A DNA stretch of 64,000 nucleotides from Niabella aurantiaca DSM 17617 (GTDB taxonomy: Bacteria; Bacteroidota; Bacteroidia; Chitinophagales; Chitinophagaceae). Below, one piece after another: positions 1-64,000 of this stretch (positions within the stretch are counted from its first letter, which is position 1; every line of letters starts with the position of its first letter). Location: assembly GCF_000374125.1 (NCBI RefSeq), contig NZ_KB893628.1:16910-80909 (forward strand), given 5' to 3'. The notes under the pieces were generated by a model. The model did not search any database and had not been told where the DNA came from. It was given only the letters and a program-made list of their open reading frames with translations. The position numbers and the translations under genes were made by a program.

Positions 1-108
1 TTACTACACACGGGTAAGCCTATTAACTTTAACACTTTTACGCTTCGTGAGCACCGGCCGGCTTATAGGAAGCAACACGGCGCGTTTATAAAAGTGCTGA
101 TCTTATAA
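1..108 (+). CDS. possible C-terminal tail of a gene entering from the left edge
   Basis: Frame 1 is open from base 1 to a TAA at 106-108, giving about 35 residues with a protein-like composition (GKPINFNTFTLREHRPAYRK). It would converge on the TonB-receptor gene that ends at 242. A stretch this short is open by chance fairly often, and I do not recognise the family. A weak hairpin, CCAAT...ATTGG, follows at about 111-130 and could be part of its 3' end. The sequence left of the window would settle it. Confidence 0.35.
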   Translation, partial: LLHTGKPINFNTFTLREHRPAYRKQHGAFIKVLIL

Positions 109-196
109 CCAATGGGTTTTCTATTGGTCGGAAAAAGTAGCGATGATGTTACCCTTAAATTATGATCCGTGATTTTCGATTCCACACCTGCCGGAC

Positions 197-229
197 AGAC
201 CTGTTAGGTTTAGAAACCCTAACGGGTCT
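197..229. repeat. palindromic intergenic repeat, copy 1
   Basis: Near-perfect inverted repeat with arms AGACCTGTTAGG and CCTAACGGGTCT around an A/T centre, including two G-T type mismatches. The same core recurs at 29453-29486 and 33868-33914. It lies between the left-edge open frame and the 3' end of the TonB receptor gene. There is no strong T-tract, so it looks more like a REP-type element that may double as a weak bidirectional terminator than a dedicated terminator. Confidence 0.7.
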
Positions 230-241
230 GCTTTTACACCC

Positions 242-3079
242 CTACCACAACGACCAGCCGCCGCCTACTTTTTTCTTGGTGCCGGCCGGGCGCAGGTTGT
301 AAGTAAAAGTCGCCAGGAAGTACTGCCCCAGGATATTGCTATAAGTAGTGCGTACCGTATTCTGGTAAGGAATGATATCCGTATTGCGCGTCTGGTTCAG
401 CAGGTCGTTAGCATACAGGCGCAGTACCGCCCGCTCATCTTCAAAGAACGTGAAATTCACGCCTGCATTCCACATGAACATCCTCCGGTATTGCGGATCT
501 GCAAAGGCATTGTTGTTCAGGTACCGCAATTCGGTATCAAAGATCACATGCTTTATATAACGTATGATCAGCTCTGTTCCGGCCGTTTGGTCAAAGCTTC
601 TTGCAGGTGTGAACCGGGGATTGGTATTCTTTACACTCATATAAGAAAAAGAATAAGCCGGTCTTATTTCCAGTTTATCATTCCAGTTAAAGCCCAGGTT
701 GCTCCAGATATTACTATTCAGCCGCTTTTGAATGCTGGGCGCCTCATTGTAAAAGAATTTATTTTCCCGGTATTCGGTCCAGGTGCCCACATTCCAGGAG
801 AAGGTAAAACTGTTCTTGTATTTGATATCCTGGTTCAGGCCGAAATTGGCGGCAATACGTTTGCTTCCATCCGCATTCACGGCCTTTATCGTCTGTATCC
901 CGCTTTCGTCTACTGTTATGCTTTGCACAACATCATTATCTGCAATATACGCTTCTCCCCAACTCCATACATTCAGATTGTTTTTGGGATTAAAGGTATT
1001 CAGGTTCGCATTTACCCGGTTCCTGAGGGCGGGCAGAAGACCCGCGTTCCCAATATTAATAACATAAGGGTTGGTATTGTTGCGCACGGGCAGCAGGTAA
1101 TAGTAGTCCGGCAATACCACATCTCGGGAAAAGTTGACGGTTAATTTTTTATACGTGACCTCCAGTTCCGGCAATACATTGCCCTGCTTTTGGATTAGCG
1201 GCTCGGGAACATAAGAGACATTGTTCTCAAATTGCTGGTACTGGTACCGGAGACCAGGGGTTACCGCAAGTCCTTTATGTTTAAACTCCAGGCCGGTGCT
1301 CACCAGGTACTTATTGCTGCTGCGCAGGAACATGCTGCTTAGCTCATTGTTCCGCTGGTCGTAGCCGGGCCCGCTTTTATCAAACGTAGCCACATCGTTT
1401 TTCAGGTGCTCATATTCATACCGGGTTCCTGCACGGAGAAACCATTTTTTACCAAGGGGCTCGCGGTAATTGGCACCGGCATAGGCAAACCAGGTAGGAA
1501 CGCTTTCTGTTCTCAGCTGGTTCGTCAGGCTGTCGAACCTGTCCGGATACAGATAGCGGATACGGGCATCCGTATAATTGTCCGTTGTCTTGCGGTTCCA
1601 AACCACTCCCTGCGCAAATGAGATCCTGCGCCCGGTTTTTGTTGCAGACAACCGGGTCAATGAAAAATTCTCCCGCAGGATATCATTGCGGGTGTCACCG
1701 TTAATTAAAACGCGGCCATCGTTCAGATCGCCCAAAAAATTATTGATCCCGTTTTGATTGTTTACGCTGTTATTCTCTTCTCCCCCGATAATATAGGTGG
1801 CTGTAGCGGTAATGGTGGTCAGTGTATCCGGTTTCAGATTCATTCCCACCCCAAAAGTATGCGTATTGCCTCGCAGAACGGTATTGTTAAGCGATTTGTT
1901 GGTAATGATCGTGTCCCCGTTGAAGATCCGGGTGCTGTTATCCGTCTCCACATCAGTATGTACTTTCCCAAAATAATACTGGGCAAAAAAGGATTTTTTC
2001 CTGTTGGGAGAATGGTTGAGATTAAAACCAAGGCCATTACTGGTGGTCACCCCGCCCATGCGCGACATGCCGCCAAAGTTAATGCCGTTGATCATGATAT
2101 TTGAACCAAAATTGCTGTTGTTGCTGCTGTTATTGCCCCCGCCAGATACGTCCCTGTTCCGTTGCAGGCCGCCGGTTTGCATCAGATCGCTCCAGCCAAA
2201 ACCCGGCCGGTTCAGGTTATTGCTGTAGCCCAAAAGACTTACCTGAAGGGTGTCGCGGAAGATATTGGCGATGGCCCCCCCTTCAAAGCGGCTTCCGTTA
2301 ATGCCACCGCCACCTCCGGCATAGGCTTTTCCAAACAGGCCCTTCTTCACTCCTTTTTTAAAGGTGAGGTTGATGACCTTTCCCACATTGTTCAGGTTAT
2401 CGTCTCCTCTTTCCAGCAGTTCGTCCTTGTCATCCGTTACCTGTATCTTATCGATCACATTGGAGGGCAGGTTACGCGAAGCCATTTTGGGATCGCTGCC
2501 AAAAAAATTCTTTCCATCTACAAGGATCCGGTTCACGCGTTTCCCATTCACCATGATGTTGCCTTGCTTGTCTACCTGCACTCCCGGCAGCTTCTTCAGC
2601 AGGTCTTCCACCAGGGCATTGGGCAGGGTTTTAAAGGCATTGGCATTAAATTCAACCGTATCTTTCCGGATCACCATGGGCGGGCGCTCGGCCACTACCA
2701 ATACTTCATCCAGGTCGGTGGTGCCGGTTTGCAAGGGGATCGTTCCAAGATCCAGTGCCGGTTGCGACCTGGAAAGCTGAAACTCCCTGCGGAACACCCC
2801 ATACCCGGTAAACGTAATAATAACCCGGTAGGGCACTTCAGGCGAAAGCCCCGGTACACGGAACGCGCCTTCCTCGCCGCTGAGGCGGTATGTCACCATC
2901 GAAGTGTCGGCTGCCTTAAACACCGTAATTGTAGCCATATACAACGGTTTGCCCGTAGCTGAATCCAAAAGCTTTCCGGTAATGACCCCCTGCGCACGTA
3001 TGCCCAACGCACCCAAAAACAGAAATACAACTAAAGCGGCCCGTCTATAAAGAGACAATGGCCTGGAAAAGGTTTGCAT
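242..3079 (-). CDS. TonB-dependent outer-membrane protein with N-terminal carboxypeptidase-regulatory domain
   Basis: A 945-residue outer-membrane protein. An N-terminal signal peptide ends near ALGIRAQ. Next comes a carboxypeptidase-regulatory-like domain (about residues 28-110, ITGKLLDSATGKPLYMATI). A plug-like segment (about 120-240) contains LPGVQVDKQGNIMVNGKRVN and VDGKNFFGSDP. The rest is a long asparagine- and aromatic-rich beta-barrel ending in GGGWSLW. This fits the Bacteroidota OMP_b-brl family of TonB-receptor-like proteins; the substrate is unknown. The longest frame begins at a TTG (3097), but ATG 3079 sits just before the signal peptide and is preferred. No SusD partner is adjacent, so this is not an obvious SusC. 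It stands alone, with a low-complexity gap upstream. Confidence 0.85.
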   Translation of the reverse strand: MQTFSRPLSLYRRAALVVFLFLGALGIRAQGVITGKLLDSATGKPLYMATITVFKAADTSMVTYRLSGEEGAFRVPGLSPEVPYRVIITFTGYGVFRREFQLSRSQPALDLGTIPLQTGTTDLDEVLVVAERPPMVIRKDTVEFNANAFKTLPNALVEDLLKKLPGVQVDKQGNIMVNGKRVNRILVDGKNFFGSDPKMASRNLPSNVIDKIQVTDDKDELLERGDDNLNNVGKVINLTFKKGVKKGLFGKAYAGGGGGINGSRFEGGAIANIFRDTLQVSLLGYSNNLNRPGFGWSDLMQTGGLQRNRDVSGGGNNSSNNSNFGSNIMINGINFGGMSRMGGVTTSNGLGFNLNHSPNRKKSFFAQYYFGKVHTDVETDNSTRIFNGDTIITNKSLNNTVLRGNTHTFGVGMNLKPDTLTTITATATYIIGGEENNSVNNQNGINNFLGDLNDGRVLINGDTRNDILRENFSLTRLSATKTGRRISFAQGVVWNRKTTDNYTDARIRYLYPDRFDSLTNQLRTESVPTWFAYAGANYREPLGKKWFLRAGTRYEYEHLKNDVATFDKSGPGYDQRNNELSSMFLRSSNKYLVSTGLEFKHKGLAVTPGLRYQYQQFENNVSYVPEPLIQKQGNVLPELEVTYKKLTVNFSRDVVLPDYYYLLPVRNNTNPYVINIGNAGLLPALRNRVNANLNTFNPKNNLNVWSWGEAYIADNDVVQSITVDESGIQTIKAVNADGSKRIAANFGLNQDIKYKNSFTFSWNVGTWTEYRENKFFYNEAPSIQKRLNSNIWSNLGFNWNDKLEIRPAYSFSYMSVKNTNPRFTPARSFDQTAGTELIIRYIKHVIFDTELRYLNNNAFADPQYRRMFMWNAGVNFTFFEDERAVLRLYANDLLNQTRNTDIIPYQNTVRTTYSNILGQYFLATFTYNLRPAGTKKKVGGGWSLW

Positions 3080-3396
3080 ACCTACTACACGCAGCAACCG
3101 GAAAAATGTTACACAGCAACCGGCTGAAAACTGTTTGAGGTTGAATGTTTAAGGTTGGGATCCCTTTGCGGCCGGATGCGCATATTGCAATTCCAGATCC
3201 TGCTGATCGCTGAAAGCTGACCGCTCAATGCTCAATACTGTGTAGCTAAAGACTGATGGCTGACAGCGCAACGCTCAATGCTCGACTCGCAATGCTGATC
3301 GCTGCTCCGGATTCAAGATTTCATGCCGGATTGTGGTTTTGGCATTCACTGCCTATTCCGGATCCCATCCGCCGTCCAGTGTCTATCGTCTAATGT
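3080..3396. other. low-complexity intergenic stretch
   Basis: About 317 bases between the TonB-receptor start and the glycosyltransferase stop. Much of it is built from degenerate short repeats such as CTCAATGCTCAAT, GCTGATCGCTG and GAGGTTGAATGTTTAAGG. Similar text occurs at about 44600-44810. I see no credible gene or RNA. It probably holds the promoter of the TonB receptor, but no clean TTG...TAnnTTTG pair was found. Confidence 0.55.
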
Positions 3397-4377
3397 CTAA
3401 CGCCCAAACAACCGATCCATACTTTGCGGAATGGTTTTGCTGTAATCCATTTGCACCGGTTTGTACTCGTTCTGCCATTTTTCAAACTGCTGTTCAAAAT
3501 CATCCCCGATCCTGGAAAGGGTCATTATTCCCATCTCTTTTAATGCAGCGGCATTGCAGCATTGCTCATATTGCCCGCGGATGGGGATGGCCATTATTTT
3601 TTTGCCGAGATGCAGCGCTTCTGAGGGCGTTTCAAATCCGCCACCGGTAATGATCTCCCGGCAATGGATCAGGCTCTTATTGAACAGTTGGCGGTCTACC
3701 GGAACAAAACGGATATTCCCTTCCTCCCGTACCGAACCGGATTGCCGGCTGAAAATCTCAAACCGGTGTTCTTTTAATTTTAAAAAGATCTGCCGCAGCT
3801 CCTGATCGCAGTAAGACGGAAGATATACGGCGATATGGCCTTTATCAGCCGGTGTGGCCTCAAGGATCTCCTTTTTGATCACAGGTGTAAGAATGAAATC
3901 GTCATAGGATTTAAAATGCAGACCCAGGTAGCGTTCTCCGCGGGCGTAGTTTTTCAGCATCCATTCACCGGACCGGCTTAGCGACTCCGGCCGGGGTACT
4001 TTATCGCTTTGAAAGCTGGCCTGGTGCCCGAAATTGACGGATGGAATCTTCTTCGATCTGCAGGCTGCCGCAGTGATGTAGTCATAGTCATTGATCACAA
4101 AATCATAATCCTCTACCGGCAGGGCACGGATCTCTTTCTTCAGTGCCAGGGGATTCACATGCCGGGCGATCTTCCAGTAATCGAGCCCGCCGTTGCAGGT
4201 ATAATAGAGGCTCAGTCCCCTGCTCCGGTACTTCACCGGTGCATCCAGCTTCAGGTTGCTGTTGTTACCGCTCAGAAAGATATCCACCGTACCGTATTGC
4301 ATTAGATAAGGTAACAGCTCCATAGCGCGGCTGATGTGCCCGTTACCGGTAGCCTGAACGGCGTAAAAAATTTTCAT
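3397..4377 (-). CDS. GT-B type glycosyltransferase family protein
   Basis: A 326-residue cytosolic protein resembling the glycosyltransferase family typified by archaeal MJ1255 (Glyco_trans_1_3-like). The N-terminal loop TGNGHISRAMEL resembles the acceptor-domain glycine loop of GT-B enzymes. The C-terminal half holds TGGGFETPSEAL, the type of motif that binds the nucleotide-sugar phosphates in MurG/UGT relatives, followed by GQYEQCCNAAAL. It overlaps the upstream metallophosphoesterase gene by 35 bases, so the two are probably co-transcribed and coupled. Together they may act on a lipid-linked or envelope glycan. Donor and acceptor cannot be read from sequence. Confidence 0.75.
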   Translation of the reverse strand: MKIFYAVQATGNGHISRAMELLPYLMQYGTVDIFLSGNNSNLKLDAPVKYRSRGLSLYYTCNGGLDYWKIARHVNPLALKKEIRALPVEDYDFVINDYDYITAAACRSKKIPSVNFGHQASFQSDKVPRPESLSRSGEWMLKNYARGERYLGLHFKSYDDFILTPVIKKEILEATPADKGHIAVYLPSYCDQELRQIFLKLKEHRFEIFSRQSGSVREEGNIRFVPVDRQLFNKSLIHCREIITGGGFETPSEALHLGKKIMAIPIRGQYEQCCNAAALKEMGIMTLSRIGDDFEQQFEKWQNEYKPVQMDYSKTIPQSMDRLFGR

Positions 4378-5218
4378 TGTCTTTATCAGATAGTGCGTGT
4401 AAATAAAAAGCGATCTCGTTGGTCAGCACCGTTGCCCTGGGTTTGTCCCGGGGGGTCCGTTCTGTTTTCATTTCCTTTTCATTATAGGTGTACAACTGCC
4501 ATTGATTGTCGTAATATTCCAGCGCGGTCATATGCTCCATCCAATCGCCGGAATTCAGATAGTTCACTTTTCCCTTTGCAGTTATCACTTCTTTTTTCTG
4601 CGGCTGATGTATGTGCCCGCAGATAACGGTATCGAACTTTTTTTCAATGGCCAGCTCCGCTATTTTGGTCTCAAAAGCATCGATATTGATGATGCGCTTA
4701 TTGAACTGGTCCATGATCTTCCGGGAAAGCGACAGCTTTTCCCTGCCAAAAAGCTGGGAGACCACATTCATGCATTTGTTAAAGCCCAGCAAGACGGCAT
4801 ATCCGTTGCTGCCCAGCTTACCCCAGAACTTTGCCTGCCGGGTAGTGGTATGATCAAAAACATCCCCGTGAAAGATCCACACTTTTTTACCATTGACCTC
4901 GATCACCACTTTATCCGTCAGCAGAAAGCTCCCCAGCTCCAGGTCCGAATAACGGCGCATGCAGTCGTCGTGATTACCGGTGATATAGATGACCCGGGTT
5001 CCGGAAGAAAGCTTGTTAAATACCTCTTTGATAGCAGAGATATGATCCGGTGGAAAATAGCGTTTGCTAAACTGCCACCCGTCGATAATATCTCCGTTCA
5101 GGATCAGCACACGCGGATCAATGCTTTTCAGATAGGCAGTGAACTCGCGTGCCCGGCTTGCATAGGTACCCAGGTGCAGATCGGATACAACAGCTATTTC
5201 GATGCGGCGTTGGGACAT
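4343..5218 (-). CDS. UDP-2,3-diacylglucosamine diphosphatase-like metallophosphoesterase
   Basis: A 291-residue calcineurin-like phosphoesterase with the full metal-binding motif series in order: SDLHLG, NGDIIDGW, TGNHDD, FHGDVFD and CGHIHQPQ. It resembles the LpxH/LpxH2-type UDP-diacylglucosamine pyrophosphohydrolases of lipid A synthesis, but Bacteroidota carry several paralogues, so the lipid A role is inferred. The C-terminal 30 residues are charged and variable. No signal peptide is seen, so it is cytosolic or peripheral. It is the first gene of a two-gene minus-strand unit with the overlapping glycosyltransferase. The next gene (HAD) is divergent, so the promoter lies in 5219-5415. Confidence 0.75.
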   Translation of the reverse strand: MSQRRIEIAVVSDLHLGTYASRAREFTAYLKSIDPRVLILNGDIIDGWQFSKRYFPPDHISAIKEVFNKLSSGTRVIYITGNHDDCMRRYSDLELGSFLLTDKVVIEVNGKKVWIFHGDVFDHTTTRQAKFWGKLGSNGYAVLLGFNKCMNVVSQLFGREKLSLSRKIMDQFNKRIINIDAFETKIAELAIEKKFDTVICGHIHQPQKKEVITAKGKVNYLNSGDWMEHMTALEYYDNQWQLYTYNEKEMKTERTPRDKPRATVLTNEIAFYLHALSDKDNENFLRRSGYR

Positions 5219-5415
5219 TATGATTTCTGTTTTCCAAATTTCCCAATCCAGTGTAACAGAACCATTACCTTAATGTTATAATAATATTATCTATGTAGGG
5301 CAGACTGCGCCACAAATGCATGCATAAAGGCACGGGGGCATTATATCGTGAGGATCGATGCGGCTGCACTGTATTTGGGACCAAACAGCTCTGGCCTTTT
5401 TCGTATTTTGCAGCC

Positions 5416-6111
5416 ATGAAGTACAAACATCTTTTTTTTGACCTGGACCATACATTGTGGGATTTTGATGCCAATGCAAAACTGACGCTGCAGGACCTGT
5501 ATGGCACCCTGAAACTTGAAGAAAGAGGCATTGATGATTTTAACCGTTTTTACAGGCAATACCTGGAGCACAATACAAGATTATGGGCGCGTTACCGCAA
5601 CGGGTTCATCAAGCAGGCAGAGCTGCGGGTAAAGCGGATGCAATTATCATTGCTGGATTTCAAAATCGGCGATGAGGCACTTGCGCAGGAAATGAGCCGG
5701 CGCTTTTTAGAAATGCTGCCCACCCGCAACACCTTGTTTCCCTATGCCACCGAGATCCTGACCTACCTTACCTCAAAAAACTACCGGCTGCACCTGATCA
5801 CCAACGGGTTTGAAGAAGTACAGCACCATAAGATCAGGAATTCAAACATCCATCACTATTTTGATCAGGTGGTTACCTCCGAAGGATCCAACAGTTTAAA
5901 GCCGAACAAAGAGATCTTCGATTTTGCGCTGGCAGCAACCGGGGCACAGAAAGCGGAAAGTATCATGCTGGGCGATGACCTCGAAGCGGACATCATCGGC
6001 GCGGCAAATGCAGGGCTGGACCAGGTGTACATTAACCACGTGAACAAATCGCCGGACTTTAAACCCACTTATACGGTATATGCGTTAAAAGAGCTGGAAG
6101 CCATTTTTTAA
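5416..6111 (+). CDS. YjjG-family HAD hydrolase (noncanonical pyrimidine nucleotidase-like)
   Basis: A 231-residue HAD-superfamily phosphatase. Motif I is DLDHTLWDF (residues 9-17, with nucleophile D9 and acid D11), motif II is LITNGFE, the motif III lysine is in LKPNKEIF, and motif IV is MLGDDLEADI. An alpha-helical C1 cap lies between motifs I and II. Length and motif context fit the YjjG type that dephosphorylates nucleoside monophosphates and removes non-canonical pyrimidines; the substrate is inferred. The frame is open from 5320, but the protein family starts at MKYKHLFFDLD. The sequence TATTTTG, a near match to the -7 box, sits 6 bases before this ATG. Confidence 0.85.
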   Translation: MKYKHLFFDLDHTLWDFDANAKLTLQDLYGTLKLEERGIDDFNRFYRQYLEHNTRLWARYRNGFIKQAELRVKRMQLSLLDFKIGDEALAQEMSRRFLEMLPTRNTLFPYATEILTYLTSKNYRLHLITNGFEEVQHHKIRNSNIHHYFDQVVTSEGSNSLKPNKEIFDFALAATGAQKAESIMLGDDLEADIIGAANAGLDQVYINHVNKSPDFKPTYTVYALKELEAIF

Positions 6112-6130
6112 TGCTCCACGCATATCCGCT

Positions 6131-6874
6131 TTACAGACGGTAGCCAATGCGGATGCCTAATGCCGGACGAAATGTGACTCCGCTGTTTTCTTTGAGATAT
6201 GAGTGCCGCATCCCGTCAAATACATTGGGGTGCCGCGATCGCAGTAACGAGTCAGATGCTGCCGCGTATTCCCGGTTGTAATTTTTATTGCTCCGGTATG
6301 CCAGGCCCAGGCTGCTGTAAATATCAAGAAGCAGGTGCCTGGATTGCTGCATAACACGGGGCTTTCGTGAAACCGGATACCCGATCAATCGCTGGTACCC
6401 GAAAACAGCGCTTAGCCCCGTAATGGTTTTCCGGGCATAAAAATAATCGGCATACTCCTCCCGGTTATTTTCCTTGTAATAGTACGCAGTAAGATTGCGC
6501 CGGTTTCGGGCATACATAAAATTGACCCCCATGTAACGGCCGGAAAGAGGCGGATATACTTCCCCGCTACGGGATCTGCGGGCATAGTGACGTAACTCTA
6601 TATTTGCCTTTATCCCTTTTTCTTTTGCAAATTCAGGACCGGCACCTTCTCCTTCAATAGAATAAAGCTGGTACCCCAGTTCCCCGGAGAGCGATACCCG
6701 CCGGCCAATGGCATGTTCCAGTGCCATTCGTAAGGTTGGAAAAGAAACAGGATCGGTAGCAGCAGTTAAATTTAACTTCAATGCTGTTTGATATGGTTTT
6801 CCGGGTTCCTGCGCATCCAGTTTTTTTATACAGCAGCAGACAACCATCAGTAACAGCCAGGTAACTTTTTTCAT
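6131..6874 (-). CDS. predicted outer-membrane protein, tandem paralogue A
   Basis: A 247-residue protein with a signal peptide (MKKVTWLLLMVVCCCIKKLDAQ) and alternating aromatic/polar strands, ending in RPALGIRIGYRL. This is a typical small beta-barrel end, DUF3575-like in style. It is closely related to the gene at 6931-7674: both contain SLSGELGYQLYSI or ALSGELGYQLYSI, ARRSRSG and FYARKTITGLS. ATG 6874 is chosen because the signal peptide starts there, although the frame remains open to 6910. It has no assigned function and is the last of three same-strand paralogues. Confidence 0.7.
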   Translation of the reverse strand: MKKVTWLLLMVVCCCIKKLDAQEPGKPYQTALKLNLTAATDPVSFPTLRMALEHAIGRRVSLSGELGYQLYSIEGEGAGPEFAKEKGIKANIELRHYARRSRSGEVYPPLSGRYMGVNFMYARNRRNLTAYYYKENNREEYADYFYARKTITGLSAVFGYQRLIGYPVSRKPRVMQQSRHLLLDIYSSLGLAYRSNKNYNREYAAASDSLLRSRHPNVFDGMRHSYLKENSGVTFRPALGIRIGYRL

Positions 6875-6930
6875 AAACAGTTTTAACAGGTGCAAATTAA
6901 AGCGCATCAAATATAAGATTTGAAATTTTC

Positions 6931-7674
6931 CTATAAACGGTATCCCAGTCGGATGCCCAGTGCGGGGCGAATGATAACGCGGCTGTTTTCTTCAAGGTAA
7001 GATTTCACCGTTGCATCCGATAAATTTACATGCCGGGATCGAAGTAATGAATCAGATGCGGTATGGTAGTTGCGGTTGTAATTTTTATTGTTCCGGTAGG
7101 CCGGCCCCAGGCTGCCGTAAAAATCAAAAAGTATATGTCGCGACTGTTTGGTAATACCGGGTTTTAGTGAAGCCGGATACCGGATCGCCAACTGGTAGCC
7201 CAGAACAAAGCTTAAACCCGTAATCGTTTTCCGGGCATAGAACCGGTCGGTAAATTCGAGATGATCGTCTTTTTTGTAATAGTGTGCCGTCAGGTTACGC
7301 CGGTTTTGTGCATACAAAAAATTCAGCCCCGTATAAAAGCCCGCAAGCGGAGGATATATGTTTCCACTACGGGATCTGCGGGCATAACGGCGCAACTCCA
7401 CATTAGCTTTGATTCCGCTTTCCTTTACAAATTCCGGATCGGCAAGATATCCATCAATGGAGTACAGCTGGTAGCCCAGTTCTCCGGAAAGTGCTATCCT
7501 TTGGGAAACAGCCCGCTCCAGCGCCAACCGTATCGTTGGGAAAGAAATATCATCCGCCAGTGCAACTATATTCAGCTTTACCGCGGACCGGTAGCTTTTG
7601 TTGCCCTCCTGGGCGTTTACATCGTTAACAAAACACAGGGTAGGCAGGAATAGCAGGCAGGCAATTTTTTTCAT
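6931..7674 (-). CDS. predicted outer-membrane protein, tandem paralogue B
   Basis: A 247-residue secreted protein (signal MKKIACLLFLPTLCFVNDVNAQ) of the same length as paralogue A and matching it along its whole length. Shared blocks include GIKANVELRRYARRSRSG and SDSLLRSRHVN, with the end RPALGIRLGYRL. The gene pair therefore looks like a recent tandem duplication, with 56 bases between copies. Start 7674 aligns with the start of paralogue A; ATG 7680, two codons upstream, is also possible. Predicted to sit in the outer membrane; role unknown. Confidence 0.7.
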   Translation of the reverse strand: MKKIACLLFLPTLCFVNDVNAQEGNKSYRSAVKLNIVALADDISFPTIRLALERAVSQRIALSGELGYQLYSIDGYLADPEFVKESGIKANVELRRYARRSRSGNIYPPLAGFYTGLNFLYAQNRRNLTAHYYKKDDHLEFTDRFYARKTITGLSFVLGYQLAIRYPASLKPGITKQSRHILFDFYGSLGPAYRNNKNYNRNYHTASDSLLRSRHVNLSDATVKSYLEENSRVIIRPALGIRLGYRL

Positions 7675-7747
7675 AAACATTTTTGGGTAGTGCAATATAC
7701 AGCGATTTATATTCTCTGAACCGCTTTAAAAATCTTCCGTTCCGGGA

Positions 7748-8413
7748 TTAAAAAAGCCTTCCCACCCTGGCCCCAAGGGTAATGTTCGGGCCCCATCCAT
7801 TCCTCATATTGTCGCGGCTAAGCATCGACCCGATCACATCTTCATTCCCTTTATTCCCGATCCGGGCCGCCTGTAACTCAAAATCCTTTGTCATTGTCCT
7901 CTTTATGCCGATCCCTCCGTAAAGTTCTACCTGCAGCCATTTTTTAAACAGGAAATCAAATCCCGTTATAACGTTAACCCCAAACGAACGTTTTTTGAAC
8001 CAGAAAGCATCCTTCCCCAGTCTTTTAATAATCCCGTTTTGATGTATAAGGCTATCATAAGTATAGTCATTGGCTGTATTGCTTCTATAAAACAGGGCAC
8101 CTCCTACATAAAATTTCCTTCCCCGGGGTTCTTCCTTCAGGTACCTGCGCAGCTCAATATTGGTTTTAAGACCCTTTGTTTTTACAAATACCGTATCCAG
8201 CGCCCGGGGCTTATACAACTGGTAGCCGGCCTCGGCAAAAAGCCCCAAATGCTTACCCATCCTTTTCTCAATACCCAGCTGTAACGTAGGAAAATCAAAC
8301 ACGGCCGCGGCCGCTGTTGCATTAAGTTTTATACCCATGCCGGGAGGCTTCTCTTCCTGTGCAAACCCCGTTATACAAAAAAGCAATAACGCAAAACAGC
8401 AGTTAATTTTCAT
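7748..8413 (-). CDS. predicted outer-membrane protein, tandem paralogue C (divergent)
   Basis: A 221-residue protein with a clear signal peptide (MKINCCFALLLFCITGFAQ). It is a more distant member of the same family: FPTLQLGIEKRMGK matches FPTLRMALEHAIGR of paralogue A, and GLKTNIELRRYL matches GIKANIELRHYA. The end TLGARVGRLF is again barrel-like. It lies upstream of paralogues A and B on the same strand and is probably the oldest copy. Function unknown. Confidence 0.7.
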   Translation of the reverse strand: MKINCCFALLLFCITGFAQEEKPPGMGIKLNATAAAAVFDFPTLQLGIEKRMGKHLGLFAEAGYQLYKPRALDTVFVKTKGLKTNIELRRYLKEEPRGRKFYVGGALFYRSNTANDYTYDSLIHQNGIIKRLGKDAFWFKKRSFGVNVITGFDFLFKKWLQVELYGGIGIKRTMTKDFELQAARIGNKGNEDVIGSMLSRDNMRNGWGPNITLGARVGRLF

Positions 8414-8836
8414 ATGCCCTATTTATCGTATTAACGTGAAGATGATATAAAAAGTAACATTATATTAAAATAAATACATTTGAGTAGCAACAGCAATTCA
8501 TGGGCAAAAGCCCCTTATGTCCTTGTAGTTAATCGTCATCATAAGCGGTAAAATGCGTGGGAGATACGGTAGAATTCCGATCCGGCCATGCAACCGGCAA
8601 ACAGGCTGTATAAGGGCCGTCTGTTTGTAGCGGCCAACCGCCCCGCAGTATAGGCCGCAACAACGGTTTGAAGACGATGCAACACATGGCGCTTTTACGC
8701 ATCCGGTGCAGATTACAAAGGCAGCAGTTAACCCGCTTATTCAGATCTTGTGCCGCTGAATAAAAAAACATCGGGCATCGTTCAAAAAGGAGGGATACCG
8801 TACCATCTTTATGAGCACATCACCGTTACACGCTGA
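8414..8836. other. 423-base gap with no supported gene
   Basis: The left 80 bases are AT-rich and probably hold the promoter of paralogue C. A plus-strand TACATTTG at 8475-8482 resembles a -7 box but has no TTG at the right distance, and only a 10-codon frame follows at 8500. An 80-codon minus-strand frame at 8529-8771 is cysteine-rich but lacks family features and a convincing start. I treat it as non-coding. Confidence 0.4.
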
Positions 8837-9676
8837 TCAGGCCGGGGTCAGTTCGAAGATCGTTATTTCCGGTCGCACGTTAAAACGTACCTGCCAGGAG
8901 AAACCCAATGCCCGGTTGATGTAAAGGGTTCGCCCGTCAGCAAAATCAAACAGGCCCGAAGTGTAGCGCTTGTTGTCAACGGGCAGCAAGGGCGGCGGCA
9001 GAAAAGGCGGCTTGCATTGCCCGCCATGCGTATGACCGCTGATCACCCAGCTGTTGTAACCATTCCATACGGGCAGGTCCATAACATCCGGGTTGTGGCA
9101 TAAAACAATATTTGCCCCCTGGCGATCCCAGTGCGGCATTACGTTTTCCGGGTGAAAAAAAGTTCCCCATTTATCGTCGATCCCGATAAAGTTTAAACCG
9201 GCGAATGACTGTTGCTCGTTCCGGAGCACATGCACCTTTCTGTGGCCCAGGATCTCCGCAACCTTATCGGCCACATGGCTTTCTTTCCAGTGAGCACCAT
9301 AGTCATGATTGCCCAGAACAGCTACCGTGCCCAGGCTTCCTTTGGGGGCATATCCCATCAGCTCGTAGAGCCGGTCAAATTGCAGGGTGGAATCATAGGT
9401 AATAAAATCACCCGTATAAGCAACAAAATCCGGCTTGTAGGCCGCCGCTCTTACAAAAGCGTCCTTTATATAACTGTTTCTCGAACGTTTTCCAATATGG
9501 ATATCGCTGATCTGCATCAGCCGCTTTCCGGACAGCGCCTCCGGGAGGTTCCGGATCTTCATCGGAACATGGGTAAATTCCAGCCAAAAAGGTTCTACCT
9601 GCCAGGTGTACAGGCCGGTCAGCAGACCGGTTCCCCCCAGTATGCCGCCGTATTTTAAAAATTTTCTCCGGTTCAT
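8837..9676 (-). CDS. membrane-anchored or Tat-exported metallophosphoesterase (YaeI/YkuE-like)
   Basis: A 279-residue calcineurin-like phosphoesterase with an N-terminal twin-arginine-style leader (MNRRKFLKYGG, then a hydrophobic stretch GILGGTGLLTGLYTW). This suggests export or anchoring on the outer face of the inner membrane. Metal motifs in order are ISDIHIGKRS, YTGDFITYD, LGNHDYG, CHNPDV and SGHTHGGQ. Relatives such as YkuE and YaeI act on phospholipid or UDP-lipid head groups, but the substrate here is not known. The frame begins three codons earlier (9685); the RR-motif start is preferred. It appears monocistronic. Confidence 0.8.
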   Translation of the reverse strand: MNRRKFLKYGGILGGTGLLTGLYTWQVEPFWLEFTHVPMKIRNLPEALSGKRLMQISDIHIGKRSRNSYIKDAFVRAAAYKPDFVAYTGDFITYDSTLQFDRLYELMGYAPKGSLGTVAVLGNHDYGAHWKESHVADKVAEILGHRKVHVLRNEQQSFAGLNFIGIDDKWGTFFHPENVMPHWDRQGANIVLCHNPDVMDLPVWNGYNSWVISGHTHGGQCKPPFLPPPLLPVDNKRYTSGLFDFADGRTLYINRALGFSWQVRFNVRPEITIFELTPA

Positions 9677-9821
9677 GCCCGGCAAAATTAGTTTTTGCCG
9701 GCTCAGGATTCACTAATAGAATATTAAACTTTTATACGAAAACAGGGTCCAATACCTGTTTATAAAATTTTAACACGGGTATAGAAGGTATTTTTCCAAA
9801 AACCCATCTAAGAAAAAATAA

Positions 9822-10523
9822 ATGCGTCTGCAAGTGAATACAAGATCCGTTTTTTTTATCGCGCTGCTCTTAATGACGCTGCGGGCTGCCGCCCAGGAGA
9901 TCCCCTCAAGGACCAATGAAGGGATCCGCCGTACAGAAACAAAGCGCGAACAATACAACGGGTACCAAAAACTAAAGCTTACCGCGGAGCAAAAAAGCCG
10001 GCTGGCCGTTTTACAGAAGGAAGGAAAAGCTGCCGCTGCGGCCATCCGGAACGGGCAGACGGCAACACCGGGTGAAAAAAGGGAAGAACTGCTTACGCTC
10101 CGGCAGGAGCAAATCCAAAAACAGATGGCGCTTCTTACCCCCGCGCAGCAAAAGATCTGGAAAGAGGAAGGCCTGGGGGAAGGTGGCAGAACACAACACA
10201 CGGTTGTTGTAGCTCAGCGAAATGCGCGCGCCATCAGCCGCGACCTTAACAACAACGGGCTGCCCGTAATGGCCGGGAAAAACGCGGCCCGGCTGAACCT
10301 GTCCGGCGCACAGCAGCAAAAAATAAATGAACTGGCCCAGACCTTTAAAAAACGGGCCCGCTCCGTACGACAGGACCCAACCCTGTCGGCAGGAGAGAAA
10401 CAGCTTCAAATGGATGCATTAAAAAAAGAATTCCGGAAAAAAAGAAAAGCCCTCCTTACCGCAGAGCAATGGCAGCAATGGGCAAAGCAGGACCGGAAAC
10501 GTAGAAACATTTCCCAACAATAA
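9822..10523 (+). CDS. secreted Spy/CpxP-like helical protein with duplicated LTAEQ modules
   Basis: A 233-residue protein with a signal peptide (RSVFFIALLLMTLRAAAQ) and then almost entirely charged alpha-helix. Two similar halves each carry an L(T/S)xxQ helix start and a second LTPAQ/LTAEQ box: KLTAEQKSRLAVLQKEGK with LLTPAQQKIWKEEG, then NLSGAQQQKINELAQTFK with LLTAEQWQQWAKQ. This is the layout of periplasmic Spy/CpxP-type LTxxQ proteins, here duplicated in one chain. It is followed after 31 bases by a one-module relative, so the two are probably co-transcribed. A periplasmic chaperone or stress role is inferred only from the motif. Confidence 0.65.
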   Translation: MRLQVNTRSVFFIALLLMTLRAAAQEIPSRTNEGIRRTETKREQYNGYQKLKLTAEQKSRLAVLQKEGKAAAAAIRNGQTATPGEKREELLTLRQEQIQKQMALLTPAQQKIWKEEGLGEGGRTQHTVVVAQRNARAISRDLNNNGLPVMAGKNAARLNLSGAQQQKINELAQTFKKRARSVRQDPTLSAGEKQLQMDALKKEFRKKRKALLTAEQWQQWAKQDRKRRNISQQ

Positions 10524-10554
10524 ACAAACATCTGTTAAACTTAAAAAACAAAAA

Positions 10555-10938
10555 ATGAAAAAAACAATTTTAATTGTGGCGATCGTAAGCCTGTTCAGCA
10601 CCTCCGCTACGTTTGCGCAGGATGCTCCCAAAAAGGAAAAAGCCGAAAGAAGCATGAACAATCGCCGTGGTCCGAACTGGGATGACCCTGATCTCAATTT
10701 AACAAAAGACCAGAAAGACAAGCTGAAGGCCCTGGGCGAGGAAAACATGAAGCAAATGAAAGCGATCCGGGAGGACAACGCGCTCAATAACGATCAGAAA
10801 AGGGAAAAAATGAAGGCGCTGCGTGCCACACAAAAGGAAGCAAGAGAGAAGATCCTTACAAAAGAACAGGCAGAAAAAATGGAAGCAAAAATGAAAGAGC
10901 GCAGGGAGCGGGGCAGGAATAAACAGGCACAGCAGTAA
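10555..10938 (+). CDS. small secreted Spy/CpxP-like protein
   Basis: A 127-residue protein with the signal peptide MKKTILIVAIVSLFSTSATFAQ and a single pair of LTxxQ-type helices (NLTKDQKDKLKALGEEN and ILTKEQAEKMEAKMKERR). It is extremely rich in Lys, Glu and Met. It is related to the second half of the upstream gene and ends at a strong intrinsic terminator. Predicted to be periplasmic and helical; a molecular role is not shown by sequence. Confidence 0.65.
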   Translation: MKKTILIVAIVSLFSTSATFAQDAPKKEKAERSMNNRRGPNWDDPDLNLTKDQKDKLKALGEENMKQMKAIREDNALNNDQKREKMKALRATQKEAREKILTKEQAEKMEAKMKERRERGRNKQAQQ

Positions 10939-10966
10939 GAAGTTGTCTTTTTATATTTTACCAGAA

Positions 10967-10999
10967 GGCCATCTTAATTTTAGGATGGCCCTTTTTTTT
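10967..10999 (+). terminator. intrinsic terminator of the Spy-like gene pair
   Basis: The stem GGCCATC/GATGGCC encloses a 10-base loop and is followed by C and eight T residues. It lies 28 bases after the stop of the second Spy-like gene. Confidence 0.85.
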
Positions 11000-11042
11000 A
11001 CGATATTTGCAGCTTACTGTTGTAAAAATAGCAATCCACACA

Positions 11043-11963
11043 ATGAAAAAAATTGACCCCCGCTTTGAAAAATTTGCGCACAAAAAAAGCAATGCAGCAA
11101 TAAAAGAAGCATTTAAACAGGAAAAAAGGCAATATAAAAAAGAACGCGCCGCCTTTTTTGAGCAAAAAAAGGCAGAGGCTGCAGCAAAAGCAACGCATAT
11201 AGCGGCCCCTAAAATTGAGCGGAAAACCTCCGCAGAGGCCCAGATGCCTTTAAACAAATACCTGGCGCACGGTGGCATTTGCTCCCGCCGGGATGCCGTT
11301 GCCTTTATTAAGGACGGAAAAGTAAAAGTAAACGCGGCTGTGATCACGGAGCCGGGTTATAAGGTACAAGCCGCTGATGTGATCCTGGTGAATAATAAAA
11401 AAATAACCCCGGCCAAAAACCTGGTCTATATCCTGCTGAACAAACCCAAGGATTATATTACCACTACCGATGACCCGCAAAAACGGAAAACGGTGCTGGA
11501 TCTTATAAGAACCGCAACAACCGAGCGTGTTTACCCCGTAGGACGGCTGGACCGGAATACCTCCGGTGTACTGCTCATAACAAACGACGGAGAACTGGCC
11601 CAGCAACTGACGCACCCCAGCAATGAAGTGAAAAAGATCTACGCCGTCACGCTGAACAAGCCGCTTGAAAAAAAAGATTTTGATAAGATCCTCAAAGGTG
11701 TGGTACTGGAAGACGGTCCGGCTCCCGTTGACGTACTGGCGTACTCCGATCTGAAAGACAAGACCCAGGTTGGCATCGAGATCCACAATGGCCGGAACCG
11801 CATCGTTCGCCGTATTTTCGAATCGGTAGGGTACGACGTAAAGCACCTGGACCGCGTTATGTTTGGCGGGCTGACCAAAAAAAACGTTGAACGTGGAAAA
11901 TTCCGCTTTCTATCGGAAAAAGAGGTACGCAACCTCAAATTTTTTGGAAAGGGTAAAAAATAA
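11043..11963 (+). CDS. 23S-type rRNA pseudouridine synthase, RsuA/RluB family
   Basis: A 306-residue RNA-modifying enzyme. A charged, lysine-rich N-terminal extension of about 65 residues precedes an S4 RNA-binding domain (MPLNKYLAHGGICSRRDAV). The catalytic domain holds YPVGRLDRNTSGVLLITNDG, with the catalytic Asp in GRLDRNTSG, and the RsuA/RluB-type NGRNRIVRRIFESVGY motif. RluB modifies 23S U2605 in E. coli; the exact target here is inferred. The frame extends upstream to 11007, but ATG 11043 is the natural start. A second synthase of the RluA family follows in the same direction. Confidence 0.88.
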   Translation: MKKIDPRFEKFAHKKSNAAIKEAFKQEKRQYKKERAAFFEQKKAEAAAKATHIAAPKIERKTSAEAQMPLNKYLAHGGICSRRDAVAFIKDGKVKVNAAVITEPGYKVQAADVILVNNKKITPAKNLVYILLNKPKDYITTTDDPQKRKTVLDLIRTATTERVYPVGRLDRNTSGVLLITNDGELAQQLTHPSNEVKKIYAVTLNKPLEKKDFDKILKGVVLEDGPAPVDVLAYSDLKDKTQVGIEIHNGRNRIVRRIFESVGYDVKHLDRVMFGGLTKKNVERGKFRFLSEKEVRNLKFFGKGKK

Positions 11964-12025
11964 CCCCGCTCAGCATTTTGATTTACGGCCGGCTTTACTG
12001 CCGGGTCGTAAGCGATCAATCAGGA

Positions 12026-12748
12026 ATGAACATGAAACTGCAGGATTTAATTGTTTTCGAAAATGAGGACCTGGTAGCCCTGAACAAACCTTCCGGCATG
12101 CTTTCTATTCCCGACCGGGAAGGAAAGGATCCATCGCTCAAAGAGTTGCTGCAGGAGGCCTATCCAGCCATTTTTACCACCCACCGGCTGGATCGTGAAA
12201 CGAGCGGCCTGATCCTTTTTGCAAAAAATGCCGGTGCGCACAAACATCTGAATCAGCAGTTCGAAACCCGGAAAACCATAAAGATCTATAACGGACTGGT
12301 CATCGGGTCTGTTGCGGAGGCATCGGGAAGCATCGACGCCCCCATTGCCGAAAATATGGTCAAACGCGGTACCATGCTCATTCACCGGCGCGGTAAACCG
12401 GCGCTCACCGATTTTAAGGTATTAAGAGATTTTACTATTTACAGCTGGATGGAGTTCAGGATCCATACGGGCAGAACGCACCAGATACGGGTACACGCAA
12501 AAGAGATCGGTCATCCGCTGGTGGGCGATGTCCTTTACGGCGATGGCAAACCGGTGTACCTTTCCTCGTTTAAACCAAAGTTCAACCTGTCTAAAGAAAG
12601 TTTGGAAGAACGTCCGCTGCTGAACCGGCTGGCATTGCATGCGGCCCGTTTAAAGATCCAGGCAGGTGACGGGCAGTGGCTGGAGCTGGATGCGCCGCTT
12701 CATAAAGATCTGAGGGCAACCCTGCAGCAGCTGGAAAAAAGAAAGTAA
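12026..12748 (+). CDS. RluA-family pseudouridine synthase
   Basis: A 240-residue enzyme without an S4 domain. The RluA motif is in FTTHRLDRETSGLILFAKN (catalytic Asp in HRLDRETSG), followed by the RIHTGRTHQIRVHAKEIGHP block and the downstream LHAARLKI element. It isomerises uridine to pseudouridine in rRNA or tRNA; the site is not predictable. Possible starts are ATG 12026 (after CAGGA) and ATG 12032; the frame is open from 11978. It lies 62 bases downstream of the RsuA-type gene and may be in the same transcript. Confidence 0.88.
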   Translation: MNMKLQDLIVFENEDLVALNKPSGMLSIPDREGKDPSLKELLQEAYPAIFTTHRLDRETSGLILFAKNAGAHKHLNQQFETRKTIKIYNGLVIGSVAEASGSIDAPIAENMVKRGTMLIHRRGKPALTDFKVLRDFTIYSWMEFRIHTGRTHQIRVHAKEIGHPLVGDVLYGDGKPVYLSSFKPKFNLSKESLEERPLLNRLALHAARLKIQAGDGQWLELDAPLHKDLRATLQQLEKRK

Positions 12749-13282
12749 ACAGGTATGAAAAGGAGGTTGCTTTCCCTGTTCCCCGGTTCCGGTATTTGCA
12801 ATCCGGTGCCGGGTGCCATCCTCATCAAATTCCGCTGGTATCCGTTTAAATATTGAAAATATCCGCAACGAATTGATACCTTTGTACAATGGTATTTTTC
12901 CGGCACAGGCAGTGATCGTGCCAGGGCCCTGACAGCGGATGATGAAGTAACAACAGCAGGACGGGTGATCCTTACCGGCAACTACATAATGAAGAAACAT
13001 TTGACCCTTTTGCGAATTGTTTCTGCGTATAACCGGCCAGAAATATTCGTCTATATAAAACATCGGGCGCAGCAACAGGATCTGCCTTATTTTTGTCATT
13101 GGCCGTTCGCAGCAGAAGATAAATAATACCACAAAGCGCGCCGGCAGGGAGGAAGAAAGCGCCGGTCTGTTGGATCCGGCAATAAAGGCAGCAAGGAAAA
13201 GAAACAGGATTCAAAAATGATTAAAGAAGTGAAAGACCAAAAGATGTTGCTGCAGGAATGGGTCGCTCAAGTTTAACACAGC
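12749..13282. other. 534-base gap with promoter motifs and two tiny open frames
   Basis: No convincing gene. A well-formed Bacteroidota promoter is present at 12853-12884. Downstream lie a 45-codon frame at 12989-13126 (MKKHLTLLRIVSAYNRPEIF...) and a 19-codon frame at 13217-13276 (MIKEVKDQKMLLQEWVAQV) that stops 6 bases before the GT2 gene. Neither has family features. The stretch may be a long leader of the glycosyltransferase, a small RNA or decayed coding sequence. Confidence 0.4.
12853..12884 (+). promoter_or_regulatory. Bacteroidota-type promoter in the gap before the GT2 gene
   Basis: TTG at 12853-12855 and TACCTTTG at 12877-12884 are separated by exactly 21 bases, matching the -33/-7 consensus of Bacteroidota primary sigma. 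Transcription would start near 12890, nearly 400 bases before the glycosyltransferase start. Confidence 0.6.
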
Positions 13283-14098
13283 ATGACTAATAAAAGTTAT
13301 CCGACTTCCTCATTGATAATTTCCACCTACAATTGGCCGGAAGCGCTTGAATGCTGTCTGAAAAGTATATTGAGACAAAGCCTGCTGCCCAATGAAGTGA
13401 TCATTGCCGACGACGGCTCTACCACAGATACCCGTGCGTTAATAGAGCGGTTCGTGCAGGTATTTCCGGTACCCCTCATCCATGTGTGGCAACCGGACGA
13501 TGGTTTTCAGCTTGCCCGGATCCGTAACAAGGCCATTGCAAGAGCCCGGTATGAATACATCATACAAATTGACAGCGACCTCATCCTGCACAAACGGTTT
13601 GTGGAAGACCACCTCCGGGTAAGCAACTCCGGAAGTTTTGCAACCGGCAGCCGGGTGATCCTCAGCGAGTCCTATTCCAGAAAACTGCTGACCCTCCGCC
13701 AGGGCAGGGCCTCTATATTCCGATGGGGGTCGCTGAATAAAAACAACGGGTTGCGGATACCCGCGCTCACAAAACTTTATAAAAAACACCGGGCCGACGA
13801 TATCTTTTACCTGCGCGGCTGCAATATGGCTTTTTGGAGAAAGGACCTGATGGCAGTGAACGGCTATAACGAAGAGATACAGGGCTGGGGGCGGGAAGAT
13901 AATGAGATCGCCGCCCGTCTGATCAATCTTGGCATCACAAAAATGGTGGTGAAGCACAGTGCCATTGTTTTTCATATCTATCACAAAGAAAAAGAGCGGA
14001 ACAGCGTTCTGACCAATAACGAATTGCTTCAAAAATCGATCTCTCAAAAGCTCATTATGGCACCCATGGGTATTCAAAACCACCTGCAAAGTTCCTGA
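13283..14098 (+). CDS. family 2 glycosyltransferase
   Basis: A 271-residue GT-A glycosyltransferase. SLIISTYNWPEALECCLKSI opens the Rossmann-like domain. IADDGS binds the nucleotide, and QIDSDL is the DxD-type metal site. The C-terminal block GWGREDNEIAARLINLG is the acceptor/galactosyltransferase-C (Glyco_transf_7C-like) motif with the putative catalytic base pair ED. It probably transfers a sugar during surface-glycan synthesis; donor and acceptor are unknown. It is convergent with meaB, 30 bases away, with no obvious terminator between them. Confidence 0.82.
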   Translation: MTNKSYPTSSLIISTYNWPEALECCLKSILRQSLLPNEVIIADDGSTTDTRALIERFVQVFPVPLIHVWQPDDGFQLARIRNKAIARARYEYIIQIDSDLILHKRFVEDHLRVSNSGSFATGSRVILSESYSRKLLTLRQGRASIFRWGSLNKNNGLRIPALTKLYKKHRADDIFYLRGCNMAFWRKDLMAVNGYNEEIQGWGREDNEIAARLINLGITKMVVKHSAIVFHIYHKEKERNSVLTNNELLQKSISQKLIMAPMGIQNHLQSS

Positions 14099-14128
14099 CC
14101 GCTGCACCCGGCCTCCGCCGACCGCTCC

Positions 14129-15040
14129 TCATTTTTCATGTTCCCTTACAAACTGATATAAATTAAACCGGCCCGATCGTATGCCGGCTTCAATGGCATC
14201 CTTTAGTCTCCGCCGGTCAATGCCCTGCATTCTTTTTTTCTGCAGGAGCTGGTAAGCTTTTTCGGCCAGAAGCCATCCTTTCCGTTCATTGGAGTGGGCT
14301 TCCTCTATTTTCCGGGAAAGGCCGGCATATAATTCAGCTACTCCCTTCATTTCGTGTGCTACTGTTGGTACAATCAGCGGCAACCGGCTGGTTCCGGAAA
14401 AAGCCGGGGCCAGCATCTGTTGCAGGTTCTTTAAAAAAATGGTGGCCCCCGGCCGGTCGCTCTTATTTACAACAAAAATATCGGCTACTTCCATTAACCC
14501 GGCCTTCATCGTTTGCACTTCATCCCCCGCCTCCGGCACCAGTACCACAACCGTTACCTCCGCCAGTCCGGCGATCTCAACTTCGCTTTGTCCCACACCT
14601 ACCGTTTCCACAATGATCAGGTCAAACGGCGCGGCCTTCAGCAGGTCGGTGATCTCGATGATCTTGGGGTTCAGCCCGCCCATTGCTCCCCGGCTGGCCA
14701 GGGACCGGATAAAAACATGATCATCCAGATACCACTGGTTCAGACGGATGCGGTCTCCCAGAAGAGCGCCAAAATGAAACGGCGATGAAGGATCGATGCA
14801 GATAACCGCCACCTTTTTGCCCTGCTGCACGGCCATTCCGATCAGCGCGTCCGTCAATGTGCTTTTTCCCGCACCGGGTGGACCCGTAATACCCAAAACC
14901 GGAACAGCACGCTGAGGCAGCTGTTCCAGGAAGGCAATATAGCCTTCCTGCTCATTTTCTACAAGACTGATGGCGCGCGCAATGAGCTTTACATCGCCCT
15001 GTATGACTCCGGTATATAACGAATCCCACATATTGTACAT
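14129..15040 (-). CDS. meaB: MeaB-type GTPase (methylmalonyl-CoA mutase chaperone / ArgK family)
   Basis: A 303-residue G3E-family GTPase. The P-loop is GPPGAGKSTLTDAL (about residues 53-66). A metal/base region contains CIDPSSPF, switch regions contain DRIRLNQ and IVETVGVGQSEVEIAG, and NKSD gives guanine specificity. MeaB protects and reactivates adenosylcobalamin-dependent methylmalonyl-CoA mutase. The mutase genes are not in this window. The start is ATG 15040 or the ATG three codons in (15031). It is transcribed divergently from the Lon-N-domain gene. Confidence 0.9.
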   Translation of the reverse strand: MYNMWDSLYTGVIQGDVKLIARAISLVENEQEGYIAFLEQLPQRAVPVLGITGPPGAGKSTLTDALIGMAVQQGKKVAVICIDPSSPFHFGALLGDRIRLNQWYLDDHVFIRSLASRGAMGGLNPKIIEITDLLKAAPFDLIIVETVGVGQSEVEIAGLAEVTVVVLVPEAGDEVQTMKAGLMEVADIFVVNKSDRPGATIFLKNLQQMLAPAFSGTSRLPLIVPTVAHEMKGVAELYAGLSRKIEEAHSNERKGWLLAEKAYQLLQKKRMQGIDRRRLKDAIEAGIRSGRFNLYQFVREHEK

Positions 15041-15360
15041 CGCTAAAATACGGAAGAAAATGCAAGGCGGCCATCCATTGCCCGGGGCGAACGTATAAAT
15101 AGCAGCAATAAGATTGCTTGGCAGCTTTTCAGTTTAAATGGCTGCAGCGGCCCGCCTGACTGATTCCGGCAGGCGCAGGTTTGTGCCGCTGACGCATATT
15201 ATTTTACCCGGTATTTTCACAACCGTTTCAATCTTCCGATCTGCTGCAATAAACTGATGCCTTTGCCCTTCCGTACCGGAGCACTCCATTAAGGGATCCA
15301 GCGGCCCGGAGCAGAAAAAAATGTTCTGCATCCCCAAAAACAGCAACCGGCAAACTTTTT

Positions 15361-15368
15361 TACCTTTG
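15361..15368 (+). promoter_or_regulatory. -7 promoter box abutting a start codon
   Basis: TACCTTTG fits TAnnTTTG and ends only 3 bases before ATG 15372. If used, the transcript would begin at or near the start codon, so it would be essentially leaderless. No TTG is found at the ideal -33 distance. Confidence 0.5.
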
Positions 15369-15371
15369 GGC

Positions 15372-16028
15372 ATGACCAACTTCATTCCTATATTTCCTTT
15401 ATCGATCGTTGTGTTTCCGGAAGAACAGGTGAACCTGCATATTTTTGAGCCCCGGTACAAACAATTGATCAACGAATCCGCGGCAACCAAAAAACCGTTC
15501 GGGATCCCGGTGGTAGTAGACAATCAGCTGCAGGAATGGGGCTCACTGGTGTATGTGGAAGAGATCGCAACGGTCTATGAAAGCGGCGAAATGGATATCC
15601 GGACCCGTGGGAGCGACCTGTTCCGCATACTGGAAGTGATCCGCGAAATTCCGGAAAAACTGTATTCAGGCGCCATCGTCAACTACCCGGAGAACAACCT
15701 GAAGGGCAATCCTGAAGTGATGCGGCAGCTCGTAAGGCAGATGCGGGCGCTGCACGGATACCTGCAGGTAACGAAAGATTTTAAAAAAGACGAGGGCCTT
15801 TTAACAGCCTATGATATCGCCCATCACTCCGGCCTGACCATACAGGAGGAATACGAGTTCCTGCAGCTGACCCAGGAACGGCAGCGCCAGGAATACTTAA
15901 AGCGGCATTTTGAAAAAACACTGCCGGTCTTTGAAAAAATGGACCAGTTAAAACAAAAAATACAAATGAACGGCCATTTTAAAAACCTGGGCGGGTTTGA
16001 TATAAATAAACCCGGCAGAAAAGGTTAA
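15372..16028 (+). CDS. Lon N-terminal (substrate-binding) domain protein
   Basis: A 218-residue protein that is a stand-alone Lon-N/PUA-like domain with a helical C-terminal part. It opens with IPIFPLSIVVFPEEQVNLHI and FEPRYKQLI, the hallmark of the Lon N-terminal fold, and has no ATPase or protease domain. Such proteins are common in Bacteroidota and plants; function is unproven. The frame runs from 15321, but ATG 15372 matches the domain start and follows a TAnnTTTG box directly. The next gene, coaX, is 79 bases downstream. Confidence 0.85.
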   Translation: MTNFIPIFPLSIVVFPEEQVNLHIFEPRYKQLINESAATKKPFGIPVVVDNQLQEWGSLVYVEEIATVYESGEMDIRTRGSDLFRILEVIREIPEKLYSGAIVNYPENNLKGNPEVMRQLVRQMRALHGYLQVTKDFKKDEGLLTAYDIAHHSGLTIQEEYEFLQLTQERQRQEYLKRHFEKTLPVFEKMDQLKQKIQMNGHFKNLGGFDINKPGRKG

Positions 16029-16107
16029 CCAGAACGGTTACCGTTCAAAACCAGGAGTTTACAAGAAAGGGAAAAAAAGTTGCTGTTTTTTTATTTACTT
16101 GCACCCT

Positions 16108-16836
16108 ATGTCTACCACACTTTGTTTCGACTTTGGGAATACAAGGAAAAAAGTTGCTGTTTTTCAGGAAAAAGAAATCGTGAAGATCCTTGTATTACAG
16201 GATGATACCACGGCAACCATCCGGTCGCTGGTAGAAACGTACAAACCGGCAAAGTCCATTTTATCCTCGGTAATCCATCACAATGCAGAAATAGAGACGA
16301 TTTTAAAAGACACTACCCGCTTTCATCTGTTGAACCACCTGTCGCGGCTGCCCATTACCACTCCGGTGGGCAAGCCCGAGACCATCGGGGCAGACCGGTT
16401 GGCCATTGCCTGCGGCGGAGTACACTTTTACCCTGGCAAGAACCTGCTTTTAGTGGGGCTGGGGACCTGCATTACCCTTAATTTTGTGAACAAATACAGG
16501 GAGCTGGTAGGCGGATCGATCTCACCGGGACTGGAAATGCGGCTCAAATCGATGCAATACTACACGGCAAAGCTGCCCCTTGTGGCGCCCAAAGCGGACG
16601 TTCCCCTGATGGGCTATGATACAGAGACCAATATACTGTCCGGTACGATCCTGGGAATCGCTTATGAGCTGGACGGATTCATTGCCGCTTACGAGGAAAA
16701 ATTTGACAACTTTAACGTGGTCTTAACCGGCGGAGATATGCAACATTTGGCATCACACCTGAAAAGCAGGATATTTGCCGACCCTGAATTAATATTTAAA
16801 GGCCTATATGCGATTAGTGAAGTTAACAACGCTTAG
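16108..16836 (+). CDS. coaX: type III pantothenate kinase
   Basis: A 242-residue ASKHA-fold kinase that phosphorylates pantothenate in the first step of coenzyme A synthesis. The nucleotide motif DFGNTRKKVAVF is at residues 7-18, GADRLAIACGG holds the catalytic Asp, and GLGTCITLNFV and GGSISPGLEMR follow. ATG 16108 is preferred over a TTG at 16099. The stop overlaps the start of the following membrane-protein gene by 29 bases, implying translational coupling. The gene string coaX, barrel protein, lptC mixes CoA and envelope biogenesis. Confidence 0.92.
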   Translation: MSTTLCFDFGNTRKKVAVFQEKEIVKILVLQDDTTATIRSLVETYKPAKSILSSVIHHNAEIETILKDTTRFHLLNHLSRLPITTPVGKPETIGADRLAIACGGVHFYPGKNLLLVGLGTCITLNFVNKYRELVGGSISPGLEMRLKSMQYYTAKLPLVAPKADVPLMGYDTETNILSGTILGIAYELDGFIAAYEEKFDNFNVVLTGGDMQHLASHLKSRIFADPELIFKGLYAISEVNNA

Positions 16837-18214
16837 AAAATTGGACGCATCTGTAATAAAACAATTTGCCGCAGCAATTTGCCTGACCGGCTTTGGTTTG
16901 ATTACAAATGCCCAGGATAATTCCCCTTATTCGAGATACGGCCTGGGCGACGAGATCTCCTCGTCCAGCGCTACCAGCAGGGGCATGGGCGGCGTTTCTG
17001 CGGCCTATAACAGCTATACTTCTGTTAACTATGCCAACCCTGCATCCTATTCTTTTTTTCTGTCCATCCCGGAACCCGGTACACGCAAGCAATTGCAGGG
17101 GCGGGCCATACTGGACATCGGGATCGAAGGAACGGGGCGCACACTGATCGATAAAACACAGCAAACCCGCTTTACTTCCAGTAACCTTATTTTTAACCGG
17201 GTTTCTGTGGGCATTCCCCTCCGGCGTAACTGGGGAATGGCTTTTGGACTGAGGCCGATGAACCGGATCAGCTATAAGATCCAGCAAAGCGGAAGGCTCC
17301 AGGATGAGCATACCGGCGAAGACATTGATTCTTCGCTTACCGTTTTTGAAGGATCCGGCGGTGCCTACCTTGCATCGCTGGGAACAGGGGTAAAGTTCGC
17401 GCTGGCCAAAAACCACTACCTCAGCCTGGGGATCAACGGGGGGTATTTGTTTGGCTCAAAAGACTATGCCCGGCACCGGAGCTTCTTTAACGACACTACC
17501 CTGTATCAAACAGGGGCCTGGGATACAAAAACATCCATGGGTGGCTTTTACACCGATGCAGGCCTGCAGTACCAGGGAAAAATGAGCGATAAACTCTACC
17601 TGGGTGTTGGTGTATATGGCAACTGGCAGCAAAAAATCAATACAAAGGCCTCTTTAACCTCCAGCGTGATCAGTAATACCACCGGGATACCGGATACCGC
17701 GTATTCCACCGGCGAGGTACCGGGCAATATTATTTACCCCACTAATCTAACGGCCGGTTTTATCCTGCAGAAACCCCAAACGCAAACAGAAGCCGGATGG
17801 CTTTTTGGAGCCGATTTGACAACTACCAACTGGCAGAATTACCGGGAGAACGGCCGGCCTGATACCGCAGTTGCCAGCAACTGGAAACTGAAAGTAGGCG
17901 CGGAATTCAGTCCCGTGAACAAAAGGAATTATCTTAGTCAGATGTATTACCGGCTCGGCTTCTTCACCGGCCCGGATTATATAAAGCTTCGCGGGGAGCA
18001 GCTGCCTCTTTATGGTGTTACCGCAGGTATCGGTTTGCCCCTGGCCAATTATAACCAACAGGCAAGAGGCCAGGCCACGATCATCAACCTGGGACTTGAG
18101 TACATGAAACGGGGCAACAACAACAGCCCCCTGCAGGAAAATATGTACCGGATAACAGTGGGCTTTTCCTTAACCGATATGTGGTTTGGCAAACGCAGAA
18201 ACGGAGACCGTTAA
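16808..18214 (+). CDS. FadL/OMPP1-like outer-membrane protein
   Basis: A 468-residue protein with a late signal peptide (AAAICLTGFGLITNAQ). Next comes NSPYSRYGLGDE and SRGMGGVSAAYNSYTSVNYANPASYS, the typical N-terminal hatch-like block of Bacteroidota FadL/OMPP1 relatives. The remainder is a beta-barrel ending in MYRITVGFSLTDMWFGKRR. It probably passes hydrophobic compounds through the outer membrane; the substrate is unknown. It overlaps coaX by 29 bases and is followed by lptC after 171 bases. Confidence 0.78.
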   Translation: MRLVKLTTLRKLDASVIKQFAAAICLTGFGLITNAQDNSPYSRYGLGDEISSSSATSRGMGGVSAAYNSYTSVNYANPASYSFFLSIPEPGTRKQLQGRAILDIGIEGTGRTLIDKTQQTRFTSSNLIFNRVSVGIPLRRNWGMAFGLRPMNRISYKIQQSGRLQDEHTGEDIDSSLTVFEGSGGAYLASLGTGVKFALAKNHYLSLGINGGYLFGSKDYARHRSFFNDTTLYQTGAWDTKTSMGGFYTDAGLQYQGKMSDKLYLGVGVYGNWQQKINTKASLTSSVISNTTGIPDTAYSTGEVPGNIIYPTNLTAGFILQKPQTQTEAGWLFGADLTTTNWQNYRENGRPDTAVASNWKLKVGAEFSPVNKRNYLSQMYYRLGFFTGPDYIKLRGEQLPLYGVTAGIGLPLANYNQQARGQATIINLGLEYMKRGNNNSPLQENMYRITVGFSLTDMWFGKRRNGDR

Positions 18215-18364
18215 TGCCGGTAGCCCTACTTGTGGAAAGGATCCTTCGCTGTTCGTGTCCGCCTGTTGCGGAGCTGCAAAGAGACTACGAAAGATGCGGC
18301 GGCTTACAGAAAAAATGTTGCGCATCCGCCGGCAGGGGCCTGGTCATCATCTGCTGATTTACAT

Positions 18365-18372
18365 TACTTTTG
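18365..18372 (+). promoter_or_regulatory. -7 promoter box upstream of lptC
   Basis: TACTTTTG matches TAnnTTTG and ends 13 bases before the TTG start proposed for lptC. It supports that internal start over the longer open frame from 18230. Confidence 0.45.
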
Positions 18373-18385
18373 CAATAAACCGGTT

Positions 18386-19048
18386 TTGAAGTTGCGTTCA
18401 CCATACGTTTTTCTTTCCGCAGTACTGCTGCTCCTGGCCGCCTGTGAGAACACGGAAGAGGAGATCAATTCCCTTAACAAAAAAGCGAGCATGACAGACA
18501 GGGCCATCAAAGTAGAAGGCTATCTGTCGCAGGGAGGTAAGGCAAAAGCAAGATTAACGGCCCCCATCATGCTCCGGGTACAGGCAGATACGGTCTACAC
18601 AGAATTTCCCCAAACCCTGCACGTCGATTTTTATAACGACAGCGCAAAGATCGAAAGCCGGCTGGACAGCAAGTATGGCAAGTATATGGAGACCATAAGT
18701 ATGATCTATCTCCGGGACAGTGTGCGGGTCACCACGGTGAAAGGAGATACCCTTTACTGCCAGGATCTCTGGTGGGACCAGAACAAGCAGATCTTTTACA
18801 CCCACAAACCCGCCCGGTCGGTAACTTTAGCCGGGGACCGGGTCCAGGGAGACGAAGGCCTGGTAGCCACGCAGGATCTGAAAGACATAAAATTCATCAA
18901 CAGTCATGGCCTGATACCATCGGGTCAGGTCGGGCTTCCCGGCCAAACCGATACATCCGGTCGCCAGGCACCCCCTGCTCCGGCAGGAGCGCCTGATTCA
19001 ACCGGTTCCCCCACTCCGGCGCCGGCGCCGCAAAAACCCGGAACATAG
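18386..19048 (+). CDS. lptC: LPS export ABC transporter periplasmic protein LptC (lipoprotein)
   Basis: A 220-residue lipoprotein with the leader LKLRSPYVFLSAVLLLLAAC, whose lipobox LAAC puts the mature N-terminal Cys at residue 20. The LptC/OstA-like repeats follow (VEGYLSQGGKAKARLTAP, TLHVDFYND, KGDTLYCQDLWWDQ). LptC bridges the inner-membrane LptBFG complex and periplasmic LptA in LPS transport. The C-terminal 50 residues are rich in Pro and Ala. No ATG lies near the leader. TTG 18386 gives a clean lipoprotein signal and follows a -7 box, so I choose it; upstream codons of the open frame look non-coding. lptB lies 1.4 kb away on the other strand. Confidence 0.82.
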   Translation: MKLRSPYVFLSAVLLLLAACENTEEEINSLNKKASMTDRAIKVEGYLSQGGKAKARLTAPIMLRVQADTVYTEFPQTLHVDFYNDSAKIESRLDSKYGKYMETISMIYLRDSVRVTTVKGDTLYCQDLWWDQNKQIFYTHKPARSVTLAGDRVQGDEGLVATQDLKDIKFINSHGLIPSGQVGLPGQTDTSGRQAPPAPAGAPDSTGSPTPAPAPQKPGT

Positions 19049-19113
19049 TTGCCGGCAGACATTCCTTTCATAAATCCTGAGCGGGGAATGCTGCTGATTT
19101 CGTAATTTCCCTT

Positions 19114-19950
19114 ATGATTTTTACAGACAAAACCGTTGTGATCTCCGGTGCTACCCGGGGTATCGGAAAGGCCATTGCCCTGAAGCTTGCCGCTGCCGGC
19201 GCCAATATCGTTATCGCCGCCAAATCGGTGACCGAAAATGAAAAACTGGGCGGCACCATTTATTCGGCTGCTGAAGAGGTGAACGCCGCAGGGGGCAAGG
19301 CACTTCCTGTAGCCTGTGATGTACGAGCAGAAGACCAGGTAAAAAAAGTAATGGAGGCCGCAGCGGCAACGTTTGGCGGCATCGACATCCTGGTCAACAA
19401 TGCCTCCGCAATTTCCTTAACGGATACAGCTTCCACCCCGCAAAAAAGATATGATCTTATGCAGGAGATCAATGTACGGGGAAGTTTTCTGATGGTGCAG
19501 GCAGCCCTCCCCTACCTGAAAAAATCGGCCAACGCCCATATTTTAACACTGTCGCCCCCCATCAACCTCCACCCCAAATGGCTGGCGCCGCATATTGCCT
19601 ATACCATTTCCAAGTACAATATGAGCCTGCTGACCCTGGCATGGGCCGCTGAATTTAAGAACCTTCCCATTGCAGCAAACGCATTATGGCCCAAAACCAC
19701 CATTGACACGGCAGCGGTACGCAACCTGCTGGGCGGACAGGCCCTGGCCAGCAGGAGCCGGACGCCGCAGATCGTGGCGGACGCTGCTTTTTTCATCCTG
19801 CAAAAAAACGCAGCCAGCTGTACCGGCAACTGTTTTTTGGATGAGGAAGTACTCTCAGCGGAAGGTATTACGGACTTTACGCCCTACGCCGTAACACCGG
19901 GAGGCCCCTTATACACCGACCTCTTTTTGGATGACGGGGATATTTCCTGA
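19114..19950 (+). CDS. SDR-family oxidoreductase (HSDL2-like)
   Basis: A 278-residue short-chain dehydrogenase. The cofactor loop SGATRGIGKAIAL (residues 10-22) and ILVNNASAISL fit the Rossmann fold. The active-site Tyr-Lys is in YTISKYNMS, with the Ser position in LTLSPPINL. The AAKSVTENEKLGGTIYSAAE block resembles HSDL2-type reductases; the substrate is unknown. The TGA at 19948-19950 is followed in the same frame by further protein-like codons up to 20427. The protein already has the usual length for this family. Confidence 0.85.
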   Translation: MIFTDKTVVISGATRGIGKAIALKLAAAGANIVIAAKSVTENEKLGGTIYSAAEEVNAAGGKALPVACDVRAEDQVKKVMEAAAATFGGIDILVNNASAISLTDTASTPQKRYDLMQEINVRGSFLMVQAALPYLKKSANAHILTLSPPINLHPKWLAPHIAYTISKYNMSLLTLAWAAEFKNLPIAANALWPKTTIDTAAVRNLLGGQALASRSRTPQIVADAAFFILQKNAASCTGNCFLDEEVLSAEGITDFTPYAVTPGGPLYTDLFLDDGDIS

Positions 19951-20142
19951 AAAAAATCCGTCTTCATTCAATACCTGGACCAGGTCGTTCCCCTGCAGAA
20001 ATTCAGCAACGCAAAAACGGTTTTTCAGGCCGTCTTTGCAAAAGAAATGCAAAAGGCGGTGCAGAAACGGCAGTCTCGCACAATGTTTGTGCCCATTCAG
20101 GCAAGGCCGGCGCTACCAACACTGCCGGTAAAAAATGAACTT

Positions 20143-20427
20143 ATGGATAAAAGAGAAAAATTAGCCGCAATGGACAAGATCCTGAGAGAACTGGATGATC
20201 TGAAAAACAGTGAAACCGCTGTGTTGAAGAAAATTTCCCAGATCGAGGCGGAGAACATTAATCTTGGAGTCGGGTTACTGGATCAAACCCTTCCCGATGT
20301 ACACGAAAACATTGATACAGCGGTTGAACAGATCGAAACGGTCATCAGCCAGTTCACAGAACATCGCAACCGGTTCTCCAGGGAGCATAAGCTGGAAGAG
20401 CCTGAAGACCAGCCTTCCAATCCCTGA
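20143..20427 (+). CDS. small helical protein, unrecognised family
   Basis: A 94-residue coiled-coil-like acidic protein if started at ATG 20143 (MDKREKLAAMDKILRELDD). It is rich in heptad-spaced Leu/Ile/Val (KNSETAVLKKISQIEAEN, DTAVEQIETVISQF) and ends in a Pro/Glu tail. The frame is also open upstream through ATG 20047 and back to the SDR stop at 19950, with protein-like codons, so the true start may lie further upstream. It has no recognisable domain and no membrane segment. It may be co-transcribed with the SDR gene. Confidence 0.55.
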   Translation: MDKREKLAAMDKILRELDDLKNSETAVLKKISQIEAENINLGVGLLDQTLPDVHENIDTAVEQIETVISQFTEHRNRFSREHKLEEPEDQPSNP

Positions 20428-20441
20428 CCCTCCCGGCCGTT

Positions 20442-21254
20442 TTATTCTTCAATCTCCGGGTTGTCGGCCCCCGCGGCCGCCCGCAGTTCCTGCGCCGTAT
20501 CTTGCTGGGCTTCTTCGTGCAGATAGTCTTTCCGTTTCAGCTCAAAGTTCCTTCCCAGGTATAGCCGGCGTACCTGCTCATTGGCCGCAAGCTCTTCAGC
20601 AGTACCTTTTTCAAATATTTTTCCGTCGATCAGCAAATAGGCCCGGTCACAGATGGATAGGGTTTCGTTCACGTTATGATCGGTGATGAGGATGCCGATA
20701 TTCTTATATTTCAGGCGGGCCACAATGCTTTGAATGTCTTCCACGGCGATCGGGTCGATCCCCGCAAACGGCTCATCCAGCAGGATAAACCTTGGGTTCA
20801 CCGCCAGCGCCCGGGCTATTTCTGTTCTTCTGCGCTCGCCGCCGCTCAACACATCGCCATTGCTCTTGCGTACATGGCCCAGGCGAAATTCCATCAACAA
20901 CGACTCCAGCTTTTCCTTTTGCTCGGCCCTCGAAAGTTTGGTCATTTCCAGCACCGCAGCGATATTATCTTCCACGCTCAGCTTCCGGAAGACGGACGCT
21001 TCCTGTGGCAGGTACCCGATACCCATCTGCGCCCTTTTATACATGGGCAGCCTGGTGATATTCCGGTCATTTAAAAACACATCGCCTTCATCCGGCTTGA
21101 TGAGGCCCACCACCTGGTAGAACGACGTGGTTTTTCCTGCGCCATTGGGGCCCAGCAATCCCACGATCTCCCCCTGGTTCACCTCAAAAGATACGTGGTT
21201 CACCACCGTACGCTCTCCGTAGCGTTTTACCAGATCCCTGGTATGTATTTTCAT
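20442..21254 (-). CDS. lptB: LPS export ABC transporter ATP-binding protein LptB
   Basis: A 270-residue ABC ATPase. Walker A is [12 protein letters not shown], the Q-loop is in [18 protein letters not shown], the signature is [15 protein letters not shown], Walker B is [13 protein letters not shown], and the switch His is in [10 protein letters not shown]. The [12 protein letters not shown] block and overall order are typical of LptB. It powers LPS extraction with LptF and LptG. A C-terminal tail of about 45 residues beyond the ATPase core is longer than in proteobacterial LptB. The longest frame begins at a GTG (21287); ATG 21254 or 21260 fit the family. Confidence 0.9.
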
Positions 21255-21451
21255 TAACATGCCCGGCAAAAATAAGAAAGCTTCCACATTATCTGCTACG
21301 GGTTTCGTTAAATATTAAGGCGATCCGCCAGCCTGCAGCAGCTGGATCCGGGAATTGAGAATCGAGGATCGGGAATCGGGACATCACATCAGGTATCAGG
21401 CAATCAACCTGGAACTTTAAACCCCGAACTTCAATACTGGTATCTTTCCAT

Positions 21452-21459
21452 TAGTTTTG
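21452..21459 (+). promoter_or_regulatory. -7 promoter box at metF
   Basis: TAGTTTTG fits TAnnTTTG and ends 6 bases before ATG 21466. The TTG that would allow a longer reading frame (21457) lies inside this box, so ATG is the better start. It implies a very short or absent leader. Confidence 0.5.
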
Positions 21460-21465
21460 CAGCCT

Positions 21466-22416
21466 ATGAAGGTGATCGACCATATTAAGAATGCAAAGGA
21501 TACACTGATCTCTTTTGAAATACTTCCCCCGTTAAAAGGCCGGGGCATTGAGGCGCTTTATGATCATTTGGATCCCCTGATGGAATACCAGCCTGCTTTT
21601 ATCAATGTTACCTACCACCGGAGCGAGCATATTTTTAAAAAGAAGCCGGATGGCAGTTTCAAACAGGTCATTGTGCGGAAACGGCCGGGTACTGAAAGCA
21701 TCTGTGCGGCCATTATGAATAAATACAATGTAGATACGGTCCCGCATCTGATCTGCGGCGGGTTCAGCATTAATGAAACCGAAGATGCATTGATCAACCT
21801 CGACTACCTGGGGATTGATAACGTGCTGGTATTGCGGGGAGATGCCGCAAAAAACGAAACAGCCTTTATTCCCCAGCCGGATGGTCATAAATATGCCTCG
21901 GAATTATTGAAGCAGGTGGTGGACCTTAATAACGGCGTTTATCTGGAAGAAGACCTGAAAAATACGCGCAAGACGGACTTTTGTATCGGTGTTGCCGGTT
22001 ACCCGGAAAAACATTTTGAGTCGCCGAATATGGAACTGGACCTGGCCTATCTGAAACAAAAAGTAGACAACGGCGCAGCTTATATCGTAACACAGATGTT
22101 TTTTGACAACGCAAAATATTATGCGTTTGTAAACGCCTGCCGGAGCGCGGGCATTCAGGTTCCGATCGTTCCCGGTCTGAAGCCGGTGTACACCCAAAAG
22201 CAGCTCAATGTGCTGCCCAAAACTTTTCATATTGACCTGCCCGCCGATCTTTCAAAGGAAATGATGAAATGCCGGACCAATGAAGATGTGGAAAAAGTAG
22301 GGACCGAATGGTTGCTGATGCAATCGAAAGACCTGAAAAAAAACGGGGTGCCCGTACTGCATTATTATACGCTTGGCCGGCCGGAGATCATAGCAAACGT
22401 GGTAAAGGAACTGTAA
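21466..22416 (+). CDS. metF: methylenetetrahydrofolate reductase
   Basis: A 316-residue FAD-dependent TIM-barrel enzyme that reduces 5,10-methylenetetrahydrofolate to 5-methyltetrahydrofolate for methionine synthesis. Visible family blocks are ISFEILPP with the catalytic Glu, FINVTYHRSEH, VPHLICGGFS, NVLVLRGDAAKN with the FAD-contacting RGD, and GAAYIVTQMFFDN. Length is normal for a bacterial MetF. Metal- or AdoMet-linked regulation is not visible. A low-complexity stretch (GAATYGAGAATCGAG-type repeats, about 21350-21400) lies upstream. Confidence 0.93.
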   Translation: MKVIDHIKNAKDTLISFEILPPLKGRGIEALYDHLDPLMEYQPAFINVTYHRSEHIFKKKPDGSFKQVIVRKRPGTESICAAIMNKYNVDTVPHLICGGFSINETEDALINLDYLGIDNVLVLRGDAAKNETAFIPQPDGHKYASELLKQVVDLNNGVYLEEDLKNTRKTDFCIGVAGYPEKHFESPNMELDLAYLKQKVDNGAAYIVTQMFFDNAKYYAFVNACRSAGIQVPIVPGLKPVYTQKQLNVLPKTFHIDLPADLSKEMMKCRTNEDVEKVGTEWLLMQSKDLKKNGVPVLHYYTLGRPEIIANVVKEL

Positions 22417-22474
22417 TATTCCCCGCAGGAGCAGCCCGGAGAGCTGCAAAACACGTGATTATTGAATTACCCGA

Positions 22475-22777
22475 ATGATATTTGTTACACAACTCATTTA
22501 CATCAATGAAGGAAGCGAGGCCGTTTTTCATGATTTTGAGCAACGGGCCATCCCATTGATAGAAAAATACAACGGCCGCCTTTTGTTCCGGCTGCGCCCG
22601 CAAAAAGCGGATTTCATTGAAATAAATACGGAACCGCCTTATGAAGTGCATCTGGTTTCTTTTGAAACAGAGGAGGATCTCAAGCGGTTCCTGGAAGACG
22701 AAGAAAGAAAACAATTTTTACACTTAAAGGAACAATCCATCCGGTCGGCTGTTCTCATTCAGGGAAAACAACTATAA
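22475..22777 (+). CDS. DUF1330-like small protein
   Basis: A 100-residue dimeric alpha-beta barrel-type protein resembling the DUF1330 family. It begins FVTQLIYINEGSEAVFHDFE and contains EVHLVSFETEEDLKRFLED, the usual strand-helix pattern. It is probably cytosolic; function is unknown. It ends one base before the ATG of rlmD (stop at 22775-22777, start at 22779), so the two genes are tightly coupled. Confidence 0.65.
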   Translation: MIFVTQLIYINEGSEAVFHDFEQRAIPLIEKYNGRLLFRLRPQKADFIEINTEPPYEVHLVSFETEEDLKRFLEDEERKQFLHLKEQSIRSAVLIQGKQL

Positions 22778-22778
22778 A

Positions 22779-24209
22779 ATGGCTCGGAAAAAGAAAAGAA
22801 ATATCGTTCTTGAAAATATCCTGATCGAAGACTATGCCGCAGAGGGCCGGTCCATTGCCCGAGTGGAGGGAAAGGTTATTTTCGTAGAACAGGTGGTTCC
22901 GGGGGATGTGGTCGATATCCGGCTGGGAAAAAATAAAAAGGACTGGGCCGAGGGACACCCCATCGCTTACCGGTCCTATTCCAAAGAGCGGGTGACGCCC
23001 TTCTGCACTCATTTTGGCGTTTGCGGGGGCTGTCAATGGCAGATACTGCCTTACGAAAAACAGCTGCAATACAAGCAGCAGCAGGTAAAGGACAACCTCC
23101 AGCGCATCGGCAAAGTTCCGTTGCCGGAAATACGACCCATCCTTGGGGCCGCCCAAACCCGGCAATACCGCAATAAGATCGAATATACATTTGGCACGGA
23201 GCTATTCATGCCCAAAGAGCAGTTCAACGCACTGAAAGAGCAGGGCGTCAACCCGCATGAATATGGGAAACAGGGTGTGGCCGGCTTTCACGGAAAAGGT
23301 TTCTGGGATAAGGTCGTAGACATTCAGACCTGTTATTTACAGCGCGAGCCCACCAATGCCATCCGCCTGGCGGTAAAAGCTTTTGCCCTGGAGCAGGGAT
23401 ACAGCTTTTATGATCTGCGGCAGCATACCGGCCTCCTGCGTACCATGCAGGTACGTCTTTGTGAAACCGGGGAGCTGATGGTGAACCTGGTAATGGGCGC
23501 AGACGACCCGGAAAAGCGGGAAAAGATCCTCAACCACCTCCAGACCCGGTTTCCGCAGATCACGACGCTTTTATACACCATCAATACAAAACGGAACGAC
23601 AGCATTTATGACCTGGAGCCCGTGATCTGGCACGGACCGGGTTACGTGACCGAGCAGCTGGAACAATACCGGTTCAAGATCGGCCCCAAATCATTTTTTC
23701 AGACAAATACGGCACAGGCAGTGGAGCTGTACCGGGTAACCCGCGATTTTGCGGAGCTTTCCGGAAAAGAGACCCTGTATGATCTCTATTGCGGCACCGG
23801 GAGCATCGGTATCTTTTGCAGTGAAAAGGCAGGGAAAGTGATCGGCGTGGAGATGATCGATGCGGCCATTGAAGATGCCAAAGAAAATGCCGCATGGAAC
23901 GGCCTGGACAAGACCCGTTTTTACGCCGGCGATGTGATCGATATCTGTACCGACGCCTTTTTTGAACAACATGGGCGCCCGGATGTTATAGTAACCGATC
24001 CGCCCCGGGCGGGGATGCACGGAAAACTGGTGCAGAAGATCAATGAAATGGCCGCACCGGTGGTCGTTTATGTGAGCTGCAACCCCGCAACCCAGGCAAG
24101 GGATCTGGCATTGTTGAACGAAAAATATGAGGTTACAAAAATTCAGCCGGTAGATATGTTTCCGCACACGCTCCATATAGAAAATGTAGTGCAGCTGAAA
24201 CTCCGGTAA
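22779..24209 (+). CDS. rlmD: 23S rRNA (uracil-5-)-methyltransferase RlmD family
   Basis: A 476-residue RNA m5U methyltransferase. An N-terminal TRAM domain (about residues 1-65) is followed by an iron-sulphur cluster region with CTHFGVCGGCQW. The SAM-binding motif is LYDLYCGTGSIGIF, the substrate region is VTDPPRAGMHG, and the catalytic Cys is in YVSCNPATQARDL. It methylates U1939 of 23S rRNA in E. coli (RlmD); Bacteroidota members may modify a related site. It lies in a dense plus-strand run with the DUF1330 gene. Confidence 0.9.
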   Translation: MARKKKRNIVLENILIEDYAAEGRSIARVEGKVIFVEQVVPGDVVDIRLGKNKKDWAEGHPIAYRSYSKERVTPFCTHFGVCGGCQWQILPYEKQLQYKQQQVKDNLQRIGKVPLPEIRPILGAAQTRQYRNKIEYTFGTELFMPKEQFNALKEQGVNPHEYGKQGVAGFHGKGFWDKVVDIQTCYLQREPTNAIRLAVKAFALEQGYSFYDLRQHTGLLRTMQVRLCETGELMVNLVMGADDPEKREKILNHLQTRFPQITTLLYTINTKRNDSIYDLEPVIWHGPGYVTEQLEQYRFKIGPKSFFQTNTAQAVELYRVTRDFAELSGKETLYDLYCGTGSIGIFCSEKAGKVIGVEMIDAAIEDAKENAAWNGLDKTRFYAGDVIDICTDAFFEQHGRPDVIVTDPPRAGMHGKLVQKINEMAAPVVVYVSCNPATQARDLALLNEKYEVTKIQPVDMFPHTLHIENVVQLKLR

Positions 24210-24237
24210 TGAGCCAAACATAAATACAACATTATTC

Positions 24238-24912
24238 ATGAGTTCTTATTTTACAAGACCCCCCGAAAAGTTTCCGCCCGCCATCAAATACCTGATCGCC
24301 ATTAATGTGGTGGTTTGGCTGGCGCAGGTCATTTTTGACAAAAAGTACCCCGTTACCATTACAAGCGACGGAAGTTTGGTCGGGTTTTTAACGGGAAAGC
24401 TGGCTTTGTGGCCCATCGGTGGCGGGTTTAAAGCCTACCAGCTGATCACCCACATGTTTTCCCACTCTGCCTCGGGTTCGCAAATGTTCTTTCATATCCT
24501 GTTCAATATGTTCACCCTGTGGATGTTCGGGCGCATCCTGGAAAATGTATGGGGTACCAAACGGTTCCTGATCTTTTACTTTATCTGCGGGGTAGGAGCA
24601 GCGGTGCTTCATCTGGCCGTTCAGTATTATTCCGGGGCCAGCAGCATTGCCGTGGGAGCTTCCGGCGCGGTAATGGGCGTGCTGGTGGCTTTTGCCATGA
24701 CCTTCCCCAATACGGAGCTGTATATCATGTTCATCCCCGTGCCGGTAAAAGCAAAATGGGCAATTACAGGCCTCATTTTAATCGACCTGTTTTTTGGGTT
24801 ATACGGAGCCTCAGGCGACAATATTGCGCACTATGCACACCTGGGAGGGGCCATTACCGGTTTTATTCTTCTGAAAATATGGAATCAGACAAACCGACGT
24901 AATTTTTACTAA
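24238..24912 (+). CDS. rhomboid-family intramembrane serine protease
   Basis: A 224-residue protein with six predicted membrane helices. The catalytic Ser is S142 in VGASGAVMG (GxSG) and the catalytic His is H201 in HYAHLGGAITGF. The HxxxN-type element is in FFHILFNMFTLW. It is a complete active-site rhomboid that would cleave transmembrane helices within the inner membrane; substrates are unknown. It is followed 56 bases later by a second, altered rhomboid and then an EEP-domain membrane protein, probably as one transcript. Confidence 0.9.
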   Translation: MSSYFTRPPEKFPPAIKYLIAINVVVWLAQVIFDKKYPVTITSDGSLVGFLTGKLALWPIGGGFKAYQLITHMFSHSASGSQMFFHILFNMFTLWMFGRILENVWGTKRFLIFYFICGVGAAVLHLAVQYYSGASSIAVGASGAVMGVLVAFAMTFPNTELYIMFIPVPVKAKWAITGLILIDLFFGLYGASGDNIAHYAHLGGAITGFILLKIWNQTNRRNFY

Positions 24913-24968
24913 ATTTATCCTAAATAAGGAATCAACTTTTAACCCTTTAATTTTGTTGGGTAATTGAT

Positions 24969-25907
24969 ATGGGTATTTCTGACAGAAACTATGATAGCCG
25001 GTTGTCATTTGGCACAAGGGTGAATCCGCTGGTCATACTGATAGCCATCAGCATGATCCTGTTTGTAGTCCTTGCGTTTTTTAAAGCGCTCACCTACCTG
25101 CGTTTTGACGAAGGGGCTGATGTTACCGGGTATTTTAACGACAATATTCTGAGCACGATTGCCTTGTCGCCAAAACTGAGCACGGCCCTTACTAAAATAT
25201 GGACCTTTCTCACCTACTCATTCGTACAGGTAAATGTATGGGAGTTGATTGCAAATATGTTATGGTTGTGGTGCTTTGGTTTTATTTTCATTGACATTAC
25301 CGGCAACAGAAAGCTGATCCCCCTGTTTATTTATTCCACGCTGTTCTCGGGCCTGGTGTACGTGCTTATTTGCAAATCCATGCACCCGGAAACACATGCG
25401 TTTCCTTACTGTAGCGGCTCCGGGGCCTGTATCCTGGCAATCGCCGTTGCCGCCACCACCATCTCGCCCAATTATAAATTGCTGCCCATGCTCAACGGGG
25501 GAATTTCTCTGTGGATCATTACCCTTGTTTATACCGTGATCGACTTTGCCACCATCCCCGCGGGTGTACCGGCGCTTTATTTTTCACAGCTTACGGGGGC
25601 GTTGACGGGCTTCCTGTTCATTTATCTTTTAAGGAAAGGGTATGACGGGAGCGAATGGATGAACCGCGTTTATGACTGGTTCATCAACCTCTTCAACCCC
25701 GACAAGCAGGAGAACCGGAAAAAAATAAAAGACACCTACTTTTATAAGGCCCCCGGGGAGCCTTTTACCAAAACCTCCCGGCTTACACAGCAACGGTTAG
25801 ATGCCATTTTAGACAAAATGAATCAATCCGGTGGTTATGAAAGGCTTACTCAGGAAGAAAAAGATTTTTTAACCCGTGCCAGCCATGAGGATCTGAGGGG
25901 CAAATAG
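24969..25907 (+). CDS. rhomboid-like membrane protein with altered active site and cytosolic tail
   Basis: A 312-residue rhomboid-fold protein. The Ser loop is partly kept (S151 in CSGSGACIL, with Ser in place of the first Gly of GxSG). The catalytic His position is Gln (Q207 in YFSQLTGALTGF, aligned with YAHLGGAITGF of the preceding protein). It is therefore predicted to be a pseudoprotease. After the last helix comes a soluble tail of about 85 residues with RLDAILDKMNQSGGYERLTQ, the DUF6576-like tail seen on many Bacteroidota rhomboids. It may bind or regulate the active rhomboid encoded just upstream. Confidence 0.82.
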   Translation: MGISDRNYDSRLSFGTRVNPLVILIAISMILFVVLAFFKALTYLRFDEGADVTGYFNDNILSTIALSPKLSTALTKIWTFLTYSFVQVNVWELIANMLWLWCFGFIFIDITGNRKLIPLFIYSTLFSGLVYVLICKSMHPETHAFPYCSGSGACILAIAVAATTISPNYKLLPMLNGGISLWIITLVYTVIDFATIPAGVPALYFSQLTGALTGFLFIYLLRKGYDGSEWMNRVYDWFINLFNPDKQENRKKIKDTYFYKAPGEPFTKTSRLTQQRLDAILDKMNQSGGYERLTQEEKDFLTRASHEDLRGK

Positions 25908-25977
25908 TCAAAAACCTCCCACACTTTTACCAGTTTGCAGATAACTTGACTATCTTTCGGTTTGAAAGAGTCCGTCG

Positions 25978-27102
25978 ATGAGCATTTTCGCAAAAATCAG
26001 CAACAGGGTTTTACTGGGCATCAATATTTTGGTGGCCTTTTTTTTCCTGTTGGCTTGCCTGGCGGCCTATATCAGTCCTATGGACTGGCCCGTTCTCTAT
26101 GTTTTCAGCCTGGGCTTTCCTTTTTTATTGTTGCTGGTGCTGGCCTTTTTCGGCTGGTGGCTCTTTATCCGGAAGAAATGGGCATTGATCTCGGCGATCG
26201 CAGTGGTGCTGGGAGGAGGAGCCATTACCAATTTTTTTGCATTCAACTTCAGAAAGCCGTTCCGGCAGGAAAAAAAAGCAGGGCATATCCGTATCGTTAC
26301 CTGGAACGTGGCACGTTTTGTAGAAATGGTGATCAATAACAATAAGGGAAGCCAAACCCGGTACAAAATGCTGCAGCAGATCCAGAGCGTCAACGCCGAT
26401 ATCCTGTGTTTTCAGGAATTCAGCTCTTCGATCAACCCGGACTGGTATAACAATATAGTGGCCGTAAGTAAGGGGCTGGGGTATCCGTATTTTTATTATT
26501 CGCACGACTGGGACGGAGACCGGTTGTTTAACGGCAGTGTTATTTTTAGCCGGTTCCCGATCGTGGACACCGGTATTGTGCGCTACCCACGCCCCACACT
26601 GCCCGAGGCCCTGCTGTTTGTAGATATAAAAAAAGGAAAACAACTCTTCCGCGTTTATACCACCCACCTGCAGTCGAACCAGTTCCGCAAAGAAGATATC
26701 TCCAAAATCGAAGCCTTAAAAAAAGCAAAAGGGAACATCCTCGGCAATGCCTTCTACATCTTTACCAAATTGAGGACGGCCATCCAGCACCGGAGCATAC
26801 AGGCCGATATGATGCCCGAAATACTGAAGAACAGTCCCAATCCAACGATCTTTTGCGGCGACCTCAACGACGTGCCCAACTCCTACACTTACCACAGGGT
26901 TAAAGGAAATATGAAGGATGCCTTTTTAAAAAAGGGGCTGGGCATCGGAAGAACCTATAATTCATTATCGCCCACATTAAGGATCGACTACGTTTTTACC
27001 GATGATCATTTTGAGATCGATCAGATCAAACGGGTAACGACTAACTATTCCGACCATTACATGATGGTTTGCGATCTGCAGCTGAACCCTTCTCCCAATT
27101 AG
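25978..27102 (+). CDS. membrane-anchored endonuclease/exonuclease/phosphatase (EEP) family protein
   Basis: A 374-residue protein. Three N-terminal hydrophobic helices (about residues 10-90) are followed by an EEP domain with IRIVTWNVARF, DILCFQEFSSS (catalytic Glu), TTHLQSNQ, IFCGDLNDVPNSYTYH and IDYVFTDDHF, ending with SDHYMM. All key EEP residues appear present. It probably hydrolyses a phosphodiester or phosphomonoester outside the inner membrane; the substrate is not predictable. It follows the two rhomboids on the same strand. Confidence 0.82.
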   Translation: MSIFAKISNRVLLGINILVAFFFLLACLAAYISPMDWPVLYVFSLGFPFLLLLVLAFFGWWLFIRKKWALISAIAVVLGGGAITNFFAFNFRKPFRQEKKAGHIRIVTWNVARFVEMVINNNKGSQTRYKMLQQIQSVNADILCFQEFSSSINPDWYNNIVAVSKGLGYPYFYYSHDWDGDRLFNGSVIFSRFPIVDTGIVRYPRPTLPEALLFVDIKKGKQLFRVYTTHLQSNQFRKEDISKIEALKKAKGNILGNAFYIFTKLRTAIQHRSIQADMMPEILKNSPNPTIFCGDLNDVPNSYTYHRVKGNMKDAFLKKGLGIGRTYNSLSPTLRIDYVFTDDHFEIDQIKRVTTNYSDHYMMVCDLQLNPSPN

Positions 27103-27113
27103 TTTTGCAGCGG

Positions 27114-27674
27114 TTACCAGTCTTCTGTGGTTTTAACGGCAAGCAGGGGAGCCAGCAGCTCGTGATTAAATCGTGTCTCCAGTATTTCTTTCAGTGAACG
27201 GTTCTTTAGTTTTCCTTTTTTATCATACACAAAATAGCTCCGGTTCAGGAAGATCACCGTTCCCGGGCTTCTCACGGCTAATACGGTGGCCACCGAATCC
27301 ACACGAGGATCAAAGCTGCGGATGCCTCTGATCACCGGGGCGTTCACCTTTATTTTCCCCTCCTTAAACTCAAAACTGGCCTGGAAGGTAATATCATAAT
27401 CCTTTCTATAATAGTTAAGGCCCCGGCGGTCGGTTGCCTGAAAAATGATCTCCTTTCCGGGATCAGTCACTATCCGGTCGCGGAAAGAACCAAAGCTGGC
27501 CTGTATCCGGCGTTCAACCGCTTCAAACAGCTGCTGCTGCGAGGCTCCGGGCACTTCAATCACATAATAGTTTTTCCCCCCGGATGCAGCAAATCCATCC
27601 GGTTTCAGCAAAAACTGCGCATCGCTTTCCGACAATATCAAAAGGAAAGCGGCCAGTAAAAAATGGTATTTCAT
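27114..27674 (-). CDS. DUF4468-like secreted protein
   Basis: A 186-residue protein with a signal peptide (MKYHFLLAAFLLILSESDAQ), then NYYVIEVPGASQQQLFEAVE and a two-layer strand/helix pattern. This resembles DUF4468 (TBP-like fold) proteins of Bacteroidota. It is probably periplasmic or surface-exposed. The frame extends to 27731, but the signal peptide fixes ATG 27674. It converges with the EEP gene with 11 bases between stops. Function unknown. Confidence 0.65.
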   Translation of the reverse strand: MKYHFLLAAFLLILSESDAQFLLKPDGFAASGGKNYYVIEVPGASQQQLFEAVERRIQASFGSFRDRIVTDPGKEIIFQATDRRGLNYYRKDYDITFQASFEFKEGKIKVNAPVIRGIRSFDPRVDSVATVLAVRSPGTVIFLNRSYFVYDKKGKLKNRSLKEILETRFNHELLAPLLAVKTTEDW

Positions 27675-27917
27675 AAAAATGGTTTTGATCTGTTTATCAG
27701 ACGACAATCCCCTTGCAGAAACTACCGGCAATTTCCGGATTTGGCAGCAGTTTAACAGACCCGGTGGCCGCTTTATATTCCCTTCCGGTTAACGCCGGGC
27801 CCGCCCGGGTTGATGTTGATTTCCGTTTGCTGATGACCACACCGGCAAGGGCGGGACATATTAAAAATGTTCTGCGCCCTTTTTATTCATCCCGGGTCAA
27901 ATACCAGCGACCTCCTT

Positions 27918-27925
27918 TATATTTG
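27918..27925 (+). promoter_or_regulatory. -7 promoter box of cysS
   Basis: TATATTTG fits TAnnTTTG and lies 20 bases before the cysS ATG. No TTG was found at the ideal upstream distance. Confidence 0.45.
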
Positions 27926-27945
27926 TAATCTTACAAAAAGATGGT

Positions 27946-29448
27946 ATGAGTACACTCAAGATACATAATTCATATTCCCGTCAAAAAGAAACGTTCGAGC
28001 CCATTACCCCGGGCTATGTAGGCATGTATGTTTGCGGGCCTACGGTAAGTGGCGAAAGCCACCTCGGGCACGCCCGCCCCTATATTACCTTTGATGTGGT
28101 TTTCCGTTACCTGCAGCACCTGGGATATAAGGTACGCTACGTACGTAATATTACCGATGCGGGTCATTTTGAAGAAGAAGGGCGCGAGGCGGAGGATAAG
28201 ATTTCCAGCAAAGCTGTGCTCGAAAAACTGGAGCCTATGGAGCTGGTACAAAAATATACCAACCTGTTCCACTGGGCCATGAACCTGTTCAACACGATCC
28301 CCCCCTCCATTGAACCCACGGCCACGGGGCATATTGTAGAGCAGATCGAAATGATCAAAAAGATCATGGCGGACGGTTACGCTTATGAAAAGAACGGCTC
28401 CATTTATTTTGATGTAAAAAAATACGCGGCGGGGCACGACTACGGAAAGCTCAGCGGCCGGAAAATAGAAGACCTGCTGGAAGCGACCCGGGAGCTGGAG
28501 GGCCAGGAAGAAAAAAGGGACGCGGCAGATTTTGCGCTGTGGAAAGCCGCACCGGCCAAACACATCATGCGCTGGAACAGTCCCTGGGGCGAGGGTTTTC
28601 CGGGATGGCACATCGAATGCTCTGCCATGGCAACAAAATATCTGGGGACCCGTTTCGATATACACGGCGGCGGCATGGACCTTCAGTTTCCGCATCACGA
28701 AAGCGAGATCGCGCAAAGCACCATTTGCAATGGCAGCGCCCCCGTAAAGTACTGGATGCACAATAATATGATCACCATCAATGGCCGCAAGATGGGAAAG
28801 AGCTACAACAATGTGATCAAGCTGACCGAATTGTTCAGCGGTGACCATCCCCTGCTTACCCAGGCTTATCATCCCATGGTGGTGCGGTTCTTTATCCTGC
28901 AAAGCCATTACCGGAGTACGCTCGACTTCAGCAATGAAGCGCTGCAGGCATCGGAAAAAGGATTAAAAAGGCTATGGGATGCTTATGAGAACTTACAACG
29001 CCTCAGGGACAGAAGCAGTGAGCTGCAGGAAACGGCAGCAGACCCGGAGCTGGATGAACGCCTGCGGAAGCTGATGACGGAGTTTGATACATTCATGAAT
29101 GATGATTTCAACACCGCAAAGGTGCTGGCCAATATGTTTGAGCTGGTGCCCGTTATCAATAGTCTGAAGGATAAGACCATTGCCCTCACCGGCATCTCAA
29201 GAGCTACGTTTGACCTGCTGCAACAGCAGTTTTATACCTACCTGGAAACAATTTTAGGGCTAACGTCTGTTTCGGCGGCCGATAACGAAAAGCTGAAGAA
29301 TGTAATGCAGCTGCTGATCGAGATCCGCAAAGAAGCGCGCAGCCGCAAGGATTTTGTCACATCCGACAAGATCCGCAACCAGCTGGCAACGATCGGCATT
29401 CTTTTAAAAGACGAAAAAGACGGCAATATCAGCTGGAGCGTGGAGTAA
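27946..29448 (+). CDS. cysS: cysteine-tRNA ligase
   Basis: A 500-residue class I aminoacyl-tRNA synthetase. The HIGH motif appears as SHLGHARPYI, following the zinc ligand in VCGPTVSGE. Further zinc-site blocks are WHIECSAMA and GGMDLQFPHHESEIAQ. The KMSKS motif is KMGKSYNN. The C-terminal DALR-type and anticodon-binding regions follow. Length is normal. It charges tRNA-Cys. A palindromic repeat lies 5 bases after the stop. Confidence 0.95.
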   Translation: MSTLKIHNSYSRQKETFEPITPGYVGMYVCGPTVSGESHLGHARPYITFDVVFRYLQHLGYKVRYVRNITDAGHFEEEGREAEDKISSKAVLEKLEPMELVQKYTNLFHWAMNLFNTIPPSIEPTATGHIVEQIEMIKKIMADGYAYEKNGSIYFDVKKYAAGHDYGKLSGRKIEDLLEATRELEGQEEKRDAADFALWKAAPAKHIMRWNSPWGEGFPGWHIECSAMATKYLGTRFDIHGGGMDLQFPHHESEIAQSTICNGSAPVKYWMHNNMITINGRKMGKSYNNVIKLTELFSGDHPLLTQAYHPMVVRFFILQSHYRSTLDFSNEALQASEKGLKRLWDAYENLQRLRDRSSELQETAADPELDERLRKLMTEFDTFMNDDFNTAKVLANMFELVPVINSLKDKTIALTGISRATFDLLQQQFYTYLETILGLTSVSAADNEKLKNVMQLLIEIRKEARSRKDFVTSDKIRNQLATIGILLKDEKDGNISWSVE

Positions 29449-29452
29449 CACA

Positions 29453-29486
29453 AGACCTGTCAGGTTTTTAAAAGCCTGACAGGTCT
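29453..29486. repeat. palindromic intergenic repeat, copy 2
   Basis: A 34-base palindrome with 16 of 17 complementary positions: arms AGACCTGTCAGG and CCTGACAGGTCT around a T/A centre. It begins 5 bases after the cysS stop and ends 13 bases before the ABC-permease ATG. It could form a strong RNA hairpin and separate expression of the two genes. It belongs to the same family as 197-229 and 33868-33914. Confidence 0.8.
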
Positions 29487-29499
29487 GACCAATAAGAAC

Positions 29500-30786
29500 A
29501 TGTACAAACTTTGGGCAAGCATAAAAAAAGACGGCCGCATCCTGTTGCGGGATAAAGTGGGCCTGGCACTGATGTTCCTCATGCCCATTATCCTGGCCAT
29601 CATCATCGCCTCGGTACAGAACAGCACCTTTGAGCTGGTAAATGATAAAAAAGTACCCTTGCTGGTGCTATGCAGGGATACGGGAGAAGCTTCAAGAGAG
29701 CTGATCGCCTCACTGGAAAAAGGCGGTATGTTTACGTTAAAGAAACTACCGGCATTGGCAACTGCCGGCGATATCAAAAAAAGAATGGAAGATAAGGATG
29801 CCTTGCTGGGCATCATCATCCCTCCCCAATATACACAGGATGTGCTGGCCAAAGCCGAACGGGTATCCGGTGAAGCGCTGAAAACCATTGCCGTTGCCGA
29901 CAGCACGGCGGGCGATCCGGCCATCATAAAAGCAAGCCCCTTAACGTTGTACTATCATCCCGTATTGCAAAAATCCTTCCGTCAGGGCATTGACGGGGCG
30001 CTCAACAGCGTATTGCAGATCGTTCAAAGCAAATACATCGTACGCGCGCTGTACAGCAGCATCAACAATGAGCCCGGCATCCCCCAGTCGCTGGAGCAGC
30101 AGATCCTCTCCAATGAAACCCCGGTAAACCAGCTGGCCGTTTCGAGGGACAATAGCCTTCCGGTGCCCAATGCCACCCAGCACAATATACCGGCCTGGAC
30201 ACTTTTTGCCATGTTCTTCATCGTCATTTCGCTGGGGAGCAGCCTGGTGCGGGAAAAAACCAGCGGCAGCTTTCTCCGGCTCAAAACAATGCCTACTTCC
30301 CTGTCTGTATCCCTTGCCTCCAAGCAGATCACTTATATCCTCATTACCATGCTGCAGGCCGCGGTGATCTTCAGCATCGGCCGCTGGCTGTTTCCTGTGA
30401 TCGGTCTTCCGGCGCTGAACATTCCGGCTGACAAAGCCGGCTTGTTACTGGTGGTCTTCCTCTGCGGATGGTGTGCAACCAGCTTTGCCATCTGCATCGG
30501 CACTTTTGCGGATACGCAGGAACAAAGCAACGGCGTTGGTGCCATCAGCATCGTACTGTTTGCCGCCATCGGCGGATTGCTGGTGCCGGCCTTCGCCATG
30601 CCGGCCTCTTTCCAGGGCGTTATGCGGATCTCACCGCTTTATTGGTGCCTGGAAGCCTTCTATGGCCTGTTTCTCGAAGGCGGCCGTTTGGGAGATATCT
30701 TCAAAAATCTTGTCCCGGTCCTCATCATTATTGCTCTTTTGCAGCTGGCCACCTGGCTGCGGATGAAGCAAAAGAGGCTGATCTGA
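29500..30786 (+). CDS. ABC-2 type transporter permease
   Basis: A 428-residue permease with a first hydrophobic helix (VGLALMFLMPIILAIIIASV), a large extracytoplasmic domain of about 200 residues, then five or so helices in the C-terminal half (AMFFIVISLGSSLV, ITMLQAAVIFSIG, LLLVVFLCGWCATSF, VLFAAIGGLLVPAF, LVPVLIIIALLQLATW). This is the MdrB/YhgE-like ABC-2 layout for drug or lipid export. No ATP-binding partner gene is adjacent, which is unusual. A T-tract directly follows the stop. Confidence 0.8.
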   Translation: MYKLWASIKKDGRILLRDKVGLALMFLMPIILAIIIASVQNSTFELVNDKKVPLLVLCRDTGEASRELIASLEKGGMFTLKKLPALATAGDIKKRMEDKDALLGIIIPPQYTQDVLAKAERVSGEALKTIAVADSTAGDPAIIKASPLTLYYHPVLQKSFRQGIDGALNSVLQIVQSKYIVRALYSSINNEPGIPQSLEQQILSNETPVNQLAVSRDNSLPVPNATQHNIPAWTLFAMFFIVISLGSSLVREKTSGSFLRLKTMPTSLSVSLASKQITYILITMLQAAVIFSIGRWLFPVIGLPALNIPADKAGLLLVVFLCGWCATSFAICIGTFADTQEQSNGVGAISIVLFAAIGGLLVPAFAMPASFQGVMRISPLYWCLEAFYGLFLEGGRLGDIFKNLVPVLIIIALLQLATWLRMKQKRLI

Positions 30787-30806
30787 TTTTTTTTTTGCAG
30801 ATCCTT

Positions 30807-30814
30807 TATGTTTG
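30807..30814 (+). promoter_or_regulatory. -7 promoter box upstream of a small membrane protein gene
   Basis: TATGTTTG fits TAnnTTTG and is located 60 bases before ATG 30875, just after the T-rich end of the permease gene. The -33 element is not obvious. Confidence 0.4.
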
Positions 30815-30874
30815 TGATCCGAAACACAGCCAATGCAAATAGCTGACTCAAGTATTAATTAAATAAATAAGACC

Positions 30875-31396
30875 ATGCCTCCAAAATTCAAAATTACCGG
30901 CAGCAGCCTGATGGCGCTCGGTTTTCTCTGCGTTGCCTTTGTTGTAAACCTGGTCGTTACCATCACTAATGCGCTTTCTTCCAATATTGCGTCCATACAG
31001 GAATACCGCAACCAGGTAATGCCCTTAAATATCCTGGAGCTTGTTAAATCGGGGATTTTACTAATCATGGGCTATTTACTGTTCCGCATTATCCGGAATG
31101 TAATGAACCGCGTCAAATGGAATATGGGCTATTACAAAAAGATCAAGTGGATCGGCTGGCTGAATGTGCTGGTATTGCTGATCGATGCTGCTATCTCCAA
31201 CTGGCAGGAGTCCGTTCTTTCAAAGCAGGATTCACTTGCGAATCACCTGACCGACCATAATTTGTATCAAAATGCGCTCCTGACAGCGCTTTTTAATTCC
31301 CCCATCTCCTGGTTTTTGATCCTGTGTGTTTTCCTGATCGCTGACCTGTTGCAATATACCAGTGAAATAAAGATGGAAAACGATTCAGTCATATAG
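30875..31396 (+). CDS. small integral membrane protein, DUF2975-like
   Basis: A 173-residue protein with four predicted membrane helices (LMALGFLCVAFVVNLVVTI, ILELVKSGILLIMGYLLF, WIGWLNVLVLLIDAAI, WFLILCVFLIADLLQY) and short charged loops. The end FLIADLLQYTSEIKMEND resembles DUF2975 proteins, which often sit near small helix-turn-helix regulators; none is seen here. An S41 peptidase follows 18 bases later, so the two are probably co-transcribed. Confidence 0.6.
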   Translation: MPPKFKITGSSLMALGFLCVAFVVNLVVTITNALSSNIASIQEYRNQVMPLNILELVKSGILLIMGYLLFRIIRNVMNRVKWNMGYYKKIKWIGWLNVLVLLIDAAISNWQESVLSKQDSLANHLTDHNLYQNALLTALFNSPISWFLILCVFLIADLLQYTSEIKMENDSVI

Positions 31397-31414
31397 AAAC
31401 CATTCCATAACATC

Positions 31415-32854
31415 ATGAAACGCATAACCTTTATACTGCTTGGCGCCGCCGGTGCAACCACGGCCTTTTCCCAGGTGCAGAACAGCGGGTTTGAGACCCT
31501 TCAAAAGGATCAGCCGTCCGGCTGGTTCAGTCAATTTAAGAACGGCTACACCCTTTCCCCGGATTCAACGGTTCATTACTCCGGAGCCTGGTCATTCAAA
31601 ATTGCCAATGAAACAGAAAAAGGCTCGTTTCAATCCTTTTCACAGTCCGTGCCGCTCAATATTACCGGCATAAGAAAGGTGATCCTTAGTGCCCGGTTCA
31701 AAACCAGTGAAGTGGCTGCCAATGCTTCGATCTGGTACCAGGTTTGGAATGATACCCAACAGATCGATTTCTCAAATCTTGCCATGCAAGGGCAGGTGGT
31801 GAACGGCACCAGGGACTGGAAGGAATATTCGATCAGCTTTGCCGTTCAGCCGGATGCCAAAAAACTGGTATTGGGCGGCCTGTTATCGGGTACCGGCACC
31901 GTTTGGTTTGACGACTTCTCAGTCAAAGAGCTGGCTTTCCCGGCAACGCCGGCTCAACAGCCGGCAGCGGGTCTTATAAAGGAAGTAAGGGATCTCATCC
32001 GGCAACATGCGCTTTATGCGGATTCAATGAACTGGAAACAGATCGATGAAACGGTGGGCGTGATCTCCGGCGGACAGAAAACAACAGACGATGCAAAGCC
32101 GGTGATCCGCTACCTGCTGGCGCAGCTGAAGAAAGCAGGCGATCATCACTCTTTCCATATGTCGGTAACCGCATCAAAAAACTACAACCAGCCCATCAAA
32201 AAGCTGGAAGATGCAACCAGCCGGCTCCTGCCGGGCGATATCGGTTATATTTCCGTTCCGGGATTTGGATCTACCAATGATTCTGCGATGACGGTCTTTG
32301 CACAAAATATCCAGGATCTTGTACGGGAACTGGACACAAAAAACGAGATCCGTGGCTGGATCATCGACCTGCGAAAAAATACCGGTGGAAATATGTACCC
32401 GATGATCGTTGGTTTAGGGCCTTTTTTAAAAAAAGGAGCCCTGGGGTACTTTGTACGGGGCAAGAAAAAAAGCGCCTGGTCCATTATGCGAAAAGGCAAC
32501 AAAGCATGGAGCGGAGGCACCGTTGTTCCTGCAGCTTACACCATAAAAGACGGGCGCAGCAAAATTGCCGTACTGGTAGGCCCCCGGACGGCCAGCAGTG
32601 GGGAGTTCACCACCATCTCCTTTATCGGACGGCCCAATACAAAGCTATTTGGTCAGCCCACAGCAGGCTACACTACCGCTAATTCTTCTTTCCGGCTCTC
32701 CGATGGATCCACTCTTTTACTGGCAACCACATACGCTGCAGACCGCAAAAAGCACCATCATATCGGCCGTATTATGCCGGATGTACCGGTAGAGCAATCG
32801 AAAGATAAGGACGCCGATATGGAAGCTGCGGCAAATTGGATTCTTGGAAAATAA
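31415..32854 (+). CDS. secreted S41-family serine peptidase with N-terminal jelly-roll domain
   Basis: A 479-residue exported protein with the signal peptide MKRITFILLGAAGATTAFSQ. Residues of about 22-175 form a carbohydrate-binding-like beta-sandwich (NSGFETLQ ... TGTVWFDDFSV). The C-terminal half is an S41 (tail-specific/tricorn-type) peptidase with GDIGYISVPGFG, IIDLRKNTGGNMYPM, GPRTASSGEF carrying the nucleophilic Ser, and GQPTAGYTTAN. No PDZ domain is evident. The beta-sandwich is shared with the TonB_C-like protein at 50237-51196. Peptidase substrates are unknown. Its last 19 bases overlap the next gene if that gene starts at the TTG. Confidence 0.82.
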   Translation: MKRITFILLGAAGATTAFSQVQNSGFETLQKDQPSGWFSQFKNGYTLSPDSTVHYSGAWSFKIANETEKGSFQSFSQSVPLNITGIRKVILSARFKTSEVAANASIWYQVWNDTQQIDFSNLAMQGQVVNGTRDWKEYSISFAVQPDAKKLVLGGLLSGTGTVWFDDFSVKELAFPATPAQQPAAGLIKEVRDLIRQHALYADSMNWKQIDETVGVISGGQKTTDDAKPVIRYLLAQLKKAGDHHSFHMSVTASKNYNQPIKKLEDATSRLLPGDIGYISVPGFGSTNDSAMTVFAQNIQDLVRELDTKNEIRGWIIDLRKNTGGNMYPMIVGLGPFLKKGALGYFVRGKKKSAWSIMRKGNKAWSGGTVVPAAYTIKDGRSKIAVLVGPRTASSGEFTTISFIGRPNTKLFGQPTAGYTTANSSFRLSDGSTLLLATTYAADRKKHHHIGRIMPDVPVEQSKDKDADMEAAANWILGK

Positions 32855-33885
32855 ATAGCTATTTTCGCCAAAACGTCAAGGACATCAAACAACAAACGGC
32901 AAATATACTGGTTACCGGAGGTACCGGGTTTTTGGGCGCCTATATTCTGAAAGAGCTGGTACAGCGGAAAATTGCCGTAAAAGCCATAAAAAGAGATACC
33001 GCCAAAATTCCTGCATACATCGACCCGCAGATCCTCAATAAAGTAGAGTGGGTAAGCGGCGACATCCTGGACGTAACATCGCTGGAAGAAGCCCTGCAGG
33101 GCATTGATACCGTTATCCACAGCGCGGCTATTGTTTCCTTTGCAAAAAAAGAGCGGCGGAATATGTACCAGGTGAACGTAGAAGGTACCGCTAACGTTGT
33201 GAACATGGCATTGCAAACAGGTGTGCGGCGCCTGGTGCACATCAGCTCCGTTGCCGCCCTGGGGCGTAAAAAGGAAAGCAGCACGGTAGACGAAACCGCA
33301 AAGTGGGAAGACAATAAAAACAATACCCATTACGCCATCAGCAAATTCAGGGCAGAGCTGGAAGCCTGGCGCGGGTTTGCCGAAGGACTGGAAGGGGTGG
33401 TCCTGAACCCGGCCACCATCCTGGGTTATGGCAACTGGAATGAAGGCAGCTGCGCCATTTTTAAAAATGTTTATAAAGAATTTGGTTGGTACACCAACGG
33501 CATCAATGGTTTTTCGGATGTGGAAGATGTGGCCAATGCTGCTGTAATGCTCGCCGGCTCATCCATTACAGAAGAACGCTTTATTGTATGCAATGACAAC
33601 TGGCGCTTCCGGCATCTGTTAAACACCATGGCGGATGCTTTTGGTAAAAAACAACCGGCAAGGGAAGCTTCTCCGCTGATCTCGGGCATCGCCTGGCGCC
33701 TGGAACGCCTGCGGTCTTTTTTTACCGGGGGCAAACCGCTTATTACAAAAGAAAGCGCCAAAGTAGCCAACAGCGAAACTCTTTTTGACGGATCCAAACT
33801 GGCAAGATCCCTGCCTGGATTTGAATACCGGTCCCTGGAGGAAACCATCCGGAACGCCTGCAACGCCTATAGATCTGCCTGTTAG
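32836..33885 (+). CDS. NAD-dependent epimerase/dehydratase (extended SDR)
   Basis: A protein of about 349 residues with NAD(P) motif VTGGTGFLGAYILKEL, then VIHSAAIVSFAKKE, VHISSVAALGR and the active-site HYAISKFRAELE (YxxxK). It resembles dihydroflavonol-reductase-like SDRs of Bacteroidota; the substrate is unknown. The start is uncertain: no ATG or GTG precedes the Rossmann motif. TTG 32836 is the only common start and overlaps the peptidase gene; a near -7 box (TATTTTCG) at about 32862 hints at a non-canonical start further in. The stop codon lies inside a palindromic repeat. Confidence 0.82.
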   Translation: MDSWKINSYFRQNVKDIKQQTANILVTGGTGFLGAYILKELVQRKIAVKAIKRDTAKIPAYIDPQILNKVEWVSGDILDVTSLEEALQGIDTVIHSAAIVSFAKKERRNMYQVNVEGTANVVNMALQTGVRRLVHISSVAALGRKKESSTVDETAKWEDNKNNTHYAISKFRAELEAWRGFAEGLEGVVLNPATILGYGNWNEGSCAIFKNVYKEFGWYTNGINGFSDVEDVANAAVMLAGSSITEERFIVCNDNWRFRHLLNTMADAFGKKQPAREASPLISGIAWRLERLRSFFTGGKPLITKESAKVANSETLFDGSKLARSLPGFEYRSLEETIRNACNAYRSAC

Positions 33886-33914
33886 GTTTTAAAACCCTAA
33901 CAGGTAGATCTATA
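33868..33914. repeat. palindromic repeat, copy 3, covering two convergent stop codons
   Basis: A 47-base near-perfect palindrome: outer arms TATAGATCT/AGATCTATA and core CCTGTTAGG/CCTAACAGG around TTTTAAAA. It contains the plus-strand stop TAG (33883-33885) of the SDR gene and the minus-strand stop (33910-33912) of the TonB receptor. It encodes the last residues of the SDR. As RNA it would form a long hairpin from either strand, so it probably serves as a bidirectional terminator. Confidence 0.8.
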
Positions 33915-35862
33915 GCTTTAGACTCAGCCCGCCCTGCAACCACCGGCCGGGCATCGGGGCACCCAGCAGATCGCTGTATTCCCGGTTAAGCATATTGTCC
34001 ACCTGCACAAAACTGGTCAGCCTGTTTTTCAGGAAGCCATAAGAAATCCTTCCGTTCATCAGGAAATAATCTTTGGTGATCGCTGCTCCGATCCCTGGTG
34101 CCGTTTGCGGGTTCCTTGCTTTATAAATGGCCGTCAGACTTACGGAAGCCGGTCCGAAATGATAAGCAAGCATGCCATTTGCCAGGAACCGCGCGTGTGA
34201 TAAGATGTAAAAAGAAGGGTTCGGCTCACTGCTTTTGCTGTAGAGCCATACAAAACCACCATTTAGCTGTAACGACTGACAGGATGAAAACCGCCGGGTA
34301 TAGGCTGCATCCGTTTCCCATCCGGTAGTGTTCACTTCGGCTACATTTTTGGCCAACGCATAATTACTGCCCGTTACCAGGTTGTCTTTCCGGGGCATCT
34401 CCGCATAAGGCGTATTTACCCAGTCGATCAGTCCGGCATGAAACCGCTGGAAAAAACTGGTAGAGATCTTTACACCAACGGTGCTAAACCAGTCAACGCC
34501 TGCTTCATAGGTCCAGGATCTTTCAGCTTCCAGGGCCGGGTTGCCCACGCTTCCGCTTTTTACTTCTGCTTTGTTGTAATTATTGTACAGCTCCGTAAAA
34601 TCTGCATTCCGGATGGTTTTGCCTCCACTGGCACGCAACTGCACATTGTTCATTTTATAGGATGCCGTCAGCTGGGGCACCCATTCGGCAGGCAGCGCGC
34701 CGTAAACTTCCATTCTTAAAGACGGGTTTATCGTAAAGTGCGTCCCGAATTTCCGGATCAATGAAACAAAAGGCGCCGCCGTCTTCAACTGGTGGTCGCC
34801 CCGGTCATTGGAACGGATATCCCGGTTCTGAAAATTAAATCCGGCCACCAAACTGGTTTGCCCGGAAAACTGCTGTTGCAATGCAGCCTGCGCCTGAAAC
34901 AGGTGCGATCGATTATTATTAGCGATCGATGTGGGATTGAACGCATACCGGTCTTCCATGCTTTTATATCCGGCATCTACACTTACCTGTGTATTTCCTT
35001 TCTGGTATTGCAGCCGCGCCTGGTTCCACCAGGAGCTGATCGTTTCCGACGCTGTATCCGATGCATAGGTGGTATAAAAATTTTGTGCGGCAAAGTCCCG
35101 GTTGTCATAAGCCGTTCGCAGCGCCAGGTTCCAGTAAGGATTCAGCTTTACCATCAATCCGGCAGAAGCCGCGGTATTGTGAAAATAACCCCGGATGCCC
35201 CGCTGCTGTACCCCATTCGCATTATTGGTCAGGAAACCCGCACCCACATTTATTTTTTCATTCTGATAAAACCCGCCGGCATTGGCATTCAATAATCCGT
35301 ATTCACCCACGCTTATCATTGCAGACGCCTGCTTTTGCCGGGTCTGTTGGTTTTTGTTAAACGCCTTTGTGATGATATTGATCACCCCGCCTACCGCATC
35401 AGATCCGTAAACCGCCGAAGAAGCCCCTTTGAGTACTTCAATCCGGTCGATCTCTGCAGGGCTGATGGGAATATAGCCCGTAAAATGCCCGGTATTGGGA
35501 TCATTCAGCCGTAACCCATCCAGGATCACCAGCACTTGCTGAAAAGTGCCTCCCCTGATCGAAATATCCGTTTGTGCGCCCTGGGGGCCCCGCATCTGCG
35601 CCTCCACGCCGGGAACGTATTTTAACAGCTCGTCCACTGAATGAACGGGCAGGGCTGCAATGGTTTCGCCACTGATAATGGTTATATTCCTTCCCGTTTC
35701 CGAGCTCGTTTTTTCAATAAGGGACGAGGTTACGGTAACCGGGTCCAGCAGGGTATCCTGTGCGCCGGACTTTTTTGTCCACGCCAGGGAAGTAAGGGTC
35801 AGTCCCGCTGTTAATAACAATACGGATGTTTTTGCAGATGCAGTCCGTTTTGACAGTTTCAT
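33910..35862 (-). CDS. TonB-dependent receptor (BtuB/siderophore-type)
   Basis: A 650-residue receptor with a signal peptide ending near KKSGAQ. A plug domain contains ETGRNITIISGETIAALP, SVDELLKYVPGVEAQMRGPQ, TDISIRGGTFQQVLVILDG and EVLKGASSAVYGSDAVGGVI. The barrel ends in a C-terminal aromatic/Leu strand (RWLQGGLSLKL). The compact plug-barrel form without a carboxypeptidase-regulatory domain fits BtuB/FepA-like importers; the substrate is unknown. The frame runs to 36078, but ATG 35862 starts the signal peptide. It is divergent from a MocR-type regulator whose putative operator boxes lie over this gene's promoter. Confidence 0.86.
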   Translation of the reverse strand: MKLSKRTASAKTSVLLLTAGLTLTSLAWTKKSGAQDTLLDPVTVTSSLIEKTSSETGRNITIISGETIAALPVHSVDELLKYVPGVEAQMRGPQGAQTDISIRGGTFQQVLVILDGLRLNDPNTGHFTGYIPISPAEIDRIEVLKGASSAVYGSDAVGGVINIITKAFNKNQQTRQKQASAMISVGEYGLLNANAGGFYQNEKINVGAGFLTNNANGVQQRGIRGYFHNTAASAGLMVKLNPYWNLALRTAYDNRDFAAQNFYTTYASDTASETISSWWNQARLQYQKGNTQVSVDAGYKSMEDRYAFNPTSIANNNRSHLFQAQAALQQQFSGQTSLVAGFNFQNRDIRSNDRGDHQLKTAAPFVSLIRKFGTHFTINPSLRMEVYGALPAEWVPQLTASYKMNNVQLRASGGKTIRNADFTELYNNYNKAEVKSGSVGNPALEAERSWTYEAGVDWFSTVGVKISTSFFQRFHAGLIDWVNTPYAEMPRKDNLVTGSNYALAKNVAEVNTTGWETDAAYTRRFSSCQSLQLNGGFVWLYSKSSEPNPSFYILSHARFLANGMLAYHFGPASVSLTAIYKARNPQTAPGIGAAITKDYFLMNGRISYGFLKNRLTSFVQVDNMLNREYSDLLGAPMPGRWLQGGLSLKL

Positions 35863-35943
35863 TGTTTTTTTCTTAAACTCCATACACTTGTGTCTTGATG
35901 CCTCAGGGCCTTGTGCCCCGGCATTTCTTTCTTTATTTTCCGC

Positions 35944-36006
35944 CAAAACTATTACCTTGCCGGACGACTCAGGTAGTCCGGTTTTTATATAATGAGTAGT
36001 CCGGTT
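35944..36006. promoter_or_regulatory. divergent promoter/operator region between TonB receptor and MocR regulator
   Basis: On the minus strand TAGTTTTG (35951-35944) is a -7 box for the receptor gene. Next to it lie an inverted CCGGACGACT (35960-35969) and two direct 10-base repeats TAGTCCGGTT at 35974-35983 and 35997-36006. The repeats are spaced 23 bases apart, about two helical turns, and the second covers codons 3-5 of the regulator. Position upstream of the receptor -7 box suggests control of that promoter, and overlap with the regulator start suggests autoregulation. Confidence 0.6.
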
Positions 36007-37491
36007 CAATTGCCATACAAAACCCTTGTGCCCATCGACCGGCAAAGTACCACGGCGGTTTATCTTCAGATCGTGCACCAGGTCATTAATGCCATCCAGC
36101 GGGGATTTCTTTCAGGGGGGCAGCAATTGCCCGGCACCCGCGCCATGAGTATTCTGCTGCAGGTACACCGTAAAACGGCAGTAGCCGCCTACGAAGAACT
36201 GGATGCGCAGGGCTGGATCGCCACCGTGCCGAATAAAGGCTGCTTTGTGAAAACCGTATCGCATAAGGATACCGCCAAAAAAAAGCTGGATGCATTGAAG
36301 TTAACAGCGTATCCGGCCAAAGCCGGGTTTCATTTCAGCAGGAACAATATTCTGGATGTGCCCGAACCCACGCCAGGCCTGTCTCTTATGCTTACGGACG
36401 GACAACCGGACTACCGGCTTTCGCCCACAGATCAGCTGGCACGCTACTATACGGCCGCCCTGCGCAGGAAAGTAAACCGGAAACATCTGGGATACCATGC
36501 AGCCACCGGCGACTCCTTCTTTAAAATACAGCTTTCTAATTTTTTAAACAGCACCCGCGGACTGCACATTACACCCAAAAACATCCTGGTAACCCGGGGA
36601 ATGGAAATGGGTATGTATGTTGCGGCCCGTACGCTTATTGGCGTGGGCGATACCGTATTGGTAGGCTCACCGGGTTATTATACCGCCAATATGACCTTTC
36701 AGCAATCGGGAGCAAGGTTGAAGACCGTTCCGGCAGACCAGGATGGAATCAGTGTGGAAGCAGTAGAGCGCATCTGCAAAAAGCAACGCGTCCGGCTGCT
36801 GTACATTACCCCGCATCACCACTACCCCACCACCGCCACACTAAGTGCCCAGCGCAGGGTAGCGCTGTTAAAGCTGTCGGCCACCTATGGCTTCATCATC
36901 CTGGAGGATGATTATGAATATGACTTTCATTATCAAAGCAGCCCCATCCTTCCGCTGGCCAGCGCCGATACCGAAGGCATGGTAGTATACCTGGGTTCTT
37001 TTGGCAAAACCCTGGCCCCGGGTTTCCGGGCAGGGTTCCTGGTAGCGCCTGAAAACCTGGTTACAGAAATGCAGAAAGTACAGGGCATTATTGACCGCCA
37101 GGGAGACTCTATCATGGAACAGGTCCTGGGCGAGCTGATCGCAGAGGGGGAGATCCACCGTCATCTGAAGAAAGTGCAAAAGATCTACCACGAGCGGCGC
37201 AATCATTTTTGCAAAATGCTGGATACAGAGCTGGGCAGCAGCGTTTCTTTTTCCATACCACCGGGAGGTCTGGCAGTGTGGACAAAATGGGAACAGGGGC
37301 TGAATTTGTTAAGGATCAGTAAAGCATTAGCCACACAGGGCTTACAGCTTCCACAGTTCCTGTTATACCAGACACAGGAATTGAGCGCTATGCGGTTAGG
37401 GTTCGGAAATTTCACTCCAACAGAAGCCTCCATCGTGTTAGACATGCTGAAGCAGGCAGCAGCACAGGGATCCGGTCATCATCCACAGTAA
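35992..37491 (+). CDS. MocR/GntR-family transcriptional regulator with aminotransferase domain
   Basis: A 499-residue regulator. The N-terminal winged helix (about residues 20-90: VYLQIVHQVINAIQRGFLSG, LPGTRAMSILLQVHRKTAV) is followed by a type I aminotransferase-like domain. Pyridoxal phosphate would bind the Lys in YLGSFGKTLAPGFRAGF, with YITPHHHYPT and LEDDYEYDFHY as other cofactor-site blocks. MocR proteins sense PLP, PLP-amino acid adducts or related amines. Divergence from a TonB receptor implies control of uptake of a nutrient, but the ligand is not known. Repeated AGTCCGG boxes surround its start. Confidence 0.88.
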   Translation: MSSPVQLPYKTLVPIDRQSTTAVYLQIVHQVINAIQRGFLSGGQQLPGTRAMSILLQVHRKTAVAAYEELDAQGWIATVPNKGCFVKTVSHKDTAKKKLDALKLTAYPAKAGFHFSRNNILDVPEPTPGLSLMLTDGQPDYRLSPTDQLARYYTAALRRKVNRKHLGYHAATGDSFFKIQLSNFLNSTRGLHITPKNILVTRGMEMGMYVAARTLIGVGDTVLVGSPGYYTANMTFQQSGARLKTVPADQDGISVEAVERICKKQRVRLLYITPHHHYPTTATLSAQRRVALLKLSATYGFIILEDDYEYDFHYQSSPILPLASADTEGMVVYLGSFGKTLAPGFRAGFLVAPENLVTEMQKVQGIIDRQGDSIMEQVLGELIAEGEIHRHLKKVQKIYHERRNHFCKMLDTELGSSVSFSIPPGGLAVWTKWEQGLNLLRISKALATQGLQLPQFLLYQTQELSAMRLGFGNFTPTEASIVLDMLKQAAAQGSGHHPQ

Positions 37492-37524
37492 GTGCCGTAT
37501 TTTTTAACGCTGACCGCATCCGTT

Positions 37525-37845
37525 TCAATGCAGGGTAACCGGTTTTCTTTTGCCCTCCATCCGGTCTGTATATTCCACACTGCCCAGCCGGATGCGGAAT
37601 GAGGTCTTCGTGGCTTTCTCCAGTTTCAGCTCCTGCCGGCACATAAACCCCAAATGATTATAGTAAACGGTATGCAGCGCTACGGGCTTCACTTTAAAAA
37701 TACCGGCATCCGCCTTCAACGGCATCCGCACATAGCTGCAGACGCTGTCTTTTTTTATTGATGGCATTACATGGTTTCCCTGCGCAGCCAGCTGAAGGCT
37801 GCAACACCCGGCAAAAGCCAATACCAGGAATGGTTTCCCTTTCAT
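37525..37845 (-). CDS. small secreted protein, unrecognised family
   Basis: A 106-residue protein with a clear signal peptide (MKGKPFLVLAFAGCCSLQLAAQ). The mature part of about 85 residues is basic, with CSYVRMPLKADAG and FMCRQELKLEKATKTSFRIR, including two cysteines that could pair. The frame extends to 38037, but upstream codons lack protein character and the signal fixes ATG 37845. No known domain was recognised. It converges with the MocR gene. Confidence 0.55.
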   Translation of the reverse strand: MKGKPFLVLAFAGCCSLQLAAQGNHVMPSIKKDSVCSYVRMPLKADAGIFKVKPVALHTVYYNHLGFMCRQELKLEKATKTSFRIRLGSVEYTDRMEGKRKPVTLH

Positions 37846-38076
37846 TATTGAAAATAATTGCACTTTCAAAAGTACAAATTCTTTTATTAAGCGCTCCACA
37901 GGAGCACTATCAATGATCGCTGTCCTGCGCCCCCAAAGGTCCGGGGGTGCTTCAGGCAGGCATTCCATTCTTTTATCATTACCCGGAACCATCTGCAGAA
38001 ACCCCAAAACAGAGCTGGGGCTGCTCAAAAAAGGCAACCCCAGCTCTTAAAAGAATATTCAGACAGTGACCTGTGC

Positions 38077-39501
38077 TTATATCTTATAATAGTCTTCCCA
38101 TCCTTTGCGGGGAGGAGCACCGGTTAAGAACGCATCAGCAAAGGCATCATTGGTTATCCGCTTGGTTTCCCGGTCAAAAATGATCTTCCGGTTCAAACGC
38201 TGCGCCATCACCCCCAGGCAAAACACCTGGCTCAGCGGGCCGGCTATTTCAAAGGGAGACCGGGTTTTTTCCTTTCCCTGGCTGGCCAGTAAAAAATTAG
38301 CAAAGTGATTGGACGGGCTCTTGGGCACTTCCGGTAATTTATGCTCCATTTCCTTTGCCTTTGCGGAAGGAATGATGCTCAATGTACTGGCATGGGACCC
38401 GCCTTTAAACGTAAGCGTCTTACTATAGATCTCTTTACCGGGATTGAGCTTTGCAGCCTGGATCTTTTTGCCTCCTACGGTGGGAATGCTCGAATCCAGT
38501 TCCGAGTTGCCAAATCCTTCAGGAAGCCTGGGCTGGTTGTTGATACCGTCATACCAGGTAATCACTACCGGCGGCATCCTTTTGCGTTTGGGAAATTTAA
38601 ATTCAATAGTGCTGGACATCGGGTAGAAATAATCGTTATGTCCTTCCAGCTTCAGCGGGGTGACCTCTTCCGGCAGGCCGAGGTTTAAAAACTGGTGCGC
38701 CGTATCCAGGATATGTGCGCCCCAATCGCCCAACGCACCCATTCCAAAGTCGTACCAGCAACGCCACTGACCATAATGAAAGTCCTTATTAAAATCGTGA
38801 TACATCTGGGCCGACAGCCAGGTATCCCAATCCAGGGTTTCCGGGATGGGCTCAGCCGCAGGGAATTTCTTAATATTCGTATCCCATCCATGCCAGCGCC
38901 TCGGGCTGTTCATATGGGCTGTGATGGCCGTTACATCTTTAATGATGCCCGCTTCCGTCCATGCTTTAAATTGAAAATAATTGGCCTCCGAGTGTCCCTG
39001 GTTACCCATTTGCGTAACCACCTGCGGATATTTTTTCGCCGCCCGGATCATCAGTTCTACCTCATGAAAGGTGCGTGCCATTGGCTTTTCTACATATACA
39101 TGCTTGCCCAGCGCCATAGAATGCACCGTAATCGGGAAATGTGCAAAATCCGGCACCGCAATGGTTACGGCATCTATGGATTTTTCCATTTTATCATACA
39201 TTTTCCGGAAATCCTGGAACTGTGTTGCATTGGGAAATTTAGCGATGGTGGCCTGCGTATGCTTGGCGCCCATATCCACATCACACAGGGCCACTACATT
39301 TGCCAGGTTGGTTTTTGCAAAATCATTAATGATCTCTCCTCCCCGGTTACCGATACCGATATGCGCCAGGTTCACTTTGCCGTTGGCACCGATGATGCGG
39401 TTATAACTGGAAGCATTTACCTTCGTAAATAAACCGGATAACGCCACGCCGGTCGTTGCCAGCGCAGTATGCTGTATAAAAGCCCTTCTTGTTGTAGCCA
39501 T
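38077..39501 (-). CDS. exported Gfo/Idh/MocA-family oxidoreductase
   Basis: A 474-residue protein with an N-terminal twin-arginine-like leader (MATTRRAFIQHTALATTGVAL). The NAD(P)-binding Rossmann fold contains VNLAHIGIGNRGGEIIND and the family motif VYVEKPMARTFHEVE. Long GH109-like insertions with WRCWYDFGMGALGDWGAHI follow, a hallmark of exported Bacteroidota Gfo/Idh proteins. It probably acts on sugars or glycosides in the periplasm using tightly bound NAD; the substrate is unknown. It appears monocistronic. Confidence 0.85.
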   Translation of the reverse strand: MATTRRAFIQHTALATTGVALSGLFTKVNASSYNRIIGANGKVNLAHIGIGNRGGEIINDFAKTNLANVVALCDVDMGAKHTQATIAKFPNATQFQDFRKMYDKMEKSIDAVTIAVPDFAHFPITVHSMALGKHVYVEKPMARTFHEVELMIRAAKKYPQVVTQMGNQGHSEANYFQFKAWTEAGIIKDVTAITAHMNSPRRWHGWDTNIKKFPAAEPIPETLDWDTWLSAQMYHDFNKDFHYGQWRCWYDFGMGALGDWGAHILDTAHQFLNLGLPEEVTPLKLEGHNDYFYPMSSTIEFKFPKRKRMPPVVITWYDGINNQPRLPEGFGNSELDSSIPTVGGKKIQAAKLNPGKEIYSKTLTFKGGSHASTLSIIPSAKAKEMEHKLPEVPKSPSNHFANFLLASQGKEKTRSPFEIAGPLSQVFCLGVMAQRLNRKIIFDRETKRITNDAFADAFLTGAPPRKGWEDYYKI

Positions 39502-39753
39502 TCCTGAAAATTATTTTGTAAAACAATCGATAAAAAAATAAGCAGCGGTGATCTTTTTGAACAACAGCTGTCCTTTTACTCCCAATTATAGAGCGAAGCG
39601 AATTTATGTATTTTAAGCATTGCAGGATCAACAGACCTCGAAATCGTTATCGTTAAGATAAGATCAAAATACGGCTGCTACGCTGATGCCGGATCGCCTG
39701 CGGGGGAGCTTTCCCGCTGATGCTGCTTGTTGATGATCCTCACCCGTGCTCTT

Positions 39754-40146
39754 TTAAACCAGCTCCAACGCCGGATCCCAGAACCGGGTCTTAAAATCCA
39801 CCACCTTATCGTTCTTTACTTTTATCCCTTCCTTTTCCAGCAGCTCCTGCATATAGGTAGGTGTTTTGAAAGCATGCTTTCCGGACAGCAGCCCGGCACT
39901 GTTTACCACCCGGTGCGCCGGTACCTTGGGTTTTACCCTCCCCGCGGCACTCATGGCCCAGCCCACCAGCCTTGCCGATTTGCCGGAGCCAATGGCTTTT
40001 GCAATGGCGCCATAAGAGGTCACTCTTCCTTTCGGGACCAGCCGGGCAATATCGTAGATCAGGTCAAAAATACTGTCGTCCGTTTTACCCGAGGGCCGAA
40101 CGGTCTTCAGCTTCGCCGGATTGCTGCTGCTTTTTTTTACGCGCAT
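39754..40146 (-). CDS. alkyltransferase-like protein (MGMT family, catalytic Cys replaced)
   Basis: A 130-residue protein with the MGMT DNA-binding fold (FDLIYDIARLVPKGRVTSYG, GWAMSAAG). The methyl-acceptor Cys of the PCHRV motif is Ala (A77 in VPAHRVVNSAG). Such alkyltransferase-like proteins bind O6-alkylguanine without repairing it and feed lesions to nucleotide excision repair. The N-terminus is lysine- and serine-rich. It overlaps the upstream DUF5522 gene by 62 bases in a different frame and belongs to a trmB-DUF5522-ATL run on the minus strand. Confidence 0.82.
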   Translation of the reverse strand: MRVKKSSSNPAKLKTVRPSGKTDDSIFDLIYDIARLVPKGRVTSYGAIAKAIGSGKSARLVGWAMSAAGRVKPKVPAHRVVNSAGLLSGKHAFKTPTYMQELLEKEGIKVKNDKVVDFKTRFWDPALELV

Positions 40147-40309
40147 TCAACAACTGTGTTTTTTTGGGTTCCGAAACATTTTCATAATCATAGGGACAAT
40201 GCCGGCAGCCGTTGCTGCAACAATATCCCCGTTGTAAATGATATTTTTCCGTAAGCACCATCTTACCGTCCTCATTCACATAATAATCTTCCCCCTCAAT
40301 CAAGCTCAT
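40085..40309 (-). CDS. DUF5522-like Cys-rich small protein
   Basis: A 74-residue protein with EGEDYYVNEDGKMVLTEKYH followed by GYCCSNGCRHCPYDY, the conserved CCxNxCRHCPY-type cysteine cluster of the DUF5522 family, possibly a metal site. Function is unknown. The C-terminal 20 residues are low-complexity and encoded in the overlap with the alkyltransferase-like gene. Its start overlaps the trmB stop by 14 bases, so all three genes are probably translated from one message. Confidence 0.75.
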   Translation of the reverse strand: MSLIEGEDYYVNEDGKMVLTEKYHLQRGYCCSNGCRHCPYDYENVSEPKKTQLLNARKKKQQQSGEAEDRSALG

Positions 40310-41000
40310 ACCGGATCGCTTCCTTTAATTCCAGGTCCTTTTCTTCACCGGAAAGCACGGATGGCAACTGAAAGGCCAGATAATGGATCCGGTTGCTTTC
40401 GGCAATGTCCAGGCTCTCGTAATAGGTCTTTATTCTCAATTCCTCCGGAAGGTTTGCCGCGCTGTAGAGATCATCGGTCTCTTTGAGGATAGTACACTGA
40501 TACATATCCAGCACTTCTTTGGTGAACCGGTGCAGGTTGGGACTGTCTGTTTTCAGATGAATGATGCCGTCCGGCCGGATCACCTGCTTAAAAATCCTTA
40601 AGAACCGCGGATGCGTAAGGCGCTTCTTCGCCTTTGAAAACCGCAACTGCGGATCCGGGAAGGTGATCCAGATCTCGCTCACCTCACCCGGTGCAAAGTA
40701 CTGGTGCAGCTGCTCGATCTGCACCCGCAAAAAGGCCACATTATCCAGGTTTTCATGAAGTGCCTTCCTTGCTCCTGCCCATAGCCGGTTGCCTTTGATG
40801 TCCACACCAATAAAATTGCGGCCGGGGTGCAGCCGCCCCAGTCCCAGGGCATATTCCCCTTTTCCGCAAGCCAGCTCCAGGGTTATGGGATGTTCATTTT
40901 TAAAATACGCCTTCCATTTTCCCGTCATGTCCCCGGGAAACTGCAGCACATTATGAAATGTGTTGAGCTCTGCAAAACGTACCAGCTTCTTTTGCGCCAT
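40296..41000 (-). CDS. trmB: tRNA (guanosine(46)-N7)-methyltransferase
   Basis: A 234-residue SAM-dependent methyltransferase. ELACGKGEYALGLGRLHP is SAM motif I, followed by NFIGVDIKGNRLW. The ITFPDPQLRF block and IIHLKTDSPNLHRFT are characteristic of TrmB. It forms m7G46 in tRNA variable loops. Its ATG overlaps the stop of the upstream DUF3078 gene (TAATG), and its own end overlaps the DUF5522 gene. Confidence 0.92.
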   Translation of the reverse strand: MAQKKLVRFAELNTFHNVLQFPGDMTGKWKAYFKNEHPITLELACGKGEYALGLGRLHPGRNFIGVDIKGNRLWAGARKALHENLDNVAFLRVQIEQLHQYFAPGEVSEIWITFPDPQLRFSKAKKRLTHPRFLRIFKQVIRPDGIIHLKTDSPNLHRFTKEVLDMYQCTILKETDDLYSAANLPEELRIKTYYESLDIAESNRIHYLAFQLPSVLSGEEKDLELKEAIRYELD

Positions 41001-41938
41001 TATCTGTTGCTAAAACGGTAAGAAAGTCCGATGCCCAGCATTGAGCGTATCTGCGGGCGGGCCGATTCCCTGTCTGGTCCAAACAAACGGGCATCATCGT
41101 CATAAATAAGGTCCAGCGCATAGTTGATCGCAAACAGCTTGCCCAGCTTCATCGTCAGCAGGTTGGTCCAGTACACATCAATGTTCTGCGGATTATGAAG
41201 ATAATTGGAATAGAAGTCAGCACGGCTTTTGAACGAGATGGACTTGCTGAATTCTTTAAAGAAGTTTACGGTAGCAAAAGCACCAAATTCTGTTTTTACA
41301 TGCTTGCTGCTGTCTACACCATAGGCCCCCCGTGCAGAAAGCGAATCATTCATAACGATGGTCCAGCGTGCTGTTACCGGCGAAACAAATACGGAAAAGC
41401 TCTTTACCGGCTTATAGGTAACCCCGGGGCTCAGCAGCACATAGGCGGGCGACAGGAACTGGGAAGTAAGCGTATTTGAAGAATCATTATAGTCGTACCC
41501 TTTCAATATCTGGGAGCGGAAATTGAATAACGCACCCACATCCCATTTTTTACCGATATCATAGGCATATTTCGATACAAGGTCGATCCGGTCATCATTT
41601 TTCCGGGTACCAAGCGAGGTTGTATTCATATAACCCAGGTTCAGATCGAGCGTATTATCCCAGTGATGCCTGCCTTTTTGATAAAACGCATAGGTGCTCA
41701 GCAATGAATTCAGCGCCAGCGAAAATTTATCTCCTCCTGCAGACCAGTTGCTCAATGAGCCCTGCGCGATATTCAAGTTAAATACACCACCGGTCTTCCA
41801 GGTCATCTGCGCGGTATCATTAGCGTCCTTCGCAATTTTCCGGTCGGAGTCGGCCTGCAATTTCTTAACGGTCTCATCCTGCGCATGCAACCATGAAACG
41901 GAATTGAAAAGCAGGACGATCAATAAAAGTTTCCTCAT
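41000..41938 (-). CDS. DUF3078 outer-membrane protein
   Basis: A 312-residue protein with signal peptide MRKLLLIVLLFNSVSWLHAQ. The DUF3078 hallmark WKTGGVFNLNIAQGSLSNWSAGG is followed by barrel strands (HHWDNTLDLNLGYMNT) and a C-terminal LGIGLSYRFSNR. It is predicted to lie in the outer membrane; function is unknown across the family. The frame extends to 41989, but the signal peptide fixes ATG 41938. It is translationally coupled to trmB. Confidence 0.82.
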   Translation of the reverse strand: MRKLLLIVLLFNSVSWLHAQDETVKKLQADSDRKIAKDANDTAQMTWKTGGVFNLNIAQGSLSNWSAGGDKFSLALNSLLSTYAFYQKGRHHWDNTLDLNLGYMNTTSLGTRKNDDRIDLVSKYAYDIGKKWDVGALFNFRSQILKGYDYNDSSNTLTSQFLSPAYVLLSPGVTYKPVKSFSVFVSPVTARWTIVMNDSLSARGAYGVDSSKHVKTEFGAFATVNFFKEFSKSISFKSRADFYSNYLHNPQNIDVYWTNLLTMKLGKLFAINYALDLIYDDDARLFGPDRESARPQIRSMLGIGLSYRFSNR

Positions 41939-42073
41939 AGTGATTGATTTTGGCCTCAAAAATAAGTGTTCCTTTTTTATAAGGGCCAACGCACAGGTGC
42001 TTCTTTTGCAAATCGCCCAAAAACTTTATAAGCGGTTCTTCAAATCTTTCCCCGTTTATACTATCTTGCAAGC

Positions 42074-43207
42074 ATGTCAGACCACATGAATATTGAAGCA
42101 TTCTTATCACCTGTGAACCTCAGGGAGATCGCCGGTGATGAACGTTATAAACCCGATCAAATGGGCAGCAGCATTGATATTCATGAAGCGCTTTTTCCCG
42201 ATCTGGAACTTGCAGACCTTGTATTGGTAGGATGTGGTGAGCAGCGGGGGAATGGCATCCTGGGCACTCCCAGCGCTGCGCCGGATCTCATCCGCCGGCA
42301 GTTCTATTCGTTGTTTTTCTGGCACGACGGGATCCGGATCGCCGACATCGGCGATATCCGGCAGGGCGCGTCCTACACCGACACGGTTGCCGCTTTAAGA
42401 ACGGTGATCGCCGCTCTGATCGAAGAAGGAAAAACGGTGATCATCCTGGGTGGCTCACATGATCTTACAATGGCGCAGTATGGCGCTTATGGCCTGCAGA
42501 AAACCATTATAGAGGCATCGGTCATAGACGCCGTGATCGACCTGGACATGGAATCGCCCTTTGCCAATGATCATTTTTTAATGGAGATGCTTACCGGTGA
42601 GCCCAATTATATCCGGCACTACAATCATATCGGTTTTCAAAGTTATCTGGTGCACCCCGGGATGCTACAGACACTGGATAAACTAAAATTTGACTTTTAC
42701 CGGGTAGGGCATGTAAAAGAGGACATCGAGCAGATTGAGCCGGCGATCCGGAGCAGCCAGCTGTTCTCGTTCGACATCAATGCCATTGCCCATGCTTATG
42801 CTCCTGCCAACCAGCTTACCCCGAATGGCTTCAATGGGGAAGAAGCCTGTATCCTCATGCAATATGCCGGGATGAGTGCCGCCGTGAATACCATCGGTAT
42901 TTACGGGTATGATGTAAAAAAAGACCGGGATGAACTGACCGCTAAACAAATCGGTCATATGTTATGGTATGCGCTGGATGGTTTGCACCGCAGGAAAAAA
43001 GAAGCCGCGCTTACGGACAAGGAAGCTTTTAATGAATACCAGATGATCTTTTCGGAAATAGAAACCACGTTTTATCAAAGTAAAAAGACCGGGCGCTGGT
43101 GGATGCAGCTGCCGGGCAACCGGCTGGTGCCCTGCAGCTATAAAGATTACCTCCTGGCATCGCAGGACGAAATTCCCGACCGCTGGTTCAGGGCCCAGCA
43201 GCGGTAA
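42074..43207 (+). CDS. arginase/formimidoylglutamase-family protein with degenerate metal motifs
   Basis: A 377-residue ureohydrolase-fold protein. The first metal motif is kept as LGGSHDLTMA (H129). The DAHxD motif reads IDLDMES (D156, D158, E160), lacking the His. The SFDxDxxDP motif reads SFDINAIAH (D234, with N236 in place of Asp). Bacteroidota members of this family are often annotated formimidoylglutamase, but with these changes a two-manganese site looks incomplete. It may bind a single metal or be a pseudoenzyme. No other hut or arginine genes are nearby. It has its own promoter region and no close partner. Confidence 0.75.
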   Translation: MSDHMNIEAFLSPVNLREIAGDERYKPDQMGSSIDIHEALFPDLELADLVLVGCGEQRGNGILGTPSAAPDLIRRQFYSLFFWHDGIRIADIGDIRQGASYTDTVAALRTVIAALIEEGKTVIILGGSHDLTMAQYGAYGLQKTIIEASVIDAVIDLDMESPFANDHFLMEMLTGEPNYIRHYNHIGFQSYLVHPGMLQTLDKLKFDFYRVGHVKEDIEQIEPAIRSSQLFSFDINAIAHAYAPANQLTPNGFNGEEACILMQYAGMSAAVNTIGIYGYDVKKDRDELTAKQIGHMLWYALDGLHRRKKEAALTDKEAFNEYQMIFSEIETTFYQSKKTGRWWMQLPGNRLVPCSYKDYLLASQDEIPDRWFRAQQR

Positions 43208-43375
43208 GGCGCTGCTTCTGACCCGGGCGGCCCGATATCGTATTTTAACAAAAACAGGATCGTTTCCCCCCAATGCCCATGTTGTGGTGAAGAAAATGAT
43301 GCATTTGCCCGGCATAACCGGCCCAACGTTTCAATTATTCGGTACTTTTACATCCCTTCAAAAATCAAATAAATA

Positions 43376-44431
43376 ATGAGTCATCCAATTATTACGGGAA
43401 TCGCATCTTTTGGCATGAGCGGCAAGCTGTTCCATGCCCCGTTTATCAACGCCAATCCGCACTATGAGCTGAGGGCCATCGTGGAACGGCATAAAGACGA
43501 CTCGCGGGAACGTTATCCCGACTCGCGGTTATACCGCTCTTTTGAAGAGCTGATCGCCGACCCGGATATTGAACTGGTGATCGTAAACACGCCCGTGCAA
43601 ACCCATTTTGAATATGCGGTCAGAGCGCTGGAAGCCGGTAAAAACATCGTAGTGGAAAAGCCCTTTATGGTCACTGCCGCGGAAGCGGAAGAGGCCGACC
43701 GGGTGGCCCGGGAAAAGAACCTTTTCCTGAGCGTTTACCAGAACCGGAGATATGACGGCGATTTTCGCGCCATCAGGGACGTGGTTACCGAAAATATGCT
43801 GGGAGAACTGAAGGAAGTGGAACTGCGTTACGACCGTTACCGCACCGGGCATAGCGGCAAGGATCATAAAGAAGGGAACAAACCGGGTGCCGGCAACCTG
43901 CACGACCTGGGCGCCCATCTCATCGACCAGGCCATCCAGCTGTTCGGATTTCCCGAGGCCGTTTTTGCCGATGTGTTCACCATGCGGAAGAGTATGGAGG
44001 CAAATGACTATTTTGAAGTGCTGCTGTATTATCCCCGCCCCTTCCGCGTACGCATCAAAGGAACCGTCTTTGCCAAAGAATCGCCCTACCCGTTCATTTT
44101 ACAAGGAGAGAACGGCACTTTCCTGCAGCAACGCTCCGATCTTCAGGAAACAAAATTGCTGGAAGGCGTGACGCCGGCCATTGAAACCTGGATCACAACA
44201 CCCGAAGGGTTCGACGGGGTGCTCCATACCACCATTAACGGGCAGGATATAAGAAAGCAGACACGCTCCGAAATGGGCAACTATATGGATTATTATGAAG
44301 AAGTATATGAAGCATTGCGTCATGACCGGCCCAACCCGGTACCTGCATCAGATGCCATTCTTACCATGAAGGTGATCGATGCGGCCCTGCTAAGCAGCCG
44401 CGAACGGAAAGTGATCCCGCTGACCCCTTGA
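43376..44431 (+). CDS. cytosolic Gfo/Idh/MocA-family oxidoreductase
   Basis: A 351-residue dehydrogenase without a signal peptide. The N-terminal Rossmann region has GIASFGMSGKLFHAPF. The IVVEKPFMVTAAEAEEADR motif carries the conserved Lys, and GAGNLHDLGAHLIDQAIQLF gives the expected active-site His pair. It resembles YdgJ/scyllo-inositol dehydrogenase-type enzymes; the substrate is unknown. It appears monocistronic. The following 379-base gap is filled with repeats. Confidence 0.86.
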   Translation: MSHPIITGIASFGMSGKLFHAPFINANPHYELRAIVERHKDDSRERYPDSRLYRSFEELIADPDIELVIVNTPVQTHFEYAVRALEAGKNIVVEKPFMVTAAEAEEADRVAREKNLFLSVYQNRRYDGDFRAIRDVVTENMLGELKEVELRYDRYRTGHSGKDHKEGNKPGAGNLHDLGAHLIDQAIQLFGFPEAVFADVFTMRKSMEANDYFEVLLYYPRPFRVRIKGTVFAKESPYPFILQGENGTFLQQRSDLQETKLLEGVTPAIETWITTPEGFDGVLHTTINGQDIRKQTRSEMGNYMDYYEEVYEALRHDRPNPVPASDAILTMKVIDAALLSSRERKVIPLTP

Positions 44432-44810
44432 GTTTTCAATTTGCGTTGCAAAATCAATGAAGTCATGACAAATCTGCTTTGGGTCATCCGGAAGGTGTCA
44501 CCATGAATTTATTTCAGGGTCTATTCTTTTTTCAGGATCTGCCTAAATCATGCATCGATGTCGAATAGATGCTGAAACAATCTGTCATTGGCAACAACGC
44601 AAACAGGTTTTTGGTTTGACGTTTAATATTTGAGGTCTGTTTTTATGCTCAATGTTACTTTCTCTGGTTTCGGTTAAATCTGTGTACGTTACACGTCTCA
44701 CTGATCATTCTTTCTTTGAAGTTTAAGGTTTCACGTCAGACCCGGTTTCATGCTTGGTGCATTTTCACATTCTCAAATGCTCCGGAACCATCACTGACAG
44801 CTGACCACTG
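44432..44810. other. repeat-filled intergenic region
   Basis: The first part (about 44464-44595) is an interspersed repeat related to 49608-49721. The remainder is degenerate low-complexity DNA (GTTTGACGTTTAATATTTGAGG, TTTGAAGTTTAAGG, CAGCTGACCACTGC) like that at 3130-3300. No gene is supported. The two flanking genes are convergent. Confidence 0.55.
44464..44595 (+). repeat. interspersed repeat, copy 1
   Basis: Contains a 26-base block at 44464-44489 beginning CATGACAAATCTGC that matches the reverse complement of 49696-49721 at 24 of 26 positions. A 24-base block at 44557-44580 matches the reverse complement of 49637-49660 at 23 of 24 positions. A 15-base TCTGTCATTGGCAAC (44581-44595) recurs in direct orientation at 49607-49621. 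The modular arrangement suggests a mobile or REP/BIME-like intergenic element. Confidence 0.7.
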
Positions 44811-46388
44811 CTACTGATCTACCAGCACAGGCACTACATTTTTACGGTGCTTGCTTTGCTGGAACTTTTCTTCAATGATCTTCCGCATCGGCTTGCGCTC
44901 TACCTTGCTTTCCAGCCAGGAAATGATATCCAGGTAGGCAAAGGAGCGGGTCTCAAACCGGTTCTTCTCGAGGTGCTTGACCTTGTCAAGGAAGCGGGCA
45001 AACTCCGGTATCAGCTCCCTGCTGGTAAACCGGAAGGATCCCCTGAAAAAACGGAAGATCTCCTGCTCGATCACTGTCAGGTTCTTCATTTTGGACATAT
45101 AGCGGAAAACGGAGCGGGTCAGCGAATCCATCAGCTCCAGGTTACCCATTTCATAATGTGCCAGTAAATGTACCAGCCGTGCATAACATTGCAGGTCCGT
45201 TCTGAGCCCGGACGAATCATTGATGATCTTTTGCAGGTAATCGATGCTGGTGCCATAATCTCCCGAGAGGAAATACAGCATGGCTATTTTATAAGTGATC
45301 ACCATTACCCGGTGCCGGTCCAGGAATAAGGTATACTCCGTCAGCTTCTCTTCAATAAACGGCACCTCCTTCAACCCGGCGGCGGTTTGCCCGGTAATGG
45401 TAAAGTAGTTGATCTTGGCGCTGGCAATGTACACAAAGGATTGCACCCGGAAGTTTTCATTGCTCTGCACTCTTTTGGTATGGCTGAATTCCTCAAACCG
45501 CTGCAGGTCGATGCTGAATTTTTCGTAATTCCTCAGATCAAAATGCGCGTTCAGCAGATTGTGATACCCCTTGATGAAATGACCGGTTTCCGTCCGTTGC
45601 ATATTGGGCTTTTCATAAAACAGGTCCACCCATTTTTGCACATACCGGTAGTACAGGAGAAAATCCTGACGGATAAACGCAAACCAGGTATAACTTTGAT
45701 AATAATAGAGCCGTTCGTAAAACCCTTCCTGCTGGGCCGATCCCGAGGGCAGGTTCTGCTTAAAGAACTTCTTCACCTTATCTTCTTCCACTTCATTCCG
45801 GGCATGACCATTGGCAATATAAAATCCGTATACCTGCAGCGAAAGGTTCGACAAGCGGGTGACCATGTTCAGTTTGGTATTGACCTCGTTGGACTCTTCT
45901 GCCAATTCGTCCATCCGGCTGACAAAACTGTCCGTCACATTCAGCGCCTCGATGCGTTTTTCCAGTGACAATATCTGCGGAAGAAAGAAGAACTTCTGGT
46001 TGAGTTTGGCCATTTCCTTGACCTTATCGATCACCCGAAGGCTCTGGTAGAACAGCCCCTTCTTATAAAGTATATGCGCTGAATCGAATAATTCATTTAA
46101 TTGAAGATCAAGACTTTCACTGCTTTTCAATAGGCGCAGCCCGGCCAGTATCTCCTTATATAAATGGGATTTCAGATTGGATAGCTGGGGCTTGGTTACA
46201 TCCTTCAGCTTTTTCAGCACCAGCTTTTCATCATATTGCTGCAACTTGTCCAGGGCATCAAACAGCTTGATCACCTTAAGGTCCTCATTACCAGAGCTTC
46301 GTGTAATATAAAGCTTAAAGTGTCGTTTTTCCGACTTTTCCAACGATTTTATTAACTGAAACAGGATATCTCCCGGCTTATTCGGCAT
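44811..46388 (-). CDS. large helical (TPR-like) protein, unrecognised
   Basis: A 525-residue cytosolic protein made of helices throughout, with many paired-helix segments (SLRVIDKVKEMAKLNQ, YGTSIDYLQKIINDSS) suggestive of degenerate TPR repeats. It begins MPNKPGDILFQLIKSLEKSEKRHFKLY, typical of a Bacteroidota family without assigned function. The frame extends to 46490, but ATG 46388 is directly preceded (5 bases) by a minus-strand TAACTTTG promoter box, and upstream residues look unlike the protein. Its 5' end faces the small-RNA array. Confidence 0.65.
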   Translation of the reverse strand: MPNKPGDILFQLIKSLEKSEKRHFKLYITRSSGNEDLKVIKLFDALDKLQQYDEKLVLKKLKDVTKPQLSNLKSHLYKEILAGLRLLKSSESLDLQLNELFDSAHILYKKGLFYQSLRVIDKVKEMAKLNQKFFFLPQILSLEKRIEALNVTDSFVSRMDELAEESNEVNTKLNMVTRLSNLSLQVYGFYIANGHARNEVEEDKVKKFFKQNLPSGSAQQEGFYERLYYYQSYTWFAFIRQDFLLYYRYVQKWVDLFYEKPNMQRTETGHFIKGYHNLLNAHFDLRNYEKFSIDLQRFEEFSHTKRVQSNENFRVQSFVYIASAKINYFTITGQTAAGLKEVPFIEEKLTEYTLFLDRHRVMVITYKIAMLYFLSGDYGTSIDYLQKIINDSSGLRTDLQCYARLVHLLAHYEMGNLELMDSLTRSVFRYMSKMKNLTVIEQEIFRFFRGSFRFTSRELIPEFARFLDKVKHLEKNRFETRSFAYLDIISWLESKVERKPMRKIIEEKFQQSKHRKNVVPVLVDQ

Positions 46389-46393
46389 AGTTA

Positions 46394-46401
46394 CAAAGTT
46401 A
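46394..46401 (-). promoter_or_regulatory. -7 promoter box abutting a start codon
   Basis: Minus-strand TAACTTTG ends 5 bases before ATG 46388, so transcription would start at about the start codon. The longer open frame would require the promoter to lie inside the gene. Confidence 0.5.
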
Positions 46402-46541
46402 AATGCAAACTTTTCAAAAACATTAAAAAGGCCCAAAATACCCTTGGGCATCTCCACGAAATTAAGCTGTAATGCAGTAATAACGGGCACTTTAATGTTT
46501 TTATAACAGGTTAGACATACCAGATTTCATCAATAGTTGGT

Positions 46542-46573
46542 TTGGAGTGCCCTTCTAAAACGTATTATCTTTG
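46542..46573 (+). promoter_or_regulatory. promoter of small-RNA unit 1
   Basis: TTG at 46542-46544 and TATCTTTG at 46566-46573 with a 21-base spacer are a full match to the Bacteroidota -33/-7 consensus. The predicted transcript starts near 46580. Confidence 0.75.
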
Positions 46574-46579
46574 TGTAAC

Positions 46580-46702
46580 AAATGAGGGAATAGGAAAAGA
46601 GAGACAAAAGCTGTAGGCAGCACAACAAAAGAGTTTTTTAAGTTTTTTCATATGGCAAGCAATCGTTAGAGGTCAGTCCGTTTCTACGGAAGGACCTTTT
46701 TT
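46580..46702 (+). ncRNA. putative small RNA, unit 1
   Basis: An RNA of about 123 bases (5' end approximate) from a consensus promoter to an intrinsic terminator. It starts near AATGAGGGAATAGG, has a short hairpin GCTG-TAGG-CAGC at about 46610-46621, a U-rich linker, the mini-ORF ATG GCA AGC AAT CGT TAG (46652-46669) and the terminator hairpin. From promoter box to T-tract it differs from unit 2 at only 3 of about 137 positions. No gene follows on this strand, which argues for a stand-alone RNA rather than an mRNA leader. I do not recognise it as a known family. Confidence 0.65.
46670..46702 (+). terminator. terminator of small-RNA unit 1
   Basis: Outer stem AGGTC/GACCT, a 2x2 internal loop AG/AG, inner stem TCCGT/ACGGA and loop TTCT, followed by six T residues. 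It begins right after the TAG of the mini-ORF. Confidence 0.8.
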
Positions 46703-46779
46703 GTTTTCAGTACATTCTAAATTCAACGGCAAGCTGCTGCTAAACTATTACAATCTATAAAACGGGCTATTTAGGTGTG

Positions 46780-46971
46780 TTCATTAAGAAAAAAAAGAAG
46801 CAACCGTCAGAGGCAATCAAACTTAGAGGTCATCTTCGAGTAAATAAAAACGCTTCCTTATTTACACTGTAATCAAAAACCTGATACCGGTTAATAAAAA
46901 GTTAATTGATTACAGGCAACTAAAATAACAGTATTTTCTGAATTGGGGCTTCTTTTCCCCAATCTTTTTTT
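46780..46971 (+). ncRNA. structured segment ending in an intrinsic terminator
   Basis: Contains GTAAATAA/TTATTTAC (46840-46865, 8-bp stem) and CTGTAATCAA/TTGATTACAG (46867-46876 with 46906-46915, 10-bp stem). The terminator is ATTGGGG/CCCCAAT with seven T residues (46942-46971). Upstream is a degenerate copy of the array core (GGCAATCAAACTTAGAGGTCA, about 46812-46832). No consensus promoter was found, so the 5' end is a guess. Confidence 0.4.
46942..46971 (+). terminator. intrinsic terminator inside the small-RNA region
   Basis: A perfect 7-bp stem ATTGGGG/CCCCAAT with an 8-base loop, then C and seven T residues. Confidence 0.75.
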
Positions 46972-47168
46972 AAACTTTTCGATTTTCTCCATTGTTTGGG
47001 CATTTATTTATACAATTTTCAACGATTTTTTCGTTCTCTTTTAAGCGTTGGATATGCGATCCATTTTCTGCTGAAAGGCTGTATCTACAGTACTTTCAGG
47101 GAAATCAGCAGGTATTGAATATGATAGAACCTGCGGCATATTGTGTTTTTGAATGTGTAAACCCTGTA

Positions 47169-47176
47169 TATCTTTG
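47169..47176 (+). promoter_or_regulatory. -7 box of small-RNA unit 2
   Basis: TATCTTTG, identical to that of unit 1, along with the 60 bases that follow. The nearest upstream TTG (47149-47151) gives a 17-base spacer, shorter than ideal, so this promoter may be weaker. Confidence 0.6.
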
Positions 47177-47182
47177 TGTAAC

Positions 47183-47307
47183 AAATGAGGGAATAGGAAA
47201 AGAGAGACAGAAGCTGTAGGCAGCATAACAAAAGCGTTTTTTAAGTTTTTTCATATGGCAAGCAATCGTTAGAGGTCAGTCCGTTTCTACGGAAGGACCT
47301 TTTTTTT
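47183..47307 (+). ncRNA. putative small RNA, unit 2
   Basis: Nearly identical to unit 1 (three substitutions over about 137 bases including promoter and terminator). It has the same AATGAGGGAATAGG start, GCTG-TAGG-CAGC hairpin, U-rich linker and MASNR mini-ORF (47255-47272). Flanking sequence differs entirely, so the unit was duplicated as a discrete cassette. The 5' end is estimated. Confidence 0.65.
47273..47307 (+). terminator. terminator of small-RNA unit 2
   Basis: The same hairpin as in unit 1 (AGGTC AG TCCGT TTCT ACGGA AG GACCT), followed by eight T residues. Confidence 0.8.
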
Positions 47308-47455
47308 GCACTGTCTTTTATTGCTTCCGGCGGGAAAATAACACCCATGGACTTTTATCCTGTTCTGCCCGTTTCGTAAATGGAAAGATCCCTGTTAAAA
47401 ATATAACCAATCTATGCAAACCGAATAATACCGCGTATTCTGGGTCAGCAATAAA

Positions 47456-47526
47456 AAGCGGATCCCTGTTATATAAGAGATCCGCTTCCTTGTTCATTTT
47501 TAGGCCGAGACAATCGTTAGAGGTCA
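47456..47526 (+). other. hairpin plus degenerate array core
   Basis: A 9-bp perfect stem AAGCGGATC/GATCCGCTT (47456-47464 with 47479-47487) precedes CAATCGTTAGAGGTCA (47511-47526). This core matches units 1-3 but lacks the mini-ORF start and the terminator hairpin. No consensus promoter is visible, so it looks like a decayed or divergent unit. Confidence 0.45.
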
Positions 47527-47740
47527 CAATAGTTTTGTTTCAACGGTTATAGAGCACTAAAATAAGGGATTCTATTAACAATAAATTAACTAACAACTGT
47601 TTTTTTTAAAATTCCGAAATTTTTTGCCTGCTTTTTAATTTATTTTCAATGCTGATCGTTAAGCATCCCCGATTATCTAAACAAATCGCATTGAGAATTA
47701 GACGTTTTGGTTTCAGAGACCCCCTGCAAAAATGGCATCC

Positions 47741-47772
47741 TTGCAAAATGGCATGAATTATGACTATCTTTG
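47741..47772 (+). promoter_or_regulatory. promoter of small-RNA unit 3 with overlapping direct repeat
   Basis: TTG at 47741-47743 and TATCTTTG at 47765-47772 with a 21-base spacer. A direct repeat TGCAAAAATGGCAT (47725-47738) / TGCAAAATGGCAT (47742-47754) overlaps the -33 element. It is absent from units 1 and 2, so it may be a unit-specific operator. Confidence 0.7.
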
Positions 47773-47778
47773 TATTCA

Positions 47779-47856
47779 GAAGTTATTCATTAACTTTTTC
47801 ATATGGCAAGCAATCGTTAGAGGTCGGTCTGTTTCTACAGAAAGACCTTTTTTTTT
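47779..47856 (+). ncRNA. putative small RNA, unit 3 (short form)
   Basis: An RNA of about 78 bases that lacks the 5' hairpin part of units 1 and 2. It keeps the 3' module: TTTTTCATATGGCAAGC, the MASNR mini-ORF (47803-47820) and the terminator. The inner stem reads TCTGT/ACAGA instead of TCCGT/ACGGA, a paired C-G to T-A change that preserves the helix. This supports selection for RNA structure. Confidence 0.65.
47821..47856 (+). terminator. terminator of small-RNA unit 3
   Basis: Outer stem AGGTC/GACCT, internal loop GG/AA, inner stem TCTGT/ACAGA, loop TTCT, then nine T residues. Confidence 0.8.
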
Positions 47857-48070
47857 GGCCGGATAATAATATTGCTAAAACCGCAGAGGCGCTGAAACAT
47901 TGTTTTTCAGGCTTTTATCATCCCGGGGGGCAATCCCACTAAACCTTTGTCATTCAGCGCTCTGTGGCTAAACCAGGCAACTAAAAAAACCGGGAGACCG
48001 TTTTTAACAATCTCCCGGAAAGGAAAGGTATCTATTGAAATGGTTGCCGGAATGTATTATTCAATCAGTA

Positions 48071-49153
48071 TTATTTGGAATTCATCTGTTCGATCAGCTG
48101 GAGCAGTTGTGCTTCAGAAACCTCCTGCAGGTTAAAACTGATCCCCATGTAATTTGTCCCGCTTCCGGGGGCGATCGTCACATCACGCATCTCGGCATAA
48201 AATTTACCATTAACGGTACTCATGGCCAGGAAGGTTCCGTTTGCTCCAACAGGGATGCTGTTTTGATAGCTCAGCAGACCTTCTTTGCCGGGGATGGGGT
48301 TGAAGATGGGGTTGTATAATTTTACGAGCGTATTTACACCAGACACCTTAAAGAACAACTGGGTGGGATCCTGCCCGGAATAGTTATTACCGGTTTTGAT
48401 ATTGAATTTATCCCCGAAATAGCCAAGTACCGTTGTTTTGGGTGCAGCAATATTGTAGAGTGCATCGCAGTTTCTCCAATCGCCCAGGTTATCCAGCGGA
48501 AAATAAGTGGCCGCGGCATTGCCAACTCCAAAGGAGCCGGGTATCTGCGTCCATTCCATTCCCTTTTTAATAGTATAAGCCTGGGTGATGGTGGTGAACA
48601 CATTTTCATGGTTATAGCCGCTGTACTCCACGTTCACCGTTGTATCACCATCCCACATGGGGATCTCGCGGTTGGCACCATTGGCGTTGGCGGCAGGGAG
48701 GGGCACCTGAACATTCGGAGGTTTTTGCTGCGGATTCAATGCAAGCGGCTGTCCGTTCTGCTCTGCGGTAACCAGGGCTTCACCAAATGTTTCGAGTATC
48801 TGCCCGGCATCGGTTACCGGTGGTTTGTCTGCCAGGATCATTTCGCTGGGCTTTATAAAAACGCGGGCACCAATGGTCACATTTCCTGTAACCACACCAC
48901 CACCGGAATTTATAAAAGCATCCGGGCTAAAGGTAATCTTGGTGCCGTTCTGCAGGGCGATGGTAGCGCCGGTGCCGGCATCAACCATAAATTTTTCAAC
49001 AACAGGTTCATGGTCTTTAAAAAAACGAAGCATCTTTTCTACATCTTTCTGATAAGTGCTTTGCGGATCGATCGGTGTATTGTCCTTCCTGCAGGCAAAA
49101 AGAAAAACGGCCAAAGACAATAAAGTCAGGAGCGGAAACATATTCTTTTTCAT
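48071..49153 (-). CDS. secreted lipoprotein, unrecognised family
   Basis: A 360-residue lipoprotein. The leader KKNMFPLLTLLSLAVFLFAC has a lipobox LFAC and the mature part begins CRKDNTPIDPQ. It contains a beta-rich segment TGATIALQNGTKITFSPDAF and NVTIGARVFIKPSEMILAD, which resembles the start of Bacteroidota cell-surface proteins with carboxypeptidase-like or ZU5-like folds. The C-terminal half has no recognised domain. It probably resides in the outer membrane. ATG 49153 matches the leader; ATG 49159 is two codons upstream. Confidence 0.65.
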   Translation of the reverse strand: MKKNMFPLLTLLSLAVFLFACRKDNTPIDPQSTYQKDVEKMLRFFKDHEPVVEKFMVDAGTGATIALQNGTKITFSPDAFINSGGGVVTGNVTIGARVFIKPSEMILADKPPVTDAGQILETFGEALVTAEQNGQPLALNPQQKPPNVQVPLPAANANGANREIPMWDGDTTVNVEYSGYNHENVFTTITQAYTIKKGMEWTQIPGSFGVGNAAATYFPLDNLGDWRNCDALYNIAAPKTTVLGYFGDKFNIKTGNNYSGQDPTQLFFKVSGVNTLVKLYNPIFNPIPGKEGLLSYQNSIPVGANGTFLAMSTVNGKFYAEMRDVTIAPGSGTNYMGISFNLQEVSEAQLLQLIEQMNSK

Positions 49154-49351
49154 AAACATTGTTTTTAAAATTTAAAAAAGAGGGTTCTGCCGGTATATCA
49201 ACCGGCCGGAATAATTGTTACCCGTATGGAAAAAGATCAGATGGCATTTCGGTATGATAATGACCCGGTATCAAATTTGGCCGGTCGGTGAGCACACTGC
49301 CCGGGCGTAGGCCAGGGTTTATGCCTATGCCATAGCCGTCAACTTAAGATG

Positions 49352-49554
49352 AAAAGTGGAGCAACCGACCGAAGGGAGCCCATGAGGGCCATAAAAAATA
49401 ATAAGCAGGCGAATAAAATCTCGTCGCTCCCGCCGGTCTGTTCTTCTGCGGGTGGCGGGACCAGGGAAAGCGGCGCTTCAGGCACTGGCGAGGGACCACA
49501 CACTTTCCCACGCTGCCCGCCGCGGCAGATGACCCTGGCTTTCGCTCCACTTTT
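49352..49554. repeat. 203-bp inverted-repeat-bounded GC-rich element
   Basis: AAAAGTGGAGC (49352-49362) and GCTCCACTTTT (49544-49554) are exact inverted copies enclosing a GC-rich core unlike its AT-rich surroundings. The right end also forms CCACTTTTT/AAAAAGTGG (49547-49570). The structure is MITE-like, but no target-site duplication was identified. Confidence 0.5.
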
Positions 49555-49606
49555 TGCCGGGAAAAAGTGGAAAGAGAATGCCATTGATTATCAGTGTATC
49601 CTATCA

Positions 49607-49721
49607 TCTGTCATTGGCAACGATGTCTTGCTGAACTTGTTTCAGCATCTATTCGGCATCTATACAAGGTTCACGCGGATCCTGAAACCAATTCAGGATG
49701 ACCCGAAGCAGGTTTGTCATG
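49607..49721 (-). repeat. interspersed repeat, copy 2
   Basis: Two blocks (49637-49660 and 49696-49721) match, in reverse, the repeat at 44464-44580 with one and two differences respectively. TCTGTCATTGGCAAC (49607-49621) is in the same orientation as in copy 1. Short internal palindromes such as TGAACTTGTTTCAGCA and CTGAAACCAATTCAG are present, typical of intergenic REP-like elements. Confidence 0.7.
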
Positions 49722-49969
49722 GCGCCATTGATTTCGTGTTCACAAATGGAAAACTCAGCATGACTATGACAATTTGAATTGCACCCTATTCAGAGTGGAA
49801 ACATTATTGTAACTTCAATTGAGGAAATTGACCTTGGTGCCAATACTTATATTTCACGCAAATTAGAAACAGCAGACGGTTTTAACTTGGGTACGATTTA
49901 GTTATTAAGAAAGAAGAAACTGCTTCATTTGCCTTTCAGATACGAATCAACCATTTTCAAACAGAACAA

Positions 49970-50200
49970 GTGTATAAATTCATCTTTATCCTTCTTTGTG
50001 TACCCCTGGTTTTTTTTGAGACTTATTTTTTAGTAATAAACAGGTTAGAAATATTAGAACCCAGAGGTGTTTTAATTATGTTGATTATATTGATAAATGG
50101 CCTATTATCCCTGGTATATAGAAAGAACATAAAATACGCAATTTTGTTGCTCTGTCTTGTATTATTGGTATGTTTTGTCGTAAGATATACTTGTTATTAG
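49970..50200 (+). CDS. small hydrophobic membrane protein, unrecognised
   Basis: A 76-residue protein with a GTG start (MYKFIFILLCVPLVFFETYF) and about three hydrophobic helices (residues 3-22, 33-50, 56-72). It is AT-rich compared with the window average. No Cys/His motif or charge pattern gives a role. It precedes the TonB_C-like gene by 36 bases on the same strand. It could be a genuine small membrane protein of a horizontally acquired patch, or non-coding. Confidence 0.45.
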   Translation: MYKFIFILLCVPLVFFETYFLVINRLEILEPRGVLIMLIILINGLLSLVYRKNIKYAILLLCLVLLVCFVVRYTCY

Positions 50201-50236
50201 CTTTTCAGGTTTTAAATAACTTAAACACTTATTCAA

Positions 50237-51196
50237 ATGCCATTCTTGTTTTTTAGAAAAACTTCCATCGTACTTCTTTTTTCTCTTCTCCTGTCATCGT
50301 CTTATGGGAGGGGCTGGATTGTTCATTCATTTCTTCGGATAGATACCATTCCCCCGGCCCCTACTTACAAAATCCAATCTGAAGCCGAGTTTGAAGGTGG
50401 CAAAGAGGCCTGGAAATTGTTTTTACAAAAAAATGTGCAGGGAGATGTACCCCGGAAAAAGGGGGCCCCGGCAGGAAGGTATCCTGTAAAAGTTCGGTTT
50501 CTGATAAATACAGATGGCACAGTAGGTAATGTCAGCATTATTAGCGATCCGGGCTACGGTGCTGCTGAAGAATTGGTGCGTGTTATAAAGTTGTCATCAG
50601 GTAAATGGAAGCCGGCCATTATTGAAGGCGGAAAGGTTATAAAATCAATTAGAACCCAACCTATGACTTTTGAAGTAAAGGAGCCGGCTGCCAAGCCGCC
50701 AGAAATAATCAGAAATTATGGATTTGAATATTTCGACGCACAGTTTAAAATTGTGAGTTGGGTGCCTCAAAACACCAAAAACGGATATATTATTGTACCT
50801 ACTCCATCGGCGCGCAGTGGTATCGTTTCCCTTCTTATTATGTCAAAGCGCAATATCGAAGGAGAAAGAGGTAGCGGCTTGTTTAATACCATTATAACAA
50901 AAAATGTGCTTGACGGGAAAAAGAAAGTAACGATTAGTGCCTATATCAAGACTGAAAACTTAGAAGATGGCGCGGCCAGTTTATGGATGCAATTGAATGG
51001 GAAAACCGGAATCATTTCTGACAAAAACAGCGATGATAAAACTGCCAGGGGAAATTCGGACTGGACGAAATACACGATAGAGCTTCCGCTCACCGCCGAT
51101 GTGCAATCGGTTGGCTTTGGCTGCAAAATGACCGGTAAAGGTAAAGCATGGTTTGATGATTTTGAAGTGTATGTGGATGGTATTTTGATAAAGTAA
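50237..51196 (+). CDS. secreted protein with TonB C-terminal-like domain and jelly-roll domain
   Basis: A 319-residue protein with a hydrophobic leader (TSIVLLFSLLLSSSYG). Residues of about 45-150 match the TonB C-terminal/energy-transducer fold (EFEGGKEAWKLFLQKNVQ, VKVRFLINTDGTVGNVSIIS, WKPAIIEGG). Residues of about 160-319 form a beta-sandwich ending GKGKAWFDDFEVYVDG, closely similar to the N-terminal domain of the S41 peptidase at 31415-32854 (TGTVWFDDFSV). There is no N-terminal TonB helix for ExbBD contact, so it is unlikely to energise transport. Function unknown. Confidence 0.68.
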   Translation: MPFLFFRKTSIVLLFSLLLSSSYGRGWIVHSFLRIDTIPPAPTYKIQSEAEFEGGKEAWKLFLQKNVQGDVPRKKGAPAGRYPVKVRFLINTDGTVGNVSIISDPGYGAAEELVRVIKLSSGKWKPAIIEGGKVIKSIRTQPMTFEVKEPAAKPPEIIRNYGFEYFDAQFKIVSWVPQNTKNGYIIVPTPSARSGIVSLLIMSKRNIEGERGSGLFNTIITKNVLDGKKKVTISAYIKTENLEDGAASLWMQLNGKTGIISDKNSDDKTARGNSDWTKYTIELPLTADVQSVGFGCKMTGKGKAWFDDFEVYVDGILIK

Positions 51197-51376
51197 GTTT
51201 TGAGAAGAAGAGAGAGATGCCGAATTTGTATTAGCGATGGTTATTATTTACGGCTTGGTCACAACTGGCACGCAGCATTTGACTTTATAAAGCCATCCGA
51301 TTTCATCAACTGGTATTTGTGTTTTAAAATACAATTTGGGTACTGGATCGGGAAGATCATCGATAGCCTGTTCTGA

Positions 51377-54073
51377 TCAGAGCCACTTTTTTCGCCAGAA
51401 GAAAAGTGTAGCCGTTGCTATCGCTGTCGTTATAAGCAAAAGCGATAACGGAATGGATGATGTACTTTTTTGCCGGATCCGCAGCGACGCACCGTTGCCC
51501 TGGTAAAAATAAGCTGCCCAAAACAACGGGTTCTGTGCTGCCACACTCCGGTGTTCTTCAAGGTACGCAGCACGGGCGGATTTCAGCGCCGTTACGGGAT
51601 CCGGATCTGCAGACAGGGCCTGGTAAAAATTCCGGAGCAGCGCACCCGATGCGGCATCATCCACCTCCCACCGGGAGGAAAGCACTCCGTCAACACCCTT
51701 GCTCAACAGGATCCGGCCGAGGCTCTGCATACCTTCCCCCTGTAAGAGCACACCGGAGCCCGTTTCGCAGGCGGCCAGCACCACCAGGGGAGAGCGGGTA
51801 GTAATGTATTGAAGCGCACCCAGGTACAGCTTATCTTTTAAAACAAGATATGGCTGCCCCTCTATGGTATTGGCTACCGCATGGGAAGCCAGGTGAATAA
51901 TATTACCGGCATTTAATGCGGCCATAAAAGCGGAATCGGTTGTCTGTTCGGCAGGGTACTGCCGGGTAAGGAACTGCCCCGCCAGGAAAGCACGTTCCTT
52001 TGCCGATTGCGGAAGGGCGGGGAACCCAAGGTGCGGCTTTTCAAAGCTAAACACGGTTACCGGCCTGGGAGTATTGCTGCCTGCGCTGGAAAACGCATTT
52101 TGCAGGAACGTAAAACTATACCCGATCGCTGTGGTTGCGCCCCAATAGGACGGTTTTTCCTTTGCGGTACTGAGCGCTTCAAAGGGGAGGTTGTGCAGCG
52201 CCCCGTCCGGCGAAATCAAAACAGTGCCCCCGGTGCCGGACAGCCAGGGGTTCCAGGTATGGAGCAGCTCAGAAGAGCGCGCATAATAGGCATGCGGATC
52301 CCGGTTAAAGGCTGCCGGGCCTGTATAAAAATAGGCTTGCATAAAACCATTGAGCGCCTGTACCCGCGCCCGGGTATTGGTGTCGAGCCGGTGCCGGAAA
52401 TGGTCTTTTTGAATATGGACGGTATAGGCATAACTGTCGCCCAGATAATAGCTGATGATCGTTTTTTTAAGGGCTGCCGTTTGCACCCACTTCTTAAATA
52501 TACTGTAAGACGGCAGCGCAATGCTTTGCCGCTCCTTCAGATTCAGCTCAAACTCCAGCCGCCGGATGTTTTGCCGGATCTGCTGCCGGTAGTTTCCTTC
52601 CGGCGTTTCTGCCAGGAGCACGTATAAAGAACGGAGCTGGTCTACCCATTTCTTGTTATGGGAAAGCAGGGCATCCTGCTTCCAGAACGCAGTCCGGCGC
52701 TGCTCATTGAGCAATACCCTGCCCTTGGATAACTCGGTAAGCCAAAGCGCTTTTACCAGGTATTCCGGGTCCTGGTATTGATCAAACAGCTGGTGGTACA
52801 GGGCAATTGCTGTTTCTGAATATCTTTTGTTGGCGTAAACAGCTGTATTACTGTTTAAAGAGGCCGGCAATAACTGCTCCGTATAATAGTCGTTCAACAC
52901 GGCTTTTTCAAACCATTGTGCAGCCTCCAGCGGTTTCTTGTACAGCAGGGAGGTAGCCACTCCAAAGAGCGCGGTGGTCACTTTAAAATCGGGGAACAAT
53001 CCCTGTTCGTTCAGCCGGAAATAATGAAGCGCTTTCTGATGCCAGGAGAAGGCGCTGTCTGGCTGATGGAGGAGCAAATAGGCATTACCGGTTTCGATAG
53101 CGGTTTCCACCCTCAGCTCTATATTGTCTGCGGCGGTGTTCTTTTCGATTTCCCGCAGGTAGTAAAACGATTGCCGGTGCTTCCCGGAAAGGTTCAGTAA
53201 GCGGGCACGGGCCAGGAGTGTTGTTTGCTGCGCTGTGGAGGAGCCGGGAAGCCTGCGTACGAGCTGCATTGCTCTGTGGTTCCAGATCCCTGCGCTATCA
53301 GTATTACCGGCTTCAATAAACGACTCTGCCTTTAAATTGTACAGCGGCAACGCGTCATTGGGGCTCCCGCTTTTTACGCTCTGTAAACCCAGGGCAATCG
53401 TGCTCCGGAGCGCGGCCTCATCATGCATCCGGAAATAGGTGGTGGCCAGGTTCAGGTACAGTCCGGGTATGATCGCATGCCGGTGCGCGGCAACGGCTTC
53501 CGCGATCGCCCGCCGCTGAATATAGATCGCTTTGGAAAAATCTCCCACACGGGTATAGTTGTTTCCCAGCGGTTTTGCAATAAATTCTTCAAAGTCCATA
53601 TCCGGTCTTAGCCCGGGGTCCTGCTTATGCTGCTCATAAAAAGCATAAGCCCGCTCGTACCAGGCGATCGATGCCGGTACCTGTCGCTGGGTGAGCAAAT
53701 GCCAGCCGGTATTGATGAAGAACTGAAAGCAGGCCAGCTTTTCTTCTTTTGACCGGGGTGCCCGCCAAAGCGCCTTTTTCAAAAAGTCCTCCCGGTTAAC
53801 AGCCAGTCCCGGATCTGCATCCAGCTGATCAAAAAGAAAATTGGCGCAGGCCTCCAGGTCGTCTTTCTGCTTCAATTGCCGGTACACCGTTTCCAGGCTG
53901 TCTGCCGGCGGTGTTCCGGAGCAGCAAACAATCATCACCATACCGGTGAGTAAATTGCGCAGGCAACAGATTAACTGTTTTCCTTTGCCGGGGCCAAGGA
54001 TCCTGCATTGCGGAACATCAGCATTGCGGAACAAGGTAGTTCCCTCCGTTCTTTGTGTGTTTAAAACCGCCAT
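51377..54073 (-). CDS. CHAT-domain protein with TPR repeats and C-terminal membrane anchor
   Basis: An 898-residue protein. The N-terminal two-thirds hold many TPR-like helix pairs (GKHRQSFYYLREIEKN, SAFSWHQKALHYFR). The C-terminal domain is a caspase-like CHAT protease with catalytic His H731 in HLASHA and Cys C769 in AACETGSG, both intact. A hydrophobic helix (about 874-892) followed by RKKWL anchors the end in the membrane. The start is uncertain: ATG 54073 overlaps the PKD gene by 13 bases, while an internal ATG at 53941 begins MVMIVCCSG, a possible export signal. It is placed with a PKD protein and divergent sigma/TPR genes, suggesting a signalling or proteolytic module. Confidence 0.82.
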   Translation of the reverse strand: MAVLNTQRTEGTTLFRNADVPQCRILGPGKGKQLICCLRNLLTGMVMIVCCSGTPPADSLETVYRQLKQKDDLEACANFLFDQLDADPGLAVNREDFLKKALWRAPRSKEEKLACFQFFINTGWHLLTQRQVPASIAWYERAYAFYEQHKQDPGLRPDMDFEEFIAKPLGNNYTRVGDFSKAIYIQRRAIAEAVAAHRHAIIPGLYLNLATTYFRMHDEAALRSTIALGLQSVKSGSPNDALPLYNLKAESFIEAGNTDSAGIWNHRAMQLVRRLPGSSTAQQTTLLARARLLNLSGKHRQSFYYLREIEKNTAADNIELRVETAIETGNAYLLLHQPDSAFSWHQKALHYFRLNEQGLFPDFKVTTALFGVATSLLYKKPLEAAQWFEKAVLNDYYTEQLLPASLNSNTAVYANKRYSETAIALYHQLFDQYQDPEYLVKALWLTELSKGRVLLNEQRRTAFWKQDALLSHNKKWVDQLRSLYVLLAETPEGNYRQQIRQNIRRLEFELNLKERQSIALPSYSIFKKWVQTAALKKTIISYYLGDSYAYTVHIQKDHFRHRLDTNTRARVQALNGFMQAYFYTGPAAFNRDPHAYYARSSELLHTWNPWLSGTGGTVLISPDGALHNLPFEALSTAKEKPSYWGATTAIGYSFTFLQNAFSSAGSNTPRPVTVFSFEKPHLGFPALPQSAKERAFLAGQFLTRQYPAEQTTDSAFMAALNAGNIIHLASHAVANTIEGQPYLVLKDKLYLGALQYITTRSPLVVLAACETGSGVLLQGEGMQSLGRILLSKGVDGVLSSRWEVDDAASGALLRNFYQALSADPDPVTALKSARAAYLEEHRSVAAQNPLFWAAYFYQGNGASLRIRQKSTSSIPLSLLLITTAIATATLFFWRKKWL

Positions 54074-56058
54074 CCTGCGTAAAAGAATCCGTACCCGGTC
54101 TTTTTATCGTTATAGTAATACCGGATGCCTAAATGGGGGCCAAGCTTGACCTTCCCAAACTGCAGGTCAATAAACGGCTGCACCCGTATATCAGAAAAGG
54201 TCTTTATTTTTTCGGTAAGTTGCTTTTTATATACTTCGCCGGCCGTTCCGTTGGCCGATACACCGTGGTAGGCCAGATCCTGCTCCACAGCACCGCCCAT
54301 GTTTGCCGTGAGGCTGAGCCCTGCGCCCGCGGAAAAATAATTGCCGAAATTATGACGCAGCTGTACAGGGACCAGCTTTATCTGCGAAACGGTGTTGGTC
54401 ACCGAAGAGTCCATTTTGTTGTATACAAATTCCTTCCTTCCATCTACCGGGATCACTCCATTCCTGTCCAATGTATAATAACCGGTATTGGTTTTGAGGC
54501 CCTGTTTATAATACAGCTCCGCCTGTAAAAAAGGACGGAAGGGCGCCAGGGGAGCTAATGCCACGCCGGTCACAAGGCCATCGCCCGCCCGCTCCTTACC
54601 CCAGGCCTTTTCGAAACCCGCCATTACAACAGGCGATATGCTTTTTTTGAACCGGCCCGTGGCATAATTGGTAAATATGGGTTCATTTTTATCAAAGTAA
54701 ATGGCTGTGTGCGCCCTGAAAGGAACGGGGTCCAGTTTTTTTCTGGTGACCATGGAAAATTCCATAAATCCTTTGGTGCTGTCTTTATCCTCCACTCCCT
54801 TCTGATTGGTTCCCGGCAGGTAGATGCCATGAAGGGTAAAGAGCAGGCCGGTTTTCTTTTTTTCCAGCTCCCAGCAACCGCGTTTTTCTGCACCCGGCTG
54901 ACAGGGTGGGCAGAAGGGCGATACGTCTTTGACCTGTACCGTTTGCGGATCCAGCGCGCCGGGGGTGGTAATGTCCAGTGCAATTTTGCGCGCAGGCCCT
55001 TTCCCGGTATTCTGAAAGCGGACCTTGTAAGTAAGCTCTTTGTGCTTGCTTAAAAAACGATACCCCAGCCGGCCCCCTTTCAGGTTCATTTTATTGGGAT
55101 CGTGCGAATTTACCACCGGGATATTGAGCCGGTGCATCACGGGGTTTCCCTTTTTAGGAACATATACTCCCGTAACGGTCACCGTGGCATTGGTATCTTT
55201 GATCATTTCCGGTGTTACTTTCAGCTCTGCCAGGGTAAAATGCGTGGCGCCGGGAGCAATCGCGCCCAGCTCAATAACATAGCTGTTTTTGTAAGCCATC
55301 ATGGTGCTCAGCAATGTGCGGGAAGCTTCTGCATAGTTCTGTACCCTGACAATGGATGAAGGCGGGCTGCCGCTTTCCGTAATTTTCAGTTGTTTTTCCG
55401 GTCCCAGATCCGCCATGAGCGCCGGCTCTCCGGCAACCAGACTGTCGCCGCTGTTAAAAAAGCGAAAGCCCCAGTTGTCACCGGCATTTTCAAAACAGGT
55501 CTGGTCAAAGATCTTCTCGTTCAGGAAGAGGTACAGCTTGCCCTGGTCCTCTTCCCGGCCGGTATTTCTCCAGCCTGCCAGCAATACCATGGTATCGCCG
55601 GGCTTGGCCATACAATTGTACTTCAGCTCAAACACTCCGTTGGCTTTAAAAAAGTCCCGCTCTGCGGTGGAAACAGCGGCTATGCTGGCATTGTTTCCGT
55701 TAGCCGAAACCTTTTTCTTTTTCCTTTCCGGCTTTTTTCCGTCGTCATAGTTGTTTACGGCATATAAATACACATCATAGTCGCGCTGCTGGGCGTACCG
55801 GTGTTGGGGGGATGCTTCGGTGCTGAAATGACCGTCTCCAAAATCCCACAGGTGGGTATAAAAAGGCTCGGGAGCGCCGGGGATCTGGGTAAGGGCCGGC
55901 AACAGCGCCGAAAAACGAACCCCGCCCGTGTCTGCAACGGTCTGAATGGAACTGTCTGCCGGATGCGGGCCTCCCGTCTGGGCATAAGCCCCGGCAGCCA
56001 CAAGCAATAGTCCGAACAAAAAAAGTGCTGGTCTCAAGTTTAATCGCCACATACTCAT
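54061..56058 (-). CDS. PKD-domain outer-membrane protein
   Basis: A 665-residue protein with a signal peptide (FLFGLLLVAAGAYAQ). A PKD domain contains THLWDFGDGHFSTEASPQHR (about residues 65-100). A long beta-rich middle has a DUF11/CARDB-like segment (KELTYKVRFQNTGKGPARKI). The C-terminal 160 residues look like a small beta-barrel ending RYYYNDKKTGYGFFYAGWRF. It therefore appears to expose ligand-binding domains from an outer-membrane anchor. The downstream CHAT gene starts 13 bases before its end, so the two are coupled. Confidence 0.75.
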   Translation of the reverse strand: MSMWRLNLRPALFLFGLLLVAAGAYAQTGGPHPADSSIQTVADTGGVRFSALLPALTQIPGAPEPFYTHLWDFGDGHFSTEASPQHRYAQQRDYDVYLYAVNNYDDGKKPERKKKKVSANGNNASIAAVSTAERDFFKANGVFELKYNCMAKPGDTMVLLAGWRNTGREEDQGKLYLFLNEKIFDQTCFENAGDNWGFRFFNSGDSLVAGEPALMADLGPEKQLKITESGSPPSSIVRVQNYAEASRTLLSTMMAYKNSYVIELGAIAPGATHFTLAELKVTPEMIKDTNATVTVTGVYVPKKGNPVMHRLNIPVVNSHDPNKMNLKGGRLGYRFLSKHKELTYKVRFQNTGKGPARKIALDITTPGALDPQTVQVKDVSPFCPPCQPGAEKRGCWELEKKKTGLLFTLHGIYLPGTNQKGVEDKDSTKGFMEFSMVTRKKLDPVPFRAHTAIYFDKNEPIFTNYATGRFKKSISPVVMAGFEKAWGKERAGDGLVTGVALAPLAPFRPFLQAELYYKQGLKTNTGYYTLDRNGVIPVDGRKEFVYNKMDSSVTNTVSQIKLVPVQLRHNFGNYFSAGAGLSLTANMGGAVEQDLAYHGVSANGTAGEVYKKQLTEKIKTFSDIRVQPFIDLQFGKVKLGPHLGIRYYYNDKKTGYGFFYAGWRF

Positions 56059-56384
56059 AAATCAGTTGATCCCCGAAATTGTTACCGCTCCTGCACAGGC
56101 GGATACCTGCATTTTCTTCAGCAAGTCCGATCACCCCCCGGAAGCAAGCCAACCGTCCGGGTCAATGTGTTAACGGGCCAGAACAGAGGGGCAAATTTTT
56201 AAGGCGCTGTAAAAAACATGCTGCAAGGTAAATATATTCAATATTTTTGAGATTCAGGAGTAATGAAGGGGCGCGCATTCCAAATATTGAAGCGGTCAGC
56301 CACCCTGTTTTTAAACGAAAATAAACCAGAGCAAATGCATGTTTCCTGGAACATATAGATTTTTATCATCTTAATTTTAGAAGA
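56059..56384. other. divergent promoter region of the sigma/CHAT locus
   Basis: A plus-strand TATTTTTG (56242-56249) fits the -7 consensus, without a good -33 TTG. A 31-codon frame preceded by AGGAG starts at 56263 and stops at 56358 (MKGRAFQILKRS...), a possible leader peptide; support is weak. No clear -7 box was found for the minus-strand PKD gene, consistent with use of an alternative sigma factor. Confidence 0.4.
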
Positions 56385-56942
56385 TTGCATACAGACCAAC
56401 GATATATAGAAGCCTTACGAAACAATGATTCGGTCCTGCTTTCCGAGATCTACCGTAAGTATGCCCCTTCCATTGAAGCCTACCTGAAATCAAAGGGGGC
56501 CGGTACAGAAGAATGCGGGGACATTTTCCAGGAGTCGCTGATCGATATTTTTAAGCTGGCGGCAGACGGCAAATTTGTGCTTACCTGTCCGTTTGAAGCC
56601 TTTCTTTTGCTGATCTGCAAACGGAAATGGATCAATCTGCTGAAGAAAAAATCCAGATCGGGGGTAACAAAGAGCCTGGATGAAGGATATCATTATCTGG
56701 AAGACGGAACAGAGGAAGAGGCTGCGGTACATGCCCGCCAACTGGAGCAGGAGCAGCTGGTAATGGAATTGCTGGAACAGCTCAGCGAGCGTTGCCGGGA
56801 GATCATCCGGGCTTCTTATCTCAGCGATTCGCAGCAGAAGCTGGCCGAACAGCTGGGAGTAAGCTATGCGTATCTCCGGAAAAAGAAATCCATCTGTATG
56901 TCTGAATTAATTGAATTAGTAAATCACAACCGCACCGAATGA
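56385..56942 (+). CDS. ECF-type RNA polymerase sigma factor
   Basis: A 185-residue sigma-70 family protein. Region 2 spans SEIYRKYAPSIEAYLKSKG and DIFQESLIDIFKLA; region 4 spans LLEQLSERCREIIRASYLS and QQKLAEQLGVSYAYLRKKKS. There is no sigma 1.1 or 3 domain. It starts at TTG 56385 (MHTDQRYIEALRNND by analogy with the family); no ATG is available nearby. Its stop overlaps the ATG of the next gene in ATGA, a classic sigma/anti-sigma coupling. It is divergent from the PKD and CHAT genes, which are likely targets. Confidence 0.85.
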   Translation: MHTDQRYIEALRNNDSVLLSEIYRKYAPSIEAYLKSKGAGTEECGDIFQESLIDIFKLAADGKFVLTCPFEAFLLLICKRKWINLLKKKSRSGVTKSLDEGYHYLEDGTEEEAAVHARQLEQEQLVMELLEQLSERCREIIRASYLSDSQQKLAEQLGVSYAYLRKKKSICMSELIELVNHNRTE

Positions 56943-57655
56943 ATTTTTATGAACAAATAGAGGCGTATCTTTCGGATACGCTTTCCCCGGCGGAACGCGC
57001 TGATTTTGAGCGCCAGCTGGCACAGGACCCCCAGATTAAAAAAGCATATGAAGACTGGCTTTATACAGAAGCCATTGTTCAAAAACACGAAGCGGCAGAA
57101 CAGCAGGTACCCCAATTAAGAGCATTGCTGGAACCGCTAACCCGGGAGCATTTCAATGAAAAGCCAATGGTGGCGCACCGGAGCGGCCGTGTCCGGAAAC
57201 TGATGCTGGCCGCTGTGGCAGTGGCTGCTATCCTGCTCCTGTTTATCTTTACTCCCGCCAGTGTAGACCGCTATCCGCTGGCGCCAATGCCCAACGTGGT
57301 GGTGCGGGGCGCAACAGACCAGGGCAAACAAGGCGGACAGCTCTTTAATGATCAGCAATACCAGGCCGCGCTTCCTTATTTGAAAGCCGCCGCAGCCAGC
57401 GATCCGGGTGATGTTATGGCTGCATTCTATTATGGCGTCTGTTTGCTGAAAACAGAGGCGCCCGTGGTTGCCCTGCCCATTTTTGAGCAGCTCCTCCAAA
57501 GCAGCTCGGCCTACCAGGAAGACAGCTATTTTTTTGCGGCCCTCTGTGCCTATAAAACGGGGAACCAGGAACTGGCTCAAAAATATGCGGCCGCCGTTCC
57601 GCGCAACAATATCTATTATAAAAATGCGCAACGCATTTTAAAGAAATTGAAATAG
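56939..57655 (+). CDS. membrane TPR protein, probable anti-sigma-like regulator
   Basis: A 238-residue protein. A cytosolic N-terminal region of about 85 residues (IEAYLSDTLSPAERADFERQ) looks like an anti-sigma N-domain. One membrane helix (LMLAAVAVAAILLLFIF, about 90-106) is followed by an extracytoplasmic TPR region (GGQLFNDQQYQAALPYLKAA, CAYKTGNQELAQKY). It overlaps the sigma gene by 4 bases. The topology fits a sensor that holds the sigma factor and reads an envelope signal through its TPRs. It ends 3 bases before the convergent GH28-like gene. Confidence 0.75.
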   Translation: MNFYEQIEAYLSDTLSPAERADFERQLAQDPQIKKAYEDWLYTEAIVQKHEAAEQQVPQLRALLEPLTREHFNEKPMVAHRSGRVRKLMLAAVAVAAILLLFIFTPASVDRYPLAPMPNVVVRGATDQGKQGGQLFNDQQYQAALPYLKAAAASDPGDVMAAFYYGVCLLKTEAPVVALPIFEQLLQSSSAYQEDSYFFAALCAYKTGNQELAQKYAAAVPRNNIYYKNAQRILKKLK

Positions 57656-57658
57656 TCC

Positions 57659-58405
57659 CTATTCCGAAACACTCAGAAGCTTTCCGGAAGGATCAATCGT
57701 ACGATCGACCTGTACCGACTGGTTATTGTTCCGGCCTTCAATACGGGGCCGCTCCGGTACGTCGATAAACGAATCCCTGATGCGCACATTTCCGGATCCG
57801 GAAAGCCGGATGCCCCCGGCGCCGGGTTCCTGCTTACTGCTTATGTTTACGCGCTCCACCACCACATCCGTACACCGGTCAAAGACCTGGGCCTTGCCAC
57901 ATCCGTTCCAGAGATTCACCGAATCGATCTTTATATCCGAACAATTGGTGAACCCCATCAGTGCGGGCTTTGCCAGATCTTTTTGATGCAGGTAACCGTT
58001 CTTTTGCAAAGCCGCGGCGGAGGCGGTCACTGCACGGCCATTGCCCTCAATAACTCCTTTGCCGGAAATGCCTATATGCTGCTGACCATCTGCACTGATG
58101 ATGGCCCTGATCGTACCGGAGCTCCGGTATTCATATACAGAGGCCGCGCCTACCAGCACCGCACCTTCCTCAAGCTTAATGGTCACATTCGACCGCAGCT
58201 GTACCGCACCGGTTATATAACGCCCCACATAAAATACCAGTCGCCCGCCCCCTTTTTCGTGGATAAAATCAATGGCTTTTTGAATGGACCGGGTGTTGTT
58301 GGTAACGCCATCCGACAGGATCCCGAACAGCGAGGCATTGTAATCTTTAGCGGCGGCGCACAAGGGAAACAGTGCGATAACCAGCAATAATTGTAATACG
58401 CGCAT
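57659..58405 (-). CDS. shortened GH28-like parallel beta-helix protein lacking catalytic motifs
   Basis: A 248-residue secreted protein (signal MRVLQLLLVIALFPLCAAA). The N-terminal half is clearly related to the neighbouring GH28 protein: AIDFIHEKGGGRLVFYVGRY with AIDYIHENGGGRLVFEEGKY, and TGAVQLRSNVTIKLEEGAVL with TGTIFLKSNVTLHLEKGAVL. It is about half the neighbour's length. Where the neighbour has NNDGIDV and ADDVICFK, it reads EPGAGGIRLSGSGNVRIRDS, so the catalytic Asp residues are missing. It is likely a non-catalytic, possibly binding, beta-helix, or a decaying copy. Last gene of the PUL segment. Confidence 0.75.
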   Translation of the reverse strand: MRVLQLLLVIALFPLCAAAKDYNASLFGILSDGVTNNTRSIQKAIDFIHEKGGGRLVFYVGRYITGAVQLRSNVTIKLEEGAVLVGAASVYEYRSSGTIRAIISADGQQHIGISGKGVIEGNGRAVTASAAALQKNGYLHQKDLAKPALMGFTNCSDIKIDSVNLWNGCGKAQVFDRCTDVVVERVNISSKQEPGAGGIRLSGSGNVRIRDSFIDVPERPRIEGRNNNQSVQVDRTIDPSGKLLSVSE

Positions 58406-58432
58406 TATGAGGCTTTTTAAGAATAATTAAAA

Positions 58433-59914
58433 TTATTTTGTTCGCGTGGTATGGTGCAGGAACAGCTGTTTTTTCCCTTTAGCCCCGGGTTCTTCCACCC
58501 GTATCTTATTAAAGGAAGCTTTTTGCACATCATCAAACACTATGGCCGGGCGGTAATCGCTTTCCTTTGCCCGCAATACGATATTGTCGAAGCGGATACC
58601 CGTTGCATGCCGCACATAAAAGCCCCAGGCCGGCAGCTCTTTAAATTGTGAAAACTCCGGGTAGGCAGCGGGCATTTCGGGAATACTTTCCAGCTCTTTT
58701 TCGCTCAGGCCTCTTTTGGCATAATGCGGGTTACCGCCACCGGGATAAACGATCTCGATGTTCTTAAGCGTGACCCCCTGTATTTTATATTGTGGCAGCC
58801 CCACAATACTTGCCGGGGAAATGTTCCGCGGCAGGTCTTCGATGGGTCCTTCATAGCTGTAGCCGGCGTCCGGCTTGGTAGCCGGTACTTCTGCATACAC
58901 GTTGGAAATGCGGATGTTTTTCATGTACGGCTGCTTGCCGTTGCTCCACCGGTCGCCAATGCGCAGGTAAATAACATTGCCGGTATTGATCGATCTTACC
59001 CCATCCACTTCGATGTTCTCCACCAGTCCGCCATCTACAGCCGCAAACGTAATGGCGGAGCGATAGGTATCCACGATCTTTAGGTTGGTAACCTTAAAGT
59101 TCCGGAAGCCACCGCGGGAAACGGTCCCAAACTTCAGCCCGTTGGCGCTGGATCTTCCCGTACAGTTATCTACGATCACATTCTGGCAGATCTTCGCAGG
59201 ATCGTGCGATTTAAAACAGATTACATCATCCGCCGCATCAAAATAAGAGTTCTTAATGATCACACTGTCGCAGTCCACCACATCGATCCCGTCATTGTTC
59301 CAGTAGTTCTTGCTGTCTACGGTAATGCTGTCCACATACAGATTCTTACATTGATCATAGGTCTGGTTCCAGCTGGCCGGGTTTTTCAGCGTGATGCCGG
59401 TTATGCGCACATTGGTGCATTCACGGAAATAAATATTCTGCGGACGGTTGGTTTCATTGGGCCGGTCGTATTTGAGCGGATCGGATACCAGCCCTTTCTG
59501 GATATTGGCCACCATGTTGTTTGCCGTACGGGCCCCGCGCCCGTCGATCATTCCCTGCCCCGTAATGCCGATATTGTCCTGTTTGATGGCAAAGATCATG
59601 GAGGTCCAGCCGATATATTTGTTCTTTTCATAGTCAAACGGATTCACCGAGCCCAGCAACACAGCACCTTTCTCCAGGTGAAGGGTCACGTTCGACTTCA
59701 GGAAGATCGTTCCGGTAAGGTATTTCCCTTCTTCAAATACCAGGCGGCCGCCGCCGTTCTCATGAATGTAATCGATCGCCCCCTGGATCACGGCACTGTT
59801 GAGGCTTATTCCGTCCTTTTTTGCGCCAAAGCGCTCTACGGAGTAATCTTTTGCCAGCGCTGTCAGGACCATCAGGGTAGAGAGCGTTCCTAAAAAAAAT
59901 TTCTTTCCTTGCAT
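58433..59914 (-). CDS. GH28 family polygalacturonase-like glycoside hydrolase
   Basis: A 493-residue secreted right-handed beta-helix enzyme (signal ending TALAKDYSV). Catalytic-site blocks of family GH28 are present: YWNNDGIDVVDCD (NxD-type), YFDAADDVICFKSHD (DD) and SSANGLKFGTVSRGG near the usual GHG position. GH28 hydrolyses alpha-1,4-galacturonosyl or rhamnogalacturonan linkages. Together with the upstream GH106-like enzyme this suggests rhamnogalacturonan or pectin breakdown. It is 27 bases from the shortened paralogue and 11 bases from the GH106-like gene. Confidence 0.85.
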   Translation of the reverse strand: MQGKKFFLGTLSTLMVLTALAKDYSVERFGAKKDGISLNSAVIQGAIDYIHENGGGRLVFEEGKYLTGTIFLKSNVTLHLEKGAVLLGSVNPFDYEKNKYIGWTSMIFAIKQDNIGITGQGMIDGRGARTANNMVANIQKGLVSDPLKYDRPNETNRPQNIYFRECTNVRITGITLKNPASWNQTYDQCKNLYVDSITVDSKNYWNNDGIDVVDCDSVIIKNSYFDAADDVICFKSHDPAKICQNVIVDNCTGRSSANGLKFGTVSRGGFRNFKVTNLKIVDTYRSAITFAAVDGGLVENIEVDGVRSINTGNVIYLRIGDRWSNGKQPYMKNIRISNVYAEVPATKPDAGYSYEGPIEDLPRNISPASIVGLPQYKIQGVTLKNIEIVYPGGGNPHYAKRGLSEKELESIPEMPAAYPEFSQFKELPAWGFYVRHATGIRFDNIVLRAKESDYRPAIVFDDVQKASFNKIRVEEPGAKGKKQLFLHHTTRTK

Positions 59915-59925
59915 TGTTCTTTTTT

Positions 59926-62769
59926 TTAAAATACAGTAACGGGGCCCAGCAAACCCATAGCGCGCATGGGTTGTGGCTTCCTTTTTCCATTTGTCCAGTA
60001 CTGCGCCACCGGGTTATCCGTCAGCGATTTCATGTAGTTGCCCATGGTGGTGGTTACGGCGATCTCGATCGTGTTTTCGCCGTGCTGCAACGCCGGCTGC
60101 ACATGATACAGGTACCGGCCAAACCAGCGCACGCCCAGGTCTTTTCCGTTTATCTTCAGCCGGGCTATACCCAGCACCGTTCCCAGGTCCACATAAGAAG
60201 GGCCCTCTTTTGTTTTTGTGATCGCATTCCGGTAAACAACGGTACCGGCAAAATTTTTATACCCGGGTATTTCGTTCAGGTCTTTTAACCCTATGAACGT
60301 TGTATGCTTTACCGTACCATCTATATGGCGGAGCTCCACCTGCCAGGGTGTTGCAACGGCCGGGTACTGCCCGGCTGATTCCGGTACCTCTTTATAAAAA
60401 GGCGCCTTTTTTCTTTTGGTCTTCTCAAAAACAAAGATCCGCATATCTGCCGGGTACAGGGTAAGGGCGATCCGCCGGTCGTTTTCCAGCTGGTACAGCT
60501 GACCGGTAACCGCATCCCAATAGTGTCCGAACCTGCCCTCACAGATAGCTGCATCCGGCTGCAGGGTCACCCTGAAGGGGTGGTTGGCACTGGAGTTAAA
60601 TACCAGCAGCAGCTCCATCGTTTCATTGGTGTACCGCACCTGCTGTATAAACGGGTTTCCGTCAGTAATGGTTACATAGGGCCGGATCTTATACTTTTGC
60701 TGAAGTCCCCGGTACCAGTCCGGATAGTTTTCTTCCGGGTGCTCTACAAATACAAAGCGGTCCTTAAAGGTCTGCAGCTCTTTAACAATGCCACGCACCT
60801 GCTCGGTCCGCCCGGCTGCCTGAAACAGGCCTACCGATTTATCCGGCGTGTTTTGCACGCAGATCACTTTCCCCCCGGACCGTACAAATTCCAACAGCTT
60901 GCCGGCTGTTTCCGGTTCCATACTTTGCACGTGTACCAGGAAGATCGTATGGTATTTACGGGGACCGTAGTGCAGGAAACCCTCTCCAACAGTTGCATCA
61001 TTGATGATATTGTCCGAGATATAATCACAGCCGTTGCCGTGCTGCTGCATGGCTTCCCATATCAATGACAGGTTGCTGGGATAGGTAAGTGAGGGAAAGG
61101 GTTCATTGGGCGCTCCGAATTTTCCCCAGGCATCATAAAGCGGCGGCATTATCGCAATATCGGCAAACATATCGGCATGCTGCAGCAGTGCGGATACCCG
61201 GGCCTTATAATCATTGATCCGCCTGAAGAACGGCCAGTAGGTATTGCGTTCGTTCATGAAATTGCCGTAGCGGATCCAGCCGGGAAAAGGCGCCTCTTTG
61301 GGCGAATAGTTAAACCCATGATAAACGGAATGCGTGATGCCGGTTATGAGGCTCTGATCCGAGGCCAGCTTCAGGGTTTGTAAAGAGGCATTGAACACCA
61401 TATCAGTATTGGTGGCCTCCTCACAGGAGATCACCCGTTTTCCGGCAAGATGCGCGCCGGAGGAAACAAATTTATTGATCATGGTATAGGCGCGCCCGAT
61501 CCGGTAATCGGTCTCGGGCATTTCCTCGCCGATCCCGTATTTAATCCAGGTTTCGCCTTCCGGCAGATCCATGCCCATACTGCCTTCGAGAGGATGATAT
61601 CCTCTTCCGTAGGCCTGCGCGCGGGACAGCATCCCGTTTTTCTTACACCATTGCTGAAAGGTTGTTACAAAGCGTTCTTTTAAGAGCGCCACCTTTGTGC
61701 GGTCAAAATCACAGCGTACCCGTTCAATAACATCCTGGAATTCCGGTGTAAAACGGGTACCGTAATTATAGTCATATACATTTCCCATGCCCCCCGTCTT
61801 TGCCAGGATCAGGGGAAGATAGGGCATCAGGTCATAACCCCTGCGGTTCTTAAATTCTTCCGCCATATCATCCGTCCAGTTGGCGCCCTCCAGTTCCATA
61901 CTGTCTACAAACAACGCGCGCACCCTGTTTTTCAGAGGGCCGATCCTTTCCTGGATCCGGTCCGTCATGTGGTTCAGGTATTTTTCTACAGCCGCCTTAT
62001 TAAAATGGTTCAATACCTGCCCGTTGGCGCCCGGAGCCCCGTTGATCACCTGCAGGAATGCTTTTGTTTTTACAAGCGCATAAATGGTGTAACTGCCTCG
62101 GGGGATCTTTGCCTTAATAAAACCGGAAGGAACCTGGTCCGACAGATCGATCACCTCGTCCAGGGAATTCATGGGGTCCGGAACCATAAATACTTTTTGG
62201 ATCTCCAGCTGCCGGTGGGCATATGGACTGGTGGTTGCGGGGTCGGCTTCTTTGATAAAGTCCAGCAACGGCGCTTCAAAATCCATCAGGCCCACCACCT
62301 TTTTTACACCGATGGTCATGACATCCGCCCGCTCTTCTCCTTCCAGGTATTCGGCGCCGAACGGCCAGCCGGAGCCTACAATTAGATCGCAGGTCAGCCC
62401 CATCTTTTTCGCTTCGGTCAATGTAAAATCCAGCACCGCTATCCATTCGTCGCTCAGCCAGGTCAGCGAAGGGATCCCCATATCATCTGTCCGCTGCGGA
62501 AACTTAATGGGGTTGATCTCCACACCGCCGATGCCGGCCTCTTTCAGCAGTTGCAGCTCGCGCAGCAGCTCCTGTTTTTCTACCTTGTCGCCATTCCACC
62601 ACCAGCGCACAAAGGGGCGGTATACGGGCAGGGGGTTTTTAAAAAGCCCGTATAACGGATCCCTGCCCACCTGTACCTTGTTATTTTGAAATGCCCAGGC
62701 AACATGGTCATACATGACTGCCCCAAGCGTGAGGATGGAACCACGTTCCAGAAAGGATCTGCGCTTCAT
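59926..62769 (-). CDS. GH106-like alpha-L-rhamnosidase
   Basis: A 947-residue exported protein with a Tat-like leader (MKRRSFLERGSILTLGAVMY). The N-terminal block RPFVRWWWNGDKVEKQELLR, with GGVEINPIKFPQR and VGSGWPFGAEYLEG, is typical of GH106-type proteins. The C-terminus has a beta-sandwich (VDLGTVLGIARLKINGKDLG, TIEIAVTTTMGNYM) like the galactose-binding domain of these enzymes. GH106 enzymes release alpha-L-rhamnose from pectic or plant glycans. Acidic residues in EGANWTDD and CEEATNTDM are candidate calcium/catalytic residues, but assignment needs alignment. It belongs to the PUL segment with SusD upstream. Confidence 0.8.
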   Translation of the reverse strand: MKRRSFLERGSILTLGAVMYDHVAWAFQNNKVQVGRDPLYGLFKNPLPVYRPFVRWWWNGDKVEKQELLRELQLLKEAGIGGVEINPIKFPQRTDDMGIPSLTWLSDEWIAVLDFTLTEAKKMGLTCDLIVGSGWPFGAEYLEGEERADVMTIGVKKVVGLMDFEAPLLDFIKEADPATTSPYAHRQLEIQKVFMVPDPMNSLDEVIDLSDQVPSGFIKAKIPRGSYTIYALVKTKAFLQVINGAPGANGQVLNHFNKAAVEKYLNHMTDRIQERIGPLKNRVRALFVDSMELEGANWTDDMAEEFKNRRGYDLMPYLPLILAKTGGMGNVYDYNYGTRFTPEFQDVIERVRCDFDRTKVALLKERFVTTFQQWCKKNGMLSRAQAYGRGYHPLEGSMGMDLPEGETWIKYGIGEEMPETDYRIGRAYTMINKFVSSGAHLAGKRVISCEEATNTDMVFNASLQTLKLASDQSLITGITHSVYHGFNYSPKEAPFPGWIRYGNFMNERNTYWPFFRRINDYKARVSALLQHADMFADIAIMPPLYDAWGKFGAPNEPFPSLTYPSNLSLIWEAMQQHGNGCDYISDNIINDATVGEGFLHYGPRKYHTIFLVHVQSMEPETAGKLLEFVRSGGKVICVQNTPDKSVGLFQAAGRTEQVRGIVKELQTFKDRFVFVEHPEENYPDWYRGLQQKYKIRPYVTITDGNPFIQQVRYTNETMELLLVFNSSANHPFRVTLQPDAAICEGRFGHYWDAVTGQLYQLENDRRIALTLYPADMRIFVFEKTKRKKAPFYKEVPESAGQYPAVATPWQVELRHIDGTVKHTTFIGLKDLNEIPGYKNFAGTVVYRNAITKTKEGPSYVDLGTVLGIARLKINGKDLGVRWFGRYLYHVQPALQHGENTIEIAVTTTMGNYMKSLTDNPVAQYWTNGKRKPQPMRAMGLLGPVTVF

Positions 62770-62882
62770 GTTTCAGTTTTGTTTTGTGCACCTATGCGTT
62801 CTGCACGGGCAGCAACCGGTATTTTATATTATTATCATCGCATTCATGCCGGCCGGCAAGGGCCGCGCAGCAGCGAAAAAAA

Positions 62883-63725
62883 TCATGCGTCTGTTTTTTG
62901 ATAACGTTCGTTCAAAAGATCTTTCATCCATAAATTCAACCGCCATTGCTCCTGCTGCAGGTCGATGTTCCGGTTGGCCCCGGTGAGATAGGGTGGCGGA
63001 CCAAATTCCGGTGTTATGGTACTTTCAGTAAATCCCTGCTGTTCCCTGCAGGCCAGCCACTGATCCCATATCTTCAGATGCTCGTTCAGGGCCATCGCGT
63101 ATTCGGGCAGTGAGGGGTCAAATACCTGGGGACCTTCTGTATGCCCTACACGGGCATGCAGATGCGCCGTTTGCCGGATGGCTGCATGCACGGCTTCCTG
63201 TTGATCTTCCAGGTAGCTTTCTGACACACAAAACCAGTGCGACACATCCAGGGTGAGCTGCAGATCCGGCTTCTTTTGGAGCAGCGGAAAAACCGTATGC
63301 GCGGCGTAGGACCATTTGTTGCGGTGCGTTTCCTGGTAAACGGCCGTACCGGTTTCCCGGGTTACCGCTTCGCAAACCGCCAAACAATCCAGTATCTGCC
63401 CGGTGGTAAAATACTCTCTTCCACATTGCGCACTGATGAACAGCGGCCGTTTTTTAGACGTGCGGAGCCCCGCCAATTGCAGCAGGTCTGCTTTCAGCGC
63501 AGCCTGGTAGGTTTCAACATCCTGATGCGCAGTGACCACCTGCATCACGATGGAAAAATCCAGGTCCGTTTCTTCCAGCAGGGCCAGCACCTCCTGCGGA
63601 TCACAAACCTCACCAAAAGGGAACCACTCAATACCGGCATACCCGGCTTTTTTTACCTCTTTCAAAAAGGGGCCCCACGCTATTTGCTCCGCACCCCAGC
63701 GCGGACAGAGAAATCTTATTTTCAA
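62883..63725 (-). CDS. TIM-barrel sugar-phosphate isomerase/epimerase-like protein
   Basis: A 280-residue cytosolic protein of the xylose-isomerase-like TIM barrel (AP endonuclease 2) family. KIRFLCPRWGAEQIAW starts the first strand. GYAGIEWFPFGE, AVYQETHRNKWSY (metal-site Glu/His), LTLDVSHWFCVSE (Asp/His), LHARVGHTEGPQV and TITPEFGPPPY match the metal-ligand pattern. It probably isomerises or epimerises a monosaccharide freed by the PUL enzymes, such as rhamnose or galacturonate products. The start is TTG 63725; no ATG lies near the first strand. Confidence 0.8.
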   Translation of the reverse strand: MKIRFLCPRWGAEQIAWGPFLKEVKKAGYAGIEWFPFGEVCDPQEVLALLEETDLDFSIVMQVVTAHQDVETYQAALKADLLQLAGLRTSKKRPLFISAQCGREYFTTGQILDCLAVCEAVTRETGTAVYQETHRNKWSYAAHTVFPLLQKKPDLQLTLDVSHWFCVSESYLEDQQEAVHAAIRQTAHLHARVGHTEGPQVFDPSLPEYAMALNEHLKIWDQWLACREQQGFTESTITPEFGPPPYLTGANRNIDLQQEQWRLNLWMKDLLNERYQKTDA

Positions 63726-63852
63726 CGCAACGCTATTTACAGGCTCAAAAACCGTTTCCTTAAAAGATCCGTCTTCATCGCATCCCTCCCCGGCAGCCGG
63801 TCAAATAACCGGGAAACCATTCCTGCATCCGTTCATTTTTCACACCCGTTCT

Positions 63853-64000
63853 TTAGTTGGTGTACCCCGGGTTTTGTATGAGGTTCTTATTCAGCTCCAT
63901 TTCCCGTTGCGGAATGGGATACAAAAGCCGCTCGGGGGTAACATTGAAGGACTGCGGCAGCAGGTAAGGATATTTTTGTTTGGCGATGACCCCATAGGCA
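63853..64000 (-). CDS. SusD/RagB-family C-terminus (partial, runs off the right edge)
   Basis: The last 48 codons of a gene continuing beyond the window. The frame reads ...YPYLLPQSFNVTPERLLYPI, then PQREMELNKNLIQNPGYTN and stop. YPIPQREMELNKNLxQNPGY is the highly conserved C-terminal signature of SusD-like glycan-binding lipoproteins. It implies that a susC-type receptor lies further upstream and that the genes at 57.7-63.7 kb are the 3' part of a polysaccharide utilisation locus. Confidence 0.92.
   Translation of the reverse strand, partial: AYGVIAKQKYPYLLPQSFNVTPERLLYPIPQREMELNKNLIQNPGYTN

Follow-up and report, generated by a model that had tools for sequence, protein, structure and literature searches.

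An array in the genome of Niabella aurantiaca DSM 17617, a member of the Chitinophagaceae with a genome of 5.93 Mb, appears from its sequence to encode three similar predicted small RNAs on the plus strand. Their common 3' end is a new, Chitinophagaceae-wide, multicopy small-RNA module, which in Niabella is combined with interleaved predicted antisense RNAs. The array lies in a stretch of 64,000 nucleotides, referred to here as the window, and brings together repeats, a covarying terminator, a near-invariant stretch, promoter-like boxes, and conserved antisense elements with a box and terminator of their own. On balance, we consider it probable that the locus holds a trans-acting multicopy sRNA family with three siblings, plus two dedicated sponge RNAs encoded at the same place. 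The features are as follows.

44811..46490, minus strand: divergent 559-aa gene flanking the array, with a weak TPR-like Pfam hit only
46542..46704, plus strand: unit 1; TTG 46542-46544, 21 nt, TATCTTTG 46566-46573; predicted RNA ~46580-46704; conserved 3' module 46641-46704
46789..46927, minus strand: antisense RNA A; -7-like box TATTTTAG 46920-46927; predicted RNA ~46913-46789; two sites complementary to the units, 46800-46832; ends in a hairpin and U-run
47169..47307, plus strand: unit 2; TATCTTTG 47169-47176; predicted RNA ~47183-47307; module 47244-47307
47452..47564, minus strand: antisense RNA B; -7-like box TATTTTAG 47557-47564; predicted RNA ~47550-47452; one perfect 16-nt anti-site 47511-47526; terminator hairpin 47456-47487
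47741..47855, plus strand: unit 3; TTG-21-TATCTTTG, box 47765-47772; predicted RNA ~47779-47855; module 47792-47855

The array and its 3' module

The three plus-strand repeat units reported in the initial annotation were confirmed in the window sequence. Units 1 and 2 are near-identical, as stated there, with three differences over 137 nt (46566-46702 against 47169-47305, 98% identity), and unit 3 has the 3' module alone in common with them (47795-47856, the last 62 nt, 92%). The promoter-like box TATCTTTG was found in all three units, and the exact arrangement TTG-21-TAnnTTTG, which had been claimed for two of them, is present in the first and the third; in unit 2, TTG precedes the box at spacings of 17 and 25 nt, not 21. 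In each unit, ATG GCA AGC AAT CGT TAG is followed by the terminator without a gap. The gene that comes next (48071-49159) is on the minus strand, and none lies downstream on the plus strand. The predicted RNAs of units 1, 2 and 3 fold more stably than their shuffles, with z values of -2.52, -2.68 and -4.07, respectively. A 15-mer of the module has six matches with up to three mismatches in the window as opposed to 1.02 expected, a number reached in none of 100 shuffles; four of the six are exact, including one at 47511 that was absent from the initial annotation. Judging from these sequence features, we infer that the RNAs of the array are made.

Each unit ends in a module of 64 nt, in which the near-invariant single-stranded stretch UUUUUCAUAURGCAAGCAAUCG is followed by a terminator hairpin. 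Within its core, GGCAAGCAAUCG, each position has the same letter in 90 to 94 of 94 distinct matches to a covariance model that was itself built partly from these rows, apart from the first G, which is found in 88 and is A in the rest. The U-rich stretch and the GUUUCYAC loop also belong to the conserved region. The change from TCCGT/ACGGA to TCTGT/ACAGA, which had been taken as a sign of selection on the structure, proved to be a true compensatory change, and the structure covaries: in an alignment of 46 module copies, of which 45 distinct rows were counted, double changes occur at eight of the ten hairpin pairs and 91.9% of the cells pair, values that were each reached in none of 500 shuffles. 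When the partners were slid against each other in the hairpin alignment, pairing amounted to 62.3% at most. The sequence supports the view of the locus as an array of genes for small RNAs whose 3' structure is under selection. The initial annotation knew of no described RNA family with this design but allowed for an Rfam match; a cmscan with Rfam 15 returned no match at the gathering score in the window. A permissive scan of 46480-47900 (E<=10) gave chance-level hits only, the best with an E value of 1.3, and its list contained no family named FopS.

Antisense RNAs in the spacers

The initial annotation described plus-strand units and missed two conserved, predicted minus-strand RNAs, as well as the use of the module after tRNA, tmRNA and phage genes. 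Both spacers, the one before and the one after unit 2, hold partial module copies in the same sense, which makes the minus strand there complementary to the units. The block of antisense RNA B is kept in all five aligned genomes, the window genome included, with TATTTTAG, a 17-nt anti-site (TGACCTCTAACGATTGT) and a terminator, the stem of which is longer in the window genome than in the others; its fold has a z value of -4.65. Antisense RNA A is likewise kept in five of five aligned genomes, in a long block that contains TATTTTAG and, ahead of a U-run, two anti-sites. Six other Niabella genomes carry a related antisense element, GACCTCTAATTGATTGCCTCT(A/G)ACGATTGC, with GTTAA-N19/20-TACCTTAG upstream and CCGGG..CCCGGATTTTTT downstream, which forms a CCGGG/CCCGG terminator. 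A conserved promoter-like box and a terminator accompany the predicted antisense RNAs, which may be transcribed independently.

Complementarity of the kind that a sponge RNA would need is present as the perfect 16-nt site in antisense RNA B and as a double anti-site (<=3 mismatches) in 15 of the 17 Niabella array loci, a count obtained with a wider pattern after a tighter one had missed antisense RNA A. By eye, 14 of these double sites have a U-run or a CCGGG terminator after them. The exceptions are G013, where the double site has no evident terminator, G007, with one degenerate site, and G016, with none at a locus of 2165 bases. The predicted duplexes of units 1, 2 and 3 with antisense RNA B reach -60.8, -62.5 and -47.6 kcal/mol, and in each case all 200 shuffles pair less strongly. 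Pairing of antisense RNA A with the units stays within the range of the shuffles, for example with unit 1 at -51.4 against a shuffled mean of -38.1 and a lowest value of -55.0; its anti-sites are themselves part of the terminator hairpin predicted for this RNA. We infer that the stretch of the sRNA matched by the anti-sites is its functional part.

Occurrence and genomic context of the module

A BLAST search of 59 genomes gave matches in 32: the module is in all 17 Niabella genomes, including the window genome, and further matches were found in 14 of 19 other Chitinophagaceae genomes and in one of 23 others of the order. This single match outside the family is weak and U-rich, and in genome G017 the match is limited to the promoter-side letters. 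When Bacteroidota genomes were searched with the covariance model, all matches were in Chitinophagaceae: the model matched 72 genomes among 298 of the order and 8 among 396 of the class, and at least 20 Chitinophagaceae genomes had no match. The exact 19-nt core pattern occurs in at least 119 stretches of named genomes; among the matches listed, most are titled as Chitinophagaceae genera, Chitinophagales or plain Bacteroidetes, and a few metagenome bins as Sphingobacteriales, Flavobacterium or Pedobacter.

Some module copies have a promoter-like box 50-140 nt upstream, and others stand behind genes of a different kind. The core lies at a distance of 1-30 nt behind genes for tRNA-Phe, -Trp, -Met and -Cys (L129, L142, L144 and L222), and in the viral contig L124 it begins at position 867, 2 nt after an Rfam tmRNA match (352-865) at which ARAGORN made no gene call. 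The same context of tmRNA and module was seen by eye in L133 and L137. The module also follows phage genes with a CHAP domain (L139) and a WDGH domain (L150) at about 5 nt. The viral set comprised 30 stretches, from which L125, L131 and L135 were dropped as their core lies inside a frame open for 484-625 codons; in the remaining stretches a hairpin is visible by eye. The 60-nt module had no match in the named phage and plasmid collections, and a 201-nt viral stretch had none in the named phage collection. The fourth module copy of the window genome (C19:141010) follows a tRNA-Trp as its 3' trailer and adjoins an endolysin gene; because of this gene and an integrase about 4 kb away, it is placed in a prophage (stretch C19:136000-146000).

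Among the matches listed, 36 of the 119 loci from named genomes have a homologue of the 559-aa gene close to the module, and an sRNA locus adjoining this gene therefore looks ancestral in the Chitinophagaceae. Two sister modules were also identified. Type B (UCUCAUAAGCAGUUAGUUUUGGUUG), with four copies in the window genome (L090, L091, L092 and L094), occurs in 29 of 59 genomes, all of them Chitinophagaceae, and its window-genome copies have a different stretch but the same hairpin loop as the main module. One of them (L090) was seen by eye to follow an Hsp20-like gene. Type C (UUCAUAGGUUAGCAACGG) has three copies in the window genome (L093, L095 and L096) and a different hairpin loop. Type C stands close behind a promoter-like box, and in L096 an ORF that looks ATPase-like by eye comes next on the same strand.

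Candidate targets and interpretation

Starts of the form AUG-AAA-AAA are complementary to the module's U-rich CAU, and SusC start regions were examined as candidate targets, with 30 of the 56 SusC loci of the window genome as a first set and 25 held-out loci thereafter. Based on duplex energies that ignore folding within the partners, on mononucleotide shuffles, and on the longest open frame as the definition of the SusC start, the seed UUUUUUCAUAUGGCAAGCAAUCG favours the 30 SusC starts over 30 downstream SusD starts, with none of 150 shuffled seeds as extreme. In the same set it prefers SusC starts to in-gene controls (0 of 200 shuffles) and to 51 other starts, which may include spurious ORFs (0 of 150). 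On the held-out set, UUUUUUCAUAUGGCAAGCAAUCG beats all 200 shuffles in three comparisons, with SusC starts by themselves, relative to SusD starts and relative to in-gene controls. With shorter seed cores, the SusC-alone effect of the first set is lost in the held-out set (fractions of 0.145 and 0.195) and only the preference over SusD is kept. For the 16 nt to which the antisense RNAs are complementary (GCAAUCGUUAGAGGUC), no preference for SusC starts was seen, as 22.7% of 150 shuffles are at least as good; the type B stretch has a SusC effect in the first set, and the type C stretch has none in either set. Pairing of CAU with AUG may explain part of the SusC signal. The computed preference of the seed for SusC start regions is suggestive, and these are candidate targets.

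Searches for individual targets in the window genome gave little. The 19-nt core with up to three mismatches matched nothing except the four module copies, and CAAGCAATCGTTAG with up to one mismatch yielded no long complementary mRNA target. An 18-nt target pattern had 13 non-module matches as opposed to 6 for the reversed control, and four of the 13 hold an ATG that opens an ORF of at least 196 aa, an outcome that ATGAAAAAA by itself favours. The best single target candidate, L331, lacks a close orthologue in the genus, the best match having 46% identity.

In the favoured explanation, the single-stranded stretch would serve as a base-pairing seed beside a terminator, as in FopS of Bacteroides, and bind start regions of mRNAs, with those of SusC-type transporters as the favoured candidates. 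The antisense RNAs derived from the spacers would pair with GCAAUCGUUAGAGGUC, which includes part of the seed and the 5' arm of the terminator, and would titrate or destroy the siblings in the manner of sponges. Where the module ends mRNAs, tRNAs, a tmRNA or phage transcripts, it could release related 3'-end RNAs or act as a decoy. A further proposal, which we put forward tentatively, is that of a self-contained post-transcriptional circuit in which siblings and dedicated sponges, one of the latter with two sites, alternate by strand and their ratio sets the activity of the transporter-directed seed, with the phage, tRNA and tmRNA modules plugging in as mimics or decoys.

The mini-ORF had been presented as a part of the design of the units, a view that is weakly supported. 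Its frame is intact in all three of them; copies elsewhere have in some cases lost the start or the stop. Translation of MASNR, with a role as leader peptide or stalling signal ahead of the terminator, is very improbable, even though an ATG with any stop at codon 6 is kept, as in the window, in 76 of the 94 distinct covariance-model matches and, among the matches listed, in 67 of 88 distinct named-genome copies. Of the 22 distinct viral copies, only 11 have this combination; the exact MASNR-TAG string occurs in 71 of 94 model matches, 9 of 22 viral and 49 of 88 named-genome copies among the matches listed, where the viral and named-genome sets were chosen by the exact core pattern, so that the core itself is forced. 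The remaining model matches comprise nine non-ATG copies, three with ATG but no stop and six with a changed core; since seven of the nine non-ATG copies keep the stop, the stop is independent of the start. In addition, the letters 5' of the frame (UUUUUCAU) are about as conserved as the frame, and third codon positions hardly change. Because of this upstream conservation and the losses of start and stop, conservation of the module as an RNA element fits its sequence better than conservation as a peptide. The mini-ORF as the conserved feature was judged unlikely, although the counts with any stop exceed those of the exact string, and a leader-peptide attenuator was set aside, as the plus strand of the window has no regulated gene downstream and the start is lost without loss of the stop.

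Two other explanations bear on the conserved stretch and its copies in the spacers. CsrB-type RNAs titrate CsrA, and by analogy the 3' module could be a protein-binding or termination element of many transcripts, with the RNAs of the array titrating that protein. The positions after tRNA genes, the tmRNA match, and CHAP- and WDGH-domain phage genes would be in line with such a role, as would the conservation of the U-rich stretch and the GUUUCYAC loop, and a type B module that shares the loop and differs in the stretch. In other genera, further sense copies of AATCGTTAGAGG between the TAnnTTTG box and the module, found in 25 of 115 upstream regions (shuffled mean 1.32, maximum 6) and at least twice in nine of them, also favour it. 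However, the conserved antisense RNAs of Niabella target this same stretch, which makes most sense if base pairing matters, and we regard protein titration as rather unlikely. The sense copies also bear on the idea that the spacer motifs are not antisense genes but decayed sense copies of an ancestral 5' domain of the sRNA, given that the two-copy motif has a similar layout in those genera, in the sense direction between promoter-like box and module. This we hold to be improbable, as in Niabella the motif is flanked by a conserved box and terminator on the minus strand and, by eye, the plus strand has no terminator with U-run after it. AATCGTTAGAGG was found in antisense in none of the 115 upstream regions of other genera, and the antisense system is therefore shown for Niabella only.

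Among described systems, a trans-acting family with sponges is closest in design to FopS of Bacteroides thetaiotaomicron, as far as the published descriptions go. FopS is reported as a paralogous multicopy sRNA family, one member of which is derived from a 3'-UTR, and as an RNA of 65-70 nt with a seed at its 5' end, conserved within the Bacteroidaceae, which pairs with SusC start regions, has RbpB as a partner and also occurs as a sequence in a phage (PMC11697453). By description, the likeness lies in the multiple copies, the seed with terminator, the phage copy and SusC, here as candidate targets. Units 1 and 2 of Niabella differ from FopS as described in their 60-nt 5' part, a different conserved stretch, the tandem arrays and the interleaved antisense RNAs. 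Bacteroides is not known to have Hfq, and no Hfq over the cut-off was found in any of the 59 genomes. In Caulobacter crescentus, the sponge CrfA is described as inactivating the sibling sRNAs SisA-D and as recovered with Hfq (PMC12559287). The likeness, on that account, is one sponge RNA acting on a whole sibling family, whereas the sponge candidates of Niabella lie inside the sRNA array, the one with two sites in 15 of 17 arrays. CJnc190 of Campylobacter jejuni is described with a cis-encoded antagonist, CJnc180, at the same locus (PMC8687705). It shares with Niabella, by that description, an sRNA with an antagonist encoded antisense at one locus, but forms a single cis pair, whereas the antisense RNAs of Niabella are encoded in spacers and would act in trans on all siblings. 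LhrC is described as a multicopy sRNA of Listeria (PMC4132741). Compared by this description, it resembles the Niabella units in being a multicopy sRNA. We know of no interleaved antisense RNAs for LhrC.

Our literature search returned no relevant description of small RNAs in Chitinophagaceae, Chitinophaga or Niabella, and no relevant paper on sponge RNAs in Bacteroidota. The system is widespread in the Chitinophagaceae and can be tested in cultured Niabella. It would bring a multicopy sRNA family together with its candidate antagonists at one locus of a genome in which no Hfq is recognisable, and it suggests a route by which phages may enter the RNA regulation of the host, by way of lysis, tRNA and tmRNA genes and their 3' ends.
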